60,674 bases of DNA from Alphaproteobacteria bacterium (GTDB lineage Bacteria > Pseudomonadota > Alphaproteobacteria > UBA828), in NCBI GenBank assembly GCA_011523425.1, contig WTGU01000042.1:1-60674 (forward strand), in the 5' to 3' direction. Below, piece by piece: positions 1-60,674 of the stretch (positions are counted from its first letter, which is position 1; each line of letters begins with the position of its first letter). A model generated the notes under the pieces. That model did no database searches. It was not told where the DNA came from and saw only the letters and a program-made list of their open reading frames with translations. The position numbers and the translations under genes were made by a program.

Positions 1-409
1 TGATCGAGCCGCCCGGCCGCATCGCCGCCATGCCGTGCTTGGTGCCGAGGAAGACGCCGTCGGCGTTGACCGACATGCTCTTGCGCCAGCTCTCGAGCGT
101 GACGTCCGAGAGCGGCTCGATGATGCCGACTCCGGCGTTGTTCACCACCACGTCGAGGCCGCCGAAGCGATCGACGATGGCGGGGATCGCGGCCTCCCAG
201 TCGGCCTCGCTGGTCACGTCGAGGGCGACGAACATGGTCTCCGCCCCGCTGTCCGCCAGCTCGGCCGCGAGCGCCTCGCCGCCGTCCCGGTCGATATCGG
301 CGAGCGCCACCGGCGCGCCTTCCGCCGCGAGCGCGCGTGCGCACGCCTTGCCGATGCCCCTCGCCGCGCCGGTCACGAGCGCGACCCGGCCTTCCAGCCG
401 TCCTGCCAT
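1..409 (-). CDS. SDR family oxidoreductase (3' end cut by window)
   Basis: This is an NAD(P)-dependent short-chain dehydrogenase of the Rossmann type; the substrate cannot be told. The ATG at 409 follows a GGAGGAGGG ribosome site. The protein opens with MAGRLEGRVALVTG and shows the glycine-rich TGAARGIGK cofactor loop, an acidic residue after beta-2 (ALADIDRD) and NNAGVG. The frame runs off the left edge before the Tyr-x-x-x-Lys active site, so only about 136 residues are present. It lies 16 bp downstream of the racemase-like gene on the same strand and probably shares its transcript. The family is certain; the substrate is unknown. Confidence 0.9.
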   Translation of the reverse strand, partial: MAGRLEGRVALVTGAARGIGKACARALAAEGAPVALADIDRDGGEALAAELADSGAETMFVALDVTSEADWEAAIPAIVDRFGGLDVVVNNAGVGIIEPLSDVTLESWRKSMSVNADGVFLGTKHGMAAMRPGGSI

Positions 410-425
410 GGCTCCCTCCTCCCCG

Positions 426-1190
426 TCAGTCGTCGACGCCGGCCGCGCCCGCCATCATGGCGCGCACCATGGCTGACTTCGGCACGGTGGGGCTGGGATA
501 GGCCTTGCGGCTGTGGCTCAGGCCTAAGCCCAGCACGCATTCGGCGAGCTTGTAGGTGAGCGGGCCGGGGTTGATGACCGGCACCGGCAGGTTCTCGGCC
601 ATGTGGCCGTGCGCCTGGTGCATGGTGGTGGAGCCCAGCAGGATCACCTCGGCGCCGTCCTCCTCGATGCAGCGCGTGGCGCAGTCCACCAGCTTGGGGA
701 AGACCACCTCCTCCTTGCCGCCGAGCAGGTTCTCCACGTCCGGCATGACGTTGATCGAGCGGACCGAGGCGAGCATGTTGGCGACGCCGTATTCCACGCT
801 GCTCTTCTTGTAGAGCGGGATCCAGCCGTCCCACTGCGTCACCACCGAGAAGCGGTTGCCGAGCATGAGCGCCATCATGAAGGAGGCCCGCCCCGGCCCG
901 ATCACCGGGATGTCGAGCACCGAGCGCAGCGAGTTCATGCCGGAATCGCTCATGGTGTCGATGCAGACGGCGTCGTAGCCGTCCTCCTGGGCGCCGAGGC
1001 CCGCCTCGAACAGCGCGATCTCCGCCAAGGCGTAGTCGTGGTAGCAGTCGAGCAGCGCCGGTCCCGCCTTGACCCCGCAGAAGTCGAACTCGATGTCGGG
1101 GCCGAACGCGACCGAATCCAGCTGCGCGCGCCGGTTCTTGAGCCCCTTCTCGTCGAACGCGAAGGGAACGATGACGAGTACCCTGGCCAT
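426..1190 (-). CDS. Asp/Glu/hydantoin racemase family protein, second catalytic Cys replaced
   Basis: This 254-residue protein belongs to the Asp/Glu racemase superfamily (hydantoin and allantoin racemases, maleate isomerase, arylmalonate decarboxylase). Starting at the ATG at 1190, which follows GGGAGAGG, is better than the in-frame ATG 15 bp upstream. Cys76 in VCIDTMSD sits where the first catalytic Cys of hydantoin racemases lies. The second motif, normally GCxxM, reads GSTTM with Ser187. The downstream IPVIGPG and VPVINPG segments fit the fold. A cytoplasmic racemase or isomerase on a hydantoin-like substrate is the obvious guess, supported by the dihydropyrimidinase 4 kb away. The missing thiol makes true two-base racemisation doubtful. 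Confidence 0.75.
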   Translation of the reverse strand: MARVLVIVPFAFDEKGLKNRRAQLDSVAFGPDIEFDFCGVKAGPALLDCYHDYALAEIALFEAGLGAQEDGYDAVCIDTMSDSGMNSLRSVLDIPVIGPGRASFMMALMLGNRFSVVTQWDGWIPLYKKSSVEYGVANMLASVRSINVMPDVENLLGGKEEVVFPKLVDCATRCIEEDGAEVILLGSTTMHQAHGHMAENLPVPVINPGPLTYKLAECVLGLGLSHSRKAYPSPTVPKSAMVRAMMAGAAGVDD

Positions 1191-1337
1191 GAGCCTCTCC
1201 CCCATCCGTGGCCTGCCGCGCGAGCCGCGCGAGCGCCTTCCCGCGCGTTCCGCGCGAGCGCCGGATCATGGCGCAGATGGGCTGAGGCCGAAAGGGGGGT
1301 GCCGGGGCCGAGGGGGGGCGGAGAGCGGCGGCCGCGC

Positions 1338-2213
1338 TCAGGAGGCGGTATCGCCGCCGGCCTCCTCCTGCACCGTGAAGAAGGAGGCGCGCACCGGCTG
1401 TGCGGGCAGCTCGATGGTCGCCTCGGCGAGGCGCGCGCGGCGCGTCGGCTTGCCCCGCACCATCATGCCCTCGTTGCGGTTCGGCATGGGGTTGCGGGCG
1501 ATGGGGAAGGCGTCGGCGGCGCTGTAGACGCAGATGTAGAGCCCGCGCGGGGCGGCGGAGCGGTTGGGCTCGGAGCCGTGCGCGAGCCGCGTGTGCATCA
1601 GGCAGACGCTGCCGGCGCTGCCCGTCACGGGCACCTCGCGCTCGCGCAGCGTCCGCTCCACGGCGGGATCGACGAAGCCGGTGAAGCGCTCGCCGTCGAA
1701 GAGCGAGTGGACCGGGCCGCGGTGGCTGCAGGGCACCGCCATGAGGCAGCCGTTCTCGGGCGTCATGTCGTCGAGCATGAGCAGCGCGGTCACCACGTCG
1801 TCGTTGGTGTGCGGCGTGTAGGCGAAGTCCTGGTGGTAGCGCACCTCGGTGTTCGAGCCGGGCAGCTTGAGGTTGATCTTGCAGTGATGGTGCTTGACGT
1901 CGGGTCCGATGAGTCGAGCCACCATGTCGGCCATCGCGGAGTCGCGCATCGCCTCCATGTAGGCGTCGTCGATCTCGCTCGGGTTGTTGACGCGCCGGAG
2001 CGCCGGCACCTCCGCGCTGTGCGCGGGCGCGAGGTCGAAGCGCGGCCGCCCGTCGGTGGTGGGCTCGCCGAAGGGAGCGTCGTGGGCGCGGCTCTCCTCG
2101 ACCCAGCCGGCGAGCACCGCGCGCAGATGCGCGAGCTGGCGGCGGTCGACCGCGTTCTCCGCGACGATGAAGCCGTCGCGCCAGAACGCATCGGCCTCGT
2201 GCTTCGCGATCAT
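1338..2213 (-). CDS. Phytanoyl-CoA dioxygenase (PhyH) family Fe(II)/2-oxoglutarate oxygenase
   Basis: This is a 291-residue cupin-fold oxygenase. The iron triad is visible as His127 and Asp129 in YHQDF and His212 in LAHGSEPN. Arg223 in PRGLYI is positioned to bind 2-oxoglutarate. Length and motif spacing are normal for PhyH proteins of bacterial secondary metabolism and xenobiotic oxidation. It would hydroxylate an unidentified small molecule, consuming O2 and 2-oxoglutarate. It precedes the racemase-like gene by 147 bp on the same strand, so a joint pathway is possible but unproven. A second PhyH gene at 45767-46570 is only distantly similar. Confidence 0.85.
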   Translation of the reverse strand: MIAKHEADAFWRDGFIVAENAVDRRQLAHLRAVLAGWVEESRAHDAPFGEPTTDGRPRFDLAPAHSAEVPALRRVNNPSEIDDAYMEAMRDSAMADMVARLIGPDVKHHHCKINLKLPGSNTEVRYHQDFAYTPHTNDDVVTALLMLDDMTPENGCLMAVPCSHRGPVHSLFDGERFTGFVDPAVERTLREREVPVTGSAGSVCLMHTRLAHGSEPNRSAAPRGLYICVYSAADAFPIARNPMPNRNEGMMVRGKPTRRARLAEATIELPAQPVRASFFTVQEEAGGDTAS

Positions 2214-2298
2214 GCCAGACCTCCCCGGCGAACGGCGCGCTAGCGCTGACGACCCAACCCTGCGCGGCCCCGTCTCGGGCCGTCAAGGGGGATTTCGG

Positions 2299-3183
2299 TC
2301 AGGGAGCGAGAGGAGGCTCGGCCGGCACTGCGCCGGTCGGCTCGGGCGTGGCGTCCACCCCCTCCACCGCCGGCGAAAAGCGCGCAAGCCGGCGTTCCAT
2401 GATCCGCACCGCCTCGGGATTGCCGTCGACGAGGAGGCAGGAGCGGCCGTGAATCGCCGCGGCCTCGCCGAACGTGCCTGAGCCGGCGAAGAAATCCATG
2501 AGCCGATCGCCTGGCGAGGAGTGGACCCTGACGATGCGCTCCAGCAGCCCGAGCGGCTTCTGGGTCGCATAGCCCGTCTTCTCCTTCGAGTTGGTGGGCA
2601 CGATGGTGTGCCACCAGACGTCCGTCGGCGTCTTGCCTCGCGCCGCCTTCTCGGCCCCCACAAGCTGGGGCGCCATGTAGGGGATGCGGTCGATCTCGCC
2701 CGCGTGGAAGGTGTAGTCGGCCGGGTCCTTCGCGTACCAGAGGATGGTGTCGTGCTTGGCCGCCCAGCGCCGCTTCGGCCTGCCGCCATAGTCGTAGGCC
2801 CAGATGATCTCGTTGATGAAGCTCTTCCGGCCGAAGATGCCGTCCAGCATCACCTTGCAGTAGTGCGCCTCGCGATAGTCGATGTGGAAGAAGAGCGAGC
2901 CGGCGGGCCCGAGCACCCGGCGGGCTTCCTCCAGGCGGGGCCTAAGGAAGGCCAGGTAGTCGTCGAAGTCGTCGGCGTAGCTGGTGGCGCCGAGCGCTTC
3001 CGAACGATAGCGCCGGCCCTGGAAGCCGGTCCTGTCGCCCGCCGCATCCCGCACCGTGCGGAGCGCCGTACGGGTCTGCGTGCGCCCGGTATTGAAGGGG
3101 GGGTCGACGTAGATCAGGTCGATGCTGCCTGCGGCGAGCGAGCGGAGGACGGCGAGGTTGTCCGCAAGCACGATCCGCAGCAT
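2299..3183 (-). CDS. Orphan site-specific DNA methyltransferase (beta-type motif order)
   Basis: This 294-residue N6-adenine or N4-cytosine methyltransferase has its catalytic motif IV first (DPPFNTG, residues 27-33) and its AdoMet-binding motif I near the C-terminus (FFAGSGT, 231-237), preceded by TQKP (207-210). That is the beta-class order. Start MLRIVLADN at 3183 follows GGAGGGG; an in-frame ATG at 3204 is the alternative. The middle (residues about 40-70 and 160-205) should hold the target recognition region. No restriction endonuclease gene is next to it, so it is an orphan methylase that may act in regulation or epigenetic marking. The target sequence cannot be read from the protein. 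Confidence 0.85.
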   Translation of the reverse strand: MLRIVLADNLAVLRSLAAGSIDLIYVDPPFNTGRTQTRTALRTVRDAAGDRTGFQGRRYRSEALGATSYADDFDDYLAFLRPRLEEARRVLGPAGSLFFHIDYREAHYCKVMLDGIFGRKSFINEIIWAYDYGGRPKRRWAAKHDTILWYAKDPADYTFHAGEIDRIPYMAPQLVGAEKAARGKTPTDVWWHTIVPTNSKEKTGYATQKPLGLLERIVRVHSSPGDRLMDFFAGSGTFGEAAAIHGRSCLLVDGNPEAVRIMERRLARFSPAVEGVDATPEPTGAVPAEPPLAP

Positions 3184-3332
3184 GGCCCGGCGCCCCTCCC
3201 GCATGGTTCGCGTCGTGGATGCAGCGGCCGGCCGGCGCCGACTCGCCCAGGCTCCGCCCGAGGGTGGCGCAGGGTTGCCTTTCGCGCAACGCCGGGCCAC
3301 ACAGGTCGCCTCAGCCTGGAGGGGAGGGGGCC

Positions 3333-4778
3333 ATGCCCAAGGCGAACGAGATCTGCCGGATGGACGCGGTCGCGCTGGCGGCGAAGGTGCGGGCGAAGGA
3401 GCTCTCCGCCGTCGAGGTCGCCGACGCAGTCATCGCCCACATGGAGCAGGTCGAGCCTCATCTCCACGCCTTCTGCGCGCCGGCGCCGGACTATGCGCGC
3501 GCCGCCGCCAGGCAGGTAGACGCGAGGATCACCGCCGGTGAGGACCCGGGGCCGCTTGCGGGCGTGCCCGTCGGCATCAAGGACCTCGTCTGCACCAAGG
3601 ACCTCCCCACCGCCTCCGGCTCCGTCGCCTACGAGGGCTTCCTCGCGGACGAGGACGACGTGGTGGTCGAGCGCCTGCGCGATGCGGGTGCCGTCATCCT
3701 CGGCAAGACCAACGTGCCGGAGTTCGGCTACAGCGGCGCGAGCCACAACGCCCTGTTCGAGGCGACGCGCAACCCGTGGAACACGGAGCGCTCGCCCGGC
3801 GGCTCCAGCGCGGGCTCGGGCGCGGCGGTGGCGTCTGGCATGGGGCCCATCGCGGTCGGCAGCGACGGCGGCGGCTCGGTGCGGATCCCGTCGTCCTTCT
3901 GCGGGCTGGTGGGGGTCAAGGCCTCCATGGGGCGGGTGCCGCTCTATCCCGGCTGCCGGGACGAGCGCTACCCCGGTGTCTCGAGCTGGGAGGGGATCGA
4001 GCATATCGGCCCGATGACGCGCACGGTGGCGGATTCGGCGCTCATGCTGTCGGTCATGGCCGGGCCTGACGATCGCGACCGCCACTCGCTGCCGGCCGGC
4101 GACGTCGACTGGCTCGCCGCCGGCGCCGGCGGCGACCTCGCGGGCTTGCGCGTGGCCTACAGCGCCGACTGGGGCTATGCCGCCGTCGATCCCGAGGTGC
4201 GGCGGATCGTGGGCGATGCGGCACGGGTGTTCGAGAACGAGCTCGGCTGCACCGTGGAGGAGGCGGACCCCGGCTGGGACGACCCCTACCTCGCCTTCTG
4301 GGGCCTGGTGGCGGCGGAGACCGATCTCGCCGGGATGCGGCGCCTCGTGGCCGAGCACGGGGCGCGGATGACGCCCCACCTGGTGGATTTCATCACCCGG
4401 CCGTGGACGGCGGAGGACCTCACCAACGCGGTGATCGGGCGCAAGGCGCTGGTCAACAGGATGTGGCGGTTCATGCGGAACTACGACGTGCTGCTGACGC
4501 CGACGCTCGCGTGCCCGCCCTTCGGGCTCTACATGCAGGGGCCGGAGATCATCGAGGGGCGCCTGGTGCCGCCTTTCGCCTGGCTCGCCTTCACCTTCCC
4601 CATGAACATGACGGGCCAGCCGGCGGCGAGCGTCCCGGCCGGATGGACGGCGGACGGGCTGCCGGTGGGGCTGCAGATCGTGGGCCGCCACCTGGACGAT
4701 GCGATGGTGCTGAAGGCCGCGGCCGCCTTCGAGGCCGCGCGCCCTTGGCGCGACCGCTGGCCGGCGCTGGTCTCGTAA
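3333..4778 (+). CDS. Amidase signature family amidase
   Basis: This 481-residue amidase-signature hydrolase carries the Ser-cisSer-Lys triad: Lys83 in GIKDLV, the GGSS motif at 156-159 and nucleophile Ser182 in DGGGSVRIP. The ATG at 3333 follows a strong GGAGGGGAGGGGG site. It would hydrolyse a carboxylic amide to acid and ammonia in the cytoplasm; the natural substrate is unknown. It is transcribed divergently from the methyltransferase and converges on the cupin gene. A copy of the window's palindromic element begins 3-4 bases after its TAA stop. A related but distinct amidase lies at 58727-60121. Confidence 0.9.
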   Translation: MPKANEICRMDAVALAAKVRAKELSAVEVADAVIAHMEQVEPHLHAFCAPAPDYARAAARQVDARITAGEDPGPLAGVPVGIKDLVCTKDLPTASGSVAYEGFLADEDDVVVERLRDAGAVILGKTNVPEFGYSGASHNALFEATRNPWNTERSPGGSSAGSGAAVASGMGPIAVGSDGGGSVRIPSSFCGLVGVKASMGRVPLYPGCRDERYPGVSSWEGIEHIGPMTRTVADSALMLSVMAGPDDRDRHSLPAGDVDWLAAGAGGDLAGLRVAYSADWGYAAVDPEVRRIVGDAARVFENELGCTVEEADPGWDDPYLAFWGLVAAETDLAGMRRLVAEHGARMTPHLVDFITRPWTAEDLTNAVIGRKALVNRMWRFMRNYDVLLTPTLACPPFGLYMQGPEIIEGRLVPPFAWLAFTFPMNMTGQPAASVPAGWTADGLPVGLQIVGRHLDDAMVLKAAAAFEAARPWRDRWPALVS

Positions 4779-4781
4779 GCC

Positions 4782-4887
4782 GGAGCGAGTCCGGTCCCGG
4801 CGGACTCGCGACAGGCCGCGACTGCGGCCCGCCGCTTATGCGGCGCCCTCGCGGAGGCGCCGGCTAAAGGCCGGCTGCCGTGAGCGA
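4782..4887. repeat. Dispersed multi-hairpin element, copy A (right end replaced)
   Basis: This fills the gap between the convergent amidase and cupin genes. Successive perfect stems are GCGAGTCCG/CGGACTCGC (4785-4793/4801-4809), GGCCGC/GCGGCC (4814-4829), CGCCGC/GCGGCG (4830-4845), two GGCGCC blocks (4842-4861) and GCCGGC/GCCGGC (4859-4875), then TGCCGTGAGCGA. The order matches the copies at 37683 and 44683. Compared with copy B the first stem has changed on both arms (AG/CT against TA/TA), so pairing is conserved while sequence is not. The terminal hairpin of the full element is missing here and a different terminator-like hairpin takes its place. Confidence 0.9.
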
Positions 4888-4904
4888 AAAAGTCCCCGGC
4901 GGGG
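4887..4904 (-). terminator. Rho-independent terminator of the cupin gene
   Basis: Read on the minus strand, GCCCC-GCC-GGGG is followed after two bases by five T residues, immediately after the TAG stop of the cupin gene (4905-4907). A GC stem plus a T-run is the standard intrinsic terminator layout. It abuts the right end of repeat copy A. Confidence 0.65.
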
Positions 4905-5444
4905 CTATTCCGCCGCCGCCGGCACCTGCTCGATGCCGTCCTCGGTCAGCTTGTGGCCGCGGCGCTCGGCCTCCTCCAGCACGTCGTCGCGCCAAGTCAC
5001 GCGCCCCGGGTCGGTGGCGCCGACGATGACGAAGAGCAGCCCCTCCTCGTCGCTCACGTTGCGGAAGCCCCGCATCACGTGGGGCGGGCAGGAGGCCACG
5101 TCCCAGGGATCGAGCAGGACGCAGCGACTGTCCTCGTCGTCGCCCCAGAAAATCTTCCAGCGGCCCTTGAGGGGCATGAAGACCTCGTTGGTCTCGTGAT
5201 CGTGGTGCAGCGTGCCCTTGCCGGGGCCGCAGCGCACCACGGAGACGTTGAAGTCGCGGTTGTCCGAGATCGCGGCCTTCTGGGTCGCGTCCTCGCCGAC
5301 GCCGCGGCCGATGATGTGGAAGATCTCGCGCTCGCAGCCGGGGATCACCGCGTCCAGCATCGGCAGCGTGCTGCCCTCCAGCTTGTCGAAGCGTGCGACC
5401 CGCGTCTTCTCGAACTCGTCCACCGTGATGATGTCGTCGCTCAT
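4905..5444 (-). CDS. Cupin domain protein
   Basis: This 179-residue protein has one cupin beta-barrel. The metal-binding histidines and acid are visible in LHHDHETNEVFMPLKGRW (about residues 98-115), and the second cupin motif is PPHVMRGFRN. It resembles small cupins of the 3-hydroxyanthranilate-dioxygenase-like or sugar-isomerase-like groups, but no specific enzyme can be named. It follows the dihydropyrimidinase by 45 bp on the same strand, so both are probably on one mRNA, which suggests a role in hydantoin or pyrimidine breakdown. A role as a regulator-type cupin is possible, but there is no helix-turn-helix domain. Confidence 0.75.
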   Translation of the reverse strand: MSDDIITVDEFEKTRVARFDKLEGSTLPMLDAVIPGCEREIFHIIGRGVGEDATQKAAISDNRDFNVSVVRCGPGKGTLHHDHETNEVFMPLKGRWKIFWGDDEDSRCVLLDPWDVASCPPHVMRGFRNVSDEEGLLFVIVGATDPGRVTWRDDVLEEAERRGHKLTEDGIEQVPAAAE

Positions 5445-5489
5445 CGCCCTGTCCTCTCGTCTCTTCTGCTCGTGATCGCTCCCGCTCTC

Positions 5490-7061
<1,572 letters not shown>

Positions 7062-7967
7062 TCAGCCGCCGCCGAGGCACCAGAGCAGGATCGCCTTCTG
7101 CGCCGGCACGCGGTTGGCGGCCTCGTCGAGCACCACCGACTGGGGCCCGTCGAGCACCGCGTCGGTCACCTCGCAGCCGCGCTTCGCCGGCAGGCAGTGC
7201 ATGAAGAGCGCATCCGGCGCCGCCATCGCCATCACCGCCTCGTCCACGCGATAGGGCTCGAACGCGACGTTTCCCTTGCGCGCCGGGTCGTCGTGCAGCG
7301 AGACCCAGGTGTCGGTCACGACGCAGTCGGCGCCGGAGACCGCGCTCGCCACGTCGGTGCCGACGGCGATGTCCGCGCCGCGCTCCTGCGCCCAGGCGAC
7401 GACGCCGGGCTCCGGCGGGTAGGCGGGCGGGCAGGCGAGGCGCAGGCTGAAACCGCAGAGCGCGGCGGTCTGCACCCAGGTCGCAGCCATGTTGTTGCCG
7501 TCACCGAGCCAGGCGACCGAGCGGCCCGCGATGGGGCCGCGATGCTCCTCGTAGGTCATCACGTCGGCCACGAGCTGGCAGGGGTGGCTGCGGTCGGTCA
7601 GCGCGTTGATGACCGGCACGGTGGCGCCCGCCGCCAGCGCCAGCAGCGTCTCGTGCGAGCGCGAGCGCAGCGCAATGGCATCGACATAGCGCGACAGCAC
7701 GCGGGCCGTGTCCTCGATGGTCTCGCCGCGGCCGAGCTGCATGTCCGCCGGCGTGAGCGTGATGGTCTTGCCGCCGAGCTCGTCCATGGCGACCTCGAAC
7801 GAGACCCGCGTGCGCGTCGACGGGCTCTCGAAGATCGCAGCCAGCGTCTTGCCGGCGAGCGGGGCGGCGCCGTTCCGCCCCTTCAGGGTGCGCGCGCGGT
7901 CGATGGTCGCCCGCAGCGTCCCTGCGTCGATCGCGTCGAAATCGAGGAAGTGGCGGGGCCGGCTCAC
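7062..7967 (-). CDS. argF: Ornithine carbamoyltransferase
   Basis: This 301-residue enzyme makes citrulline from ornithine and carbamoyl phosphate in arginine synthesis. The carbamoyl-phosphate loop FESPSTRTR, HPCQ (in DRSHPCQLVAD), and the ornithine-binding HCLPAKRG motif are all present. Translation starts at a GTG (7967) that overlaps the argD stop as GTGA, which indicates translational coupling. It is slightly short for the family but complete. In many alphaproteobacteria hslO follows argF; here the next gene is the hydantoinase instead. Confidence 0.95.
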   Translation of the reverse strand: MSRPRHFLDFDAIDAGTLRATIDRARTLKGRNGAAPLAGKTLAAIFESPSTRTRVSFEVAMDELGGKTITLTPADMQLGRGETIEDTARVLSRYVDAIALRSRSHETLLALAAGATVPVINALTDRSHPCQLVADVMTYEEHRGPIAGRSVAWLGDGNNMAATWVQTAALCGFSLRLACPPAYPPEPGVVAWAQERGADIAVGTDVASAVSGADCVVTDTWVSLHDDPARKGNVAFEPYRVDEAVMAMAAPDALFMHCLPAKRGCEVTDAVLDGPQSVVLDEAANRVPAQKAILLWCLGGG

Positions 7968-9133
7968 GACCCCACCTGGCTGCAGGCCCGCTCGAGCGCG
8001 TCGCAGGCCTCGTCGATCTCGGCCTCGCCGATGGTGAGGGGCGGCAGCATGCGCAGCACGTTGCCGTCCGCCGGCAGCGCCAGCACCTTTTGCTCGCGCA
8101 GCGCGCCGAGGAGCTCCATGTTGGGCACCACGCATTCGAGCCCCAGCATGAGGCCGCGGCCGCGCACGCCGGTATAGACGCTCTTGTTGCCGGCCATCGC
8201 CGTCAGCCGCTCGGTGAGCCGCGCGCCCGTCTCCCGCACCTGGTCCAGGAAGCCCTCCGCCAGCACCACATCCAGCACGGCGTTGCCCACCGCGCAGGCG
8301 AGCGGGTTGCCGCCGAAGGTGGTGCCGTGGCTGCCGGGGACCATGGCAGCCGCCACCTCCTCCCGCGCGAGGCAGGCGCCGATGGGGAAGCCGTTCCCCA
8401 GCGCCTTGGCGACGGCCATGACGTCGGGCGTCACGCCCGCCCATTCATGGGCGAAGAGCCGGCCTGTGCGGCCGACGCCGCACTGCACCTCGTCGAAGAT
8501 GAGCACCAGGCCCGCCTCGTCGCAGAGCGCGCGCAGGCCCTGCAGGAACGCGTCGTCCGCCGGATAGACGCCGCCCTCGCCCTGGACCGGCTCGACCAGG
8601 ATCGCCGCGGTCTCGTCCCCCACCGCGGCCCGCGCGGCGGCGAGGTCGTTCAGGTCGACCTGGTCGAAGGCATCGACGGCCGGCTCGAAGCCCTTGAGGT
8701 GCTTGGCCTGGCCGCCGGCCGCGATGGTGGCGAGCGTGCGCCCGTGGAAGGCGTTGCGGAAGGTGATCGTGCGGTAGCGCCCGGGCGCGCCGCGGCTCGT
8801 CTGGTAGATGCGGGCGAGCTTGAGCGAGGCCTCCATGGCCTCGGCGCCGGAGTTGCAGAAGAGCACACGGTCGGCGAAGGAGGCGGCGGTGAGCTGCTCG
8901 GCAAGCCGCGCCTGCGGCGGGATGTGGTAGAGGTTCGAGACGTGCCAGAGCTCCTTCGCCTGGCCCTCGAGGGCTGCGACCACGTGCGGATGCGCGTGGC
9001 CGAGGCTGGTCACGCCGATGCCGCAGCCGAGGTCCAGATAGCGCTCGCCGTCGGCGGTGAAGAGGTAGGAGCCCTCGCCCCGCGCGAAGGTGAGATCGAA
9101 GCGGCCATAGTTGGCCATCACTGAAGTGGACAC
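7964..9133 (-). CDS. argD: Acetylornithine aminotransferase
   Basis: This 389-residue PLP-dependent class III aminotransferase converts N-acetylglutamate semialdehyde to N-acetylornithine. Visible features are the CNSGAEAMEA phosphate-binding region, LIFDEVQCGVGRTG with the PLP Asp, and the Schiff-base lysine in AVAKALGNGFPIGA. The N-terminus MSTSVMANYGR and the length are typical of ArgD. It is the first gene of the argD-argF operon. Its upstream side is the AT-rich insert, so its promoter probably lies in 9134-9240. Confidence 0.94.
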   Translation of the reverse strand: MSTSVMANYGRFDLTFARGEGSYLFTADGERYLDLGCGIGVTSLGHAHPHVVAALEGQAKELWHVSNLYHIPPQARLAEQLTAASFADRVLFCNSGAEAMEASLKLARIYQTSRGAPGRYRTITFRNAFHGRTLATIAAGGQAKHLKGFEPAVDAFDQVDLNDLAAARAAVGDETAAILVEPVQGEGGVYPADDAFLQGLRALCDEAGLVLIFDEVQCGVGRTGRLFAHEWAGVTPDVMAVAKALGNGFPIGACLAREEVAAAMVPGSHGTTFGGNPLACAVGNAVLDVVLAEGFLDQVRETGARLTERLTAMAGNKSVYTGVRGRGLMLGLECVVPNMELLGALREQKVLALPADGNVLRMLPPLTIGEAEIDEACDALERACSQVGS

Positions 9134-9442
9134 GGCAGCGCCTCCGCCAAATCGGGAAAGCGCGCACTATCCGTATGCGGGCCGCCCAAGTCAACGCGGG
9201 CGGGCGATTTTCGGCCTAACGCTTCCCTTCCTCACCCCGGCCGTCTCCTCTCCAGGGACTAGAGGGAGAAGTCCAGCGTTGCCCTTCTCCCCCCTCTGCC
9301 CCCTCGTGTCGACCGTAACCACTGCTTACCGAGACTCCTCTCCACCACTTCCTTGCGAGCCCTTCATACTCTTCGGCCTTTGGGATCGAGCCTTTCGGTT
9401 CTTCTCCACTATCGGCTGCCGTCTCGAAGAGGCTAATCCAGC
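9134..9442. other. Gene-free stretch between argD and the AT-rich ATPase gene
   Basis: No plausible gene is present. Base composition changes within it: the argD-proximal 100 bp is GC-rich like the rest of the window, while the part beyond about 9300 has the AT-rich style of the ATPase gene, so the insert boundary probably lies near 9240-9310. An inverted repeat GGGAGAAG/CTTCTCCC (8-bp arms, 12-base spacer, 9264-9291) lies at this boundary, inside sequence resembling common alphaproteobacterial intergenic repeats. The argD promoter should be here but no clear -35/-10 pair stands out. Confidence 0.6.
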
Positions 9443-11050
9443 TTACTCACCGAAGATATCACTCTTTAGCTTTTCATACTCTGGTGTGCCTATCGTTACT
9501 AACGGTGCGAGCACGTCGCGCATGAACGCCTGCTTCGATTCGCCAGAACGTGATAGTTTCAATTCGGTCCTTGCCGCCTGATGCACAGCTTGGGCGGCGG
9601 GTTTGAGGTCATCAGATGCTTGCTGATCCCCGGTGCGAGCCAGAGCGCCATCTCGGGCCGTTCGGATCGCGTCGAAGCGATCAGACTTACCGTTACTTTC
9701 GCAGAGTCTCGACAGTACATCGTCGGAAAGCAGCATGGATTCGATATTTCTGTACTCGGACATGACCCGAATGTCACCGGCTTTCTTGTCCTCGATCTCC
9801 TCTGCTGTTAAGGCATCCCTATCCCGAAAGCGCACAATTGATGTGCTGCTAACAATCTTCTTCAGGACAGGAAGAAGATCGCCCATACGCTTCTCCACTT
9901 TCGTCGCAGGGCCGACAGAGATGAAGAGAGTTCGCGGAAACTCTCGCGCGAATATTCTATTATAGCAAGACTCGTCAAGCGCTGAATCATCATCTTGAGT
10001 GGAACCCTCGCAGAGGACTATGCAGTCGGGTGCTAGAAGCCTTGACATGTCGTCCAAAGCCACGTCGTAGTGTCGCGACCAGAACTTGTGATCCGGATTC
10101 GACGGTTCGATGGTTTGTGGTTTGTCGTAATCTCGGGCCGCACCGCTCGGATGAAAGCCCATATCCAAAAAGACGACTTGTTCTGGGTGCTTGGCGCGAA
10201 TCTCTTGGGCCGTCCTCACCATTCCGATGGAATGAGTGGCGAGCCAAAGCTGAGAATTGCCTGGTATCAGGCGGTACAACTCCTTCAGAAGCTTACCTTG
10301 TATTTTTGTACTCAGATGTGCCTCCGGTTCGTCGACGCAATAGAGAGTATCGTTGAATGCGGTCTTGTTCACGGTGATATCTAGCAGCAGATCGAAAGCC
10401 GCTTTTTCTCCAGCGGATAGATTTTCGTAGAGGAAATTCCGCGATCTGCGCTTAGTGAATGTAAACGTACCAGTGTTGTGAACGGAAACGAGTGCGTCCA
10501 GCCGAATGTCTCCAAATGTTCTCTTCAAAGAGGATTGAAGATCACCTATTGCATCATTAATGATGTCGTCGGTCATCAAGCCCGGTGTCGTCACCTTGCT
10601 CAACAGATGCCAAATGATTCTCTGATAGTTATTCTGTACTGTTTGATCTGCATCAATTAACCGGCGGACTGAGTGTCTGTCCAGGACGTCTGGTTGCTGT
10701 TGAATCGTCCGGTCGAGGAAAGACGGATCATGCCTATACGCGGAACGAATATAAAGACTCTTCTTTCGGTCATCAGGAGAGGTGGGGTTGTCGCCATGAA
10801 ACTCCAAGCTCACTTCGTCGTCCTCTGCAACACCTTCTGATGTGGTCCGCCAGTAATATCTCTTCATTTCGTCATTCATTCCAAAAAAATAATCTACCTT
10901 GATGTTCCTCTGGAAGGCGTCGAACAGCGAGGACTTACCGCAGCCATTAGGTCCTAACAGGACAATGAGCTTCGCGTCGGAAGGCAGATTGTGGATCGTG
11001 AGATCGACGAAACGTTTGAAGCGGCAGATTCGAGCTGACTTTAGTCTCAA
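9443..11050 (-). CDS. AAA/ABC-type ATPase with C-terminal TOPRIM-like (DUF4435/OLD-like) region; defence candidate
   Basis: This 535-residue protein has an ABC/SMC-type ATPase: Walker A GPNGCGKSS (33-41), signature LSAGEK (211-216), Walker B LYCVDEPEAHL (237-247) and an H-loop ATHS (271-274). The C-terminal third has LCEGS (Glu348), FRDRD (Asp410, Asp412) and YRNIESMLL, the pattern of TOPRIM/DUF4435 nuclease domains in OLD-like proteins. It starts at a TTG preceded by GAGAGGA; no ATG is available because an in-frame TGA lies upstream. Three sampled 60-base lines contain 25-31 G+C, against 41 in a sampled neighbouring line, so it was probably acquired recently. OLD-like ATPase-nucleases often act in phage defence; that role is inferred. 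No partner gene is present. Confidence 0.8.
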   Translation of the reverse strand: MRLKSARICRFKRFVDLTIHNLPSDAKLIVLLGPNGCGKSSLFDAFQRNIKVDYFFGMNDEMKRYYWRTTSEGVAEDDEVSLEFHGDNPTSPDDRKKSLYIRSAYRHDPSFLDRTIQQQPDVLDRHSVRRLIDADQTVQNNYQRIIWHLLSKVTTPGLMTDDIINDAIGDLQSSLKRTFGDIRLDALVSVHNTGTFTFTKRRSRNFLYENLSAGEKAAFDLLLDITVNKTAFNDTLYCVDEPEAHLSTKIQGKLLKELYRLIPGNSQLWLATHSIGMVRTAQEIRAKHPEQVVFLDMGFHPSGAARDYDKPQTIEPSNPDHKFWSRHYDVALDDMSRLLAPDCIVLCEGSTQDDDSALDESCYNRIFAREFPRTLFISVGPATKVEKRMGDLLPVLKKIVSSTSIVRFRDRDALTAEEIEDKKAGDIRVMSEYRNIESMLLSDDVLSRLCESNGKSDRFDAIRTARDGALARTGDQQASDDLKPAAQAVHQAARTELKLSRSGESKQAFMRDVLAPLVTIGTPEYEKLKSDIFGE

Positions 11051-11119
11051 TGGAACGTCCTCTCATGCAGTTGAAATAGGAGACCACACGTAGGGGCTTT
11101 ACTGCGAAGCAGAGAGGGA

Positions 11120-12787
11120 TCAGATCGGGTATTCGATCGTCCCGAGGCGGGCCGAGAGCTTCATGTTCTCGCCATAGTCGATGGGCACGCCGATCACCGC
11201 GGGGCCCGGCTGGGCGAAGGCCTCCTCCAGGGCCGGGCCGAGCTCGCCCGCGCTCTCGATGGTCCGCCCCCAGGCGCCGTAGGACCGGGCCCAGAGCGCG
11301 AGGTCCGGGTTCGTGAACGAGAGGTCGAAGTGGCGGCCGTCGAAGGCGTTCCGCTGCTTCCACTCGATCAGCCCGTAGGCGCCGTCCATCCAGATCATGG
11401 CGACGACGTTGAGCTTGCGCCTGACCGCGGTCTCCATGTCTTGGGCGTTCATGAAGAAGCCCGCGTCGCCGTTGATCGAGAGGACGCGGCGGTCGGGCAG
11501 CGCGATCTTGGCCCCGAGCGAGCCGGGGAAGGCGAAGCCCATGGTGCAGAAGCCGTTGGAGATGAGGCAGGTGTTGGCCTCGTCGCACTGGTAGTAGCGG
11601 GCGATCCACATCTTGTGGGCGCCGACGTCGGAGAGCAGCACGTCGTCGGGCCCCATGAACGCGCGCACGTCGTAAAGCACCTTCTGCGGGCGCATGGGGA
11701 AGTGGCTGCTGCCCCGCTCCGCCGTGAGGTCGTCGTGGATGGTGGTGCGCAGCGCCTGCCGCTCGTCGATGTCGAAGAGCGGCAGGCGGGCGCCGCCCTC
11801 TGCGGCGCGTCGCTCGATCTCCTCGTTGATCTGCCACAGCGCATCGGCGATGTCGCCGGCTACGTCGACCTCGACCTGATAGTCGCCGTCCACCTCCGCC
11901 GGCCAGAAGTCGACGTGGACGATGGTCTTCTCCGCCCCGCGGTTCCAGAAGGCGGGCGAGTACTCCACCAGGTCGTAGCCGACCGAGACGATCACGTCGG
12001 CCTCGCGCAGCGCCGCGATGATGTGGTCCTTGCCCTGCAGGCCCACGGTGAAGAGGCAGTGCGCGTCGCTCCTCGGCACGGCGCCTTTGCCCATGAAGGT
12101 GTTGACGACGCCGATACCGCTGAGCGCCGCGAGCCGTCTGAGCTGGGTCGAGGCGCGTTTGCGGATGGCGCCGTTGCCGGCCAGGATCAGCGGGCTCCTG
12201 GCGCCCACGATCGCATCCACCGCGCGCGCCACCGCCTTGTAGTCGGCGCCGGGGCGGCGGGTCTTGATCGGCGCGATCGGCGCGCCCGCCGCCTCGTGCT
12301 CGGCGATGTCCTCCGGCAGCTCGATCAGCACCGCGCCGGGCTTCTCGGCCTCGGCGACCTTGAAGGCCTTGCGCACGATCTCGGGGATGTTGTCCGGCTG
12401 GTGCACCGTCTGCGCCCACTTGGTGATGGGGCGGAACATGGAGACCGAGTCCATGTTCTGGTGGCTCTCCTTGTGCAGCCGCTGGGTGCCGGCCTGGCCG
12501 ATGAGGCAGACCACGGGCGCGCGGTCCATGTTGGCGTCGGCGACGCCGGTCACGAGATTGGTGGCACCGGGGCCGAGGGTGCCGAGGCAGACGCCGGCCT
12601 TGCCTGTCAGCCGGCCGTAGACGTCGGCCATGAAGGCCGCCGCCTGCTCGTGGCGGCAGAGGACGAAGTCGATGTCGCTCTCCATCAGCGACATCATCAC
12701 GTCGGCGTTCTCCTCGCCGGGAATGCCGAAGATGTGGGTCACGCCCTCGGTTTCGAGGCACCTAACCAGAAGATCGGACGCTTTCAT
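11120..12787 (-). CDS. Acetolactate synthase large-subunit-type ThDP enzyme
   Basis: This 555-residue thiamine diphosphate enzyme resembles the AlsS/IlvB group, which condenses pyruvate to acetolactate. It has GIPGEENAD near the N-terminus, the catalytic Glu47 in RHEQAAAF, a central FAD or nucleotide domain, and the ThDP-Mg motif starting NGDAGFFMN, with the usual second Gly of GDG replaced by Ala. It ends at EYPI. No regulatory subunit gene (ilvN) follows, which favours a catabolic or stand-alone enzyme over branched-chain synthesis. Other ThDP decarboxylases of the superfamily are possible. It is transcribed toward the AT-rich ATPase gene. Confidence 0.85.
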   Translation of the reverse strand: MKASDLLVRCLETEGVTHIFGIPGEENADVMMSLMESDIDFVLCRHEQAAAFMADVYGRLTGKAGVCLGTLGPGATNLVTGVADANMDRAPVVCLIGQAGTQRLHKESHQNMDSVSMFRPITKWAQTVHQPDNIPEIVRKAFKVAEAEKPGAVLIELPEDIAEHEAAGAPIAPIKTRRPGADYKAVARAVDAIVGARSPLILAGNGAIRKRASTQLRRLAALSGIGVVNTFMGKGAVPRSDAHCLFTVGLQGKDHIIAALREADVIVSVGYDLVEYSPAFWNRGAEKTIVHVDFWPAEVDGDYQVEVDVAGDIADALWQINEEIERRAAEGGARLPLFDIDERQALRTTIHDDLTAERGSSHFPMRPQKVLYDVRAFMGPDDVLLSDVGAHKMWIARYYQCDEANTCLISNGFCTMGFAFPGSLGAKIALPDRRVLSINGDAGFFMNAQDMETAVRRKLNVVAMIWMDGAYGLIEWKQRNAFDGRHFDLSFTNPDLALWARSYGAWGRTIESAGELGPALEEAFAQPGPAVIGVPIDYGENMKLSARLGTIEYPI

Positions 12788-12962
12788 GGAGCCCCCATAG
12801 GCGGATCAGCGCCGCCGTTGCACCAGCCCGTGCATGCAATACGCGGCGCACGATGCGGCCGGGGCGCCCCTTAGTCAACGCGCCCGCCCGGCGGATCACG
12901 CCCCTGTTTGAAGAGTTGAAGGACCGTGGCGGGCCCGAGTACTGAATGTCAGGCCGCGCGTC

Positions 12963-15380
12963 CTAACCCGGCGCGTCCTCGCCCGAGGCGCTGCCCGCAT
13001 CCTCCGGCCCGTCGCTGGTCCCGCTGCCCCGCTCGCGCGGCGTGCGTGCGTGCGGCCCGGCCCGTCTCTGCCGTTCGTCCCCCGGCGGCGGAGAGGGCGG
13101 GGTCGAGGCGGGGGCGTCGGCGCTCCCCCGCGCGTCTTCGATGACCACGCGCGCGGCCGGCGCCCGGCCCTGCTTGTCCTCGCCGAAGTAGATCTGCGTG
13201 TGGGGGAAGGGGATCTCGATGCCGCGGGCGTCGAAGGCCGCCTTGAGCCGGCGGTTGTACTCCCGCCCGGTGGCCCACTGGGTGAGTGGCTTGGTCTTCA
13301 GCCGGGCGCGGACGATGACCGCGGAATCGCCGAAGCTGTTGAGCCCCATGATCTCCAGCGGCTCCAGCATGTTGGGGCCGAAGTCGGGGTCCTGCTGCAT
13401 CTCCGCGCCAACCTCGCGCATGACCGCCACCACCTCGTCGTAGTCCTCGCGGTAGGCGACCCCCATGTCGATCAGGTAGTAGGAGAAGTCCTTGGTCATG
13501 TTGGAGACCGAGCCGACCGCGCTGAACGGCACCGTGTGCACGTGCCCCTGCAGGTCCCGCAGCCGGATCGTGCGAACGGTGATCGCCTCCACCGTGCCGG
13601 TGTGGCCGCCGGCGGTCACCACGTCGCCCACGGCGACGCTGTCCTCCAGCAGGATGAAGAGCCCCGTGATGATGTCCTTCACCAGGGTCTGCGCGCCGAA
13701 GCCGATGGCGAGGCCGGCCACGCCCACGCCGGCCAGCACCGGCGCGATGTCGATGCCGATCTCGGAGAGGATCATCAGCGCCGCGATCACGCCGACGACG
13801 ACGCGGAGCGCGTTGCGGGCGAGCGGCAGCAGCGTCCGCGCGCGCTGGCTGCGCTCCACCTGCTCGCCCGTCTCGTCGGTCGCGCTCAGGTAGCGGTCGA
13901 CCAGGGTCGTCACCACTTCCAGCACGAGCGCCGCGATGACGGCGATGGCGACGATCGACGCCAGCGTGGCGATCACGGCGGTGCCCGTCTCGCTCGCGAG
14001 CCAGGTGAAGATGTCGGCGTTCCACGCCTCGAGGATCAGGCAGAGGCCGAGCAGCAGGATCACCGCCTGCGCCGCGCCGCGCGCGACCGGCAGGTAGCGG
14101 TTGACCCGCGCCTGCAGCCCCGGATAGCGCTCGCGAAGCTCGGTGCGGATGCGGAACCCGCGCTCCATGGCGCGGCGGATGCCGGCGAAGCCGAAGCCCG
14201 TGGCCCAGGCGATGACGAGCGTCGCCGCACTCCCCTTGACCAGGAAGAGGAAGCCGTCCAGCCCGTCGGCCGCGGCGAGCAGCCCGCCGGCGACGACGTA
14301 GAGGATGGCCGGGATGTGCCAGAAGTCCGCGAGCTTGCCGAGGAGCGCGAAGACCCGGAGATGCGCCCGCCCGCCGTGCGCGCGCCCGGTCTCGTGCAGC
14401 CAGCGCGCGAGCGGCGCGCGGTTCTGCAGGATGAAGGTGATGAGCAGCCCGACCAGGAGGATGCCGAGCAGGCGGATCAGCGCCGCGTAGCCGCTCTCCG
14501 GCAGGCCGAGGAGGAGCCCAGCTTGGCAGAGGATGTAGCCGTAGGCGCCGATGTTCACGAGCCGCCGCCACCAGATCGAGCAGTAGGCGGCGTTCACGTC
14601 CGAGAGCGGCGCAAGGCGAAGCTGCGGCGCGTAGGGCGCCAGCACGAGCGTGCCGGCCGCCTTGGCCAGGCTCGCGATCAGGTGGGCGTTGATGATCGCG
14701 AGCGCGATCACGCGTACCGTCTCGCCCGGCTCGATGAGGGTGACCGCGCCGTAGCCCGCGCCGGCCGCGACCAGATTGGGCGCCAGCCTGAGCGCCGCGT
14801 GGTAGAGCAGGAGCGGCGGCTGCAGCCAGGGGGAGGGCTTCTCGCGCCGCTCCAGCCGGCGGCGGGGCACGGTGAGCGCGTAGAAGGCGGCAAGCCCGGC
14901 GATGACGCCCGCGGCGACGCTCGCGAGCAGCCGGCCGAAGGCGACGAGCCAGTCGTTGCGCTCGTCGGGCTCGCCGCCGTGCTCGACCACCCAGGCGATC
15001 GCATCGGGGATGTCGGCGATCGCGCCCGCGAGCTCGACGATATGCGTGCCGAGGACGGCGACGCCGTCGGAGATCGCCCGCATCGCGGACGCCTCCTCCG
15101 CGCTATCGCCTTCGTCCGCCGTCTGCTGGGCCGCGATCGCCGTCTTGAGATCGGCGATGAAGCGCTCGCGGCTCTCGGGCGATTCGAGGGTCTCGACCAG
15201 CCGCTCGAGCTCGCCCGCGTCGACCGTGCCGTCCGTCGCCGCAGGCTCCTGCGCCAGCGCCGGCGCGCTCAGCATCAGCCAGAGGGCCGCGAGAAGCAGC
15301 GCCGCCGAGCACCCGAAGGCGGCGCGAACCGGCGGCCCCTGGACACCCGGCCAAAGCGCATGCCAGAGTGCCGCCGCCAT
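12963..15380 (-). CDS. Large MscS-family mechanosensitive ion channel
   Basis: This channel of about 805 residues is predicted to release solutes on hypo-osmotic shock. The N-terminus has a signal peptide ending APALAQ, then a periplasmic region (residues about 45-140) with helical character, many transmembrane segments, and a classic MscS core: the glycine/alanine-rich pore helix ([17 protein letters not shown]), the beta domain ([14 protein letters not shown]) and the cytosolic vestibule ending [10 protein letters not shown]. The C-terminal 70 residues are a low-complexity Pro/Arg/Glu tail. Start at 15380 has AGGTG upstream; an ATG at 15404 without a ribosome site would overlap arsC. The architecture resembles YbiO/MscM-type channels. 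Confidence 0.88.
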
Positions 15381-15402
15381 GCGATGCACCTGGAGGGACG
15401 AC

Positions 15403-15750
15403 ATGGCGGTGACTATTTACCACAACCCGCGCTGCTCCAAGTCCCGTCAGGCATTGCAGCTTCTGCGCGAGCGGGGCGTCGAGCCGGTGATCGTGGAGTA
15501 TCTGAAGACGCCGCCCGGTGCGCGCGAGATCGACGGCCTGCTGCAAAAGCTCGGGATGGAGCCGCGCGCCCTCATGCGCGCGAAGGAGGCCGCCTACCGC
15601 GAGGCCGGCATGGCGGACGAGAGCCTCTCCCGCCGGGCGCTGCTGGACCTCATGGCGCAGAACCCCATCGTGATCGAGCGGCCGATCGTGGTGAGCGGCG
15701 ACCGCGCGGCCCTCGGCCGGCCGCCCGAGAACGTGCTCACCGTCCTCTAG
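15403..15750 (+). CDS. arsC: ArsC/Spx-like glutaredoxin-type arsenate reductase
   Basis: This 115-residue protein has the thioredoxin-like ArsC fold. The catalytic Cys lies in NPRCSKSRQ, close to the N-terminus, and the RPIVV segment precedes the C-terminal PPENVL typical of glutaredoxin-coupled ArsC. It reduces arsenate to arsenite, or is a general ArsC-like reductase (YffB type), which is equally plausible because no ars regulator or arsenite pump is present. A GGAGGG ribosome site precedes the ATG. Its start is 22 bp from the divergent MscS gene, so the two promoters must overlap the opposing coding sequences. Confidence 0.88.
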
Positions 15751-15767
15751 CCTCCCACGCTCAGCCC

Positions 15768-16727
15768 GTGGACCTTCCGGTCGTCTTTCACCCGGACTAC
15801 ACGGTCCCGCTGCCGCCCGGCCACCGCTTTCCGATCGGCAAGTTCGGGCGCATCAGGGACGTGCTGCTGGAGGACGGCGTGATCCCGCCGGAGAGCCTGG
15901 TGGAGCCCGCGCCCGCATCCCGCGCCTGGCTCACGCTCGCCCACGACGAGCCCTACGTCGACGCGGTGCTGGCGCTTGCGCTCGACCGCCGCGCCGTCCG
16001 CCGCCTCGGGCTGCCGCTGTCGGACGCGCTGGTCCGGCGCGGCCGCGCCGCCGTCGGCGGCACCGTGCTCACGGGCCGGCTCGCGCTCGAGCGCGGGCTC
16101 GCCTGCAATACCGCCGGGGGCAGCCACCATGCCTTCGCCGGTCACGGCGCCGGCTTCTGCCTCTTCAACGACGTCGCCGTCGCCATCCGCGTGTTGCGGC
16201 GCGAAGGGCTGATCGACCGCGCGCTGGTGGTCGATCTCGACGTCCACCAGGGCGACGGCACCGCCGCGATCTTCCGCGCGGAGCCGGAGACCTTCACCTT
16301 CTCGCTCCACTGCGAGGCCAACTATCCGCCGGCCAAGGAGACGGGCGATCTCGACATCGGCGTGCCCCCCGGCACCGGCGATGCGGTCTATCAGGCGGTG
16401 CTGGAGACCCACCTGCCGGGCGTCCTCGCGCGCCACCGGCCGGACATCGTGTTCTACAATGCCGGTGTCGATCCCCACGCGGAGGACAAGCTCGGCCGGC
16501 TCGCCCTCGGCGACGAGGGGCTCGCCCGGCGCGACCGCTACGTGATCGAGACCTGCCGCGTCGCCGGCGTGCCCGTGGCCTGCGTGGTGGGCGGCGGCTA
16601 TGCCGACGACCTCGATCGCCTCGCGCGCCGGCATACGAGCGTCCATCGGGCCGCCGCCGCGGTGGTGCGAGAGGCGCGAGCGGCGGCGGGCCGGGTGCGG
16701 GTGCGTGTTGCGGGAGGGAGCCGATGA
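15768..16727 (+). CDS. Histone deacetylase family (acetoin utilisation / polyamine deacetylase-like) protein
   Basis: This 319-residue Zn-dependent deacetylase of the arginase-deacetylase fold shows His120-His121 in GGSHHAF, zinc ligands Asp158 and His160 in [10 protein letters not shown], Asp235 in [13 protein letters not shown], and the GGGY segment at 275-278. The GTG start at 15768 gives [11 protein letters not shown]. Bacterial members deacetylate acetylpolyamines or other small amides rather than histones; the substrate is unknown. It ends with an ATGA overlap on the next gene, so the two are translationally coupled. Confidence 0.88.
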
Positions 16728-17755
16728 AGGCGGCGGTGATCCACGGCTACGGCGAGGCGTTCGACACCATCGTCCACGAGGACGTGCAGACGCCGGCGGC
16801 CGGCCCCGGCGAGCTTCTGATCGAGGTCCACGCCTGCGGCGTGAACCATTGCGATACCGACCTGCGCAAGGGCCTCTTCGGCGTGGACAGCCCCATGCCG
16901 CACGTCATGGGGGTGGACGCCGCCGGCACCGTCGCCGACGCGGGCGCCGGCGTGACGGCGTTCGCCGAGGGCGACCGGGTCGCGCCTCACTTCATGCTGA
17001 GCTGCGGTGCCTGCGCCCACTGCCGCGACGGCGCCGAGAACCTCTGCGAGGCCGCGGGCGTGCTCGGGGTTACCCAGTGGGGCGGCTACGCGGAGTACGT
17101 GAGGGTGCGCCACGACCATGTCGTGCGGCTTCCCGACGCGCTCAGTTTCGAGGACGCGGTGGCCGGCCAGATCCCCTTCGCCACCGCCTGGGAGGCGCTG
17201 ATCGAGGAGATCGGGCTGCGCGCCGGCGAGACGGTGCTGATCACCGCCGCCGGCGGCGGCGTCGGCTCCGCGGCGGTGCAGATCGCCACGCTCGCGGGCG
17301 CGCGGGTGATCGCCGCCGCAGGCTCGGAGGAGAAGCTGGAGAAGGCGCGCGCCCTCGGCGCCGACGCCGGCATCGACTACACGAAGCGCGATATCGGCGC
17401 GGAAGCCCGGCGGCTCACCGATGGCCGTGGCGTCGATGCGGCGCTGGAGATGACCGGCGGCGCGATCCTCGTCGGCGCGATCGACGCGCTGGCCGCGGGC
17501 GGCCGCCTCGCCACCATCGGCGCTCATGGCGGCGAGCGGGTGGAGATCGACTTCATCGAGCTCTTCCGCAAGCATGTCTCGGTGCACGGCTGCGGCCGCT
17601 CCACCAAGGCCCATGTCGAGCGGGTGCTCGGTCTGATGGCCGAGGGCCATCTCACGCCGGTGATTCACCGCACCTTCCCGCTCCGCGAGGCGCCGGCGGC
17701 CCATGCGCTGATGGAGAGCCGCAACTTCTTCGGCCGCATGATCATGCGGCCCTGA
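16724..17755 (+). CDS. Medium-chain alcohol dehydrogenase / quinone oxidoreductase with structural zinc
   Basis: This 343-residue NAD(P)-dependent MDR enzyme has Cys94, Cys97, Cys100 and Cys108 (CGACAHC...C), the structural zinc lobe. The Rossmann motif [12 protein letters not shown] is normal. At the catalytic site Cys43 is present in NHCDTD, but the usual GHE motif reads HVMGVD, as in quinone-oxidoreductase-like members, so a catalytic zinc may be absent or bound differently. It overlaps the deacetylase gene by four bases and is followed by plsY after 14 bp. The substrate is unknown. Confidence 0.85.
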
Positions 17756-17769
17756 GCCGCCCGGTCTCG

Positions 17770-18429
17770 GTGCCCGACCCGCTCGGCAACTTCGCCTTCA
17801 CCTGGCCCTTCTACGCAGGCGGGGTCATCGCCTACCTGATCGGCGCGCTGCCGATGGGGCTGATCGTCGCGCGCCTCTTCCGCCTCGGCGACCCGAGGCG
17901 CATCGGCTCCGGCAATATCGGGGCCACCAACGTGCTGCGCACCGGCAGCAAGGCGGCGGCGGCGCTCACCCTCGTTCTCGACGGCGGCAAGGGCGCCGTG
18001 GCCGTCGTCATCGCCCAGCGCTTCGGCCCCGACATGGCGGTGATCGCCGCCGGCGCCGCGGTCGTGGGCCACGTCGCCCCGGTCTGGCTGCTCTTCAGGG
18101 GCGGCAAGGGCGTCGCCACGACGCTCGGCGTGCTCCTCGCCATCGCCTGGCCGGTGGGCCTCGTCGCCTGCGGCCTCTGGCTCGCCGTCGCCGGCCTCTT
18201 CCGCTACTCGTCGCTGGCGGCGCTGGTCGCAATCGGCGCGGCGCCGGGCTTCGCGCTCCTCTTCGAGGCGCCGCAGATCGCCTGGCTGGCGGGCTTTCTC
18301 GCGGTCCTGGTGACGCTCCGCCACGCCGGCAACATCGTGCGGCTCGCGCGCGGCCGCGAGCCCAGGATCGGCCTCGGCGGCCGGAGCGCCGCGGCCGGGG
18401 CTCCGGCAGACCCCCCGGCGGACCGGTGA
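17770..18429 (+). CDS. plsY: Acyl-phosphate:glycerol-3-phosphate acyltransferase
   Basis: This 219-residue integral membrane acyltransferase makes lysophosphatidate from acyl phosphate and glycerol-3-phosphate, the first step of phospholipid synthesis. The PlsY motifs are clear: GSGNIGATNVLR, GHVAPVW and FRGGKGVAT, spread over about five hydrophobic segments. It starts at a GTG (17770). Its stop overlaps the dprA start as GTGA. The plsY-dprA-topA-rnr order is a hallmark of alphaproteobacteria, although the pyrC usually found just upstream is absent. Confidence 0.95.
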   Translation: MPDPLGNFAFTWPFYAGGVIAYLIGALPMGLIVARLFRLGDPRRIGSGNIGATNVLRTGSKAAAALTLVLDGGKGAVAVVIAQRFGPDMAVIAAGAAVVGHVAPVWLLFRGGKGVATTLGVLLAIAWPVGLVACGLWLAVAGLFRYSSLAALVAIGAAPGFALLFEAPQIAWLAGFLAVLVTLRHAGNIVRLARGREPRIGLGGRSAAAGAPADPPADR

Positions 18430-19565
18430 CGGGCGCCGGCACCCGCGCGCTCACCGAGGGCGAGCGCCTCGACTGGCTGCGCCTCGCCCGCAGCGAGAAT
18501 GTCGGGCCGATCACATTCTTCGCCCTGCTCGCCCGCTTCGGCTCGCCCGGCGCCGTGCTCGACGCGCTGCCGGGGCTCGCGCGGCGCGGCGGCCGCCGGC
18601 GCCCGGTCAAGGTCTGCTCGCGCGCGGCTGCAGAGCGCGAGATGGAGGCGCTCGCCCAGCTCGGCGGGTCGATGATCGCGCTGGGCGAGCCGGCCTACCC
18701 GCCGGTGCTCGCCGCCATCGCCGATCCGCCGCCGGTGCTCAGCCTGCGCGGCCGCGCCGGGCTGCTTGCGCGCGACTCCGTCGCCATCGTCGGTGCGCGC
18801 AACGCGTCCGCCGGCGGGCTGCACCTCGCCGAGCGGCTGGCGGCGGATCTGGGCGCCGCCAAGCTCGTGGTGGTCTCCGGCATGGCGCGCGGCATCGACG
18901 CGCGCGCGCATGTCGGCGCGCTCGCCACCGGCACGGTGGCGGTGATGGGCGGCGGAGTCGATGTTGCCTATCCGAAGCAGAACCGACAGCTCTACGAGCG
19001 GCTGCTGGAGGAGGCTGCGGTGATCGCCGAGGCCCCTCTCGGCACCGTGCCCATGGGGCGCCACTTCCCGCGCCGCAACCGCATCATCGCAGGCCTCTGC
19101 CGCGCCGTGGTCGTAGTCGAAGGGGCGGCCCGCTCGGGCTCGCTGATCACGGCGCGGCTCGCGCTGGAGCAGGGCCGCGAGGTGCTGGCGGTGCCCGGCT
19201 CGCCGCTCGACCCGCGCTCGGCCGGCCCCAACCGCCTGCTTCGGCAGGGCGCGACGCTGGTGGAGAGTGCCGCAGACGTGCTCGATGCGCTGGCAGACGG
19301 CCGCCCCCGGGTGCTCGACGAGCCGCGACGGGACTGGCCCGGCGCCGCCCGATCCGACCCGCCGGAGGAGGAGGACGCGCCGGCCGGCGCCCGCGAGACC
19401 GTGACCTCGCTGCTGGGCCCGAGCCCCGTGCCGGTGGACCTCCTCGTGCGCGAGAGCCGGTTGACACCCGCGACGGTGGCGACCATTTTGCTGGAGCTTG
19501 AGTTGGCGGGACGCTTGGAGCGGCAGCCGGGCAACCGCGTCTCACTCTCCCGGCCGGCGGCGTAG
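18426..19565 (+). CDS. dprA: DNA processing protein DprA
   Basis: This 379-residue DprA/Smf protein loads RecA on incoming single-stranded DNA during natural transformation. An N-terminal helical region (ENVGPITFFALL), the Rossmann-like core with VAIVGARNAS, VSGMARGIDARAH and FPRRNRIIAGL, and a C-terminal winged-helix DML1-like domain (VDLLVRESRLTPATV) are visible. It begins at a GTG overlapping the plsY stop, so it is translationally coupled. Confidence 0.95.
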   Translation: MTGAGTRALTEGERLDWLRLARSENVGPITFFALLARFGSPGAVLDALPGLARRGGRRRPVKVCSRAAAEREMEALAQLGGSMIALGEPAYPPVLAAIADPPPVLSLRGRAGLLARDSVAIVGARNASAGGLHLAERLAADLGAAKLVVVSGMARGIDARAHVGALATGTVAVMGGGVDVAYPKQNRQLYERLLEEAAVIAEAPLGTVPMGRHFPRRNRIIAGLCRAVVVVEGAARSGSLITARLALEQGREVLAVPGSPLDPRSAGPNRLLRQGATLVESAADVLDALADGRPRVLDEPRRDWPGAARSDPPEEEDAPAGARETVTSLLGPSPVPVDLLVRESRLTPATVATILLELELAGRLERQPGNRVSLSRPAA

Positions 19566-19600
19566 CACCGCCCATCGGCGCTGCCAGCGGTCGTTGCGGA

Positions 19601-22210
19601 ATGGACGTCGTCGTCGTCGAATCGCCTACAAAGGCGACCACCATCAGCAAGTATCTGGGGCCCGGCTACAGGGTCGTGGCCTCCTATGGCCATGTCCGCG
19701 ATCTCCTGCCCAAGGACGGCTCGGTGCGGCCGGACGAGTCCTTCGCCATGGACTGGACCGTCGCCGACGGCGCCGAGAAGCGGATCGGCGCCATCGGCAA
19801 GGCGCTGAAGGGGGCGGACCAGCTCTATCTCGCGACCGACCCGGACCGAGAGGGCGAGGCGATCTCCTGGCACGTGATGGACGAGCTCGGCCGGCGCGGG
19901 CTGCTGGACGGCATCGCAGTCAGGCGCGTGGTCTTCAGCGAGGTCACCAGGAGCGCCGTGCTCGCCGCCATGGCGGAGCCCCGCGACCTCGACGATCACC
20001 TGGTCGACGCCTACAAGGCGCGCCGCGCGCTCGACTACTTGGTGGGCTTCACCCTCTCGCCGGTGCTCTGGCGCAAGCTTCCGGGCTCGCGCTCGGCCGG
20101 CCGCGTGCAGTCTGTGGCGCTCAGGCTGGTGTGCGACCGCGAGCTGGAGATCGAGGCCTTCGAGCCGCGCGAGTACTGGTCGATCGAGGCCGAGCTCGAC
20201 ACGCCCCGGGGCGAGCGCATGGCGGCCCGCCTCGCCCAGCTCGACGGTCAGAAACTCGGCAAGTATGCGCTCGGCGACGAGGCGGCGGCCGGGGAGGCGG
20301 CCGCGCTCGTCCGGGCCGGCCGCTACAGCATCGCCGCCGTCGAGCCGAAGCGCGTCAAGCGCAATCCGGCGCCGCCCTTCACCACGTCCACCCTGCAGCA
20401 GGAGGCCTCGCGCAAGCTCGGCTTCGCCGCGCGGCGCACCATGCAGGTGGCCCAGCAGCTCTACGAGGGCATCGCCGTGAACGGCGAGCAGGTGGGCCTC
20501 ATCACCTACATGCGGACCGACGGGGTGCAGATCGCGGGCCAGGCGATCGGCCGGGCGCGAGAGGTGATCGGTGAGCGCTACGGCGCGACCTACGTGCCGG
20601 AAAAGCCCCGCCTCTACCGGACCAGGGCGAAGAACGCGCAGGAAGCGCACGAGGCGATCCGCCCCACCGATCTCGCCCGCGCCCCGCAGGCGCTCAGCGC
20701 CGCGCTCAACCGGGATCAGGCCCGGCTCTACGAGCTCATCTGGAAGCGCGCGCTGGCGAGCCAGATGGCGAGCGCCGAGATCGACCGGGTGAGCGTCGAC
20801 ATCGCCTCAGAGGACGGCCGCGTGGGCCTGCGCGCCTCCGGCTCGACCGTCGCCTTCGACGGCTTCCTGCGCGTCTATCAGGAGGGCCGGGACGACGCCC
20901 GGCGCGACAACGGCAACGGCCTGGACAACGACGAGCGCGCGTTGCCGCAGGTGGCCGCCGGCGAGCCGATGGCGCTGGCCGACGTCACGCCCGCCCGCCA
21001 CGTCACCGAGCCGCCGCCGCGCTTCTCCGAGGCGAGCCTGGTGAGGCGGCTCGAGGAGCTCGGCATCGGGCGCCCCTCCACCTATGCCGCGATCCTCTCG
21101 GTGCTGCAGGACCGCAACTACGTGCGCCTCGAGAAGCGCCGCTTCGTGCCGGAGGACCGCGGGCGCATCGTCACGGTGTTCCTGGAGAACTTCTTCAGCC
21201 GCTACGTGGAGTACGACTTCACCGCCTCGCTGGAAGGCCAGCTCGACACCATCTCCGCCGGCGAGGTCGACTGGCGGCAGGTGCTGAGCGACTTCTGGCG
21301 CGACTTCGCCGGGGCGGTGGAGGAGACCAGGGGCCTGCGCGTCGCCCAGGTCCTCGATGCGCTCGACGCGACGCTGGGCCGCCACCTCTTCCCGGCCGAG
21401 GACGGCGAGGAGGACCGCCGCTGCCCCGCCTGCGAAGGCGGCAGGCTCGGGCTGAAGCTCGGGCGCTACGGCCCCTTCGTCGGCTGCGCCAACTATCCCG
21501 AGTGCCGCTACACCCGCCCGCTCGCCGATGCCGAGGCGGACGCCACGGAGCCGCGCGAGATCGGCCGCGATCCCGCGACCGGCCTGGCGGTGACGCTGAA
21601 GCGCGGCCCCTACGGCCTCTACGTCGAGCGCGCCGCCGAAGGCGCGGCGAAGGAGAAGCCCAAGCGCGTCTCCCTGCCCCAGGACATGGCGCCCGATCTG
21701 GTCGATCTCGATACCGCGCTCGGCCTGCTCGCGCTGCCCCGCGAGATCGGCACCCATCCCGAGACCGGCAAGCCGGTCACCGCCGGCCTCGGCCGCTTCG
21801 GCGCCTACGTCAAGCATGACGGCGCCTACTGCTCGCTGCCGCGCGGCGAGAGCGTGCTGACGGTGGGGCTCAACCGGGCGGTGGTGCTGATCGCCGAGAA
21901 GAAGGGGCGGGGTGCGCGCGTGCTGCGGGAGCTCGGCGCACACCCGGACGGCGGCGAGCCGGTGAAGCTCTGCTCCGGCCGCTACGGGCCCTACGTCCAG
22001 CATCGCCGGCTCCGCGCATCGCTGCCCAAGGACGCATCGGCCGACGACTTCAGCCTGGACGACGCCGTCCAACTGCTCGCCGCGAAGGCGGCCCAGCCAA
22101 AGAGGAAGGGCGCCGGCCGCGGCCGCAAGACGGCGTCCGGGTCCGGCCGGGCCAAGGCGAAGCGCGGTGCGAAGAGCCAGCCGGACGCGCCTGCCGGAGG
22201 CGCGCCCTAG
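19601..22210 (+). CDS. topA: DNA topoisomerase I
   Basis: This 869-residue type IA topoisomerase relaxes negative supercoils. The N-terminal TOPRIM domain begins VVVESPTKATTI and has the TDPDREGEAISWH motif. The catalytic tyrosine is Tyr303 in LITYMRTDG. A C-terminal four-cysteine zinc ribbon (CPACEGG...CANYPEC, about residues 608-640) is followed by three degenerate repeats with RYGPYV-like cores and a basic Lys/Arg/Gly-rich tail. Length is normal for alphaproteobacteria. It sits between dprA and rnr on the same strand. Confidence 0.96.
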   Translation: MDVVVVESPTKATTISKYLGPGYRVVASYGHVRDLLPKDGSVRPDESFAMDWTVADGAEKRIGAIGKALKGADQLYLATDPDREGEAISWHVMDELGRRGLLDGIAVRRVVFSEVTRSAVLAAMAEPRDLDDHLVDAYKARRALDYLVGFTLSPVLWRKLPGSRSAGRVQSVALRLVCDRELEIEAFEPREYWSIEAELDTPRGERMAARLAQLDGQKLGKYALGDEAAAGEAAALVRAGRYSIAAVEPKRVKRNPAPPFTTSTLQQEASRKLGFAARRTMQVAQQLYEGIAVNGEQVGLITYMRTDGVQIAGQAIGRAREVIGERYGATYVPEKPRLYRTRAKNAQEAHEAIRPTDLARAPQALSAALNRDQARLYELIWKRALASQMASAEIDRVSVDIASEDGRVGLRASGSTVAFDGFLRVYQEGRDDARRDNGNGLDNDERALPQVAAGEPMALADVTPARHVTEPPPRFSEASLVRRLEELGIGRPSTYAAILSVLQDRNYVRLEKRRFVPEDRGRIVTVFLENFFSRYVEYDFTASLEGQLDTISAGEVDWRQVLSDFWRDFAGAVEETRGLRVAQVLDALDATLGRHLFPAEDGEEDRRCPACEGGRLGLKLGRYGPFVGCANYPECRYTRPLADAEADATEPREIGRDPATGLAVTLKRGPYGLYVERAAEGAAKEKPKRVSLPQDMAPDLVDLDTALGLLALPREIGTHPETGKPVTAGLGRFGAYVKHDGAYCSLPRGESVLTVGLNRAVVLIAEKKGRGARVLRELGAHPDGGEPVKLCSGRYGPYVQHRRLRASLPKDASADDFSLDDAVQLLAAKAAQPKRKGAGRGRKTASGSGRAKAKRGAKSQPDAPAGGAP

Positions 22211-22233
22211 ACGCGTGGCGTCCTGAGGCGGAC

Positions 22234-24459
22234 TTGAGCGGCAGGCCGGCGCCGTTTCCGACCAGGGATGAGGTTCTGCGCTTCGTCCGGGAGAGCCCCG
22301 GCAAGGTCGGCAGGCGGGAGATCGCGCGCGCCTTCGGCATCCGCGGCAACGACCGCGCCGCGCTGACCGACCTCCTGCGCTCGCTCGAGGAAGAAGGCGC
22401 GCTCGACGGGCCCCGGCGGCGCCGGCGAACGCCCGGGACGCTGCCTCAGGTCACGGTCCTGGAGGTCACGGATCTCGATCCCGACGGCGCGCTCAGCGCG
22501 CGGCCGGCGCGCTGGGAAGAGGACGAGCCGCCGCCGTCGATCACCCTCGATGCCGCGCCCCGCGGCGTGCCCGAGCCGGGAGTCGGCGACCGCGTGCTTG
22601 CCCGGCTTCGGCCCGCGCCCGACGGCGGCTACCTGGCGCGGCCCATGCGCGTGCTCGATGCCGGCCCGCGCCGCGTGGTCGGGGTCTTCCGCGCCGACGG
22701 GCGCGGCGGCGGGGCGATCCAGCCGGCGGACCGCCGGCGCCGCCGCGACTTTCCGGTGCCGGAAGGCGAGACAGCGGGCGCGCGCCAGGGCGAGCTGGTG
22801 GTGGGCGAGACGCGCGAGGGCCGCCGCGTCGGCCCGCCCGAGGCGCGCGTGGTCGAGCGGCTGGGGGCGCCCGATTCGCCCGGCGCGATCAGCCTCGCCG
22901 CCATCCACACCCACGGCCTGCCCTTCGACTTCCCGGACGACGCGCTGGCCGAGGCCGCCAGCCTGGAGGCGCCGGGCCCCGAGGGACGCGCGGATCTGAG
23001 ATCGCTCCCGCTCGTTACCATCGACGGCGCGGACGCCCGCGACTTCGACGACGCCGTCTGGGCCGAGGCCGATGCCGCGCCCGACAACGAGGGCGGCTTT
23101 CGCGCAACCGTCGCCATCGCCGACGTCGCCCACTTCGTCCGCCCGCACACCGCGCTCGACCGGGCGGCGCGCGAGCGCGGCAACTCCGCCTATTTTCCCG
23201 ACCGCGTGGTGCCGATGCTGCCGGAGGCGCTGTCGGCCGATCTCTGCTCGCTGAAGCCGGGCCTCGACCGCGCCTGCCTCGCGGTGCATCTGAGGATCGC
23301 CGCCGACGGCGCGCTGCTGGCATGGCGCTTCGAGCGCGCGCTCATGCGCTCGGCCGCGCGGCTCACCTATGACGGGATGCAGGCGGCGGCGGACAGCGGC
23401 GGCGAGGGCCTTGCGGAAGCGCTGCGGCCGGCGATGGCCGCGCTCTACGGCGTCTTGGGCGCGCTCCGGGCGGCGCGGGAGCGGCGCGGCGCGCTCGACC
23501 TGGAGCTGCCCGAGCGCACGGTGGCGCTCGCCGCCGACGGCACGGTGTCCGGCATCGGCTTCGCCCGCCGTCACGACAGCCACCGCCTGATCGAGGAGCT
23601 GATGATCGCGGCGAACGTCGCCGCCGCGAGCGCGCTCGACGCCGCACGCACCCCTTGCATGTACCGCGTCCACGACCGGCCCGACACGGCCAAGCTCGAC
23701 GTGCTGCAGGAGCTTCTCAGGAGCCGCGGGCTCAGAGTGCGCCTGCGCGGCGCGATGGGCGCCGACGCCTTCAACAAGATTCTCGCCGGCCTCGACGATC
23801 CGCGCGACGCGGCGATCGCCGGCCTGATGATCCTGCGCGCCCAGGCGCAGGCCGCCTACAGCCCGCGCAACATCGGCCATTTCGGGCTCGGGCTCCGGCG
23901 CTACGCCCACTTCACCTCGCCGATCCGCCGCTACGCCGACCTGCTCGTTCACCGTGCCCTGATCGCGGCCTGCGATCTCGGGCCGGCCAGTGCCGGGCAG
24001 GGTGCCGCCGGGCAGGGCGAGGCGGCGGCGCTGGAGCAGGTCGGTGCGCACATCTCGTCGACCGAGCGGCGCGCGCAGGCTGCCGAGCGCGACGCCATGG
24101 ACCGCTACTGCGCCGCCTACCTGGCCGAGCGCGTGGATGCGGCGTTCCACGGCCGCATCGTGGGCGTGACGCGCTTCGGCATCTTCGTGTCCCTCGACGA
24201 GACCGGCGCCGAGGGCCTGGTGCCCGCGCGCACGCTGGGCCGGGTGCGGCCGCGCTTCGATGCGCGCCGGCACACGCTCGCCGTCGGCGGCCGCACCCTC
24301 GGCCTGGGCGATGCGGTGATCGTGACGCTGCGGGAGGCCGACCCGCTCGCAGGCGGTCTCGCCTTCACGCTCGACGCGGCGAACGGCGAGGCCTGGGAGC
24401 AGGCCCCGGACCACGACGGGGGGCGGCGCGGAGGGCGGCGCGAGCGGCGGCGGCGCTGA
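22234..24459 (+). CDS. rnr: Ribonuclease R
   Basis: This 741-residue 3'-to-5' exoribonuclease degrades structured RNA. An N-terminal winged-helix region (TRDEVLRFVRESP), cold-shock domains, the RNB catalytic domain with DARDFDDAVW (about residues 265-275), the FTSPIRRYADLLVHR motif and a C-terminal S1 domain (about 635-705: GRIVGVTRFGIFVSLDETGAEG) are seen. A basic Gly/Arg tail ends it. Translation starts at TTG (22234) after GAGG; the N-terminal sequence supports this. It is the last of the plsY-dprA-topA-rnr set. Confidence 0.95.
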   Translation: MSGRPAPFPTRDEVLRFVRESPGKVGRREIARAFGIRGNDRAALTDLLRSLEEEGALDGPRRRRRTPGTLPQVTVLEVTDLDPDGALSARPARWEEDEPPPSITLDAAPRGVPEPGVGDRVLARLRPAPDGGYLARPMRVLDAGPRRVVGVFRADGRGGGAIQPADRRRRRDFPVPEGETAGARQGELVVGETREGRRVGPPEARVVERLGAPDSPGAISLAAIHTHGLPFDFPDDALAEAASLEAPGPEGRADLRSLPLVTIDGADARDFDDAVWAEADAAPDNEGGFRATVAIADVAHFVRPHTALDRAARERGNSAYFPDRVVPMLPEALSADLCSLKPGLDRACLAVHLRIAADGALLAWRFERALMRSAARLTYDGMQAAADSGGEGLAEALRPAMAALYGVLGALRAARERRGALDLELPERTVALAADGTVSGIGFARRHDSHRLIEELMIAANVAAASALDAARTPCMYRVHDRPDTAKLDVLQELLRSRGLRVRLRGAMGADAFNKILAGLDDPRDAAIAGLMILRAQAQAAYSPRNIGHFGLGLRRYAHFTSPIRRYADLLVHRALIAACDLGPASAGQGAAGQGEAAALEQVGAHISSTERRAQAAERDAMDRYCAAYLAERVDAAFHGRIVGVTRFGIFVSLDETGAEGLVPARTLGRVRPRFDARRHTLAVGGRTLGLGDAVIVTLREADPLAGGLAFTLDAANGEAWEQAPDHDGGRRGGRRERRRR

Positions 24460-24461
24460 TC

Positions 24462-25676
24462 GTGGCGCCCGCGCGCACCCGCTGGGATATCGTCGCGCTC
24501 GCCTTCGCGGCCGGCTACATGGTGGGCATGCAGGTCGGCAAGGTGCCGCCGGCGCTGCCGCTGCTGCAGGCGGAGCTCGGGCTCTCCCGGGTCATCGCCG
24601 GGCTGATCGCGTCTTCCTTCTACGGCATCGGCGCCGTTCTCGGCGTCACCGGCGGGCTGCTCGTCGACCGGCTGGGCATCGGCCGGCTGGTCGCGGTGGG
24701 GGGTGCGACGATGGCGCTCGCGAGCCTCGCCGGCGGCTTCGCGAGCAGCGGCCCGCCGCTGCTGGCCGCCCGCATCGTCGAGGGCTTCGGCTTCGCCACT
24801 CTCTCGGTCGCAGCCCCCAAGATGCTCTTCGCCGCGACCGGCGACGGCGTCCGCCGCTTCGTCCTCGGCGTCTGGGGCACCTACATGCCGGTCGGCATCG
24901 CGCTCTCGCTGGTGATCGCGACGGCGATGCTGGAGCCGCTCGGCTGGCGCGGGCTCTGGTTCCTCAACGCCGGGCTGATCCTGCTCTTCCTGCTCGCCTT
25001 CGCCTGGGCCGCGGCGCCCGGGCGCTGGCAGGCGCCGGCGGCGAGCGGGGCGGCGTTCGACCGTGCCGGCGTGCTGGAGACGCTGGCGCGGCCGGGGCCC
25101 TGGCTCTTCGGCGCCTGCTTCGTGATCTTCGCGGTCCAGTGGCAGGCGCTGATGGCATGGCTGCCGACCTTCCTGATCGAGACGCAGGCGCGCTCGCTCT
25201 CCGGCGCCGCGCTCTTCACTGCACTCTTCGTCCTCGCTACCGCCTTCGGCTCCGTCGCCAGCGCGTGGCTCATGCACCGGGGCGGCGCACGCTGGGCGCT
25301 GCTGGGCGCCTCCTTCACCGGGATGGGCGTCTGCGCGGCGCTGCTGTTCGCGCCGTTCACGCCGATTGCCGCCAAGATCCCGCTCGCCGTCTGCTTCGCG
25401 CTGGCCGGCGGCCCGGTGCCGGCCGCCTGCTTTGAGGGCGGCATCGCGCACGCATCGAGCCAGGCGCAGGTCGCCATGGCAGGGGGCTTCGTGGCGCAGG
25501 GAGCCGCGCTCGGCGCCGTGCTCGGGCCGCCGCTGCTGGCTGCGGTGACCGAGGCGCTCGGCGGCTGGTCCGCGGCCTGGTGGACCATGTTCGTCTGCGC
25601 CGGCTTCGGGCTCGCGGCGGTCGTCGGCGTGTGGCGGGCGGATGCGCGCATCGCGGGCGCAGAGGCCGCCGCATGA
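24462..25676 (+). CDS. Major facilitator superfamily transporter
   Basis: This 404-residue inner-membrane protein has about 12 hydrophobic segments. An MFS motif A-like loop (GGLLVDRLGIGRL) lies between segments 2 and 3. The GTG start lies two bases after the rnr stop, and the gene's TGA overlaps the next ATG, so it is probably part of the rnr transcript. It resembles cyanate/nitrate-type or sugar-type MFS permeases only in general layout; the substrate and direction of transport cannot be told. Confidence 0.85.
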   Translation: MAPARTRWDIVALAFAAGYMVGMQVGKVPPALPLLQAELGLSRVIAGLIASSFYGIGAVLGVTGGLLVDRLGIGRLVAVGGATMALASLAGGFASSGPPLLAARIVEGFGFATLSVAAPKMLFAATGDGVRRFVLGVWGTYMPVGIALSLVIATAMLEPLGWRGLWFLNAGLILLFLLAFAWAAAPGRWQAPAASGAAFDRAGVLETLARPGPWLFGACFVIFAVQWQALMAWLPTFLIETQARSLSGAALFTALFVLATAFGSVASAWLMHRGGARWALLGASFTGMGVCAALLFAPFTPIAAKIPLAVCFALAGGPVPAACFEGGIAHASSQAQVAMAGGFVAQGAALGAVLGPPLLAAVTEALGGWSAAWWTMFVCAGFGLAAVVGVWRADARIAGAEAAA

Positions 25677-26662
25677 CAGGCCGCCGTTCTCTGACGGCAG
25701 CCCTCGCCGCGGTCTGCGTCGCGGGCACCCTGGCGCTGGCGGCCGGCGCGGCGCTCGGCGCCTCCGTCCCGCTCAGCGTGCGCGGGGTCGCCCTCGATGC
25801 GGCGGACGAGAGCGTGAACCGGGTCGGCCGGCTGCGCTATCTCGGCGGGCTCGAGCTGCGGAGCGAGGCGGATGCGTTCGGCGGGCTCTCCGGCCTCAGC
25901 GTCACGGCGGACGGGCGGCTTGCCGCCGTCACCGATCGCGGCCACCGCTTCACGGCCCGCATCGTGCGCGACGACGCCGGCCGTCTGGTGGACCTCGTGG
26001 AGGCATCGCTCGCGCCGCTCGGCGACACGCAGGGCCGGCCGCTGGCAGGCCACTGGCGCGACGCCGAGGCACTCGAGCGCCTGCCCGGCGGCGACTGGCT
26101 GGTGAGCTTCGAGCGCAACCACCGCGTGTGGCGCTACGCCGCCGGAAGCGGCGGCCCCGACGGCCCGGCCCGGCCCTTCCCCACGCCCGACGCGCTCGCC
26201 CGCGCCCCTCTCAACGGCGGGCTGGAGGCGCTCGCACCGCTCCCCGACGGCCGCGTCCTCATGCTGGCGGAGGACCTGACGCGTGCGGACGGGACGCACG
26301 CCGGCTGGCTCGTCGGCGACGAGACCCGCCCGTTCGGCTATCGCCCCGCGCCGGACTTCAAGCCGACCGATGTGGCGCTGCTGCCCGACGGCGACCTGCT
26401 CGTGCTCACCCGCTTCTTCAGCCTGATCGGCGGCGTCAAGGCGCGCCTGGAGCACGTGCCCGCCGACACCCTCGCGGCCGGTGCCGTGCTGCGGGGCACG
26501 CTCGTCGCCCACATCGCCCCGCCGCTGACGGTGGACAATTTCGAGGGCGTGGCGGTGGCGCGCGGCGCGGACGGCGGGACGCTCGTCTACCTCCTCTCCG
26601 ACGACAACTTCAACGCCTTCCAGCGTACGCTGCTGCTGCTCTTCCGCCTCGACGAGGAGTAG
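25673..26662 (+). CDS. Secreted esterase-like/phytase-like beta-propeller protein
   Basis: This 329-residue exported protein has a signal peptide ending near ALGAS. The body matches the phytase-like/esterase-like beta-propeller family: LGGLELRS, FGGLSGLSV, AVTDRGHRF, NGGLEALAPLPDGR and TVDNFEGVAV are blade-type repeats. In alphaproteobacteria these proteins are predicted periplasmic phosphatases or esterases, but few have been tested. It overlaps the MFS gene by four bases (ATGA), so co-expression is likely. Confidence 0.82.
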   Translation: MTGRRSLTAALAAVCVAGTLALAAGAALGASVPLSVRGVALDAADESVNRVGRLRYLGGLELRSEADAFGGLSGLSVTADGRLAAVTDRGHRFTARIVRDDAGRLVDLVEASLAPLGDTQGRPLAGHWRDAEALERLPGGDWLVSFERNHRVWRYAAGSGGPDGPARPFPTPDALARAPLNGGLEALAPLPDGRVLMLAEDLTRADGTHAGWLVGDETRPFGYRPAPDFKPTDVALLPDGDLLVLTRFFSLIGGVKARLEHVPADTLAAGAVLRGTLVAHIAPPLTVDNFEGVAVARGADGGTLVYLLSDDNFNAFQRTLLLLFRLDEE

Positions 26663-26705
26663 TAACGGGCGCGGCGCGTCACGCCTCGGCAGTCGCTGCC
26701 CGCGC

Positions 26706-28226
26706 TCATCTCGTGCCGCCGAAGCCGGCCAGGAGGCTGACCTCGCGGTCGTCGAGCACGCCCGCCATCTCCTCGTGTGCAGGGCCGAAGAAGCCGCCCA
26801 TGATGCGGCCTTCCTCGTCCGAGAACCCGTTGCCGGTGACGCCGACGGCGTAGGCCAGGCTCGGCATCCGGAAGGCGCGCGATCGGCCGTCCACGTCCAC
26901 GGTGAGGTTGTCGAAGCCGGTGGTGCCCGAGAGGTCATCGAGGTCCACCTGCAGCGCCGCGTCGCCGAACACCGGCGGCAGGGCCGCGTGGCCGATATCG
27001 ACGCCGAGCAGGGAGCCTGTCCAGGTCACCTGCCCCTGCAGAACGGGGGACTCGGCAAGGTTCGTCGCCGGGGCGATGCCGAACGCATCGGCGCCGGCGC
27101 GCAGCCTGTCGCCGCTGCCGAGCCGGCGCTCCACGCCGACGCCCCAGGCGCCGTAGTGGCCCCAGGCGCCATAGCCGTAGAGCTCCGGCTCGGAGGCGGT
27201 CGTGCTGCTCAGGATCTCGTATCCCATGTCGGTGAGGATCGCGAAGTCGAGCGCGCTCGGGCTGCTCAGTTCGCTGCAATAGGCCATGATGGACGAGCAG
27301 ACGCCGGGGTGGGCGTAGTCGATCGTAGCCCCGATCGTGTAGGGCGCGACCGGCTCGAGGTCATCGTTGATCCACTGGAAGGGCAGGGGCGCGCCGCCGT
27401 TGGCCCGCATCGATGCGGGCCCCTCGAAGGTGTTGTCCACATAGTTCGCGTAGCGTTCGAACGACCCGTAGAAGGAACCCGGGAAGATACCCAGCACGTG
27501 CCCGATCTCGTGCGCCATGACGTCGGTGTAGCCGTGGTGTTGCCGGGACAGCAGGATCGAGCCTAACCAGGGCTCCAGGTCGTGGGAGCTGTACTCGGCG
27601 CGCTGAAAGGTGGCCGACGAGGTGTTGTCGGAGTCCGGCCCCTCGTCGAGCACGAAGATCATGACGCCATCCGTCGTCACCGCCGCGTCCACGCGCATGT
27701 GGATGTCTCCGTGGTAGATGGTCGTCCCCGCCGAGGCGGTGTGTTCCCCGAAGTCGTCCAGAATGCGGTAGGACCAGGTCTTGCCTGCGCGCTCCATCCG
27801 GGCACGAACCGCCGCGTCGGCGTTCTGGGCGAAGCGCCAGTCGAACTCGATGTTCAGCGTGCCGGCCGGGCCGCCCTTCCACTGCCCGTAGGTGATCCCG
27901 CTCCGCTCGCCGACGATGTCGATGTCCTCGGGGCGGACGTTTCTCAGCCTGGTCCCCGTCTCGTCGTCGTCGGCCCCGGCAGTGGCGAGCAGCCGGCCGA
28001 TGACCGCTCGCCGCGCCTCGACGTCCGACACGGCCGCGAGGCTCAGCGCGCTCCGCAGGCGCTCCGGATCGTTCCAGTGGTCGAGCAGGTCCTCCGCGCC
28101 CTGATTGCCGCGCGCGTAGAGTCCGAAGCCCGATGTCGCTCCATCGTCACCGCCGCCGCCGCAGCCGACCAGGCCCGGCGCGAGCAACAGGGCGAATGCC
28201 ACCAGGACGAGCGGTCTGACAGACAT
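26706..28226 (-). CDS. Lipoprotein with zincin metalloprotease domain and C-terminal TbpB-like barrel
   Basis: This 506-residue predicted lipoprotein has a signal peptide with lipobox LVGC (Cys22). The middle is zincin-like: HEIGHVLGIFPG (His239, Glu240, His243) and a Met-turn SSIMAYC (Met314), as in metzincins, but the third histidine of HExxHxxGxxH is replaced by Pro249. The last 150 residues (about 345-506) look like a transferrin-binding-protein-B-type barrel domain, ending GFFGPAHEEMAGV and LLAGFGG. Start at ATG 28226 has GGGGAG upstream; a TTG six bases earlier is too close to that site. It is divergent from the LeuC-like gene. Proteolysis of an extracellular protein is inferred. Confidence 0.75.
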   Translation of the reverse strand: MSVRPLVLVAFALLLAPGLVGCGGGGDDGATSGFGLYARGNQGAEDLLDHWNDPERLRSALSLAAVSDVEARRAVIGRLLATAGADDDETGTRLRNVRPEDIDIVGERSGITYGQWKGGPAGTLNIEFDWRFAQNADAAVRARMERAGKTWSYRILDDFGEHTASAGTTIYHGDIHMRVDAAVTTDGVMIFVLDEGPDSDNTSSATFQRAEYSSHDLEPWLGSILLSRQHHGYTDVMAHEIGHVLGIFPGSFYGSFERYANYVDNTFEGPASMRANGGAPLPFQWINDDLEPVAPYTIGATIDYAHPGVCSSIMAYCSELSSPSALDFAILTDMGYEILSSTTASEPELYGYGAWGHYGAWGVGVERRLGSGDRLRAGADAFGIAPATNLAESPVLQGQVTWTGSLLGVDIGHAALPPVFGDAALQVDLDDLSGTTGFDNLTVDVDGRSRAFRMPSLAYAVGVTGNGFSDEEGRIMGGFFGPAHEEMAGVLDDREVSLLAGFGGTR

Positions 28227-28418
28227 GAGCAATACTCCCCTACTGCTGCCCTTCAGGGCGGATAAAATTGGCCAATACTTACTATTGTTGATTCGCGCCT
28301 ACTCTTGATATCTCAGATTAACATGGATTCGGTCGCGATACCGGTGCGCGGCCCCCGCCGCCGCCCGCGCGATGGTGCTACCATCCGCACAGAGCGGGAA
28401 AGACGCAGGCGGGGAGCG
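28227..28418. promoter_or_regulatory. AT-rich divergent intergenic region with palindromes
   Basis: This 192-bp region separates the divergent lipoprotein and LeuC-like genes. The part 28260-28320 is far more AT-rich than the window average and holds TTGGCCAA, so it probably carries the lipoprotein promoter. GATGGT-GCT-ACCATC (28371-28385) is a perfect 6-bp inverted repeat ending 33 bp before the LeuC-like start, a candidate operator or -10 region. No specific regulator binding site is recognised. Confidence 0.45.
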
Positions 28419-29711
28419 ATGGGCTACACGATCGCCGAGAAAATCCTGGGGCGCGCGAGCCGGGCGGGCGAGCCGGTGCGCGCCGGCGCGGAAGTCGAGG
28501 TCAAGCCCGACTACGTGCTGGGCTACGACTTCCCCGGCTATCTCGACCTGATCTTCCGGCAGATGAGGGAGGAGTTCGGCATCGAGCGGGTGGCCGAGCC
28601 GGAGCGCTACGCGCTCTTCATCGACCACATGGTGCCGGCCAACACGCCCGAGGAGGAGGAGCTGCACATCGTGACCCGCACCTGGTGCGCGGACAACGGC
28701 GTGAGGCTGCACGAGCGCGAGGGGATCGGCCACCAGGTGGCGGCGGAGGCGGGCTACGCCGTGCCGGGCGGCTTCGTCGTCCACTTCGACGGCCACATCG
28801 CGCAGCTCGGCGCCTTCGGCACGCTCGCCATCGGCATCCACACGCAGCTCCTGGAGGCCTTCGTCCGCGAGCGGATCGACTTCACCGTGCCCGAGACCAC
28901 GCGGGTGAACCTCACCGGCAGGCTCAGCCCCGGCGTGATGGCGCGCGACGTGTTCCACCACCTGGTGCGTGTCCTCGGGCCGCGGTCGTGCCGCTTCCAG
29001 GTGCTGGAGCTGGGTGGGCCGGCGCTCGGTGATATATCGCTCGAAGGGCGCCAGACCATCACCGGGCTCGCCATGTTCACCGGCGCGCTGACCGCGATCT
29101 GCAACCCCGACGAACTCGCGCTCGACTATGCCCGCGCCCGCGTCGCCCGGCCCTTCGAGCCGCAGGCGAGCGACGCGGACGCGACCTTCGCCGCCCTGCA
29201 CGAGGTGGATCTCACCGATCTCGCGCCCATCGTGGTGGTGCCGCCCAATCCGGCCGCCACCGCCGACCTCACGGACCATGCGGGGCTTCCGGTCCAGGCC
29301 GGCTATCTCGGCTCCTGCGCCTCCGGGCGGCTGGAGGACCTGCGGGCTGCGGCGGCGGTGCTCACGGGCCGCCGCGTCGCGCCGGGGTTTCAGCTCCACA
29401 TCGTGCCGACCAGCCAGGCGATCATGGCCGAGGCCGCGCGCGAGGGCCTGCTCACCACCCTGATCGAGGCCGGCGCCTTCGTCACCTCGTCCTCCTGCGA
29501 CTACTGCTACGGGCGGATCGCCACCATGAGCGCGGGCCAGCGCGCGGTCTCCACCGGCACGCTCAACGTCAAGGGGCGCATGGGGAGCCCCGAGTCCGAG
29601 ATCTATCTCTGCAACGCCGCGGCGGTGGCGGCATCCGCCGTGGAGGGGCGGATTGCCGACCCCCGCCCCTACCTCGCGGAGGTCCCCCAGGCCCCGGAGG
29701 CCGGCGCGTGA
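28419..29711 (+). CDS. LeuC-like aconitase-family hydro-lyase, large subunit
   Basis: This 430-residue protein resembles the large subunit of 3-isopropylmalate dehydratase and homoaconitase. The three [4Fe-4S] cysteines are visible: Cys300 in GSCASGR, and Cys360 and Cys363 in SSCDYCYG. It is shorter than true LeuC (about 470) and closer in size to the HacA/DmdA group, so the substrate is probably another 2- or 3-hydroxyacid. Start ATG at 28419 has GGGGAG just upstream. Its stop overlaps the small-subunit GTG (GTGA). No leuA or leuB is near, which argues against leucine synthesis. Confidence 0.85.
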   Translation: MGYTIAEKILGRASRAGEPVRAGAEVEVKPDYVLGYDFPGYLDLIFRQMREEFGIERVAEPERYALFIDHMVPANTPEEEELHIVTRTWCADNGVRLHEREGIGHQVAAEAGYAVPGGFVVHFDGHIAQLGAFGTLAIGIHTQLLEAFVRERIDFTVPETTRVNLTGRLSPGVMARDVFHHLVRVLGPRSCRFQVLELGGPALGDISLEGRQTITGLAMFTGALTAICNPDELALDYARARVARPFEPQASDADATFAALHEVDLTDLAPIVVVPPNPAATADLTDHAGLPVQAGYLGSCASGRLEDLRAAAAVLTGRRVAPGFQLHIVPTSQAIMAEAAREGLLTTLIEAGAFVTSSSCDYCYGRIATMSAGQRAVSTGTLNVKGRMGSPESEIYLCNAAAVAASAVEGRIADPRPYLAEVPQAPEAGA

Positions 29712-30226
29712 GCCTCGCCGCGTTGCGGGGCCGGGTGGCCTGGGTCTTCGACGAGGCGGACTTCGACGTGGACCAGATCGTCGGCGTCGAGAACATCCGC
29801 CTCACCGATCCGGACGCGCTCGCGGCCTGCGCCATGCGCCGCTACGACCCGGCCTTCGCCGAGGCCGTGCGGCCCGGCGATATGGTCGTTGGCGCGGAGA
29901 ACTTCGGCTACGGCCATCCGCACTTCGCGCCGATGATCGGGCTGCGCCGGCTCGGCATCGCCGCGGTGATCGCGGAGTCCTTCGCCACCGGCTACTGGCG
30001 GGAGGAGATCGCCGAGGGCTTCCCGCAGATCGCCTGCCCCGGCATCGCCGGGCTGGTGACGCGCTGGGACGAGGTGGAGATCGACTGGGAGGAGGCGCAG
30101 GTCCGCAACCTGACGCAGGGCGGGGCGCTCCCCATCGTGCCCTATTCGAGCGCCGAGCGCGGCATGCTGCAGGCCGGCGGGCTGATTCCCTACCTGCGCG
30201 GGAAGCTCGCGGCGGACGGGGGCTGA
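29708..30226 (+). CDS. LeuD-like aconitase-family hydro-lyase, small subunit
   Basis: This 172-residue swivelling-domain subunit pairs with the gene just upstream. The substrate-binding signature is visible as GAENFGYGHPHFAPMIGL, where true LeuD has GSSREHA, so the substrate pocket differs. The early DQIVGVENI segment is normal. It starts at a GTG overlapping the large-subunit stop, indicating one complex made in equal amounts. Dimethylmalate-, methylmalate- or homocitrate-type dehydratases are candidates. Confidence 0.83.
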   Translation: MSLAALRGRVAWVFDEADFDVDQIVGVENIRLTDPDALAACAMRRYDPAFAEAVRPGDMVVGAENFGYGHPHFAPMIGLRRLGIAAVIAESFATGYWREEIAEGFPQIACPGIAGLVTRWDEVEIDWEEAQVRNLTQGGALPIVPYSSAERGMLQAGGLIPYLRGKLAADGG

Positions 30227-30236
30227 GTCCGTTCTT

Positions 30237-30692
30237 CTAGGAACGGGATCGGTACTTCTCCGGCATCTGCGGGCTGTTAGCGGGGTCGGTGTCGTGCTTC
30301 GCGAGGCGGGTCACGACGCCCTTGCCGACGAGCGGCCCGAGCGCCGCCTCCAGCGCCTCGGCCTTCTCCTTCGCATAGACTTCCTCGCCGGCCACGTGGA
30401 TCGAGAACGACTTCACGTATTTCGCCTGCTTGGCGGGATCGGCGATCACCGCCTTGGTCCAGGCGTAGAGCGGGTAGCGCTCGATGCCGTTCCTCTCGGC
30501 CTCGGCGCAGTAGCCGGCGAAGGCATCGTACTGGCAGACGAGTGCCGCATCGTGCGCGGCGAGGATGGTGCGGAGCGGCGCGAGCCCCGCATGGTCCGCG
30601 CCCGCCCACGCGGCGCTCGCGGCATCGTCCGCGAGATCGACGCGAAGCTGGTAGAGCCACTCGTCCGCCACGTCCGGCTCCTCCGACGGCAT
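30237..30692 (-). CDS. Hypothetical protein (151 aa)
   Basis: I do not recognise this family. The protein is soluble, mixed alpha/beta, with a hydrophilic charged C-terminus and no signal peptide or membrane segment. It starts at the ATG at 30692 after GGGGGA. It converges on the LeuD-like gene with only ten bases between stops and is divergent from the ABC permease gene. Codon use matches the neighbours, and the reading frame is favoured over antisense frames by its protein-like composition and ribosome site. Confidence 0.6.
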   Translation of the reverse strand: MPSEEPDVADEWLYQLRVDLADDAASAAWAGADHAGLAPLRTILAAHDAALVCQYDAFAGYCAEAERNGIERYPLYAWTKAVIADPAKQAKYVKSFSIHVAGEEVYAKEKAEALEAALGPLVGKGVVTRLAKHDTDPANSPQMPEKYRSRS

Positions 30693-30858
30693 GTGGTCCC
30701 CCAGTGTGGCATATCGCGCCCGCTCTCCAAGGCATGGATGCCCTCCCGCCGCCCTGGCCTTTGCCGCCCGCGGGCCCTCAGCGTATGGTGCCGGCCATTG
30801 CGGCGGGGCAGGGGCTGCTGGGGTCCGATCACGCCCTCCGCAGCCCCGGTGCCCGCCC

Positions 30859-31695
30859 GTGACCTCTTCCCGCTTCCGCTCCCATCACGCGTTTGGCCTC
30901 GCGGCCGCGCTCCTCTTCGCGCTCTTCCCGGTCTTCTGGATGGTGTCCACCTCGCTGAAGCCGCTCGGCGAGTGGGCGGCGGTGCCGCCGCCCTGGGTGC
31001 CGCGCGACCTCACGCTCGCCAACTACGCGCCGCTCTACGAGCGCTTCGAGATGAACTACGTCACCGCGCGGGGGACGGGGCTCGGCGCCATTCTCGATTC
31101 CTTCATCATCGGCGGCGCCACCACCGTGCTCGCGCTCGTCATCGGGCTCATGGCGGCGATCGGCTTCTCGCGCTACCGCGCCGGCAGCAACCGGCTCGCC
31201 ATCGCGATCCTCACCGTCCGCGCCGTGCCGCCGATCACGCTGGCGATCCCGGCGCTCTTCCTCTTCACCTCGGTGGGGCTGCGCGACACCCATATCGGCA
31301 TCGTGCTCGTGCACACGGCTTTCGCGGTGCCGTTCTCCTTCTGGATGCTGAAGAGCTTCATCGACGAGGTGCCGCCCGCCATCGAGGAGGCCGGCATGAT
31401 GGACGGCATGAGCCGGCTGCAGGCGCATCTCGTCGTCACCCTGCCGCTGATCCGGGGCGGCCTCGCGGTCACCGGCCTCTTCATCTTCATCCTGACCTGG
31501 AACGAGTTCCTGCTGACCATGACGCTGAGCGACAAGGTCGTGGTGACCGTGCCGCTCTACCTGCACCACCACACAGGCGTCTACGGCGTGCAGGCGGCGC
31601 TCGCGAGCGCAGCCGCGCTCCCCATCGTGCTCTTCGGCTTCCTGATCCAGAAGCACCTCGCGCGCGCGTTCACGCTCGGCGCGATCAAGCAGTAG
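30859..31695 (+). CDS. Lone ABC transporter permease (MalG-type, carbohydrate family)
   Basis: This 278-residue inner-membrane permease has six hydrophobic segments and the EAA loop EEAGMMDGMSRLQAHLVVTLPL that docks the ATPase. It belongs to the sugar/glycerol-3-phosphate ABC import permease family and ends with the usual AFTLGAIKQ. A GTG at 30859 is the most likely start. The genes for the other permease, the ATPase and the binding protein are absent on both sides, so it is either an operon remnant or works with components encoded elsewhere. Confidence 0.88.
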   Translation: MTSSRFRSHHAFGLAAALLFALFPVFWMVSTSLKPLGEWAAVPPPWVPRDLTLANYAPLYERFEMNYVTARGTGLGAILDSFIIGGATTVLALVIGLMAAIGFSRYRAGSNRLAIAILTVRAVPPITLAIPALFLFTSVGLRDTHIGIVLVHTAFAVPFSFWMLKSFIDEVPPAIEEAGMMDGMSRLQAHLVVTLPLIRGGLAVTGLFIFILTWNEFLLTMTLSDKVVVTVPLYLHHHTGVYGVQAALASAAALPIVLFGFLIQKHLARAFTLGAIKQ

Positions 31696-31731
31696 CCGCA
31701 CGCGCGGCGTCGATCGGCGGCGGGCGGGAGA

Positions 31732-33057
31732 TCACCCAAGCGCGGCGTCGACCTCGTCCAGGATCGTGTCGAGAATCCCGATGGCGTCGCCGATCTGCTG
31801 CGCGTCGATGCAGAGCGGCGGGCCGATCAGGAGGCCGTTGAGGCAGATCCTGGCCTCCAGCCCGTGCTCCAGCAGCCGGCGCTTCATCATCTCGTTCAAC
31901 GCCCCGTGGTTGGGCGCGGTCGAGAAGGGCGCGTCGGTCGCCGGATCGGCGGTCAGCTCGATCGAGGCCAGCAGGCCGAGCGAGCGCACATCGGAGACGC
32001 AAGCGTGGCGCGCCTTGAGGCCGTCCAGGCCGGCCGCCAGCACGGTGCCCATCGCCGCCGCGTTCTCGATCAGCCCGTCGTTCTCGTAGGCGTCGAGCGC
32101 GGCACACGCGGCGGCGCAGGCGAGCGGGTTCGCGGTCTGGGTGGAGCCCATGGGGAACCAGTCTTCGTCGAAGCTGGCGGCCACGTGGGGGCGCATGAGC
32201 ACCGCCCCCATCGGCACGTAGCCCGAGGTAATGCCCTTGGAGACCGCCATCAGGTCGGGCACCACGTCCCAGTGCTCGATGCCGAACCAGCGCCCGGTGC
32301 GGCCGAAGCCGCAGATCACCTCGTCGGCGATCATCAGGATGCCGTGGCGGTCGCAGATCTCGCGCAGGATGGGAAAGTATTCCGGGGGCGGCTTGATCCC
32401 CCCGCTCGCGGCCGTCATGGGCTCGACGATGACGGCGGCGATCTGCCCCGGCCCCTCGCGCTCGATCACCTCCTCCACGCTCTTCGCGCACTGCACCCCG
32501 CAGCCGGGGTAGGAGAGCGAGAACGGGCAGCGGTGGCAGTAGGGATCGAGGAAGCGCACGATGTTGGGGTGGTCGTAGCCCACCGCCAGCCGCCTGGGAT
32601 CGCCGCTCGCCGACATCGAGCCGGACGTGGTGCCGTGGTAGGAGCGGTACTTGGCGAGGATCTTGCGCCGCCCGGTCACGAGGCGCGCGACCATCATGGC
32701 GATCTCGGTGGCCTCGCTGCCGGAGCCCGTGAAGAACGCCGTCTGGATGTCGCCGGGGGCGACGGCGGCGAGCTTGCGGCCCAGCGTCTCGCGCGCGGCC
32801 GTGGTGTGGTGCGGGCCGATGTAGCAGAGCCTGCCGGCCTGCTCCCGGATCGCCTCGATCACCTTGGGATGCTGGTAGCCGAGATTGACGTTCACCAGTT
32901 GCGAGGAGAAGTCGAGATAGCGCTTGCCGGCGGTGTCGTAGAAGTAGACGCCCTCGCCGCGCTCCATCTCGATCACCGGGTCCAGCGCGTTCTGCGCCGC
33001 CCAGGGGATGATGTCGTAGCGCCGGTTGGCGCCTGCCGTCGTCGCCTGCTCGCTCAT
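31732..33057 (-). CDS. Class III PLP-dependent aminotransferase
   Basis: This 441-residue fold-type I aminotransferase has the phosphate-binding TGSGSEATE, the PLP Asp in LMIADEVICGFGRTG and the Schiff-base lysine in AVSKGITSGYVPMG. A four-Cys insert (CHRC...CGVQC, about residues 175-190) is typical of this subgroup, which includes beta-alanine, 4-aminobutyrate or omega-amine:pyruvate transaminases; the substrate is not certain. A strong AGGAGGAGG site supports the ATG at 33057. A beta-alanine role would fit the dihydropyrimidinase in the window, but the genes are 25 kb apart. Confidence 0.87.
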   Translation of the reverse strand: MSEQATTAGANRRYDIIPWAAQNALDPVIEMERGEGVYFYDTAGKRYLDFSSQLVNVNLGYQHPKVIEAIREQAGRLCYIGPHHTTAARETLGRKLAAVAPGDIQTAFFTGSGSEATEIAMMVARLVTGRRKILAKYRSYHGTTSGSMSASGDPRRLAVGYDHPNIVRFLDPYCHRCPFSLSYPGCGVQCAKSVEEVIEREGPGQIAAVIVEPMTAASGGIKPPPEYFPILREICDRHGILMIADEVICGFGRTGRWFGIEHWDVVPDLMAVSKGITSGYVPMGAVLMRPHVAASFDEDWFPMGSTQTANPLACAAACAALDAYENDGLIENAAAMGTVLAAGLDGLKARHACVSDVRSLGLLASIELTADPATDAPFSTAPNHGALNEMMKRRLLEHGLEARICLNGLLIGPPLCIDAQQIGDAIGILDTILDEVDAALG

Positions 33058-33157
33058 CTGTTCCTCCTCCTGCGCCTTCCGGCTGCCCGCCGCGGCCGGG
33101 CGGCCGCTAGCGATCTGTTCGAGAGCCTTTCTTCCGTTTGCACCGGACCCCCCGCGC

Positions 33158-33246
33158 GTCATGGCCGGGCTTGTCCCGGCCATCCACGAGTTCTTCGTGC
33201 ATCAGGGGCAAGGAACGTGGATGCCCGGAACCAGTCCGGGCATGAC
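33158..33246. repeat. Paired palindromic intergenic mosaic repeat
   Basis: Two hairpins of the same design lie in the 265-bp gap between the aminotransferase and RidA genes: ATGGCCGGG-cttgt-CCCGGCCAT (33161-33183) and ATGCCCGGA-accag-TCCGGGCAT (33221-33243). Between them CACGA/TCGTG forms a small stem (33185-33199), and ATCCACG/CGTGGAT (33182-33188/33216-33222) can close an outer stem. The sequence style is that of common alphaproteobacterial intergenic repeats. A half unit recurs at 41308-41323. Confidence 0.8.
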
Positions 33247-33322
33247 GATGTGAGAGAGAGGCGCGGCCGGAGAGATCGCTCACCGGTCTCGCCGCGTGCA
33301 AATCAACCTCGGAAGCAGGCCG

Positions 33323-33670
33323 CTAGCGCGCGGCCACCACCATGATCTCGACCGTATAGGCCGGCGTCGCCAGCCTGCTCTCGACGCAGGCCCGGCAGGG
33401 CGGGTTCTCCCTGTCGACCCAGGCATCCCACACGCTGTTCATCTCGTCGAAGGTGCGGATGTCCGAGAGCCAGACGTTGGCGGTGAGCAGCTTGTCCTTG
33501 GAGGTGCCCGCCTTGGCCAGCAGGGCCTCGATCTTGGCGATGACCTGGCGGGTCTGGCCGGCGACGTCCTGGCTGGTGTCGTCGGCCACCTGGCCGGCGA
33601 GGTAGACCCGGTCGCCGTGCACCACGGCCTGGCTCATGCGGGGGCCCTTGTCGAAGCGTTCGATCGTCAT
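33323..33670 (-). CDS. RidA/YjgF/YER057c family protein
   Basis: This 115-residue trimeric-type RidA protein is predicted to deaminate reactive enamine/imine intermediates made by PLP enzymes, or a related small reaction. It has VYLAGQVADDT, ANVWLSDIRTFDEMN and ends PAYTVEIMVVAA; the arginine that usually binds the carboxylate aligns with the ACVESRLATP segment. It lies upstream of the class III aminotransferase on the same strand and may deal with its by-products. A second RidA gene is at 37854-38246. Confidence 0.9.
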   Translation of the reverse strand: MTIERFDKGPRMSQAVVHGDRVYLAGQVADDTSQDVAGQTRQVIAKIEALLAKAGTSKDKLLTANVWLSDIRTFDEMNSVWDAWVDRENPPCRACVESRLATPAYTVEIMVVAAR

Positions 33671-33739
33671 GGCGTGTCTCCCTTTTCTGATGGAGTGCGG
33701 TTGGCTGATGTTAGCGGGGATGCCGGCTTCGTGCAGCGC

Positions 33740-35032
33740 TCACCCGCAGGCTCGGGCCTCGATATCCCGCGCCGCGCGGGTCACGGCCGCGATTTCGGGA
33801 TAGGCGGCGGCGTTCGTCAGCAGCTCCCGGCCGAGGAGGAGGCCGGGACGCTCGCAGGCGGCGCGGCGGTCGGGCTCCTCGATCCACTCGAAATCGATGT
33901 TGTGGGCGATGCCCAGGATTCGGCGGATCATCTTGGCGCCGGCGAACTGCAGCGTGTCGGTGAGGAGAGCGGCGATGGCGTCCTCGCGCGCGCGCGCCAG
34001 CGAGGCAGCGCCCTCGGCGCCTGCGAAGAGCGCCGCCGGGTAGGCGTCGCCCGGGCGCTCCGCCCAGAGCGCGCCGAAGCGCTCGGCGAAGCCCAGCCAG
34101 AACGCCTCGACGGTCTCCAGCACCCAGGCCTTGTAGGCCGCGCGGTCGTCCGCCTCCGTCGCGTGGCCCGCCTGGCTGAAGTAGTTGAGCAGCAGGTTGC
34201 CGACGAAGGCGCCGGTGTCGAAGCCCATCGGCCCGTAGAAGGCGAACTCGGGGTCGATGACGCGGGTGTCCTCCTGCGTCACCATGATCGAGCCGGTGTG
34301 CAGGTCGCCGTGGATCAGCGCCTCGGCGCTCCCCATGAAGCGGCACTTGAGGCGGGAGACGGCGCGCTTCAGCGGCGCATCGGCGCGGAACGCGGCGGCG
34401 AGGTCGTCGAGCTGCGGCGAGGTCCAGCGGTTGTTGTCGTGGACCATGTAGGGCTCGGTGAAGATCAGGTCCTCGGTGATCCCGCAGAGCGCGGTGTTGC
34501 CGCAGAAGAGCGCGACGCGCGCCTTCTTGTCGGCCCCGCCCATGCCGAGATCGGAGGTGAAGAAGAGGGTGCGGGCCATGTATTCCGCCATGTCGGCGGC
34601 CACGCGCGGGTAGCGGATGCCCTGGATCATGCCGCGCCGCATGATGATGTGGGGCTCCAGCAGCTCCATCACCGTCAGCATCATCACGGGGTCGAAGCGG
34701 TAGACGGCGGGCGTGAGCCCCGGCGCGTGGCGGCCGTGCTCGACCAGCGCCTCGTGCTCGAAGAGGGCGCGGTCGAGCGGCAGCGGCCAGCTCTCGCCCA
34801 CGAGCCGCACGTAGGGCAGCGCCTGCTTCACGCAGAGGCCGCCGGCGGGGCCGTGCACGAGGAAGACCAGGTTGAGGTTGCCGTCGCCGACCTCGTCCAC
34901 CTGCCAGGCCGCAGGCCCGCCGCCGAGGCGGGCGGAGAGCGCCGGGTGCTCGGCGAGATAGGGGGGAAGGCTCGCCGCGTCCAGGGGGCGGTAGCCGTGG
35001 GGCACGGCGATGGGGTTCTGGTCTTTGCTCAC
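33740..35032 (-). CDS. mtnK: S-methyl-5-thioribose kinase
   Basis: This 430-residue protein-kinase-like enzyme phosphorylates methylthioribose, a step in methionine salvage. The choline-kinase-type catalytic loop HGDLHTGSIM, the metal-binding DPEFAFYGPMGFD and the N-terminal nucleotide loop GDGNLNLVF are all clear. Length is normal. The usual partner mtnA (isomerase) is not in the window. It lies downstream of the M19-like gene on the same strand, 69 bp away. Confidence 0.93.
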   Translation of the reverse strand: MSKDQNPIAVPHGYRPLDAASLPPYLAEHPALSARLGGGPAAWQVDEVGDGNLNLVFLVHGPAGGLCVKQALPYVRLVGESWPLPLDRALFEHEALVEHGRHAPGLTPAVYRFDPVMMLTVMELLEPHIIMRRGMIQGIRYPRVAADMAEYMARTLFFTSDLGMGGADKKARVALFCGNTALCGITEDLIFTEPYMVHDNNRWTSPQLDDLAAAFRADAPLKRAVSRLKCRFMGSAEALIHGDLHTGSIMVTQEDTRVIDPEFAFYGPMGFDTGAFVGNLLLNYFSQAGHATEADDRAAYKAWVLETVEAFWLGFAERFGALWAERPGDAYPAALFAGAEGAASLARAREDAIAALLTDTLQFAGAKMIRRILGIAHNIDFEWIEEPDRRAACERPGLLLGRELLTNAAAYPEIAAVTRAARDIEARACG

Positions 35033-35101
35033 GGCCCGGTCGATCCCTGCCGGTAGGACGGCCAGACCATAGTCGATCGCCGGCCCCCCGCGAAGGCGCC
35101 G

Positions 35102-36112
35102 CTATTCGCCCCACACCTCGCGGAAGACCCGGACCCAGTTGCCGCCGAGAATCTTCTTCATCGCCTCCTCGCCGTAGCCGCGCTCCAGCAGGCGCCTGGT
35201 CAGGTTGCGCAGCGTGCGCGGCGTGGCGATGCCGTCCGGGAAGTGATGCGGCGGCGGGGGGTAGGATTCGGGCCGCCAGTCGCCGGCCGCGATGCGCCCC
35301 TCGTACATGCGCATGGACTCCTCGTCGCTGACCACCGGCGCCTGCCCCTTGTAGTAGTCGAGGCCGAGGCCGACGTGGTCGTCGCCCACGAGGCCCACCA
35401 CATGGTCGATGTGATCGACGAACTCGTCGAGAGTGGGTCTGGGCGATGCGCTGACGAAGGGCGGAAAGCCGACGATGCCGATCAGGCCGCCGGTCGCGGC
35501 CGCCGCCCTGATCTGCTCGTCGGTGATGTTGCGCGGCGAGTCCCTCACCGCCTTCGCGTTCGAGTGCGAGAAGACCACGGGGCGCGAGGACGCCTCGATC
35601 GCATCCATGGTGGTGCGATAGCCGGTGTGGCTGCAGTCGACCACGATGCGGGCCTCGTTGAGGCGCTCGATCACCTGGAGGCCGAAGGTGCTGAGCCCGG
35701 CGTCGGTCCGTTCCTCGCAGCCGTCGCCCACGCGGTTCTTGACGTTGTAGGCGAGCTGGATCATGCCGACGCCCAAGGCCTTGTAGGCGTCGATCAGGTT
35801 GAGATCGTCCTCGATCGGCTCGGTGCCCTGGAAGTGGAACACCACGCCGAGCCGGCGAGCGGCCTTGGCGGCGGCGAAGTCGGCGGCCCGCCTGACGAGG
35901 ACGAGCCTCGGGTCCCTCTCGATGGCGCGGAGCCAGTCGCCCAGCACCCGCAGCGTGGGGCCGGCGCGCTGGAACGCGCCGACGGTCGGCCCCGCCGCGG
36001 TCACGCCGCCCTCGATCCACCAGTCGATGTACTGGCGGTCCATCATGAGCGGACACACCGCGTCGATCACGATGGCCTCGTCGTGGAGTCGCTTGTCGTC
36101 GATCGTGCCCAC
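35102..36112 (-). CDS. Peptidase M19 (membrane dipeptidase) family protein lacking metal ligands
   Basis: This 336-residue protein has the renal-dipeptidase TIM barrel. Two ligand histidines are kept (VVDCSHTG and VVFSHSNAKAVRD), as are the D/R segments near the end. The N-terminal metal motif, normally D-x-H-x-D, reads DAVCP (residues 17-21), and the bridging Glu of the usual EGG motif is Gln in HFQGTEP. Loss of His, Asp and Glu should remove the first metal site, so the dipeptidase reaction is doubtful. No signal peptide is present. It is upstream of mtnK on the same strand. Confidence 0.82.
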   Translation of the reverse strand: MGTIDDKRLHDEAIVIDAVCPLMMDRQYIDWWIEGGVTAAGPTVGAFQRAGPTLRVLGDWLRAIERDPRLVLVRRAADFAAAKAARRLGVVFHFQGTEPIEDDLNLIDAYKALGVGMIQLAYNVKNRVGDGCEERTDAGLSTFGLQVIERLNEARIVVDCSHTGYRTTMDAIEASSRPVVFSHSNAKAVRDSPRNITDEQIRAAAATGGLIGIVGFPPFVSASPRPTLDEFVDHIDHVVGLVGDDHVGLGLDYYKGQAPVVSDEESMRMYEGRIAAGDWRPESYPPPPHHFPDGIATPRTLRNLTRRLLERGYGEEAMKKILGGNWVRVFREVWGE

Positions 36113-36294
36113 GCCTGGAGCCTCCCTCTCTCTCGCCCGTCGCCCCGTCGCGACCGCGCCTGCTCTGTTCCCGCCTGTTGCGAGCGCCGGGCGGCATTCT
36201 CGCCGATGAGCCGCGGCGAGGGCAGTGCCTGCTGCGCCGCGAGACCGGCCCGTGCGGGATTGACGGCCGGCCCGCGCCCGGCCATCGTCGGCGC

Positions 36295-36996
36295 GTGCCG
36301 ACCGCCCTCAGTATCGTCATCCCCACCCTCGACGCAGCCGACGTTCTCGGCGCGACGCTTGCCGCGCTCGCGCCCGGCATCGAGCGGCTCGGGGCGCAGG
36401 GCACGCCGGTCGAGGTCGTGATCGCCGACGGCGGCTCCCGCGACGGGACGGCCGACGTGGCCCGCCGTCGCGGACTGCGGCTCACGAGCGCTGCGCAGGG
36501 GCGCGGCCGCCAGCTCGCGGCCGGTGCCGAGGCGGCGTCCGGCGCGTGGCTGCTCTTCCTCCACGCCGACACGCGCCCCGCACCCGGCTGGGCCGACGAG
36601 GTGAGCGCCTTCATCGCGGCGCCCGGCAACGAGGGCCGCGCCGCCTGCTTCCGCTTCGCCCTCGACGATCGCGGCGCGGCGCCGCGCCTGCTGGAGCGGC
36701 TGGTGGCGCTGCGCTGCCGCCTCTTCTCGCTCCCCTACGGCGACCAGGGGCTGCTGATCCAGCGCGGCTTCTACGAGGCGCTGGGGGGCTTCCGCCCGTT
36801 GCCGCTCATGGAGGACGTGGACATCGCCCGCCGCATCGGCCGGCGGCGGCTCGCCTATCTCTCGACTCCGGCGGTCACCTCGGCCGTGCGCTACCGCCGC
36901 GCGGGCTATGGCGCGCGCATGCTGCGCAACCTCTGCTGCCTGACGCTCTTCTCGCTGGGGGTCAGGGCCGAGACGGTGGCCAGGCTCTACGGATGA
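36295..36996 (+). CDS. TIGR04283-type family 2 glycosyltransferase
   Basis: This 233-residue GT-A glycosyltransferase starts VPTALSIVIPTLDAA. It has the GGSRDGT nucleotide-sugar motif, FLHADTRP (DxD-like metal site), PYGDQGLLI and MEDVDIARR. That set matches the TIGR04283 family found beside TIGR04282 glycosyltransferases, which database annotation links to arsenosugar synthesis. The GTG at 36295 is preferred; a longer frame exists but its N-terminus is not protein-like. Its stop overlaps the next ATG (ATGA). The 182 bp upstream (36113-36294) show no other feature. Confidence 0.85.
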   Translation: MPTALSIVIPTLDAADVLGATLAALAPGIERLGAQGTPVEVVIADGGSRDGTADVARRRGLRLTSAAQGRGRQLAAGAEAASGAWLLFLHADTRPAPGWADEVSAFIAAPGNEGRAACFRFALDDRGAAPRLLERLVALRCRLFSLPYGDQGLLIQRGFYEALGGFRPLPLMEDVDIARRIGRRRLAYLSTPAVTSAVRYRRAGYGARMLRNLCCLTLFSLGVRAETVARLYG

Positions 36997-37685
36997 GGCC
37001 GCACGAGCGCCACCTCGCGATCTTCGCCAAGGAGCCGAGGCTAGGCCGGGCCAAGAGGCGCCTCGCCTGCGATGTCGGCCACGCCGAGGCCTGGCTCTTC
37101 TACCGCAGGCTGGTGCGCCGCGTGCTGCCGCCCATTGCTCGCGACCCGCGCTGGACCACGTGGCTCGCGACGACGCCCGACGATTGGCAGGGGCGGGAGC
37201 CCTTCTGGCCCTTCGTCCTGCCGCGCATCGGGCAGGGGCCGGGCGATGTCGGCCGGCGCATGCTGCACGTCTTCCGCAGCCTGCCGCCGGGGCCGGCGAT
37301 CATCGTCGGCAGCGACATTCCGGGGCTCGCGCCGGCCCATGTCGCGCGCGGCTTCGCAGCCCTCGGCCGCGCCGACATGGTGCTGGGGCCAGCGACCGAC
37401 GGCGGCTACTGGCTGATCGGGCTGAGCCAGCGCGCCCGCGCGATCGACCCCTTCCGGGGCGTGCGCTGGTCGAGCCCGTGGGCGCTCGCCGACACCATGC
37501 GCGGGCTGCCGGCGGGCTTCCGCCTCGCCCGGGCCGACTGCCTCGCCGACGTGGACGACGGCGAGGCCTACGACCGTTGGCGCGCCCAAGCGAGCGCACC
37601 CGCCGAGACGCACGAACGGGATAGCGCGTTCTCCCGCGTGCGCGCTCAGGCCAGCGAACCCTCCCGCTACGCGCGAACGGGATAG
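36993..37685 (+). CDS. TIGR04282/DUF2064-type glycosyltransferase
   Basis: This 230-residue protein of the DUF2064 GT-A family begins HLAIFAKEPRLGRAKRRL and has VGSDIPGLAPAHV and the LGPATDGGYWLIGL active-site segment. It is co-translated with the preceding glycosyltransferase; the pair is a common unit whose product is not biochemically settled. The C-terminal 35 residues come from an imperfect 60-bp duplication (RAQASAPAETHERDSA then RAQASEPSRYARTG) and look like a recent extension. The stop TAG is the first triplet of repeat copy B. Confidence 0.82.
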   Translation: MRPHERHLAIFAKEPRLGRAKRRLACDVGHAEAWLFYRRLVRRVLPPIARDPRWTTWLATTPDDWQGREPFWPFVLPRIGQGPGDVGRRMLHVFRSLPPGPAIIVGSDIPGLAPAHVARGFAALGRADMVLGPATDGGYWLIGLSQRARAIDPFRGVRWSSPWALADTMRGLPAGFRLARADCLADVDDGEAYDRWRAQASAPAETHERDSAFSRVRAQASEPSRYARTG

Positions 37686-37689
37686 AGCG
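37581..37689 (+). repeat. Imperfect 60-bp tandem duplication at the DUF2064 gene end
   Basis: Sequence beginning CGCGCCCAAGCGAGCG (37581) recurs 60 bases later as CGCGCTCAGGCCAGCG (37641). Both units end in CGAACGGGATAG. A one-base length difference puts the second GATAG in frame, so it supplies the stop codon while the first is read through as Asp-Ser. The duplication abuts repeat copy B. Confidence 0.7.
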
Positions 37690-37830
37690 TATCCGTCTTT
37701 GGCGGATACGCGACAGGCCGCGACTGCGGCCCGCCGCGCATGCGGCGCCCTCGCGGAGGCGCCGGCCGCAGGCCGGCTGCCGTGAGCGACAAAGAGGCTG
37801 GAGCGTTTCCGTGTAAAGCGGACACGCTCC
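37683..37830. repeat. Dispersed multi-hairpin element, copy B (full length, 148 bp)
   Basis: It lies between the convergent DUF2064 and RidA genes. Stems in order: GCGTATCCG/CGGATACGC (37687-37711), GGCCGC/GCGGCC (37716-37731), CGCCGC/GCGGCG (37732-37747), paired GGCGCC blocks (37744-37763), GCCGGC/GCCGGC (37761-37777) and a terminal 12-bp stem GGAGCGTTTCCG/CGGACACGCTCC with one mismatch (37800-37830). The left end TAGAGCGTATCCG and the right end form imperfect terminal inverted repeats. It supplies the DUF2064 stop codon. Confidence 0.92.
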
Positions 37831-37853
37831 AGCGAGATTTCCCTCCCACGCGC

Positions 37854-38246
37854 TCAGGCGAGCGCGACGCACTCGATCTCGATGTCGAACTCCATCGGCC
37901 ACGACGCCATGGCGACAAAGGTCCTGGCCGGCGGGTCGTGCGGGAAGTAGCGCCCGTAGATCTCGTTCACGATCCGGTAGTAGGCGGAATTGGTGACGAA
38001 GACGTTGCACTTCACCACGCGTTCGAGTGAGGAGCCTGCGCTTTCGAGCGTGTGCTGCATCACCTTCATCACCTGCTCTGTCTGCACGTCGATCCCGCCC
38101 TTCACCATTTGGCCCGTCTCGAGGTCGAGCGGCGGCAGGCCCGAGACGTAGAGGAAGCCGCCCGCGCGCACGCAGGGCGAGAGCGGCACGCCGATCTCGC
38201 GCAGCGCGTCCGAGAGCTTGGGTATCTCGACGATTTCCTTCTCCAC
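37854..38246 (-). CDS. RidA family protein
   Basis: This 130-residue RidA-type protein has LSPCVRAGGFLYVSGLPPLD, EQVMKVMQHTLESAG, VVKCNVFVTN and PARTFVAMASWPMEFDIEIECVA; the Arg of PARTF is the carboxylate-binding arginine of the family. The GTG at 38246 (VEKEIVEIPKL), preceded by AGAAGGA, gives the normal family length; an upstream ATG at 38285 would add 13 residues unlike the family. It lies 39 bp downstream of moaB on the same strand. Confidence 0.88.
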   Translation of the reverse strand: MEKEIVEIPKLSDALREIGVPLSPCVRAGGFLYVSGLPPLDLETGQMVKGGIDVQTEQVMKVMQHTLESAGSSLERVVKCNVFVTNSAYYRIVNEIYGRYFPHDPPARTFVAMASWPMEFDIEIECVALA

Positions 38247-38285
38247 CGTTCCTTCTCCTTCTCCCGGTCTCAGACGGCGCGCCAT

Positions 38286-38855
38286 CTATATGGCGCGCGC
38301 GTCAGGCTGCGCGGACGCGCGACGTTCGGTCTCCTGCAGGCGGGGCATCAGCTCCACCAGGTTGCACGGCCGCCAGCGATAGTCGAGCTGGTAGCGGAGG
38401 ATCTTGTCCCAGCCGTCCTTGCAGGCGCCGGGCGAGCCCGGCAGCGCAAACAGATAGGTGCCGCCGGCGACGCCGCCGGTGGTGCGGGACTGCATCGTCG
38501 ACGTGCCGATCAGCTCGTAGCTGAGCTGGCGGAAGAGCTCGCCGAAGCCCGGTATCTCCTTGTCGTAGACCTCCTGGAAGGCCTCCGGCGTCACGTCGCG
38601 GCCGGTCACCCCGGTGCCGCCGGTCGCGATCACCGCGTCGACCTCCGCATCGGCGATCCAGCGCTTGAGCGCCGCGACGATCTCGGCCCGCTCGTCGGTC
38701 ACGATGCGGCGGGCGGCGACGCGGTGGCCTGCCCCCTCGATCCGCTCCACCAGCACCCGGCCGGAGCGGTCGTCGGCCATCCCGCGGGAGTCCGAGACCG
38801 TGAGCACCGCGATGTTGACGGCGCGGAAGGGCCTCTTCTCGTCGATTCCGATCAT
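38286..38855 (-). CDS. moaB: MoaB/Mog-type molybdopterin-binding protein
   Basis: This 189-residue protein of the MoaB/MogA family adenylylates molybdopterin during molybdenum cofactor synthesis. Core motifs VLTVSDSR, TGGTGVTGRDVTPEA, PGFGELFRQLSYE and FALPGSPGACKDGW are clear. It is longer than E. coli MoaB by a short C-terminal extension. Its ATG overlaps the uracil-DNA glycosylase stop (ATGA), so the two are translationally coupled, a pairing seen in other alphaproteobacteria. No other molybdopterin gene is in the window. Confidence 0.92.
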   Translation of the reverse strand: MIGIDEKRPFRAVNIAVLTVSDSRGMADDRSGRVLVERIEGAGHRVAARRIVTDERAEIVAALKRWIADAEVDAVIATGGTGVTGRDVTPEAFQEVYDKEIPGFGELFRQLSYELIGTSTMQSRTTGGVAGGTYLFALPGSPGACKDGWDKILRYQLDYRWRPCNLVELMPRLQETERRASAQPDARAI

Positions 38856-39700
38856 CGCTCGGCGTCTCCGTTCTTCATCACCTCCTCGATGGCGAGGAGG
38901 TCGCGCCAGACCTCGCGCTTGGCCTGCGGCGAGCGCAGCAGGTAGGCGGGGTGGAAGGTCGCCGTGGCCTGGATGCTCCCCTCCATGCGCGGCGTCGAGA
39001 AGGGGAACCACTGGCCGCGCAGCCGGGTGATGCCCTCGCGCCGGCCGAGCAGGGCCTTGGCGGCGATGCCGCCGACCAGCACCAGGATGCGCGGCGCGAT
39101 CAGCTCGATCTGGCGTTCCAGGAAGGGCTGGCAGATGGCGAGCTCCTCGGCGGTGGGCGAGCGGTTGCCGGGTGGCCGCCAGGGCAGCATGTTGGTGATG
39201 TAGACCGCCGAGCGGTCGAGGCCGATGGCGGCCAGCATGCGGTCGAGCAGGCGGCCGGCGGGCCCGACGAAGGGGAGGCCCTGGCGGTCCTCCTCGGCGC
39301 CCGGCGCCTCGCCCACTATCATCAGCGCGGCCTGCGGGTTGCCGTCGCCGATCACCGTGCTGGTCGCGGTGCGCTTCAGCGCGCAGCCGTCGAAGGCGCC
39401 GACCGCCGCCACGAGCTGGTCGAGGCTGGTGCAGGCGGCGGCGATCTCGTGCGCGCTCCAGGTGGCATCGCCCGGCGGAAGCAGCGGGGCGGGCGGGGCG
39501 TCAGGCGCAGGCTCCGTCGGGGCGGGCTCTCGCGAGGCAGCCGCTTGCGCTGCAGCCTGCGCGGGCGCGGGCTCGCGGGCGACGGCCACCGCGGCTTCCG
39601 CCTCCCCGTAGCGATCGCGCGGCGCGTGGTCGATCGCCTGGTCGACGCCGGCACGCGCGTACCAGTCCAGAAGCGCCCGGATCCCTCGGTCTTCGCCCAT
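38852..39700 (-). CDS. Family 4-type uracil-DNA glycosylase
   Basis: This 282-residue base-excision repair enzyme removes uracil from DNA. The catalytic region GEAPGAEEDRQGLPFVGPAG and the second motif FHPAYLLRSP match family 4 glycosylases; the cysteines in FDGCALK and LAICQPF are candidate Fe-S ligands. The N-terminal 85 residues are Ala/Pro/Glu-rich and look disordered, a common extension in this lineage. Start ATG at 39700. It leads the transcript with moaB and the RidA gene. Confidence 0.9.
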   Translation of the reverse strand: MGEDRGIRALLDWYARAGVDQAIDHAPRDRYGEAEAAVAVAREPAPAQAAAQAAASREPAPTEPAPDAPPAPLLPPGDATWSAHEIAAACTSLDQLVAAVGAFDGCALKRTATSTVIGDGNPQAALMIVGEAPGAEEDRQGLPFVGPAGRLLDRMLAAIGLDRSAVYITNMLPWRPPGNRSPTAEELAICQPFLERQIELIAPRILVLVGGIAAKALLGRREGITRLRGQWFPFSTPRMEGSIQATATFHPAYLLRSPQAKREVWRDLLAIEEVMKNGDAER

Positions 39701-39743
39701 CGCCGGCAGGATATCAGAGCCGCGCCCCGCGCTCATCCGCCGT

Positions 39744-39814
39744 GCCGGCAGGCACGCGGTATCGAACGACGGCCGGCAGGCGCGCGGTATCGGATGACGG
39801 CCGGCAGGCGGCGG
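39744..39814 (+). repeat. 28-bp tandem repeat, about 2.5 units
   Basis: GCCGGCAGGCACGCGGTATC (39744) opens a 28-bp unit that is repeated at 39772 with three changes and partially at 39800. It lies 44 bp upstream of the uracil-DNA glycosylase start, within the 158-bp intergenic region where that gene's promoter should be. Each unit begins with the palindrome GCCGGC. Confidence 0.85.
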
Positions 39815-39858
39815 AACAGGAGACCCATCCTCCGCGCGGCCGGAGGCCGCGGCGCCGC

Positions 39859-40125
39859 CTACGGCTTCTTCCCGCCGCTGCGCGGCAGGTCGATGACCCG
39901 GCCGCCGTCCCTGCGCGGATCGAAGTCGTATCCCTTGCGCACCTCGACGTTGCGCAGGATGACCTCGAGCGCGGTCGCATCGAAGGGGTCCACGTCGCCC
40001 GGCTCGCGATACTTCGCCTTCAGGCTGTGCAGCATCTCGCGCTCGTTGGGCATGAGCTCCTCCTCGACCGCTTCCGCCGCCTCGATCAGGCGCTGAAGCG
40101 CGACGAAGGCCACCAGCTCGACCAT
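39859..40125 (-). CDS. Small conserved-looking hypothetical protein (88 aa)
   Basis: I do not recognise this family. The N-terminal 30 residues are an acidic amphipathic helix (VELVAFVALQRLIEAAEAVEE), the middle is charged, and the end is basic (LPRSGGKKP). There is no signal peptide. The ATG at 40125 has AAGGAAG upstream; a longer form to 40185 would start in non-protein-like sequence. It is divergent from the MetX-like gene. Confidence 0.6.
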   Translation of the reverse strand: MVELVAFVALQRLIEAAEAVEEELMPNEREMLHSLKAKYREPGDVDPFDATALEVILRNVEVRKGYDFDPRRDGGRVIDLPRSGGKKP

Positions 40126-40270
40126 CGCGGTCTTCCTTCTCTCTGCGCGCTGCCCCCTTCCAGGCGATATCGGGCCGTTTGTCAAACCGGTGCCGCACGG
40201 GCGATTGCAACGGCAGCGCCTGCGGCTCAGGATGGGAGCAACCGGCCATGCGGCAGGCGGAGAGGGAAGA

Positions 40271-41281
40271 ATGAGCGACTACGAGACTTTCGATGCGGGC
40301 GACGTGGTGCTGCAGAAGGGCGCAACGCTCCGGGACGCGAAGCTCGCCTACAAGACCTACGGCACGCTCAACGCCAAGAAGGACAACGTCATCATCCAGC
40401 CGACCTGGTACTCCGGCCACCACACCGACGTGGAATGGACCATCGGCGAGGATCAGGCCCTCGACCCCAGGGAGTACTTCATCATCGTGCCCAACATGCT
40501 GGGCAACGGCCTCTCGTCGTCGCCCAGCAACACGCCGGCGCCCTACGACAAGGCGCGCTTCCCCCAGGTGACGGCCTACGACAACGTGCGCCTGCAGCAC
40601 CGCCTCGTCACCGAGGTCTTCGGGATCGAGCGGATCAAGCTCGTGACCGGCTGGTCCATGGGCGCGCTGCAGACCTTCCACTGGGGCTGCCTCTACCCCG
40701 ACATGGTGGAGCGCATCGTGCCGACCTGCGGCTCGGCCAAGTGCTCGCGCCACAACTTCGTGTTCCTGGAGGGCGTCAAGGCGGCGCTGACGGCCGACGA
40801 CGCCTGGAAGGGCGGCTGGTACGACGCGCCGCCCACCAAGGGCCTGCGGGCGATGGCGCGGGTCTATGCCGGCTGGGGCTTCTCGCAGACCTTCTACCGG
40901 GTCGAGGAGGACCTGGCGCTGGGCTTCTCCTCGCTCGAGGATTTCCTGGTCGCCTTCTGGGAGGGGTTCTTCATCCACAAGGACGCGAACAACCTGCTCG
41001 CCATGCTGTGGACCTGGCAGAACGGCGACATCGGCGACAACGAGGTCTATGGCGGCGACTTCAAGAAGGCGCTCGCTGGCATCAAGGCCAAAGCCTTCGT
41101 GATGCCGGGGCGCACCGACCTCTACTTCCCGCCGGAGGACAGCGAGATCGAGGTCGCCAACATGCCGAACGCCGAGCTGCGCGTCTTCGAGTCCTACTAC
41201 GGCCACTTCGCCTCGAGCATGCTGAACCCGGCGGACGTGGCCTTCCAGAACGACGCGATCAGGGAGATCCTGGCGAGCTGA
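40271..41281 (+). CDS. MetX-like alpha/beta-fold hydrolase/acyltransferase
   Basis: This 336-residue protein resembles homoserine O-acetyltransferase. The nucleophile elbow is GWSMGALQ, Asp in MPGRTDLYF and His in YYGHFAS complete the triad, and the N-terminal KLAYKTYGTLN is characteristic. It is shorter than classical MetX (about 370-390), and the elbow GWSMGA differs from the GGSMGG usually seen, so it may be a hydrolase of the same fold rather than a methionine enzyme. MetY is present 11 kb downstream. Start ATG at 40271. Confidence 0.82.
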   Translation: MSDYETFDAGDVVLQKGATLRDAKLAYKTYGTLNAKKDNVIIQPTWYSGHHTDVEWTIGEDQALDPREYFIIVPNMLGNGLSSSPSNTPAPYDKARFPQVTAYDNVRLQHRLVTEVFGIERIKLVTGWSMGALQTFHWGCLYPDMVERIVPTCGSAKCSRHNFVFLEGVKAALTADDAWKGGWYDAPPTKGLRAMARVYAGWGFSQTFYRVEEDLALGFSSLEDFLVAFWEGFFIHKDANNLLAMLWTWQNGDIGDNEVYGGDFKKALAGIKAKAFVMPGRTDLYFPPEDSEIEVANMPNAELRVFESYYGHFASSMLNPADVAFQNDAIREILAS

Positions 41282-41307
41282 GGCGCGCGCCTGCCCTTCG
41301 CGACGCC

Positions 41308-41323
41308 ATGGCCGGGCATGACG
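41308..41323 (+). repeat. Half unit of the palindromic intergenic repeat
   Basis: CATGGCCGGGCATGAC shares the arm ATGGCCGGG and the CATGAC edge with the paired repeat at 33158-33246, but the central part is deleted. It lies in the 85-bp gap between the convergent MetX-like and SDR genes. Confidence 0.6.
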
Positions 41324-41366
41324 GCGGGAGGCTGGCTCCGCTCGTGCGCGGCGTGGAGCGGGAGCG

Positions 41367-42125
41367 CTACCCCCGCCCGATGAAGGGCATCTTGGTCGCC
41401 ATCACCGTCATGAACTGGACGTTCGCATCCAGCGGCAGGCGCGCCATGTAGACCACGGCCTGGGCGACGCTCTCCACGTTCATGGTCGCCTCGGAGGCGA
41501 TGGAGCCGTCCGCCTGCGGCACCCCCTGGCTCATGCGCTCGGTCATCTCGGTGGCCGCGTTGCCGATGTCGATCTGGCCGCAGGCGATGTCGTACTTGCG
41601 CCCGTCCAGCGAGGTGGATCGCGTGAGCCCGGTCATGGCGTGCTTGGTCGAGGTGTAGGGCACCGAGTTGGGGCGCGGCACGTGGGCGGAGATCGAGCCG
41701 TTGTTGATGATGCGCCCGCCCATGGGCTCCTGCGCCTTCATCATGCGGAAGGCCTCCTGGGTGCAGACGAAGGCGCCGGTGAGGTTGGTATCGACCACCT
41801 GCTGCCACTTGTCGAGGCGGAGGTCCTCCAGCGGCACGGCGGGCGCGCTGATGCCGGCGTTGTTGAAGAGAAGGTCGAGCCGCCCGAACGCCTTCCCGGT
41901 CGCCGCGAAGAGCGCCGCCACCTGGTCCGGCTTGCCCACGTCGCAGGGCACCGCGATCGCCTCGTTGGCGCCGACGCCGGCCTCGGCGATGGCGGCTTCC
42001 AGCGTCTCCCGCCGCCGTCCGGCGAAGACCACAGCCCAGCCGTCGGCAAGCAGCGCCAGCGCCGCCGCCTTGCCGATCCCCTGGCCCGCGCCGGTGACCA
42101 GCGCCACCTTGCGCTCTGCGTTCAT
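41367..42125 (-). CDS. SDR family oxidoreductase
   Basis: This 252-residue classical short-chain dehydrogenase has the cofactor loop [21 protein letters not shown], the active-site Ser in NNGSISAH, and Tyr and Lys in [10 protein letters not shown]. The Arg-rich FAGRRRE segment after beta-2 suggests NADPH preference. The substrate is unknown. It converges on the MetX-like gene and lies downstream of the acyl-CoA ligase on the same strand, 117 bp away. Confidence 0.92.
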
Positions 42126-42242
42126 CAGCTCTGCTCCTCCGACCCTGCCTCGGCACCGGACGCCTGCGCCGGTTCGACCGTCGGCCCCACGGGCGCCGCA
42201 TATAGCATGGGGCGCAGGCGCGGTTAACGCCGCGACGGCGCT

Positions 42243-43856
42243 TCAGCTCGCGCGCTTGCGCCGCCTGAGATCGTGGCAGCCCGTGACCTCTCGCGGGTCC
42301 GTGTCGTCGGGGAAGAGGCTCACCTTCCGCACCTTCTGCGTGCTGGTCACCGGCAGGGTGTCGAGGAAGAGCAGGTAGCCCGGCGCCTTGTAGTAGGCGA
42401 GGCGCGCGAGGCAGAGGTCCTGCAGCGCTTCCGCCGCCTCCCGGTCCCGAGCGGCGCCCACCGCCGGCACGATGCAGGCCATCACCTCCTCCTGCCTGAG
42501 CTCGTCCGGCACCGCGATGACCGCCGCCTGGGCCACGCGCCCGTCGGCCTGGAGCACCGCCTCGACCTCCGCCGCGGCGATGTTCTCGCCGCTGCGGCGG
42601 ATGATGTTCTTCTTGCGGTCGACGAAGCAGAGCATGCCGTCGGCGGCCTGGGTCACGACGTCGCCGGTGTGGAACCAGCCGCCCCGCCAGGCCTCCGCGG
42701 TCGCATCCGCATCCTTCAGGTAGCCCGAGAAGAGGCCGCGCGCAGGATCGTCGCCGCTCATCCGCAGCGTGAGCTCGCCGGCGACATCGGGCGGCACCGC
42801 GCGCTCCGCGTCGTCCACCACGCGCACCTCGCAGCCGGAAAGCGGGCGGCCGAAGGCGCGGGTCTTGATCTGCCGGGGCTCGGCGCTCGCCCAGGTCGGC
42901 ATCGCCACCTCGGTCATGCCCCAGCCCTCGATCAGCGGGAAGCCGAAGCGCGCCTCGAACGCCTCGTGATGCTTGGGGTCGATGCCGGCGCCGGCGCCGA
43001 ACCTCACTTCATGGGCGCGGTCCTCCGGCCCCGGCGGCAGGCCGAGCAGGAGCGGCGGCATGATGCCGAGATAGTGGATGACGGTGGCGCGCGTCGCCGC
43101 CACGTCGGCCCACCAGCTGCGGGGGTGGAAGCGGTCGGCCATGACGATGCAGCCGGCCGCGCTCAGCATCGCCATGCTGCCGATGGCGAGCGCGTTGGCG
43201 TGGTGCAGTGGCAGCGGGTTGAGCAGCCGCTCGCAGCCGTCGGCCAGCGTCATCAGCCCGCCCGCCTCGCGATACCAGCGCGCCGCATTGAGGAAGTAGC
43301 GGTTGGCGAGGATGCAGCCCTTGGGCCGCCCCGTGGTGCCGGAGGTGTAGAGCAGCGCCGCCTCGGTATCGATACCGGGCGCAACGGTGCTGCCGGCGCC
43401 GCCACGCGGAGCCGGAAGACGCGCGGGCGAGGCGGAAACGTCGACCACCGGCAGCGCCCGGGCCGCGCCCCTGACCGCGGCCTCGAGATCGGCCAGCCGC
43501 TCCGGCACCGCGACCGCGAGCACCGCCTCGGAATGGTCGAGGAGATAGACCGTCTCCTCCTGCCGATACGCGGGGTTGATGGGCACGATGCCGCAGCCCA
43601 GCGCGTTGAGCGCCCACCAGTGCAGGTGGAAGTCGGGCCGGTTCTCCAGCAGCAGCGCCACGCGGTGGCCGGGACCGTAGCCCGCCTCGCGGTAGCGGGC
43701 GCGCAGCGCCGCCACCCGGTCCGCCGCCTCCCGGTAGCTGATCTCCACGCCCTCGGGATGGTAGGGCCGGCCCGCCATGGGGGGCGCGCAGAGGGAGCCG
43801 CCCTCCGGCGCCCGCCGCGCCGCAGCCTCGAACAGCCCGAACACCGTTTCCGTCAT
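42243..43856 (-). CDS. AMP-forming acyl-CoA ligase
   Basis: This 537-residue ANL-superfamily enzyme activates a carboxylic acid to its acyl-CoA through an acyl-adenylate. The P-loop YTSGTTGRPKGC, the GWGMTE motif, the FHTGDV motif and the catalytic KKNIIRRSGENIAAAE segment are visible. It resembles the crotonobetaine/carnitine-CoA ligase group or medium-chain acyl ligases; the substrate cannot be fixed. Start at ATG 43856 has GGAG upstream, against a longer frame from 43913. Confidence 0.9.
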   Translation of the reverse strand: MTETVFGLFEAAARRAPEGGSLCAPPMAGRPYHPEGVEISYREAADRVAALRARYREAGYGPGHRVALLLENRPDFHLHWWALNALGCGIVPINPAYRQEETVYLLDHSEAVLAVAVPERLADLEAAVRGAARALPVVDVSASPARLPAPRGGAGSTVAPGIDTEAALLYTSGTTGRPKGCILANRYFLNAARWYREAGGLMTLADGCERLLNPLPLHHANALAIGSMAMLSAAGCIVMADRFHPRSWWADVAATRATVIHYLGIMPPLLLGLPPGPEDRAHEVRFGAGAGIDPKHHEAFEARFGFPLIEGWGMTEVAMPTWASAEPRQIKTRAFGRPLSGCEVRVVDDAERAVPPDVAGELTLRMSGDDPARGLFSGYLKDADATAEAWRGGWFHTGDVVTQAADGMLCFVDRKKNIIRRSGENIAAAEVEAVLQADGRVAQAAVIAVPDELRQEEVMACIVPAVGAARDREAAEALQDLCLARLAYYKAPGYLLFLDTLPVTSTQKVRKVSLFPDDTDPREVTGCHDLRRRKRAS

Positions 43857-43930
43857 CGCCGCTCCGCTTGCCGCTCCGTCGGTGGGCGCATACGGTGACG
43901 CCCGTTCCGCCATGCCATGAGAGTCAAGGG

Positions 43931-44179
43931 ATGGGCAGGTTCTACGAACCCGATCTCGGCCGCAATCCGGACGATCCCTTCGCCCGCGACGCGGACGGCA
44001 GGCTCATCCGCCGCGCCTTCTGGCTCGACATGAGCGACCGCTCGCTGGTGCTGGCGATGACCCAGGGCGTGGGCGCCGCGCTCGCCAACGATCACAAGCG
44101 CGCGCATCTCGCCGATATCGGCCGCGCCCACCTGATCGACCAGGTGTGCATCCAGGAGATCCTGCCGCCCGAGAGATAG
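43931..44179 (+). CDS. Small hypothetical protein (82 aa)
   Basis: I do not recognise this family. It begins MGRFYEPDLGRNPDDPF and has a hydrophobic centre (SLVLAMTQGVGAALAND), then a charged end. It has no cysteine pairs and no signal peptide. It is divergent from the acyl-CoA ligase and precedes the GNAT gene by 76 bp on the same strand. The ribosome site is weak (AGGG touching the ATG), so the start could lie upstream at 43868. Confidence 0.5.
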   Translation: MGRFYEPDLGRNPDDPFARDADGRLIRRAFWLDMSDRSLVLAMTQGVGAALANDHKRAHLADIGRAHLIDQVCIQEILPPER

Positions 44180-44255
44180 GCGGCGACCCAGAAGACGTGA
44201 TCCTTCCTCCATCGGATCAGTCCGCCGTCACGTTCGGGAACGAGGGGGACCGGCA

Positions 44256-44684
44256 ATGCCGAATGCAGGGACATCGTCCGACGGCTCGAGGATCGTCCGG
44301 GCCATGACCCCCGACGATCTAGACGCCGCCTGTCGGATCCTGGTCGACCAGGAACTCTGCGACGCCGAAGGGCTGCCGCAGCGGCTCTCGGCAACGATGG
44401 AGATGGCCAATGCCGACTACCTCGTCGCCGAGGAGGACGGCGTGATCGTCGGCGTTACGCTATCGGTCTTCGACGGATTCACCAGCTTTGCCAGCTACGT
44501 GGCCGTAGCTCCGGGCGCGGAGCGACGGCAGATCGGAGGTCAGATGATCGGCGAGCTGATCCGCCGCACGCAGGCGCGCGACGGCAAGAACATCGTCGTG
44601 GCCTCCTGGCTTTCCGCCGCCGGTTTCTACCGCAGCATGGAGTTCCGTATGCCCGGCGCCGTGTTCCTGGTCCGCGACGTTTAG
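44256..44684 (+). CDS. GNAT family N-acetyltransferase
   Basis: This 142-residue acetyl-CoA-dependent acyltransferase has the pyrophosphate loop RRQIGGQM and the preceding beta-4 SYVAVAPG, with the C-terminal AAGFYRSMEFR strand typical of the fold. The substrate is unknown. Codon use looks slightly less GC-biased than its neighbours. Its TAG stop (44682-44684) straddles the left end of repeat copy C. Confidence 0.82.
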   Translation: MPNAGTSSDGSRIVRAMTPDDLDAACRILVDQELCDAEGLPQRLSATMEMANADYLVAEEDGVIVGVTLSVFDGFTSFASYVAVAPGAERRQIGGQMIGELIRRTQARDGKNIVVASWLSAAGFYRSMEFRMPGAVFLVRDV

Positions 44685-44830
44685 AGCGTATCCGTCTTTG
44701 ACGGATACGCGACAGGCCGCGACCGCGGCCCGCCGCTTATGCGGCGCGCCCGCGCAGGCGCCGGCCGTAGGCCGGCTGCCGTGAGCGACAAAAAGGCTAG
44801 AGCGTGTCCGCGTAAAGCGGACACGCTCTA
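44683..44830. repeat. Dispersed multi-hairpin element, copy C (full length, 148 bp, best preserved)
   Basis: It fills the gap between the convergent GNAT and EamA genes. The left stem is an 11-bp perfect GCGTATCCGTC/GACGGATACGC (44686-44710); the right stem is a 15-bp perfect CTAGAGCGTGTCCGC/GCGGACACGCTCTAG with loop GTAAA (44797-44831). The four middle stems match copies A and B. Both flanking stop codons (TAG 44682-44684 and, on the other strand, TAG 44828-44830) overlap the element. Its two ends are 12/13 identical as an inverted pair. Confidence 0.93.
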
Positions 44831-44831
44831 G
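44790..44831 (-). terminator. Intrinsic terminator formed by the right hairpin of copy C
   Basis: On the minus strand the EamA stop codon lies inside the first arm of the 15-bp hairpin, which is followed by CC and five T residues. This is a strong rho-independent terminator for the EamA gene. The T-run lies in the conserved AAAGAGGCT/AAAAAGGCT stretch of the element. Confidence 0.7.
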
Positions 44832-45745
44832 GGCTCCGCCTGCGTCGCCGGCTGGCGTCGAGCCGCGTGGATCAGGAGCGCCACGCCCGCCAGCATCAGC
44901 ACCGCCGCGCCCCAGGCGTAGGCGCTGTGGCTCTCGCTGAAGAAGAGGATGCCCCAGCCGAGCCCGGCCACCACCACCACGTAGTTGAACTGCGAGAAGA
45001 ACACCGGGCCGGCCGCGCGCACGATGATGAGGAAGGTGACGTACATGGTGATGGTGACTCCGGCGGCGCCCAGGATCGCGAGGTCCGCGCCTGTGTCCGG
45101 CCCTGGCACCACGTAGGTCTCGCCCAGCCCGATCATCACCGGCGCCAGCATGATCGTCGCCGCCGCGCAGATGCCGCTCGCGAACGTGATGACCGGCGTC
45201 TCCGGCGGGTCGATCAGGGCCGCGAGGTTGTTGGTGAGCGCGAACGAGGCGGGTGCCAGCAGGGCGAGCAGGAACCAGACGACCATGCCGGGCTCGGGCA
45301 GCGAGAAGGCCGGTATCACCATCAGCAGGATGCCGCCGATGCCGAAGAGGACGCCGAGCAGGCTGAGCGCGCGCACCCGCTCCAGCCGGAGAGCGAGCGC
45401 GATCATGTAGGTGATGGGGGGCGAGAGGATCACCACCATCGAGAGGATGCCGGTCGGCAGCTTCGGCGCGAGCCAGGTCATCAGCGTGACAGGCGCCGCG
45501 ATGCCGAACAGCCCGATCACGAAATAGGCCTTGATGTGGCGGGCCTCGAGCCGGGGCAGCGCGCGGCGCCAGGCGGCAACGATCAGCAGCAGGACGGCGG
45601 CGCCAAGCGTCTGCCAGAAGGTGAAGGCGACCGGCGGCGTGCCTGCGTCCACCGCGATCTTGTTCATGGTGAAGATCAGCGGATAGACCGCTCCGACCGT
45701 GAGCAGCAGGAAGATCGGGAGGGCGAGCGGCCCGCGGCGCCGCAT
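44828..45745 (-). CDS. EamA/DMT superfamily transporter
   Basis: This 305-residue inner-membrane protein has about ten hydrophobic segments in two EamA repeats (residues about 10-145 and 155-295). It is probably a metabolite or amino-acid exporter; the substrate is unknown. Its stop codon is contributed by repeat copy C. It lies 21 bp downstream of the PhyH dioxygenase on the same strand and may be on the same mRNA. Confidence 0.88.
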   Translation of the reverse strand: MRRRGPLALPIFLLLTVGAVYPLIFTMNKIAVDAGTPPVAFTFWQTLGAAVLLLIVAAWRRALPRLEARHIKAYFVIGLFGIAAPVTLMTWLAPKLPTGILSMVVILSPPITYMIALALRLERVRALSLLGVLFGIGGILLMVIPAFSLPEPGMVVWFLLALLAPASFALTNNLAALIDPPETPVITFASGICAAATIMLAPVMIGLGETYVVPGPDTGADLAILGAAGVTITMYVTFLIIVRAAGPVFFSQFNYVVVVAGLGWGILFFSESHSAYAWGAAVLMLAGVALLIHAARRQPATQAEP

Positions 45746-45766
45746 GGGGCCTGAGGGCCGGTTCTT

Positions 45767-46570
45767 CTAGCGCGCGCCGGCGCCGGCGGTGCGCTCCGGT
45801 TCCGCCAGGAGGCAGTCGTCGTCAAGCGGCTCCACGGGCGTGAAGTCGCGGTGCGCGATGTACTCCGGCCGCTGGTAGCGGCGGATCGCGTTGTCCACCC
45901 GGTTGGCCGAGAAGTAGACCGCGCGCCGGCCCCAGGGCGACATGTTGGGCGCAGATCCGTGCACCAGGTTGCAGTGGAAGAAGAGCGCCGCCCCCGGCTC
46001 GCCCTTCGGCGCGACGATCCCGCCGTCGGCCACCAGCGTCTCGATGGTCTCGTTGTCGATGGTCCAGAGCGGATAGCTCGTGGTGCAGAGATCGTGGCCG
46101 GCCTCGATCCGCCCGCGCCGGTGCGAGCGTGGGATGAACATGAGCGGGCCGTTGAACTCGTTCACCGGGTCGAGGTAGACGGCGAGGTTCATGGCGTGCG
46201 GCGCCGGCATGTCGTCGTCCCGCGACCAGGTGCCGTAGTCCTGGTGCCACTGCCAGACGTCGCCGTCGAAGGCGGCCTTGGCGTTCACCTTGAACTGGTG
46301 GATGTAGACCGGGCCGCCGAGGACCTGCATCGCCGGCTCCACCAGGCGCGGATGGCGCGAAAGGCGCCAGTAGATGTCGCTGTAGGTGTGAACGCCGAAG
46401 GCGGTGCGCACCGCGCCACTCAGCTCGCGCACGATCTCCGGCCCGGTGCGCGCGAAGATGGCGGGCAGCCCTGCGCGCAACGCCGCCGTCTCGTCCGCCG
46501 AGAAGAGCTCCGGCAGGAAGAGGAACCCCTCGCGGTCCAACGTCTCGCACTGATCGGCGGAAAGCTTCAT
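45767..46570 (-). CDS. PhyH family dioxygenase (ectoine-hydroxylase-like)
   Basis: This 267-residue Fe(II)/2-oxoglutarate oxygenase has the triad His109 and Asp111 in WHQDYGTW and His204 in LVHGSAPN; Arg215/Arg216 should bind 2-oxoglutarate. The region around WHQDYGTW...DDDMPAPHAM resembles ectoine hydroxylase (WHSDFETWH), but the proton-side residues differ and no ectoine genes are near, so the substrate is open. It follows soxG by 92 bp on the same strand, suggesting it acts on an N-methylated or quaternary amine, which is inference. Confidence 0.85.
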   Translation of the reverse strand: MKLSADQCETLDREGFLFLPELFSADETAALRAGLPAIFARTGPEIVRELSGAVRTAFGVHTYSDIYWRLSRHPRLVEPAMQVLGGPVYIHQFKVNAKAAFDGDVWQWHQDYGTWSRDDDMPAPHAMNLAVYLDPVNEFNGPLMFIPRSHRRGRIEAGHDLCTTSYPLWTIDNETIETLVADGGIVAPKGEPGAALFFHCNLVHGSAPNMSPWGRRAVYFSANRVDNAIRRYQRPEYIAHRDFTPVEPLDDDCLLAEPERTAGAGAR

Positions 46571-46662
46571 CGGCCGTTCCGTCTTGCGTCTGCCTGCCAA
46601 ATTGCGCCGCGCGTCCGCGCCCGTCAAGACGGTAGCCTGCGCGGCAGTGCCCGGCGCACCGC

Positions 46663-47256
46663 TCAGGCCGGGCGGTACTCCGCCATGGCATCCAGCAGCC
46701 AGCTCGCGAGGTAGTGGGCAAACGAATTCCGCACCGTTAACTCGTAGACAGGTTCCGCGCCGATCTGGTGCAGGATGACCTGCGCTCGGGCCAGCGCCGT
46801 CTGCGCGCAAGCGCCGGGCGCGAAGGCACGCGGGTGGAGATCGAGCCGGCAGCCCTTCATCAGCACGGTGCGGGCGTTGGCGCCGGCGAGCGTGAGCGTC
46901 GTGTACATGGCGCCGACGTCCGTGACCGCGTGGTGGGTGCCGGCAAGGGCGGCCTCGAGCGCGCCTGCGCGCGCAGCGCCGTCGTCTGCGGGGCCGCACA
47001 CCAGCCACTCGTTCGGGCCGAGCCAGAGGATGCTCCAGCCGTCGGCAGCGGCAGTGGCGGTATTCGGGGCGAGCGGCAGGGTGCCGCCGAGCGCGGCGCC
47101 TGCAGCCTCGAGCGCGCCCCCGTCCTCCGGGTCGAGCCGGAGGTTGAGCCGCGCCCGGGCCGGGCACGCGGCGAGCGTGACGCCGTCTGCGCCCGTGGCG
47201 GCCAGCGCATCGGCGAGGGACGCGAGCGGGCTCTGCGGCACCGGCTGCTCAGCCAT
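46663..47256 (-). CDS. soxG: Sarcosine oxidase gamma subunit
   Basis: This 197-residue subunit belongs to the heterotetrameric sarcosine oxidase and shares fold with the GcvT N-terminal domain. Sequences ILWLGPNEWLVCGP, TDVGAMYTTLTLAG, KGCRLDLHPRAF and the C-terminal SFAHYLASWLLDAM are typical. Its start overlaps the soxA stop by eight bases, showing tight coupling. It is the last gene of soxBDAG. Confidence 0.93.
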   Translation of the reverse strand: MAEQPVPQSPLASLADALAATGADGVTLAACPARARLNLRLDPEDGGALEAAGAALGGTLPLAPNTATAAADGWSILWLGPNEWLVCGPADDGAARAGALEAALAGTHHAVTDVGAMYTTLTLAGANARTVLMKGCRLDLHPRAFAPGACAQTALARAQVILHQIGAEPVYELTVRNSFAHYLASWLLDAMAEYRPA

Positions 47257-50254
47257 CCCGCTTCGCTCCTTCCGGATCGTAGAACACGGGCTCCGTGATC
47301 GTGCAGGGGAGGAAGCGGCCGTCGGGCGCCGCGTGGACCGTCTCGCCCATGCGGGCGCGGCCGCGCCTCACCAGCGCGAGCGCGATGGAGCGGCCGAGCG
47401 TCGGGCTCATGTAGCTGGAGCTGACGTGGCCGATCATCGGCACCGGCGCCCGGCCGGGTTTGTCGACGAGCTGCGTGCCTTCGGGCAGCACCTCCTTCGG
47501 GTTCTCGGTCAGGATGCCGACGAGCTGCTTGCGGTCCTCGCGCAGGTTGTCCGCCCGGCTCCAGGCGCGCTTGCCCAGGAAATCCGGCTTCTTCTTGGAT
47601 ACGATCCAGTCCATGCCGAGGTCCTGCGGCGTAGTGGTGCCGTCGGTCTCCTGGCCGACGATGATGAAGCCGCGCTCGGCCCGGAGCACGTGCATCGCCT
47701 CGGTGCCGTAGGGGGTGATGCCGTGGTCCGCGCCCGCCGCCATCAGCGCCTCCCACACGTGGCGGCCGTGGTGCCAGGGCACGTTGATCTCGAAGCTGAG
47801 CTCGCCGGTGAAGCTGATGCGGAAGACGCGCGCCGGGGCGCCGGCGACGGTGCCCTCGGTCACGCTCATGAAGGGGAAGGACTCGGTATCGAGCGCGAGC
47901 GCGGGCGCCACGGCTGCGAGCACGTCGCGGGCCCGGGGGCCGGCCAGCGCCACGGTCGCCCATTGCTCGGTGACCGAGGTGCACCAGACCCTCATCTCGG
48001 GCCATTCCGTCTGCAGCCACTCCTCGAGCCACTCCAGCACGTGGGCCGCGTTGCCCGTGGTGGTGGTCATCAGATAGCGGTTCTCGCCGAGCCGCGCGGT
48101 GGTGCCGTCGTCGAAGACCATGCCGTCGTCGCCGCACATGAGCCCGTAGCGCACCCGGCCCACCTTCAGCGTCGAGAAGGCGTTGGTGTAGACCATGTCG
48201 AGCAGGCGGGCCGAGTCCGGCCCCGCGATCTCGATCTTGCCGAGGGTGGAGGCGTCGAGCAGGCCGCAGGCCTCGCGCACCGCCCGGCACTCCCGCGCCA
48301 CCGCAGCGTGCTTGTCCTCGCCGGGCTTGGGATACCACCAGGGCCGGTGCCACTGGCCCACCGGCTCGAACACCGCGCCGTTCTCCTCGTGCCACTCGTG
48401 CATGGCGGTGCGCCGCACCGGATCCATCAGGTCGCCGCGATCGCGGCCTGCCAGCGCGCCGAAGGTGACCGGCGTGTAGGGCGGCCGGTAGGTGGTGGTG
48501 CCGACCTCGGGCACTGTCTTGCCCAGGGTGTCGGCAAGGATGGCAAGACCGTTGACGTTCGCCGTCTTGCCCTGGTCGGTGCCCATGCCGATGGTGGTGT
48601 AGCGCTTGACGTGCTCGACCGACCGGAAGCCCTCGCGCGCCGCGAGCCGGATGTCGGCGGCGGTCACGTCGTCCTGGTGGTCGACCATGTGCTTGGCCTT
48701 GCCGTGGCCGAGGGGCTTCAGGCCCGGAGCGAGCCAGTATGGTGTGATCGCGCCCGGCTCCGGCGCGTCCGAGGGCGGTGGCGGCGGTGGCGAGCCGTCG
48801 CCGAAGCCCGCCGCCCGTGCGGCCTCCGCGCCGGCGGCACCGCCTTCCGCGAGGCAGGCGGCGAGCCCGAAGCTGCCGCCGGCGGCACCGGCAACCTGAA
48901 GTGCCTGCGTGGCCTCGCCCGGCAGCAGCACGCCGCGCGCCTCCTCGAAAGCCAGCCTGCCGCCCGACTGGCAGAAGAGATGCACCGCCGGGCTCCAGCC
49001 GCCGGAGACCAGGACGCTGTCGCAGTAGATGCGGTATCGCTCGCGGCTCAGCCCGCCGTCCTTGCCGAGCTTCGCGACGGTGACGGAGCGCACCCGCTTC
49101 GCGCCGTGGGTCGCGGCGATGACGGAGCCGGTGTGGAGCGCCGCGCCCGCCTCCCTCAGCGCCGGTGCCAGCGGCGCCGTCGGCTGCGGCCGGCAGTCCA
49201 CCACCGCGCCGACGCTGCCGCCGGCCTCGACGATATCGTGCGCCGCCTCGTAGGCCGCGTCGTTGTTGGTGAAGAGCACGGCGCGCTCGCCCGGCAGCGC
49301 CGCGTACGCGTTGACGTAGCGCTGGGCCGCCGAGGCCAGCATGATCCCGGGCCGGTCGTTGTCGGCGAAGACGAGAGGCCGCTCGTGGGCGCCGGTGGCC
49401 AGCACTACCCGGCCCGCCTTTATGGTCCAGAGGCGCTGGCGGCTCGTGCCGGCTGGCCTGCCCGGGCCGAGATGATCGGTGCGGCGCTCCACCGCGCTGA
49501 GCGTGTTGTGGTCGTAGTAGCCGAAGAGCGTGGTGCGGGTGAGCACGCGCACCTCCGGCATGGCGGCGAGCCGCGCGGCCGCGGCCCCGGCCCATTCCGT
49601 GCCGTCCACGCCGTCTACGCGGTGGCGGAGGCCCTGCAGCGCGCCGCCGAGCGCCGGCTGCTCGTCCACCAGCACGACGCGCGCGCCGGCCTCGCCGGCG
49701 GCGAGCGCGGCGGCGATCCCGGCCGGGCCGGCGCCCACCACCAGCACGTCGCAGTGGGCGTTCATCCTGTCGTAGCTGTCGGGGTCCGGCGCGTCCGGCG
49801 CGTGGCCGAGCCCCGCCATGCGCCGGATGGCGGGCTCGTAGAGCGCCTTCCAGAACGACGCCGGCCAGAGGAAGGTCTTGTAGTAGAAGCCGGCCGGAAA
49901 GAGCGGCGCGAGCCGCCCGGTCCAGGCGGCGAGGTCGCAGGAGGCGCTCGGCCAGGCGTTGACGCCCGAGGCGACGAGCCCGTCGTAGAGCTCGACCTGG
50001 GTCGCGCGCAGGTTGGGCTCCGTGCGCGCGCCTTCGCCGAGTTGCACCAGGGCGGACGGCTCCTCGGCGCCGGCGGTGAGGATGCCGCGCGGCCGGTGGT
50101 ACTTGAAGCTCCGGCTGGTGAGGTGAGTGCCGTTCGCGATCAGCGCGGACGCGAGCGTATCGCCGGCGAAGCCCCGATAGCGGCGGCCGTTGAAGGTGAA
50201 GTCGAGCGGCTTTGTGCGGTCGATCCGCCCGCTCTTCTCGAGGCGGAAGCCCAC
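47249..50254 (-). CDS. soxA: Sarcosine oxidase alpha subunit
   Basis: This 1001-residue subunit of the four-subunit sarcosine oxidase oxidatively demethylates sarcosine to glycine. The N-terminal beta-grasp region (FAGDTLASALIANG, FKYHRPRGI) precedes an NAD-binding Rossmann fold (VVGAGPAGIAAALAAG), and the C-terminal 400 residues are a GcvT-like folate domain that captures formaldehyde as 5,10-methylene-THF. The start is a GTG at 50254 that shares one base with the soxD stop. The linker PPPPPPSDAPEP divides the two halves. Confidence 0.95.
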   Translation of the reverse strand: MGFRLEKSGRIDRTKPLDFTFNGRRYRGFAGDTLASALIANGTHLTSRSFKYHRPRGILTAGAEEPSALVQLGEGARTEPNLRATQVELYDGLVASGVNAWPSASCDLAAWTGRLAPLFPAGFYYKTFLWPASFWKALYEPAIRRMAGLGHAPDAPDPDSYDRMNAHCDVLVVGAGPAGIAAALAAGEAGARVVLVDEQPALGGALQGLRHRVDGVDGTEWAGAAAARLAAMPEVRVLTRTTLFGYYDHNTLSAVERRTDHLGPGRPAGTSRQRLWTIKAGRVVLATGAHERPLVFADNDRPGIMLASAAQRYVNAYAALPGERAVLFTNNDAAYEAAHDIVEAGGSVGAVVDCRPQPTAPLAPALREAGAALHTGSVIAATHGAKRVRSVTVAKLGKDGGLSRERYRIYCDSVLVSGGWSPAVHLFCQSGGRLAFEEARGVLLPGEATQALQVAGAAGGSFGLAACLAEGGAAGAEAARAAGFGDGSPPPPPPSDAPEPGAITPYWLAPGLKPLGHGKAKHMVDHQDDVTAADIRLAAREGFRSVEHVKRYTTIGMGTDQGKTANVNGLAILADTLGKTVPEVGTTTYRPPYTPVTFGALAGRDRGDLMDPVRRTAMHEWHEENGAVFEPVGQWHRPWWYPKPGEDKHAAVARECRAVREACGLLDASTLGKIEIAGPDSARLLDMVYTNAFSTLKVGRVRYGLMCGDDGMVFDDGTTARLGENRYLMTTTTGNAAHVLEWLEEWLQTEWPEMRVWCTSVTEQWATVALAGPRARDVLAAVAPALALDTESFPFMSVTEGTVAGAPARVFRISFTGELSFEINVPWHHGRHVWEALMAAGADHGITPYGTEAMHVLRAERGFIIVGQETDGTTTPQDLGMDWIVSKKKPDFLGKRAWSRADNLREDRKQLVGILTENPKEVLPEGTQLVDKPGRAPVPMIGHVSSSYMSPTLGRSIALALVRRGRARMGETVHAAPDGRFLPCTITEPVFYDPEGAKRDG

Positions 50255-50559
50255 TACGCGCCCTCCGCCCCGTCGCCGGGCAGCCTCGGCGTCTCCGGCC
50301 GCGGCGTGCCCATGGGATAGACCGCGAGCACCTCGTTGCTGACCGTGTGGCGGAGCACGTTGAACCAGCGCCGGCAGCCGTCCCGATGCATCCAGCGCTC
50401 GGCGTGGACCCCCTTGGTGTTGGTCCGCATGAAGAGATAGTCGGCCCAGCCGGCATCGTCCGTCGCCGCAGGGTCGGGCCGGGCGATGTGGGCCTCGCCG
50501 CCGTAGCGGTACTCGGTCTCGGGCCGTGGGCCGCACCAGGGGCAGTCGATCCAGAGCAT
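50254..50559 (-). CDS. soxD: Sarcosine oxidase delta subunit
   Basis: This 101-residue zinc-binding subunit has its expected ligands: Cys6 and Cys9 in DCPWCG, and His58 and Cys62 in MHRDGC, matching the family's Cys/Cys/His/Cys set. RWFNVLRHTVSNEV is characteristic. It sits between soxB and soxA in the operon; 11 bp separate it from soxB. Confidence 0.95.
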   Translation of the reverse strand: MLWIDCPWCGPRPETEYRYGGEAHIARPDPAATDDAGWADYLFMRTNTKGVHAERWMHRDGCRRWFNVLRHTVSNEVLAVYPMGTPRPETPRLPGDGAEGA

Positions 50560-50570
50560 GGCGTGCGTCC

Positions 50571-51821
50571 CTAGTGCGCCACGGCCGCCGCCGCGTGCTC
50601 GTCGATCAGCGTGCCCGAGGTGAAGCGGTCCAGCGCGAAGGGGGCGTTGAGCGGGTGCGGCTCGCCGGTGGCGATGGTGTGAGCCAGCACCCAGCCGGAG
50701 CCCGGCGTCGCCTTGAAGCCGCCGGTGCCCCAGCCGCCGTTGATGTAGAGGCCGTCCACGGGCGTCTTGCCGATGACGGGCGATGCGTCCGGGCAGACGT
50801 CCACGATGCCGGCCCAGGAGCGCATCATGCGCACCCGGCTGAAGATCGGGATCAGCTCGACGAGCGCCCCCATCTGGTCCTCGATGGTGTGCAGCCCGCC
50901 GCGCTGGCCGTAGGAGTTGGGCGGGTCGAGCCCGGCGCCGATCACCAGCTCGCCCTTGTCGGACTGGCTGACGTAGACGTGCACGCCGTTCGACATGATG
51001 ACGCAGTGGAGCACCGGCTTGAGCGGCTCGGAGACCAGCGCCTGCAGCGGGTGGCTCTCGATCGGGAGCCGGAAGCCCGCCATCGCCGCCAGCACCGAGC
51101 TGTGCCCGGCGACCACGATGCCGACCTTGCGTGCCGCGATCGCCCCCTGGGTGGTCTGCACCCCGGTGACCCTGCCGCCATCCACGTCGATGCCGGTGAC
51201 CTCGCAGTTCTGGATGATGTCGACGCCGCGGGCGTCGGCTGCGCGGGCGAAGCCCCAGGCGACGGCGTCGTGGCGCGCATTGCCGCCACGCCGCTGCAGG
51301 GTGCCGCCCATGATCGGGTAGCGGGTCGTCGGCGCCGTGTTGAGGATCGGGCAGAACGCCTTGACCTCGTCGGTCGACAGCAGCTCGGCGTCGACCGCGT
51401 TGAGCCGGTTGGCGTTGACCCGTCGGGTCGCCTCCTGCAGGTCGTGGACGTTGTGGATCAGGTTCAGCACGCCGCGCTGGCTGAACATCAGGTTGTAGTT
51501 GAGCTCCTGCGCCAGCCCCTCCCACAGCTTGAGCGAATGCTCGTAGAGCGCGGCGCTCTCGTCCCACAGGTAGTTGGAGCGGATCACCGTGGTGTTGCGT
51601 CCGGTATTGCCGCCGCCGAGCCAGCCCTTCTCCAGCACCGCGACGTCGGTGATGCCGTGAAGGGCGGCGAGGTAGTAGGCGGTGGCGAGCCCGTGCCCGC
51701 CGGCGCCGATGATGACCACGTCGTAGGCCGGCTTCGGCGCCGGGCTCCGCCACTGCTCGGGCCAGCGCTCGTGATGGCTCAGCGCGTTGCGCGCGAGGCT
51801 GAAGATCGAGAACTTCGTCAT
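50571..51821 (-). CDS. soxB: Sarcosine oxidase beta subunit
   Basis: This 416-residue FAD-binding subunit carries the sarcosine-oxidising site. The dinucleotide motif is [28 protein letters not shown] follows, and His184 in ARHDAVAWG fits the position of the histidine that holds FMN covalently in this enzyme class. The C-terminal [16 protein letters not shown] is the conserved active-site end. It is the first gene of soxBDAG and is divergent from the CoA-binding protein gene, 142 bp away. Confidence 0.95.
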
Positions 51822-51893
51822 GTGTCGATGCCCGAATACAGGAACCGCTCCGCCCTGTCACTGGAAGGTGACGGGGTGCGCCGCGTGCGCGCC

Positions 51894-51922
51894 TTGACGG
51901 GGCAGGGCAGGGGGGCTACTTC
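51894..51922 (+). promoter_or_regulatory. Candidate promoter of the CoA-binding/metY operon
   Basis: TTGACG at 51894-51899 and TACTTC at 51917-51922 are separated by 17 bp, a housekeeping-sigma-like layout, 41 bp upstream of the start at 51964. The -35 is good; the -10 is weak. A SAM riboswitch was considered here because of the downstream MetY, but no known conserved core was seen. Confidence 0.35.
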
Positions 51923-51963
51923 TGCGCCTCCCGCGCACAAACTGACTCCGTGGAATTCGCGCA

Positions 51964-52515
51964 ATGGTCGATGTCGCGATCAAGTCGACGGACGGGCATC
52001 CGCTCGTCTTCCTGCCCCAGCACGACGGCTACGCCGACGAGACCCTGCGCACCATCCTGCGCGGGGTCGAGACCTTCGCCATGGTGGGCGCCAGCACCCA
52101 CTGGCGCAGGCCCAGCTTCTACGCGATGAAGTACCTGACCAAGAAGGGCTTTCGGGTGATTCCCATCAACCCCGGCCGGGCCGGGGAGACGATCCTGGGC
52201 GAGACCGTCTACGGCAGCCTCGCCGAGTTTCCCGGCAAGCTCGACATGGTGGATATCTTCCGCACCTCGGAGGAGGCGCTGGATATCACCAAGGACGTCA
52301 TCGCGGCCAAGGACGAGAAGGGCATCGAGGTGCTGTGGATGCAGCTCACGGTGCGCAACGACCATGCAGCCCAGCTCGCCGAGGAGGCAGGCCTCACGGT
52401 GATCATGAATCGCTGCCCCAAGATCGAGTATGCCCGCCTCTCGGGCGAGCTGAGCTGGAGCGGCATCAACTCGCGGATCGTCTCCGCCAAACGGGCAAGG
52501 CCGGTGAAGTCATGA
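51964..52515 (+). CDS. CoA-binding domain protein (YccU-like)
   Basis: This 183-residue Rossmann-type protein of the CoA_binding_2 family shows MVGASTHWRRPSFYAMKYLTKKG and VIPINPGRAGETILG, the nucleotide-binding pattern, and ends with NRCPKIEY. Its biochemical role is unknown. It overlaps the metY start by four bases (ATGA). The same pairing with O-acetylhomoserine sulfhydrylase is frequent in alphaproteobacteria, which links it to sulfur amino-acid synthesis. Confidence 0.9.
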   Translation: MVDVAIKSTDGHPLVFLPQHDGYADETLRTILRGVETFAMVGASTHWRRPSFYAMKYLTKKGFRVIPINPGRAGETILGETVYGSLAEFPGKLDMVDIFRTSEEALDITKDVIAAKDEKGIEVLWMQLTVRNDHAAQLAEEAGLTVIMNRCPKIEYARLSGELSWSGINSRIVSAKRARPVKS

Positions 52516-53837
52516 ACGAGATGCAACGCCTCAAGGCGCAGGGCGCAGAGCCCGCGCTGCCGACCGATTACGGCATCGAAACGCTCGCCGTCCACGCCGG
52601 CGCGCGCCCCGACCCGGTCACCGGCGCGCGGTCGACGCCCATCTACCAGACCACGTCGTTCGCCTTCGACGACGCCGACCACGCGGCCGAGCTCTTCAAC
52701 CTGCAGACCTTCGGCTACATCTACTCGCGCATCACCAACCCGACCGTGGCGGTGCTCGAGGAGCGGGTCGCCGCGCTGGAGAACGGGCGCGGCGCCGTGG
52801 CGGCGGCGACCGGCCATGCGGCGCAGTTCCTGGTCGGCGCCACGCTGCTGGAGAGCGGGGACGAGTTCATCTCGTCAAACAATCTCTACGGCGGCTCCGT
52901 CACCCAGTTCGGCGTGAGCTTCAAGAAGCTCGGCTGGAACTGCCACTTCGTCGACATGACCGAGCCCGAGAACGTCGAACGGGCGATGACCGACAAGGTG
53001 AAGTTCATCTTCTGCGAGGGGCTGGCCAATCCCGGCGGCATCGTCCTCGATCTCGAGGCGCTCGCCGAGGTCTCCAGGCGCCACGGCGTGCCGCTCATCG
53101 TCGACAACACGATGGCGTCCCCCTATCTCTGCCGGCCCTTCGAGCACGGGGCCGATCTCGTGGTCCACTCCACAACCAAGTTCATCGGCGGGCACGGCAA
53201 CACCATGGGCGGCATCGTCGTCGAATCCGGCCGCTTCGACTGGTGGCAGAACGACAAGTTCCCGAGCATGACGAAGCCGGACCCGGCCTATCACGGGCTG
53301 ACCTTCGCCGAGACCTTCGGCGACTTCGGCTTCACCATGAAGATGCGCGCCGTGGCGCTGCGCGACTACGGCCCCTGCATGGCCGCGCAGGCTGCCTGGA
53401 ACCTGCTGCAGGGGGTGGAGACGCTGCCGCTCCGCATGGAGCGTCACTGCGCGAACGCGCTCGCCGTTGCCCGCTATCTGGAGGCGCACCCCAAGGTGGC
53501 CTGGGTCTCCTACGCCGGCCTCGAGTCCAACCCCTTCCACGCGCTTGCCCAGAAATACCTGCCGCGCGGCGCCGGCGCCGTCTTCACCTTCGGCCTCAAG
53601 GGCGGCTACGACGCCGGCCTCAAGGTGGTCGACAAGGTCAACATGTTCTCGCACCTCGCCAATATCGGCGACACGCGCAGCCTCATCATCCACCCGGCCT
53701 CGACCACCCACCGCCAGCTCACCGACGAGCAGAAGACCAGGGCGGGCGCCGGGCCGGACGTGGTGCGGCTTTCGGTCGGCATCGAGAGCATCGACGACAT
53801 CATCGGCGACCTCGACCAGGCCCTCGATCAGGCCTGA
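52512..53837 (+). CDS. metY: O-acetylhomoserine aminocarboxypropyltransferase/cysteine synthase family protein
   Basis: This 441-residue PLP enzyme of the Cys/Met metabolism family makes homocysteine (or methionine from methanethiol) from O-acetylhomoserine. The Schiff-base lysine lies in HSTTKFIGGHGN; PIYQTTSFAF, YIYSRITNPT and MASPYLCRPFEHGAD are family motifs. The long insert with FGDFGFTMKMRAVALRDYG separates MetY from cystathionine gamma-synthase. It is coupled to the CoA-binding protein gene. Confidence 0.92.
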   Translation: MNEMQRLKAQGAEPALPTDYGIETLAVHAGARPDPVTGARSTPIYQTTSFAFDDADHAAELFNLQTFGYIYSRITNPTVAVLEERVAALENGRGAVAAATGHAAQFLVGATLLESGDEFISSNNLYGGSVTQFGVSFKKLGWNCHFVDMTEPENVERAMTDKVKFIFCEGLANPGGIVLDLEALAEVSRRHGVPLIVDNTMASPYLCRPFEHGADLVVHSTTKFIGGHGNTMGGIVVESGRFDWWQNDKFPSMTKPDPAYHGLTFAETFGDFGFTMKMRAVALRDYGPCMAAQAAWNLLQGVETLPLRMERHCANALAVARYLEAHPKVAWVSYAGLESNPFHALAQKYLPRGAGAVFTFGLKGGYDAGLKVVDKVNMFSHLANIGDTRSLIIHPASTTHRQLTDEQKTRAGAGPDVVRLSVGIESIDDIIGDLDQALDQA

Positions 53838-53858
53838 CGACCGGGCCTGCCGCGCGGG

Positions 53859-54602
53859 CTACGGCTTGCGTGCAGGCTCCGCCGCTGCGCCCGCGCGATC
53901 ACGGACGGCGAGCAGGCCGCGGCAGAGCGCGCCGTTGAACTCCATGGCGATGCGGACGCTGGCGAGCGTGCGCAGGTGCTCGTCGAACCCTGCGGCGTCG
54001 AGGGGCTCGCCCCCCGGCGTGACGAAGGCGGGCGCCTCGGGCGCCGCCGGGCCGCAGAGCCGGGCCCTCATCTCCAGGTAGCGGCGCTTGCAGCGGGCGC
54101 TGTCCGTGCCTGCGAGCGCGGTGCCCTCCAGTGCGCCGAGCGTCATCGCCACGAGCGCGGCCGGGATGAAGTCTTCCGCCAGCAGGGCTCGCAGCAGCGC
54201 CTCCTGCCGCCGCTGGAACGCCTTCCGTCGGAAGGTCGTGCGTAAGTCCGCGAGGGTATCGTCGTCGCCCGCCTCGCCGAAGGCGGCGCCGAAATCGAGA
54301 CCTTCCGCCACGCCCCGGTTGACCTCGTCGGCGCACATGTGCGCCTGCAGGCGCGGCGTCACCGCGGTCACCCAGGGCAGCGCCGCCACCGCGTCGCGCA
54401 TGTCCTCGGCCATCATGTAGGCGAAGTTCGCGGCGCACCAGAAGGTCGGCAGGCGGAAGTCGAGGGTCACGGCGCCGCCCGCGCCCACCGTCACTCCCTC
54501 CACGAAGCCGAGCTCGGTCACCGGCTCGTCGAGCTCCGGATCGGTGACGGTAGCCAGGCAGGCCAGCACCTCCGCCTCGCGTTCGGCCGCCTGCGTGCTC
54601 AC
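53859..54602 (-). CDS. DUF59/MIP18-type iron-sulfur assembly factor
   Basis: This 247-residue protein begins with a MIP18-like domain (DPELDEPVTELGFVEGV, residues about 22-38), which in PaaD/SufT proteins helps build or load Fe-S clusters, followed by LDFRLPTFWCAANFAYMMAEDM and a helical C-terminal half not seen in short SufT proteins. It begins at a GTG (54602) and follows the amidohydrolase by 47 bp on the same strand. The same pair is known beside soluble diiron propane-type monooxygenases, but none is present here. Confidence 0.75.
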   Translation of the reverse strand: MSTQAAEREAEVLACLATVTDPELDEPVTELGFVEGVTVGAGGAVTLDFRLPTFWCAANFAYMMAEDMRDAVAALPWVTAVTPRLQAHMCADEVNRGVAEGLDFGAAFGEAGDDDTLADLRTTFRRKAFQRRQEALLRALLAEDFIPAALVAMTLGALEGTALAGTDSARCKRRYLEMRARLCGPAAPEAPAFVTPGGEPLDAAGFDEHLRTLASVRIAMEFNGALCRGLLAVRDRAGAAAEPARKP

Positions 54603-54649
54603 GGCCGTGCCCCCCTGCACGCGATCGCCAGCCGTTCGGCCGCCGAGGG

Positions 54650-55660
54650 CTAGCTGCCCGCCCCGTTCCAGAGCTTCGCCTTGGCCGCGTCGACGTCGAT
54701 GTCGTAGAGCGCGGCCGCGTTGAGCCCGAGGATCTTCTTCTTCACCTCGGGCGTGAGGTCGACGCCGCGCTCCTGCTTGATGTCGTCCGGCAGCTCGAAG
54801 CTCCAGAACTTCTCGACCAGCCACTTGGGCGTCCAGATGGCGTAGTCGCTGGCGAAGGTGAGCTTGTCCTCGCCCACCCAGAACAGCAGCTCGGCGATCA
54901 CCTCCGCGAAGTAGCGCGGACGCGCGTGCATGAAGGGCATCACTACCGCGAGCCCGCCCCAGACGTTCGCCTCCTGCACGGCGATCCAGCAGAAGTCGTC
55001 CAGCCGCGGCAGCCCGACATGCTCGACGATGAAGTTGAGGTTGGGGAAGTCCGTCGCCGCGTAGTCCACGTCGTGGCAGTCGAAGGCGTCCTTGGCCAGC
55101 GGCGTGATGGTCGGCCCCTTGTGGACGTGCATGTTGGTGATGCCGAGCTTCTCGCAGAGCTCGAAGCAGCGGTAGGCCTCGGTGTCGTTGAGCCGCCAGC
55201 CGCGCGAGGCGCCGCGCCACTCGGCCGTGTAGAGCTTCACGCCCCGGATGCCGTAGGCCTCCTTCAGCGCGTGGATGTTCTCCAGCGCGGCCGTGCCCTC
55301 GCGCGGGTCAAACGAGCCGTTGAGGATGAAGCGGTCGGGGTGGGCCTCGGTGATGACGGCGTTCTGCTCCGTGGTGTTGAAGCCCTCGATGTAGAACTCC
55401 TTGAGGTAGGTCGGCTGGATGATCGCCATGTCGACCGGCCCGTCGACGAAGAGGTCGCGGACCATGGTCTCCGCGTCGTACTTCTCGAACTTCTCCTGGG
55501 GCCAGACCTCCTGCTCGGGGCTGAGCGCGCTGTGATAGGCGTAGAAGCAGTCGATGAACTGCTTGCCGTGGATGTTGCGCTGGTTTGCCGGCGCGGCGTT
55601 CCAGAAATGGGTGTGCGCGTCGACGACGAACAGCTCCTCCCCGTCGCTGGTCCTGTACAT
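54650..55660 (-). CDS. Amidohydrolase family (TIM-barrel) hydrolase
   Basis: This 336-residue amidohydrolase of the amidohydrolase_2 group has the N-terminal metal motif VDAHTHFWN, internal histidines HVHKGP and EHVGLPR, and the C-terminal Asp in FASDYAIWTPKW. It would be a decarboxylase or hydrolase; the substrate is unknown. Close relatives sit in propane monooxygenase clusters with a DUF59 protein, exactly as the next gene here. Start ATG at 55660 follows GGGAGCAGG. Confidence 0.85.
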   Translation of the reverse strand: MYRTSDGEELFVVDAHTHFWNAAPANQRNIHGKQFIDCFYAYHSALSPEQEVWPQEKFEKYDAETMVRDLFVDGPVDMAIIQPTYLKEFYIEGFNTTEQNAVITEAHPDRFILNGSFDPREGTAALENIHALKEAYGIRGVKLYTAEWRGASRGWRLNDTEAYRCFELCEKLGITNMHVHKGPTITPLAKDAFDCHDVDYAATDFPNLNFIVEHVGLPRLDDFCWIAVQEANVWGGLAVVMPFMHARPRYFAEVIAELLFWVGEDKLTFASDYAIWTPKWLVEKFWSFELPDDIKQERGVDLTPEVKKKILGLNAAALYDIDVDAAKAKLWNGAGS

Positions 55661-55794
55661 CACCTGCTCCCTTCGGCTGCGACCGAGGGCGAGGGTAGCC
55701 GGGCCGGCGCCAAACACAAGCCGCTATGCGATGCGCCGCCCTGCAACCTCGGGGTTGCGCCCGGCCCACGCCGTTGCGGCATACTCGCGGTGCA

Positions 55795-56724
55795 ATGACC
55801 GACGCCTGGACCGTTCCCGAGCCCGACGACGTGCACGAGGTGCGCACGGCGGACGGCTACCCCATCGCGCTGCGCCGATACGGAAAGCCGGATGGCCCCA
55901 GGCTCGTCATGAGCCACGGGAACGGCTTCGCGATCGACGCCTACTGGCCCTACTGGTCCCGCTTCATCGAGGAATTCGACGTCTTCGTGCACGACATCCG
56001 CAGTCATGGCCGCAATCCCGTCGGCGACCTGGACGTGCACAGTATCCCCATGATCGCGGAGGACTTCACCTGCGTCTCGCGCCACATCGACCGGCGCTTC
56101 GGCGCGAGATCCAAGGTGGGCGTGTTCCATTCGCTCTCGGCGCTGGCGGTGCTGCACGCGCCCATCGTCCACGACTATGCCGCCCTGGTGCTGTTCGACC
56201 CGCCGATCCTGTTGCCGGGCAGGACCACGGGCGATCTGGAGAAGGTCGGGTCCACGATGGGGAGGGCGACGCGCAAGCGGCGGGAGCGCTTCGAGACGCC
56301 GGCGGCGTACGCGGCGTTTCTCTCGACCAGGGACGCGTTCGCCGGCCTGGACGCGGGCGGGCTCGACCTCCTCGCGCGCGCCACGCTCCGGCCCGTCGGC
56401 ACCAGCGCCGGCTACAGGCTGAGCTGTCCGCCCGAGCACGAGGCCCGGATGTGGGATTCCCTCTATCCCTTCGCGCGGATGGTGGACTACGGCGCGATCC
56501 CCTGTCCGATCAAGGTGATCGGCTCCGATCCCACCATGTGCAACTCGTTCCTTCCGAGCACCGAAGTACCTGAGCTGCTGCGTCTGGACTACGACTTCGT
56601 TCCCGAAACGACGCACCTGCTGCAATTGGAGAACCCGGAGGCGTGCGCCGCCTTCACCCTCGACTACCTCGCCAGGCGAGGCCGCGGCCGTCGCGCGGAA
56701 TCGCGGGACGGCCGGCTGCCGTGA
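55795..56724 (+). CDS. Alpha/beta hydrolase with a C-terminus donated by a repeat
   Basis: This 309-residue alpha/beta-fold hydrolase has an oxyanion HGNGFAID strand, the elbow GVFHSLSA (Ser at FHSLS), and a C-terminal His in ETTHLLQLENP. The fold is clear; the substrate is unknown. The last residues (RDGRLP) and the TGA stop are encoded by repeat copy D, so the original C-terminus was altered by its arrival. It is divergent from the amidohydrolase gene, 134 bp away. Confidence 0.82.
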   Translation: MTDAWTVPEPDDVHEVRTADGYPIALRRYGKPDGPRLVMSHGNGFAIDAYWPYWSRFIEEFDVFVHDIRSHGRNPVGDLDVHSIPMIAEDFTCVSRHIDRRFGARSKVGVFHSLSALAVLHAPIVHDYAALVLFDPPILLPGRTTGDLEKVGSTMGRATRKRRERFETPAAYAAFLSTRDAFAGLDAGGLDLLARATLRPVGTSAGYRLSCPPEHEARMWDSLYPFARMVDYGAIPCPIKVIGSDPTMCNSFLPSTEVPELLRLDYDFVPETTHLLQLENPEACAAFTLDYLARRGRGRRAESRDGRLP

Positions 56725-56768
56725 GCGACAAAGAGGCTGGAGCGTTTCCGCGTATAGCGGCCACTCCC
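56708..56768. repeat. Dispersed multi-hairpin element, copy D (3' half, degraded)
   Basis: GGCCGGCTGCCGTGAGCGAC and the following AAAGAGGCTGGAGCGTTTCCG are identical to copy B. The terminal stem is degraded to GGAGCGTTTCCGC / GCGGCCACTCC. The left half of the element is missing. The hydrolase TGA at 56722-56724 is inside it. Unlike copies A-C it lies between tandem genes. Confidence 0.88.
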
Positions 56769-56770
56769 TC

Positions 56771-56792
56771 TATCGCGCCGTGGGGCGCGATA
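56771..56792. promoter_or_regulatory. Perfect 9-bp inverted repeat upstream of the cyclase operon
   Basis: TATCGCGCC-gtgg-GGCGCGATA lies just after repeat copy D and 62 bp before the cyclase start. It could be an operator for the cyclase-CobW genes or a terminator for the hydrolase; there is no T-run on the plus strand, which favours an operator. Confidence 0.45.
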
Positions 56793-56854
56793 TGGCACGC
56801 GGACCGCGCCGCTGCTAAGCTGGCGGCCGCGCGCAACGAGACGGGACGAGGGCG

Positions 56855-57559
56855 ATGGCTGAGCGGATGGTCGACCTGACGTTGACGCTGACCGACAACA
56901 TGCCGGCGCACAAGCTCTTCCAGCGGCCGGTCATCGTGCCCCACTACACCCACGAGCAGACCCGCGAGCAGTTCTTCCTGGGCGTCGAGGACGACCGCCT
57001 CTCCTTCGCGACCACCTACATGGGCATGATCGACCATATCGGCACCCACGTGGACGCCTTCTACCACGTCAATCCCGACGGCGCGCCGGTGGACCAGATG
57101 CCGCTCGACATGTTCATGGGCAAGGCGGTCTGCTGGGACCTGACCCATATCCCCGACCTCGGCGACATCGACGTGGCCGACTTCGAGGCGGCGGAGGAGA
57201 AGGGCGGGGTCAAGGTGGACGGCCACATCGTGCTGCTCAACACCGGCCTCCACAACCGCCACTACCCGGACGTGAAGTCGGTCTGGAGCAACCCCGGCAT
57301 CACCGCGGCCGCGACCCACTGGCTGGCCGATCGCGGCTCCAGGCTGCACGGCGTCGAGGGCCCGTCGACCGACAAGCCGTCCGACAATCTCTTCCCCAAC
57401 CACCGCGTCTGCCGCGACCGCGGCATTGCCCACTACGAGTGGTTGATCAACCTGGAGGAGCTGGTCGGCAAGGGCGAGTTCATGTTCTACGGGCCGCCCA
57501 TCAAGCTCGGCAACGGCAGCGGCGCGCCCGTCCGCGCCTGGGCGATCGTCGACGAGTAG
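56855..57559 (+). CDS. Metal-dependent cyclase/formamidase-type hydrolase
   Basis: This 234-residue protein of the cyclase family (kynurenine formamidase KynB-like) has the metal motif HIGTHVD (His61, His65, Asp67), LLNTGLHNR and GVEGPSTDKP, all family marks. It hydrolyses an amide or cyclic amide using Zn or Mn. It is followed 38 bp later by a CobW-type GTPase, so it may be that chaperone's metal client. Start ATG at 56855. Confidence 0.87.
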   Translation: MAERMVDLTLTLTDNMPAHKLFQRPVIVPHYTHEQTREQFFLGVEDDRLSFATTYMGMIDHIGTHVDAFYHVNPDGAPVDQMPLDMFMGKAVCWDLTHIPDLGDIDVADFEAAEEKGGVKVDGHIVLLNTGLHNRHYPDVKSVWSNPGITAAATHWLADRGSRLHGVEGPSTDKPSDNLFPNHRVCRDRGIAHYEWLINLEELVGKGEFMFYGPPIKLGNGSGAPVRAWAIVDE

Positions 57560-57597
57560 GTCGCGCCGGCCGCCGCTCGGTACCGGGAGAGGCGCCG

Positions 57598-58701
57598 GTG
57601 ACACGCATCGACGAGCGCACGCTCGACGAGCGGATCCCCATCACGCTGCTCACGGGCTTCCTCGGCGCCGGCAAGACCACCCTCGTCAACCGCCTGCTCG
57701 CAGCGCCTAACGCCGGCAGGATCGCCGTCATCGTCAACGAGTTCGGCGAGATCGGCATCGACGGCGACCTCATCGCCCGCGCCAGCGAGGACATGCTGGA
57801 GCTGACCAACGGCTGCATCTGCTGCGCCGCCCAGGGCGATCTGATGGACGGGCTCAACCGTCTGTTCCTGCGCAAGGTGGGCCTCGCCGAGCCTAGCATC
57901 GACTTCGACAAGATCGTGATCGAGACCACAGGCATCGCCGATCCCTCGCCGCTGGCCCGGCTCTTCTACACCGACATGAAGCTCGACCTCACCTTCCGCC
58001 TCGACGCGGTGCTGACGGTGGTGGACCTCAAGCACGTGCGAGGCCAGCTCGCGCGCTCGCCGGAGGCGGAGAAGCAGGTCGCCATCGCCGACAAGCTGAT
58101 CTTCAACAAGCGCGACCTGGTGGACGACGACGAATTCGCCACCGCCGTGGCGGCGGTCGAGCGCCTCAACCCCTTCTCGGTCAAGGAGGTCACCACCCAC
58201 GGCGCGCTGCCGGCAGACCGGCTGCTCGACCTCGACCTCTTCGAGCCCAAGCGCCGCGACGACATGGTGGGAGCCTGGATCGGCGCCGACCGGCCGGCGG
58301 ACTCCGACGGTGCCTCAACCGACCGCGGCGGCGAGGGTCGCGGCCATGACGACCACGTCCACACGCCAGGCGTGGGCGCGGTCTGCCTGCAGGGCCGGGA
58401 GCCGCTCGAGTGGAACGCGCTGCTCCGCTTCCTCCTGGAGCTGACGCAGGAGAAGGGCGAGGACCTCTTCCGGGTCAAGGGCATGGTCCATTTCCAGAAC
58501 GTCGAGAAGCCGGTGATCCTGCAGGGCGTGCAGGCGACCTTCAGCCCGCCGACCTACGCCGAGGCGTGGCCGCGCGGCGAGGTCGCGACGCGGATCGTGG
58601 TGATCGGCCGCGACCTCGACGAGGCGGCGATGCAGGCGCGCTTCAAGGCCTGCGTGGCGAAGCGGGAGGCCGTGCTCGATCGCGGCCTCGGCGCCATCTG
58701 A
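57598..58701 (+). CDS. CobW/COG0523 family GTPase (metallochaperone)
   Basis: This 367-residue G3E-family GTPase has Walker A GFLGAGKTT (20-28), the zinc-binding GCICC (71-75), VIETTGIADPSP and NKRD as the guanine motif. A His/Asp-rich loop HDDHVH precedes the C-terminal CobW_C domain. COG0523 proteins deliver zinc or other metals to enzymes; the adjacent metal-dependent cyclase is a plausible client. The GTG start at 57598 follows GGGAGAGG. Confidence 0.9.
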   Translation: MTRIDERTLDERIPITLLTGFLGAGKTTLVNRLLAAPNAGRIAVIVNEFGEIGIDGDLIARASEDMLELTNGCICCAAQGDLMDGLNRLFLRKVGLAEPSIDFDKIVIETTGIADPSPLARLFYTDMKLDLTFRLDAVLTVVDLKHVRGQLARSPEAEKQVAIADKLIFNKRDLVDDDEFATAVAAVERLNPFSVKEVTTHGALPADRLLDLDLFEPKRRDDMVGAWIGADRPADSDGASTDRGGEGRGHDDHVHTPGVGAVCLQGREPLEWNALLRFLLELTQEKGEDLFRVKGMVHFQNVEKPVILQGVQATFSPPTYAEAWPRGEVATRIVVIGRDLDEAAMQARFKACVAKREAVLDRGLGAI

Positions 58702-58726
58702 ACGACGATTCGGGCAGGAGAGGACC

Positions 58727-60121
58727 ATGAGCTTCGCCTACATGACGGCGCTCGAACTGAAGGACCTGCTGGCCAGGGGCAGCATCTCGCCGGTGGAGCT
58801 GGTCGCCGACACGCTCGCGCGCCAGGAGGCGCTGGAGCCCCGGATCAACGCCTTCGTCACGGCGACGCCGGAAGTGGCGCTCGCCGCGGCCCGCGCGCAG
58901 GAGCGTGCCATCGCTGCGGGCGAGGGGGGCGCGATCGCCGGCCTGCCGGTCTCGGTCAAGGACCTGGTGGCCATGGCCGGCGTGCCGCTCACCTTCGGCT
59001 CGCGCCCCTTCGCGGACAACGTGGCGGATGCCGACGCGCCGGCGGTGGAGCGGATCAGGGAGGCCGGCGGCTGCATCGTCGGCAAGACCACCACCAGCGA
59101 GTTCGGCTGCAAGGCAGTCTGCGACAGCCCGCTCACCGGCATCACCCGCAACCCCTGGGACCTGGAGAAGACCTCCGGCGGCTCAAGCGGCGGTGCCGGC
59201 GCGAGCGTCGCGGCCGGGCTGACGCCGTTCGCGCTCGGCACCGACGGCGGCGGCTCGGTGCGGATTCCGTCGGCGCTCTGCGGCCTCTTCGGCATCAAGG
59301 CGCAGTTCGGCCGTGTCCCCGTGTTCCCGGTCTCCGCCGCGCCCACCCTCTCCCACGTCGGCTCGATGGCGCGGACGGTGCGGGATGCCGCGCTGCTGCT
59401 CGGCGTCATGGCCGGCCACGACCGTCGCGATGCCTTCGGAGTCGCCGAGCCCACGCCGGATTTCCTCGCCGCCTGCGATGCGGGGGCGGACGGGATGCGG
59501 ATCGCCTGGAGCCCCACCTTCGGCTACGCCGCACCGGAGCCCGAGGTCGCGGCCCTCTGCGAAGCGGCCGCCCGGCGCTTCGAGGAACTGGGCTGCAGCG
59601 TCGAGCTGGTGGAGGATGCGCTGGGCACCGATCCGGTCGAGATCTGGATGGCGGAGTTCTACGGCGGCATCGGCACCAAGCTGAAGGACCTGATGGCGGA
59701 AAAGCCGGAGGAGCTGGACCCCGCCGTGGTCGCGACGCTCGGCGCCGGGCTCGACCGCTCGATGGTGGCGTATTTCGAGCAGCTCTTCGCCCGCTACGAG
59801 TTCCGCGAGCGCATGCGCCAGCTCTTCGAGCGCTACGACCTGCTGCTCTCGCCGACGCTGCCGTGCGCCGCCTTCGAGGCGGGCCGCGACACGCCGCCGG
59901 GGCACGCGGCCCGGAACATCGTCTCCTGGGTCTACTACACCTATCCCTTCAATCTGACCGGCCAGCCGGCGGCCTCGATCCCGGCGGGCTTCACCGAAGG
60001 GGGGCTGCCGGTGGGCCTGCAGATGGTCGCCGGCATCAACCGCGAGGTGGACATCCTGCGCGCCGCCGCAGCCTACGAGGAAGCGGCGCCCTGGGCGGAC
60101 CGCCGGCCGCCGCTGGGCTGA
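58727..60121 (+). CDS. Amidase signature family amidase
   Basis: This 464-residue amidase has Lys78 in VSVKDL, GGSS at 151-154 and nucleophile Ser177 in DGGGSVRIP. It resembles aspartyl/glutamyl-tRNA amidotransferase A-like amidases and indole-acetamide-type amidases but is free-standing. It follows the CobW GTPase by 25 bp and precedes the truncated amidase by 46 bp, so the three may share a transcript. It is not a close copy of the amidase at 3333-4778. Confidence 0.92.
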   Translation: MSFAYMTALELKDLLARGSISPVELVADTLARQEALEPRINAFVTATPEVALAAARAQERAIAAGEGGAIAGLPVSVKDLVAMAGVPLTFGSRPFADNVADADAPAVERIREAGGCIVGKTTTSEFGCKAVCDSPLTGITRNPWDLEKTSGGSSGGAGASVAAGLTPFALGTDGGGSVRIPSALCGLFGIKAQFGRVPVFPVSAAPTLSHVGSMARTVRDAALLLGVMAGHDRRDAFGVAEPTPDFLAACDAGADGMRIAWSPTFGYAAPEPEVAALCEAAARRFEELGCSVELVEDALGTDPVEIWMAEFYGGIGTKLKDLMAEKPEELDPAVVATLGAGLDRSMVAYFEQLFARYEFRERMRQLFERYDLLLSPTLPCAAFEAGRDTPPGHAARNIVSWVYYTYPFNLTGQPAASIPAGFTEGGLPVGLQMVAGINREVDILRAAAAYEEAAPWADRRPPLG

Positions 60122-60167
60122 TCTCCGCCGACGGCTCGCCGCGAGGCAGACAGCAAGGGAGGCGGCG

Positions 60168-60674
60168 ATGCCGCTCGATGACGAGGTCCGCAAGGCGCTC
60201 GACACCATCTTCTCCGGCGATGCCGGGCTCTACCGGACACGCGGCTGGAACCAGCGTTCCGGGTTCGGCACGCGGCCGGCGCTTCTCAACATCGACCTCG
60301 CCAACGCCTGGACCCGCCCGGGCCACCGCTTCTCCTGCGAGGACATGGACGAGCGGATCATCCCCGGCGTGCAGCGCCTGCTCGCGGCCGCCCGGGCCAA
60401 GCGACTGCCGATCGTCTACACCACCACCGCCTTCTGCAGCCGCTTCGACATGGGCGCCTACCCGCTCAAGAAGCCCTTCGAGGACCTCATGCTGGGAACG
60501 GAAGCGACCGAGATCGACGCCCGCGTCGCGCCGGAAGAGGGCGTCGACACGCTGATCGTCAAGAAGCGGCCGAGCGCCTTCGCCGGCACCCATCTCGGCG
60601 GCATCCTGCGGGCCGGCGGCATCGACACGCTGATCTGCACCGGCGTCACCATGGCCGGCTGCGTCAGGCACACG
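60168..60674 (+). CDS. Isochorismatase-fold cysteine hydrolase, N-carbamoylsarcosine-amidase-like (3' end cut by window)
   Basis: The 169 residues present contain the Cys-hydrolase triad: Asp43 in NIDLANAW, Lys132 or Lys133 in VKKRPSAF and Cys165 in TMAGCVR. The spacing resembles N-carbamoylsarcosine amidohydrolase, which releases sarcosine, CO2 and ammonia; nicotinamidase and isochorismatase are less likely because of the long N-terminus. The gene continues past the window edge. With soxBDAG in the window, a supply of sarcosine is a reasonable inference. RBS AAGGGAGG. Confidence 0.82.
   Translation, partial: MPLDDEVRKALDTIFSGDAGLYRTRGWNQRSGFGTRPALLNIDLANAWTRPGHRFSCEDMDERIIPGVQRLLAAARAKRLPIVYTTTAFCSRFDMGAYPLKKPFEDLMLGTEATEIDARVAPEEGVDTLIVKKRPSAFAGTHLGGILRAGGIDTLICTGVTMAGCVRHT

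Follow-up and report, generated by a model that had tools for sequence, protein, structure and literature searches.

A MITE family with a stop-codon landing rule and a conserved fold, probably mobilised by IS630, in Alphaproteobacteria

Overview

A short multi-hairpin element lying between two convergent genes of an alphaproteobacterium belongs to a new family of non-autonomous transposable elements (MITEs), probably mobilised by IS630, whose insertion follows a stop-codon landing rule and whose fold is unusually well conserved. The element is short (145 bp, or ~177 bp in a longer form, in either case too small for a transposase), carries terminal inverted repeats, duplicates its target site as seen by comparison with an empty site, and is present in many copies. 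An earlier reading made from the sequence alone (the sequence-only reading) had named a MITE among its interpretations, and the empty site with its TA duplication, the copy number and terminal repeats like those of congener IS630 elements bear this out. We consider it likely that an IS630-type (Tc1/mariner) transposase moves the element. Taken together, the target sequence and the element's two terminal bases explain how insertion at a stop codon can be harmless on both strands, which is a concrete, testable safe-landing rule. In what follows, the window is the whole stretch of DNA analysed, 60,674 nucleotides of contig WTGU01000042.1.

Copies in the window

Copy C is a 145-bp mobile unit at 44684-44828 on the plus strand (G44684 to C44828; GAGCGTATCCG...CGGACACGCTC), with ends given by an empty orthologous site and a covariance-model score of 176 bits. 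The unit runs GAGCG...CGCTC and is framed by TA repeats, the two halves of the target duplication, at 44682-44683 and 44829-44830. The left TA together with G44684 forms the TAG stop (44682-44684) of the plus-strand gene at 44304-44684, presumably a GNAT acetyltransferase; the right TA together with C44828 reads CTA, the TAG stop on the minus strand (44830-44828) of the gene at 44828-45745, which we take to be an EamA transporter.

Five hairpin domains can be resolved in the predicted fold, rather than the six stems originally described. Hairpin 1, the left terminal one (44686-44710, plus strand; helix 1 GCGTATCCGTC/GACGGATACGC), contains covarying pairs, and hairpin 2 (GGCCGC-GACC-GCGGCC, 44715-44730, plus) shows almost no variation among copies. 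Hairpin 3 (CGCCGC-TTAT-GCGGCG, 44731-44746, plus), placed by the predicted fold and a MAFFT alignment, is almost invariant within the genus and has compensatory C-G to G-C changes in two other genera, G009 and G021. Hairpin 4 (44751-44787, plus) includes the conserved strand CGTGAGCG and is where the ~177-bp form has 29-31 bp extra. The right terminal palindrome, supported by both fold and covariation, spans 44797-44831 and reads CTAGAGCGTGTCCGC-TTTAC-GCGGACACGCTCTAG on the minus strand, continuing past the palindrome into CCTTTTTG.

The window contains three other copies, all on the plus strand. Copy B (37685-37829, 145 bp; CTGGAGCG...CGCTCCAG) has a left TA at 37683-37684 that forms the TAG stop of the gene at 36993-37685; its right TA is mutated to CA (37830-37831), with a matching inner change to TG. 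Copy A (4781-4892) is a truncated copy at a convergent junction, with its left terminus mutated to CGGAGCG and its right hairpin gone; element positions 21-111 align in it with window positions 4801-4891. Copy D (56710-56769), flanked by tandem genes, is the right part of a long-form copy. Gene calls came from a finder based on codon usage and trained on the window, which places eight convergent junctions there, three of them occupied by A, B and C. The earlier description of these copies thus holds in most respects: all four were found again, A does lack its right end, D does match a right part, and A, B and C sit at three of eight convergent junctions. Copy C had been given as 148 bp; the element is real, but the true unit is 145 bp and the span proposed for it begins one base late. 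Stop codons had also been placed inside the element; the relevant ones are those at the termini of copy C.

Target site and element ends

The insertion can be read directly from an orthologous junction in a congener (G001; locus L148) and the same locus in a named metagenome-assembled genome (MAG; L069). Both have the same two convergent genes, with proteins about 79% and 91% identical, and no element: the empty junction reads GACGTT-TA-GGTCTCCGC, and the window reads GACGTT-TA-[145]-TA-GGGCTCCGC. The flanks after TA correspond as well, GGTCTCC at the empty site versus GGGCTCC beyond copy C. The empty site, TTAG, combines the TAG stop of one gene with the TAA stop of the other. When the flanks of 135 copies were joined and then aligned to other genomes, further empty orthologous sites were obtained in which a single TA is kept as part of a stop codon (for example L036/L191, L168/L198, L180/L236 and L204/L233). 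Among 40 cross-species locus comparisons, 28 sites were empty and 12 shared. Junction B has no element in L072 and L075, but the joint there falls in short degenerate repeats without a clean alignment. In L072, at ~16430-16570, several degenerate repeats of GCGCGCTCAGGnGAGCG lie in tandem where the genes end.

Both TAs are intact in 39 full copies, and in these the target can be read from the outer bases. It is YTAR in 32 of them, compared with 20.7% of harmless TA sites (p ~4e-16). The inner bases are nearly fixed: G follows the left TA in 38 copies, and C precedes the right TA in 35. Because the outer flanking bases vary while those on the element side are G and C, only TA is duplicated. A 4-bp YTAR duplication of the IS5-like kind was also considered and is ruled out, the left and right four-mers being identical in only 11 of the 39. 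Among full copies without a gene stop at either end, C or T precedes the left TA in 27 of 27; YTAR is thus a target preference of the insertion machinery and not the outcome of survival at stops alone. The imperfect terminal inverted repeats that had been claimed are present, with 11 of the first 14 positions matching between GAGCGTATCCG and GAGCGTGTCCG.

Stop codons and gene orientation

Read on either strand, YTAR gives a stop codon, TAA or TAG. The element has G as its first base and C as its last, so that insertion creates TA+G at one end and C+TA at the other, and each strand regains a TAG. In 59 of 86 full copies a gene terminates exactly at a terminal TAG (left gene only in 24, right gene only in 27, both in 8, neither in 27). 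Among all called stops in the window and the congener loci we count 427 TAG, 105 TAA and 662 TGA, so that TAG is about four times as frequent as TAA; because TAG is such a common stop, the pool of CTAG and TTAG targets is enlarged.

The orientation of the neighbouring genes was tallied for the 128 copies with two called neighbours, none of which falls within a gene. Convergent neighbours flank 80 copies, tandem neighbours 41 (21 ++ and 20 --) and divergent neighbours 7. Harmless YTAR sites (n = 664) were used for comparison, of which 151 (23%) are convergent and 148 divergent. The convergent excess (80/128 versus 151/664, p ~8e-22) and the divergent deficit (7/128, p ~3e-7) are both large, with p values that ignore kinship among copies that are only partly independent. 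The convergent bias proposed from the three window copies is therefore real. It also persists when only stop sites are compared (41 of 57 copies versus 65 of 211 sites), and in G009 and G021 the neighbours are convergent for 12 of the 13 copies with both called, most having a gene end at or beside a terminus.

Mobile repeats between convergent genes are usually accounted for by the removal of harmful insertions elsewhere. In this case, only part of the bias requires a function, because YTAR is itself a stop on both strands. The stop codons follow from target choice; the remaining bias follows from purging of tandem and divergent insertions, or else from a benefit at convergent ends. The 145-bp unit enters the TA inside YTAR and the TA is duplicated, TAG stops arise on both strands after insertion, and the flanking genes retain their reading frames and ends. 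Because insertion leaves stops intact, copies are tolerated at gene ends, and at convergent ends above all. Tandem and divergent insertions would be lost because promoters, ribosome-binding sites or operon partners become separated.

Distribution among genomes

Genome-wide copy numbers were taken from searches. The element occupies at least 48 places, copy C included, in its own 3.6-Mb genome (a metagenome assembly of 3.62 Mb in 159 contigs, 99% complete). A DNA similarity search gave 40 scored matches there, and ~44 distinct full-length matches, including the ~177-bp form, are listed for a covariance model derived from 68 full-length copies. The 109 covariance-model matches in total are not a copy count, because they include reverse-strand shadows and fragments. 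Identity among the full copies of this genome is 77-97%.

The search of the host genome and its relatives that had been suggested thus yields many dispersed copies, and the element is present in seven of seven congeners. It also occurs in genus G009 of the same family and in G021 of another family of the order; the remaining genomes of the order gave zero or single weak matches. The named relatives are Rhodospirillales or Alphaproteobacteria MAGs and, going by isolate names, may live in association with sponges or corals. Close pairs of element cores were seen in G009 and G021 (L271, L270, L274, L276 and L287), which suggests repeated insertion at one place or tandem growth. A lone 33-bp palindrome in L168 (5983-6018; TAAAGCGAGTCCG...CGGACGCGCTCTA) has YTAR flanking bases and resembles the right end of the element alone.

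Fold and covariation

The predicted fold of copy C is more stable than that of shuffled sequences on both strands (z = -9.7 for plus, -9.1 for minus). In the alignment of the 68 full copies, 95.3% of cells pair. Changes on both arms of a stem, which the sequence-only reading had noticed between window copies, extend to 20 pairs and 140 cells, whereas shuffles give 39 cells and slid controls no more than 32. None of 500 shuffles reaches the observed covariation on any of five measures in alignments A1 and A3, and slid controls are far lower. The covariation signal therefore survives in the larger alignment behind the covariance model.

The signal also extends beyond the genus. In a MAFFT alignment including G009 and G021, hairpins 1, 3, 4 and 5 have altered stem sequences that still pair (for example CGCCGC/GCGGCG, CGCCGG/CCGGCG and CGGCGC/GCGCCG), and the TTAT loop and GTGAGC are mostly unchanged. 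Because compensatory changes preserve the five-hairpin fold over genus and family distance, pairing is maintained, in agreement with the conserved-structure reading proposed earlier. Plain MITE decay predicts no covariation across families; upkeep of the fold thus needs more than mobility of the DNA ends. Rfam gave no gathering-level match in the window and, with E<=1 as the limit, none that overlapped the element in the four loci searched.

Candidate mobiliser

Genes for an IS630 transposase (PF13358) were found in six of the seven congeners. Where both ends can be placed, the congener IS630 elements are ~1,050 bp long, located in CTAG, and begin TA-GAGC; ends of the form TA-GAGC[A/G]... in CTAG were seen in L244, L246, L247, L252 and L258. 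Their end sequences include GAGCGCGATCCTATC and GAGCACGATCCGATC (L246, L247), GAGCGTGATCC (L258) and GAGCACTATCCGATC (L244), and the genus consensus of the element starts GAGCGCGTCCGTC. The two kinds of terminal repeat have TA-GAGC[A/G] and TCC..TC in common, in an alignment that needs one-base gaps (GAGCGCGATCCTATC versus GAGCGCG-TCCG-TC). Because target and TA duplication match those of congener IS630 and the ends resemble its ends, the element is most likely an IS630-mobilised MITE, and an IS630 transposase with congener-like ends would do the moving by binding TA-GAGC... ends.

PF13358 was not found in the element's own genome, G000 (99% complete, with assembly gaps possible), nor in G004, G009 and G021, which all carry the element. 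Because G000 has no cognate transposase, filing the element as IS630-mobilised means that it works like such elements rather than that membership is proven; this absence and the gapped match of the terminal repeats both count against an IS630 mobiliser. Formally, another TA-duplicating transposase could also be the mover.

In L244 (1255-2458; G002:C73), an IS630-family element abuts a copy of our element with one TA in common, a nested use of the CTAG created at the element's end. In two of three congener IS630 elements checked (L246 ~2025, L244 ~2453), the stop of the flanking minus-strand gene appears to be the terminal TAG from IS630, and the stop-codon habit may thus be shared by the likely mobiliser.

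Alternative explanations

Two other kinds of mobiliser can be weighed against IS630. An IS5/IS427-type transposase would also use CTAG-like targets, and a congener IS427-type (DUF4096) insertion sequence (L160 1405-2260, and L159) does sit in CTAG. Its ends, GGCCGCGTACTCATAAA and GGGCGTGGACTCATTAG, are however unlike GAGCGYGTCCG, which rejects this insertion sequence as the source, and no DUF4096 element is present in the element's own genome; we regard a mover of this type as very unlikely. A REP or REPIN element that depends on a RAYT (Y1 tyrosine) transposase, as the sequence-only reading had also entertained, would likewise be intergenic, palindromic and multi-copy. The gene it calls for (Y1_Tnp, PF01797) is absent from the element's own genome in a search that gives matches in E. 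coli and Caulobacter, and a 145-bp unit with a TA duplication and terminal inverted repeats is foreign to REP. That identity is rejected, with hardly any probability left to it.

The IS630-mobilised MITE accounts for movement; the conserved fold and the placement invite other explanations. The host might keep the element as a 3'-end RNA module whose hairpins either act as transcription terminators or shield the 3' ends of mRNAs, thereby conserving both the fold and the convergent placement. Compensatory pairing within the genus, in G009 and in G021 of another family is what such a module would give, as is convergent placement above what YTAR sites offer, at stop sites alone too and in nearly all G009 and G021 copies. 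Of the pairs in the terminal hairpins, 15 show more G.T than A.C and one shows the reverse, and C>T and G>A changes occur there in nearly the same number (36 and 39); among these related sequences, the G.T excess points to pairing in plus-strand RNA. A good T-tract (T-score >= 1.5) follows the right hairpin in six of seven G009 copies, on the minus strand only. Against this, the same score is reached in 0 of 30 full copies in the element's own genome, and the left hairpin lacks a T-tract in every copy of every lineage. Intrinsic terminator function is thus weak in this genome and never bidirectional: the bidirectional terminator proposed earlier is excluded, and of the right hairpin with its T-run the T-tract stands, but as a weak one (copy C is the sole element copy flagged as terminator-like in a simple, looser scan of 36000-47000). 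Tandem copies also show no orientation preference (21 versus 20), and the element is dispensable at a given junction, since 28 of 40 loci are empty in congeners. Convergent pairs are moreover common (188 of 1,177 gene pairs), and tens of copies per genome reach only a small minority of them. On balance, we doubt that the host keeps the element in this way. Matched stem changes could instead come from DNA-level correction of imperfect palindromes, by template switching at replication, with no selection on the fold. The strongest within-genus covariation does lie in the two palindromic ends and includes host-DNA target bases (pairs 120-122 with 155-157), but a strand-symmetric DNA process is not expected to favour G.T over A.C, and internal hairpins 3 and 4 covary too over longer distances; this account, too, appears unlikely to us. 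A tentative further reading, to which we give no greater weight, combines mobility with function in a mobile 3'-end cassette: a unit that targets the YTAR double stop, has TAG at both ends and folds into five hairpins under RNA-level selection in two families. If it holds, one insertion would equip each of the two convergent genes with a new stop and, at its 3' end, a new structure. A fold covarying across two families makes this a good case for asking whether MITE RNA structure serves the element's own spread or host mRNA 3' ends.

Comparison with known elements

A non-exhaustive literature search found no paper on stop-codon-targeting MITEs or on MITEs of sponge-symbiont Alphaproteobacteria. 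RUP of Streptococcus pneumoniae (107 bp, IS630-Spn1; PMC3049150, PMC2229807) sets the established precedent: a MITE that has been attributed to an IS630 element and is over-represented between convergent genes. It is likewise small, non-coding and high-copy, with IS630-type terminal repeats and a TA target. RUP differs in being AT-rich, in sequence and host, and in a proposed preference for sites in or near IS elements, whereas our element has YTAR targets at stop codons, stop-restoring G...C ends, a row of GC-rich hairpins and cross-genus covariation. IS630 itself inserts into TA within CTAG (PMC2170065, citing Tenzen and Ohtsubo 1991), and the element resembles it in its TA duplication in CTAG and in the TA-GAGC ends of congener IS630. 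Unlike IS630, it has no transposase gene, and the likeness is confined to the ends, with small gaps.

Other repeats share single features. The Correia/NEMIS elements of Neisseria are MITE-sized with terminal inverted repeats and 5'-TA-3' termini (listed in a table of PMC2229807), but differ in repeat length and host. SPRITE of pneumococcus (PMC3049150) has strong convergent-gene enrichment and a terminator-like fold; unlike our element, it has AAAA/TTTT terminal repeats, no clear duplication and that single fold. MITEPsy1 of Pseudomonas syringae targets CTAG or YTAA (PMC3189936), with a 4-bp duplication and IS5-like terminal repeats, whereas our element duplicates TA only. CIR of Caulobacter and Brucella is also an alphaproteobacterial intergenic repeat with TA termini (PMC2229807), but exposes a GANTC motif, which occurs in only 13 of the 68 element copies.
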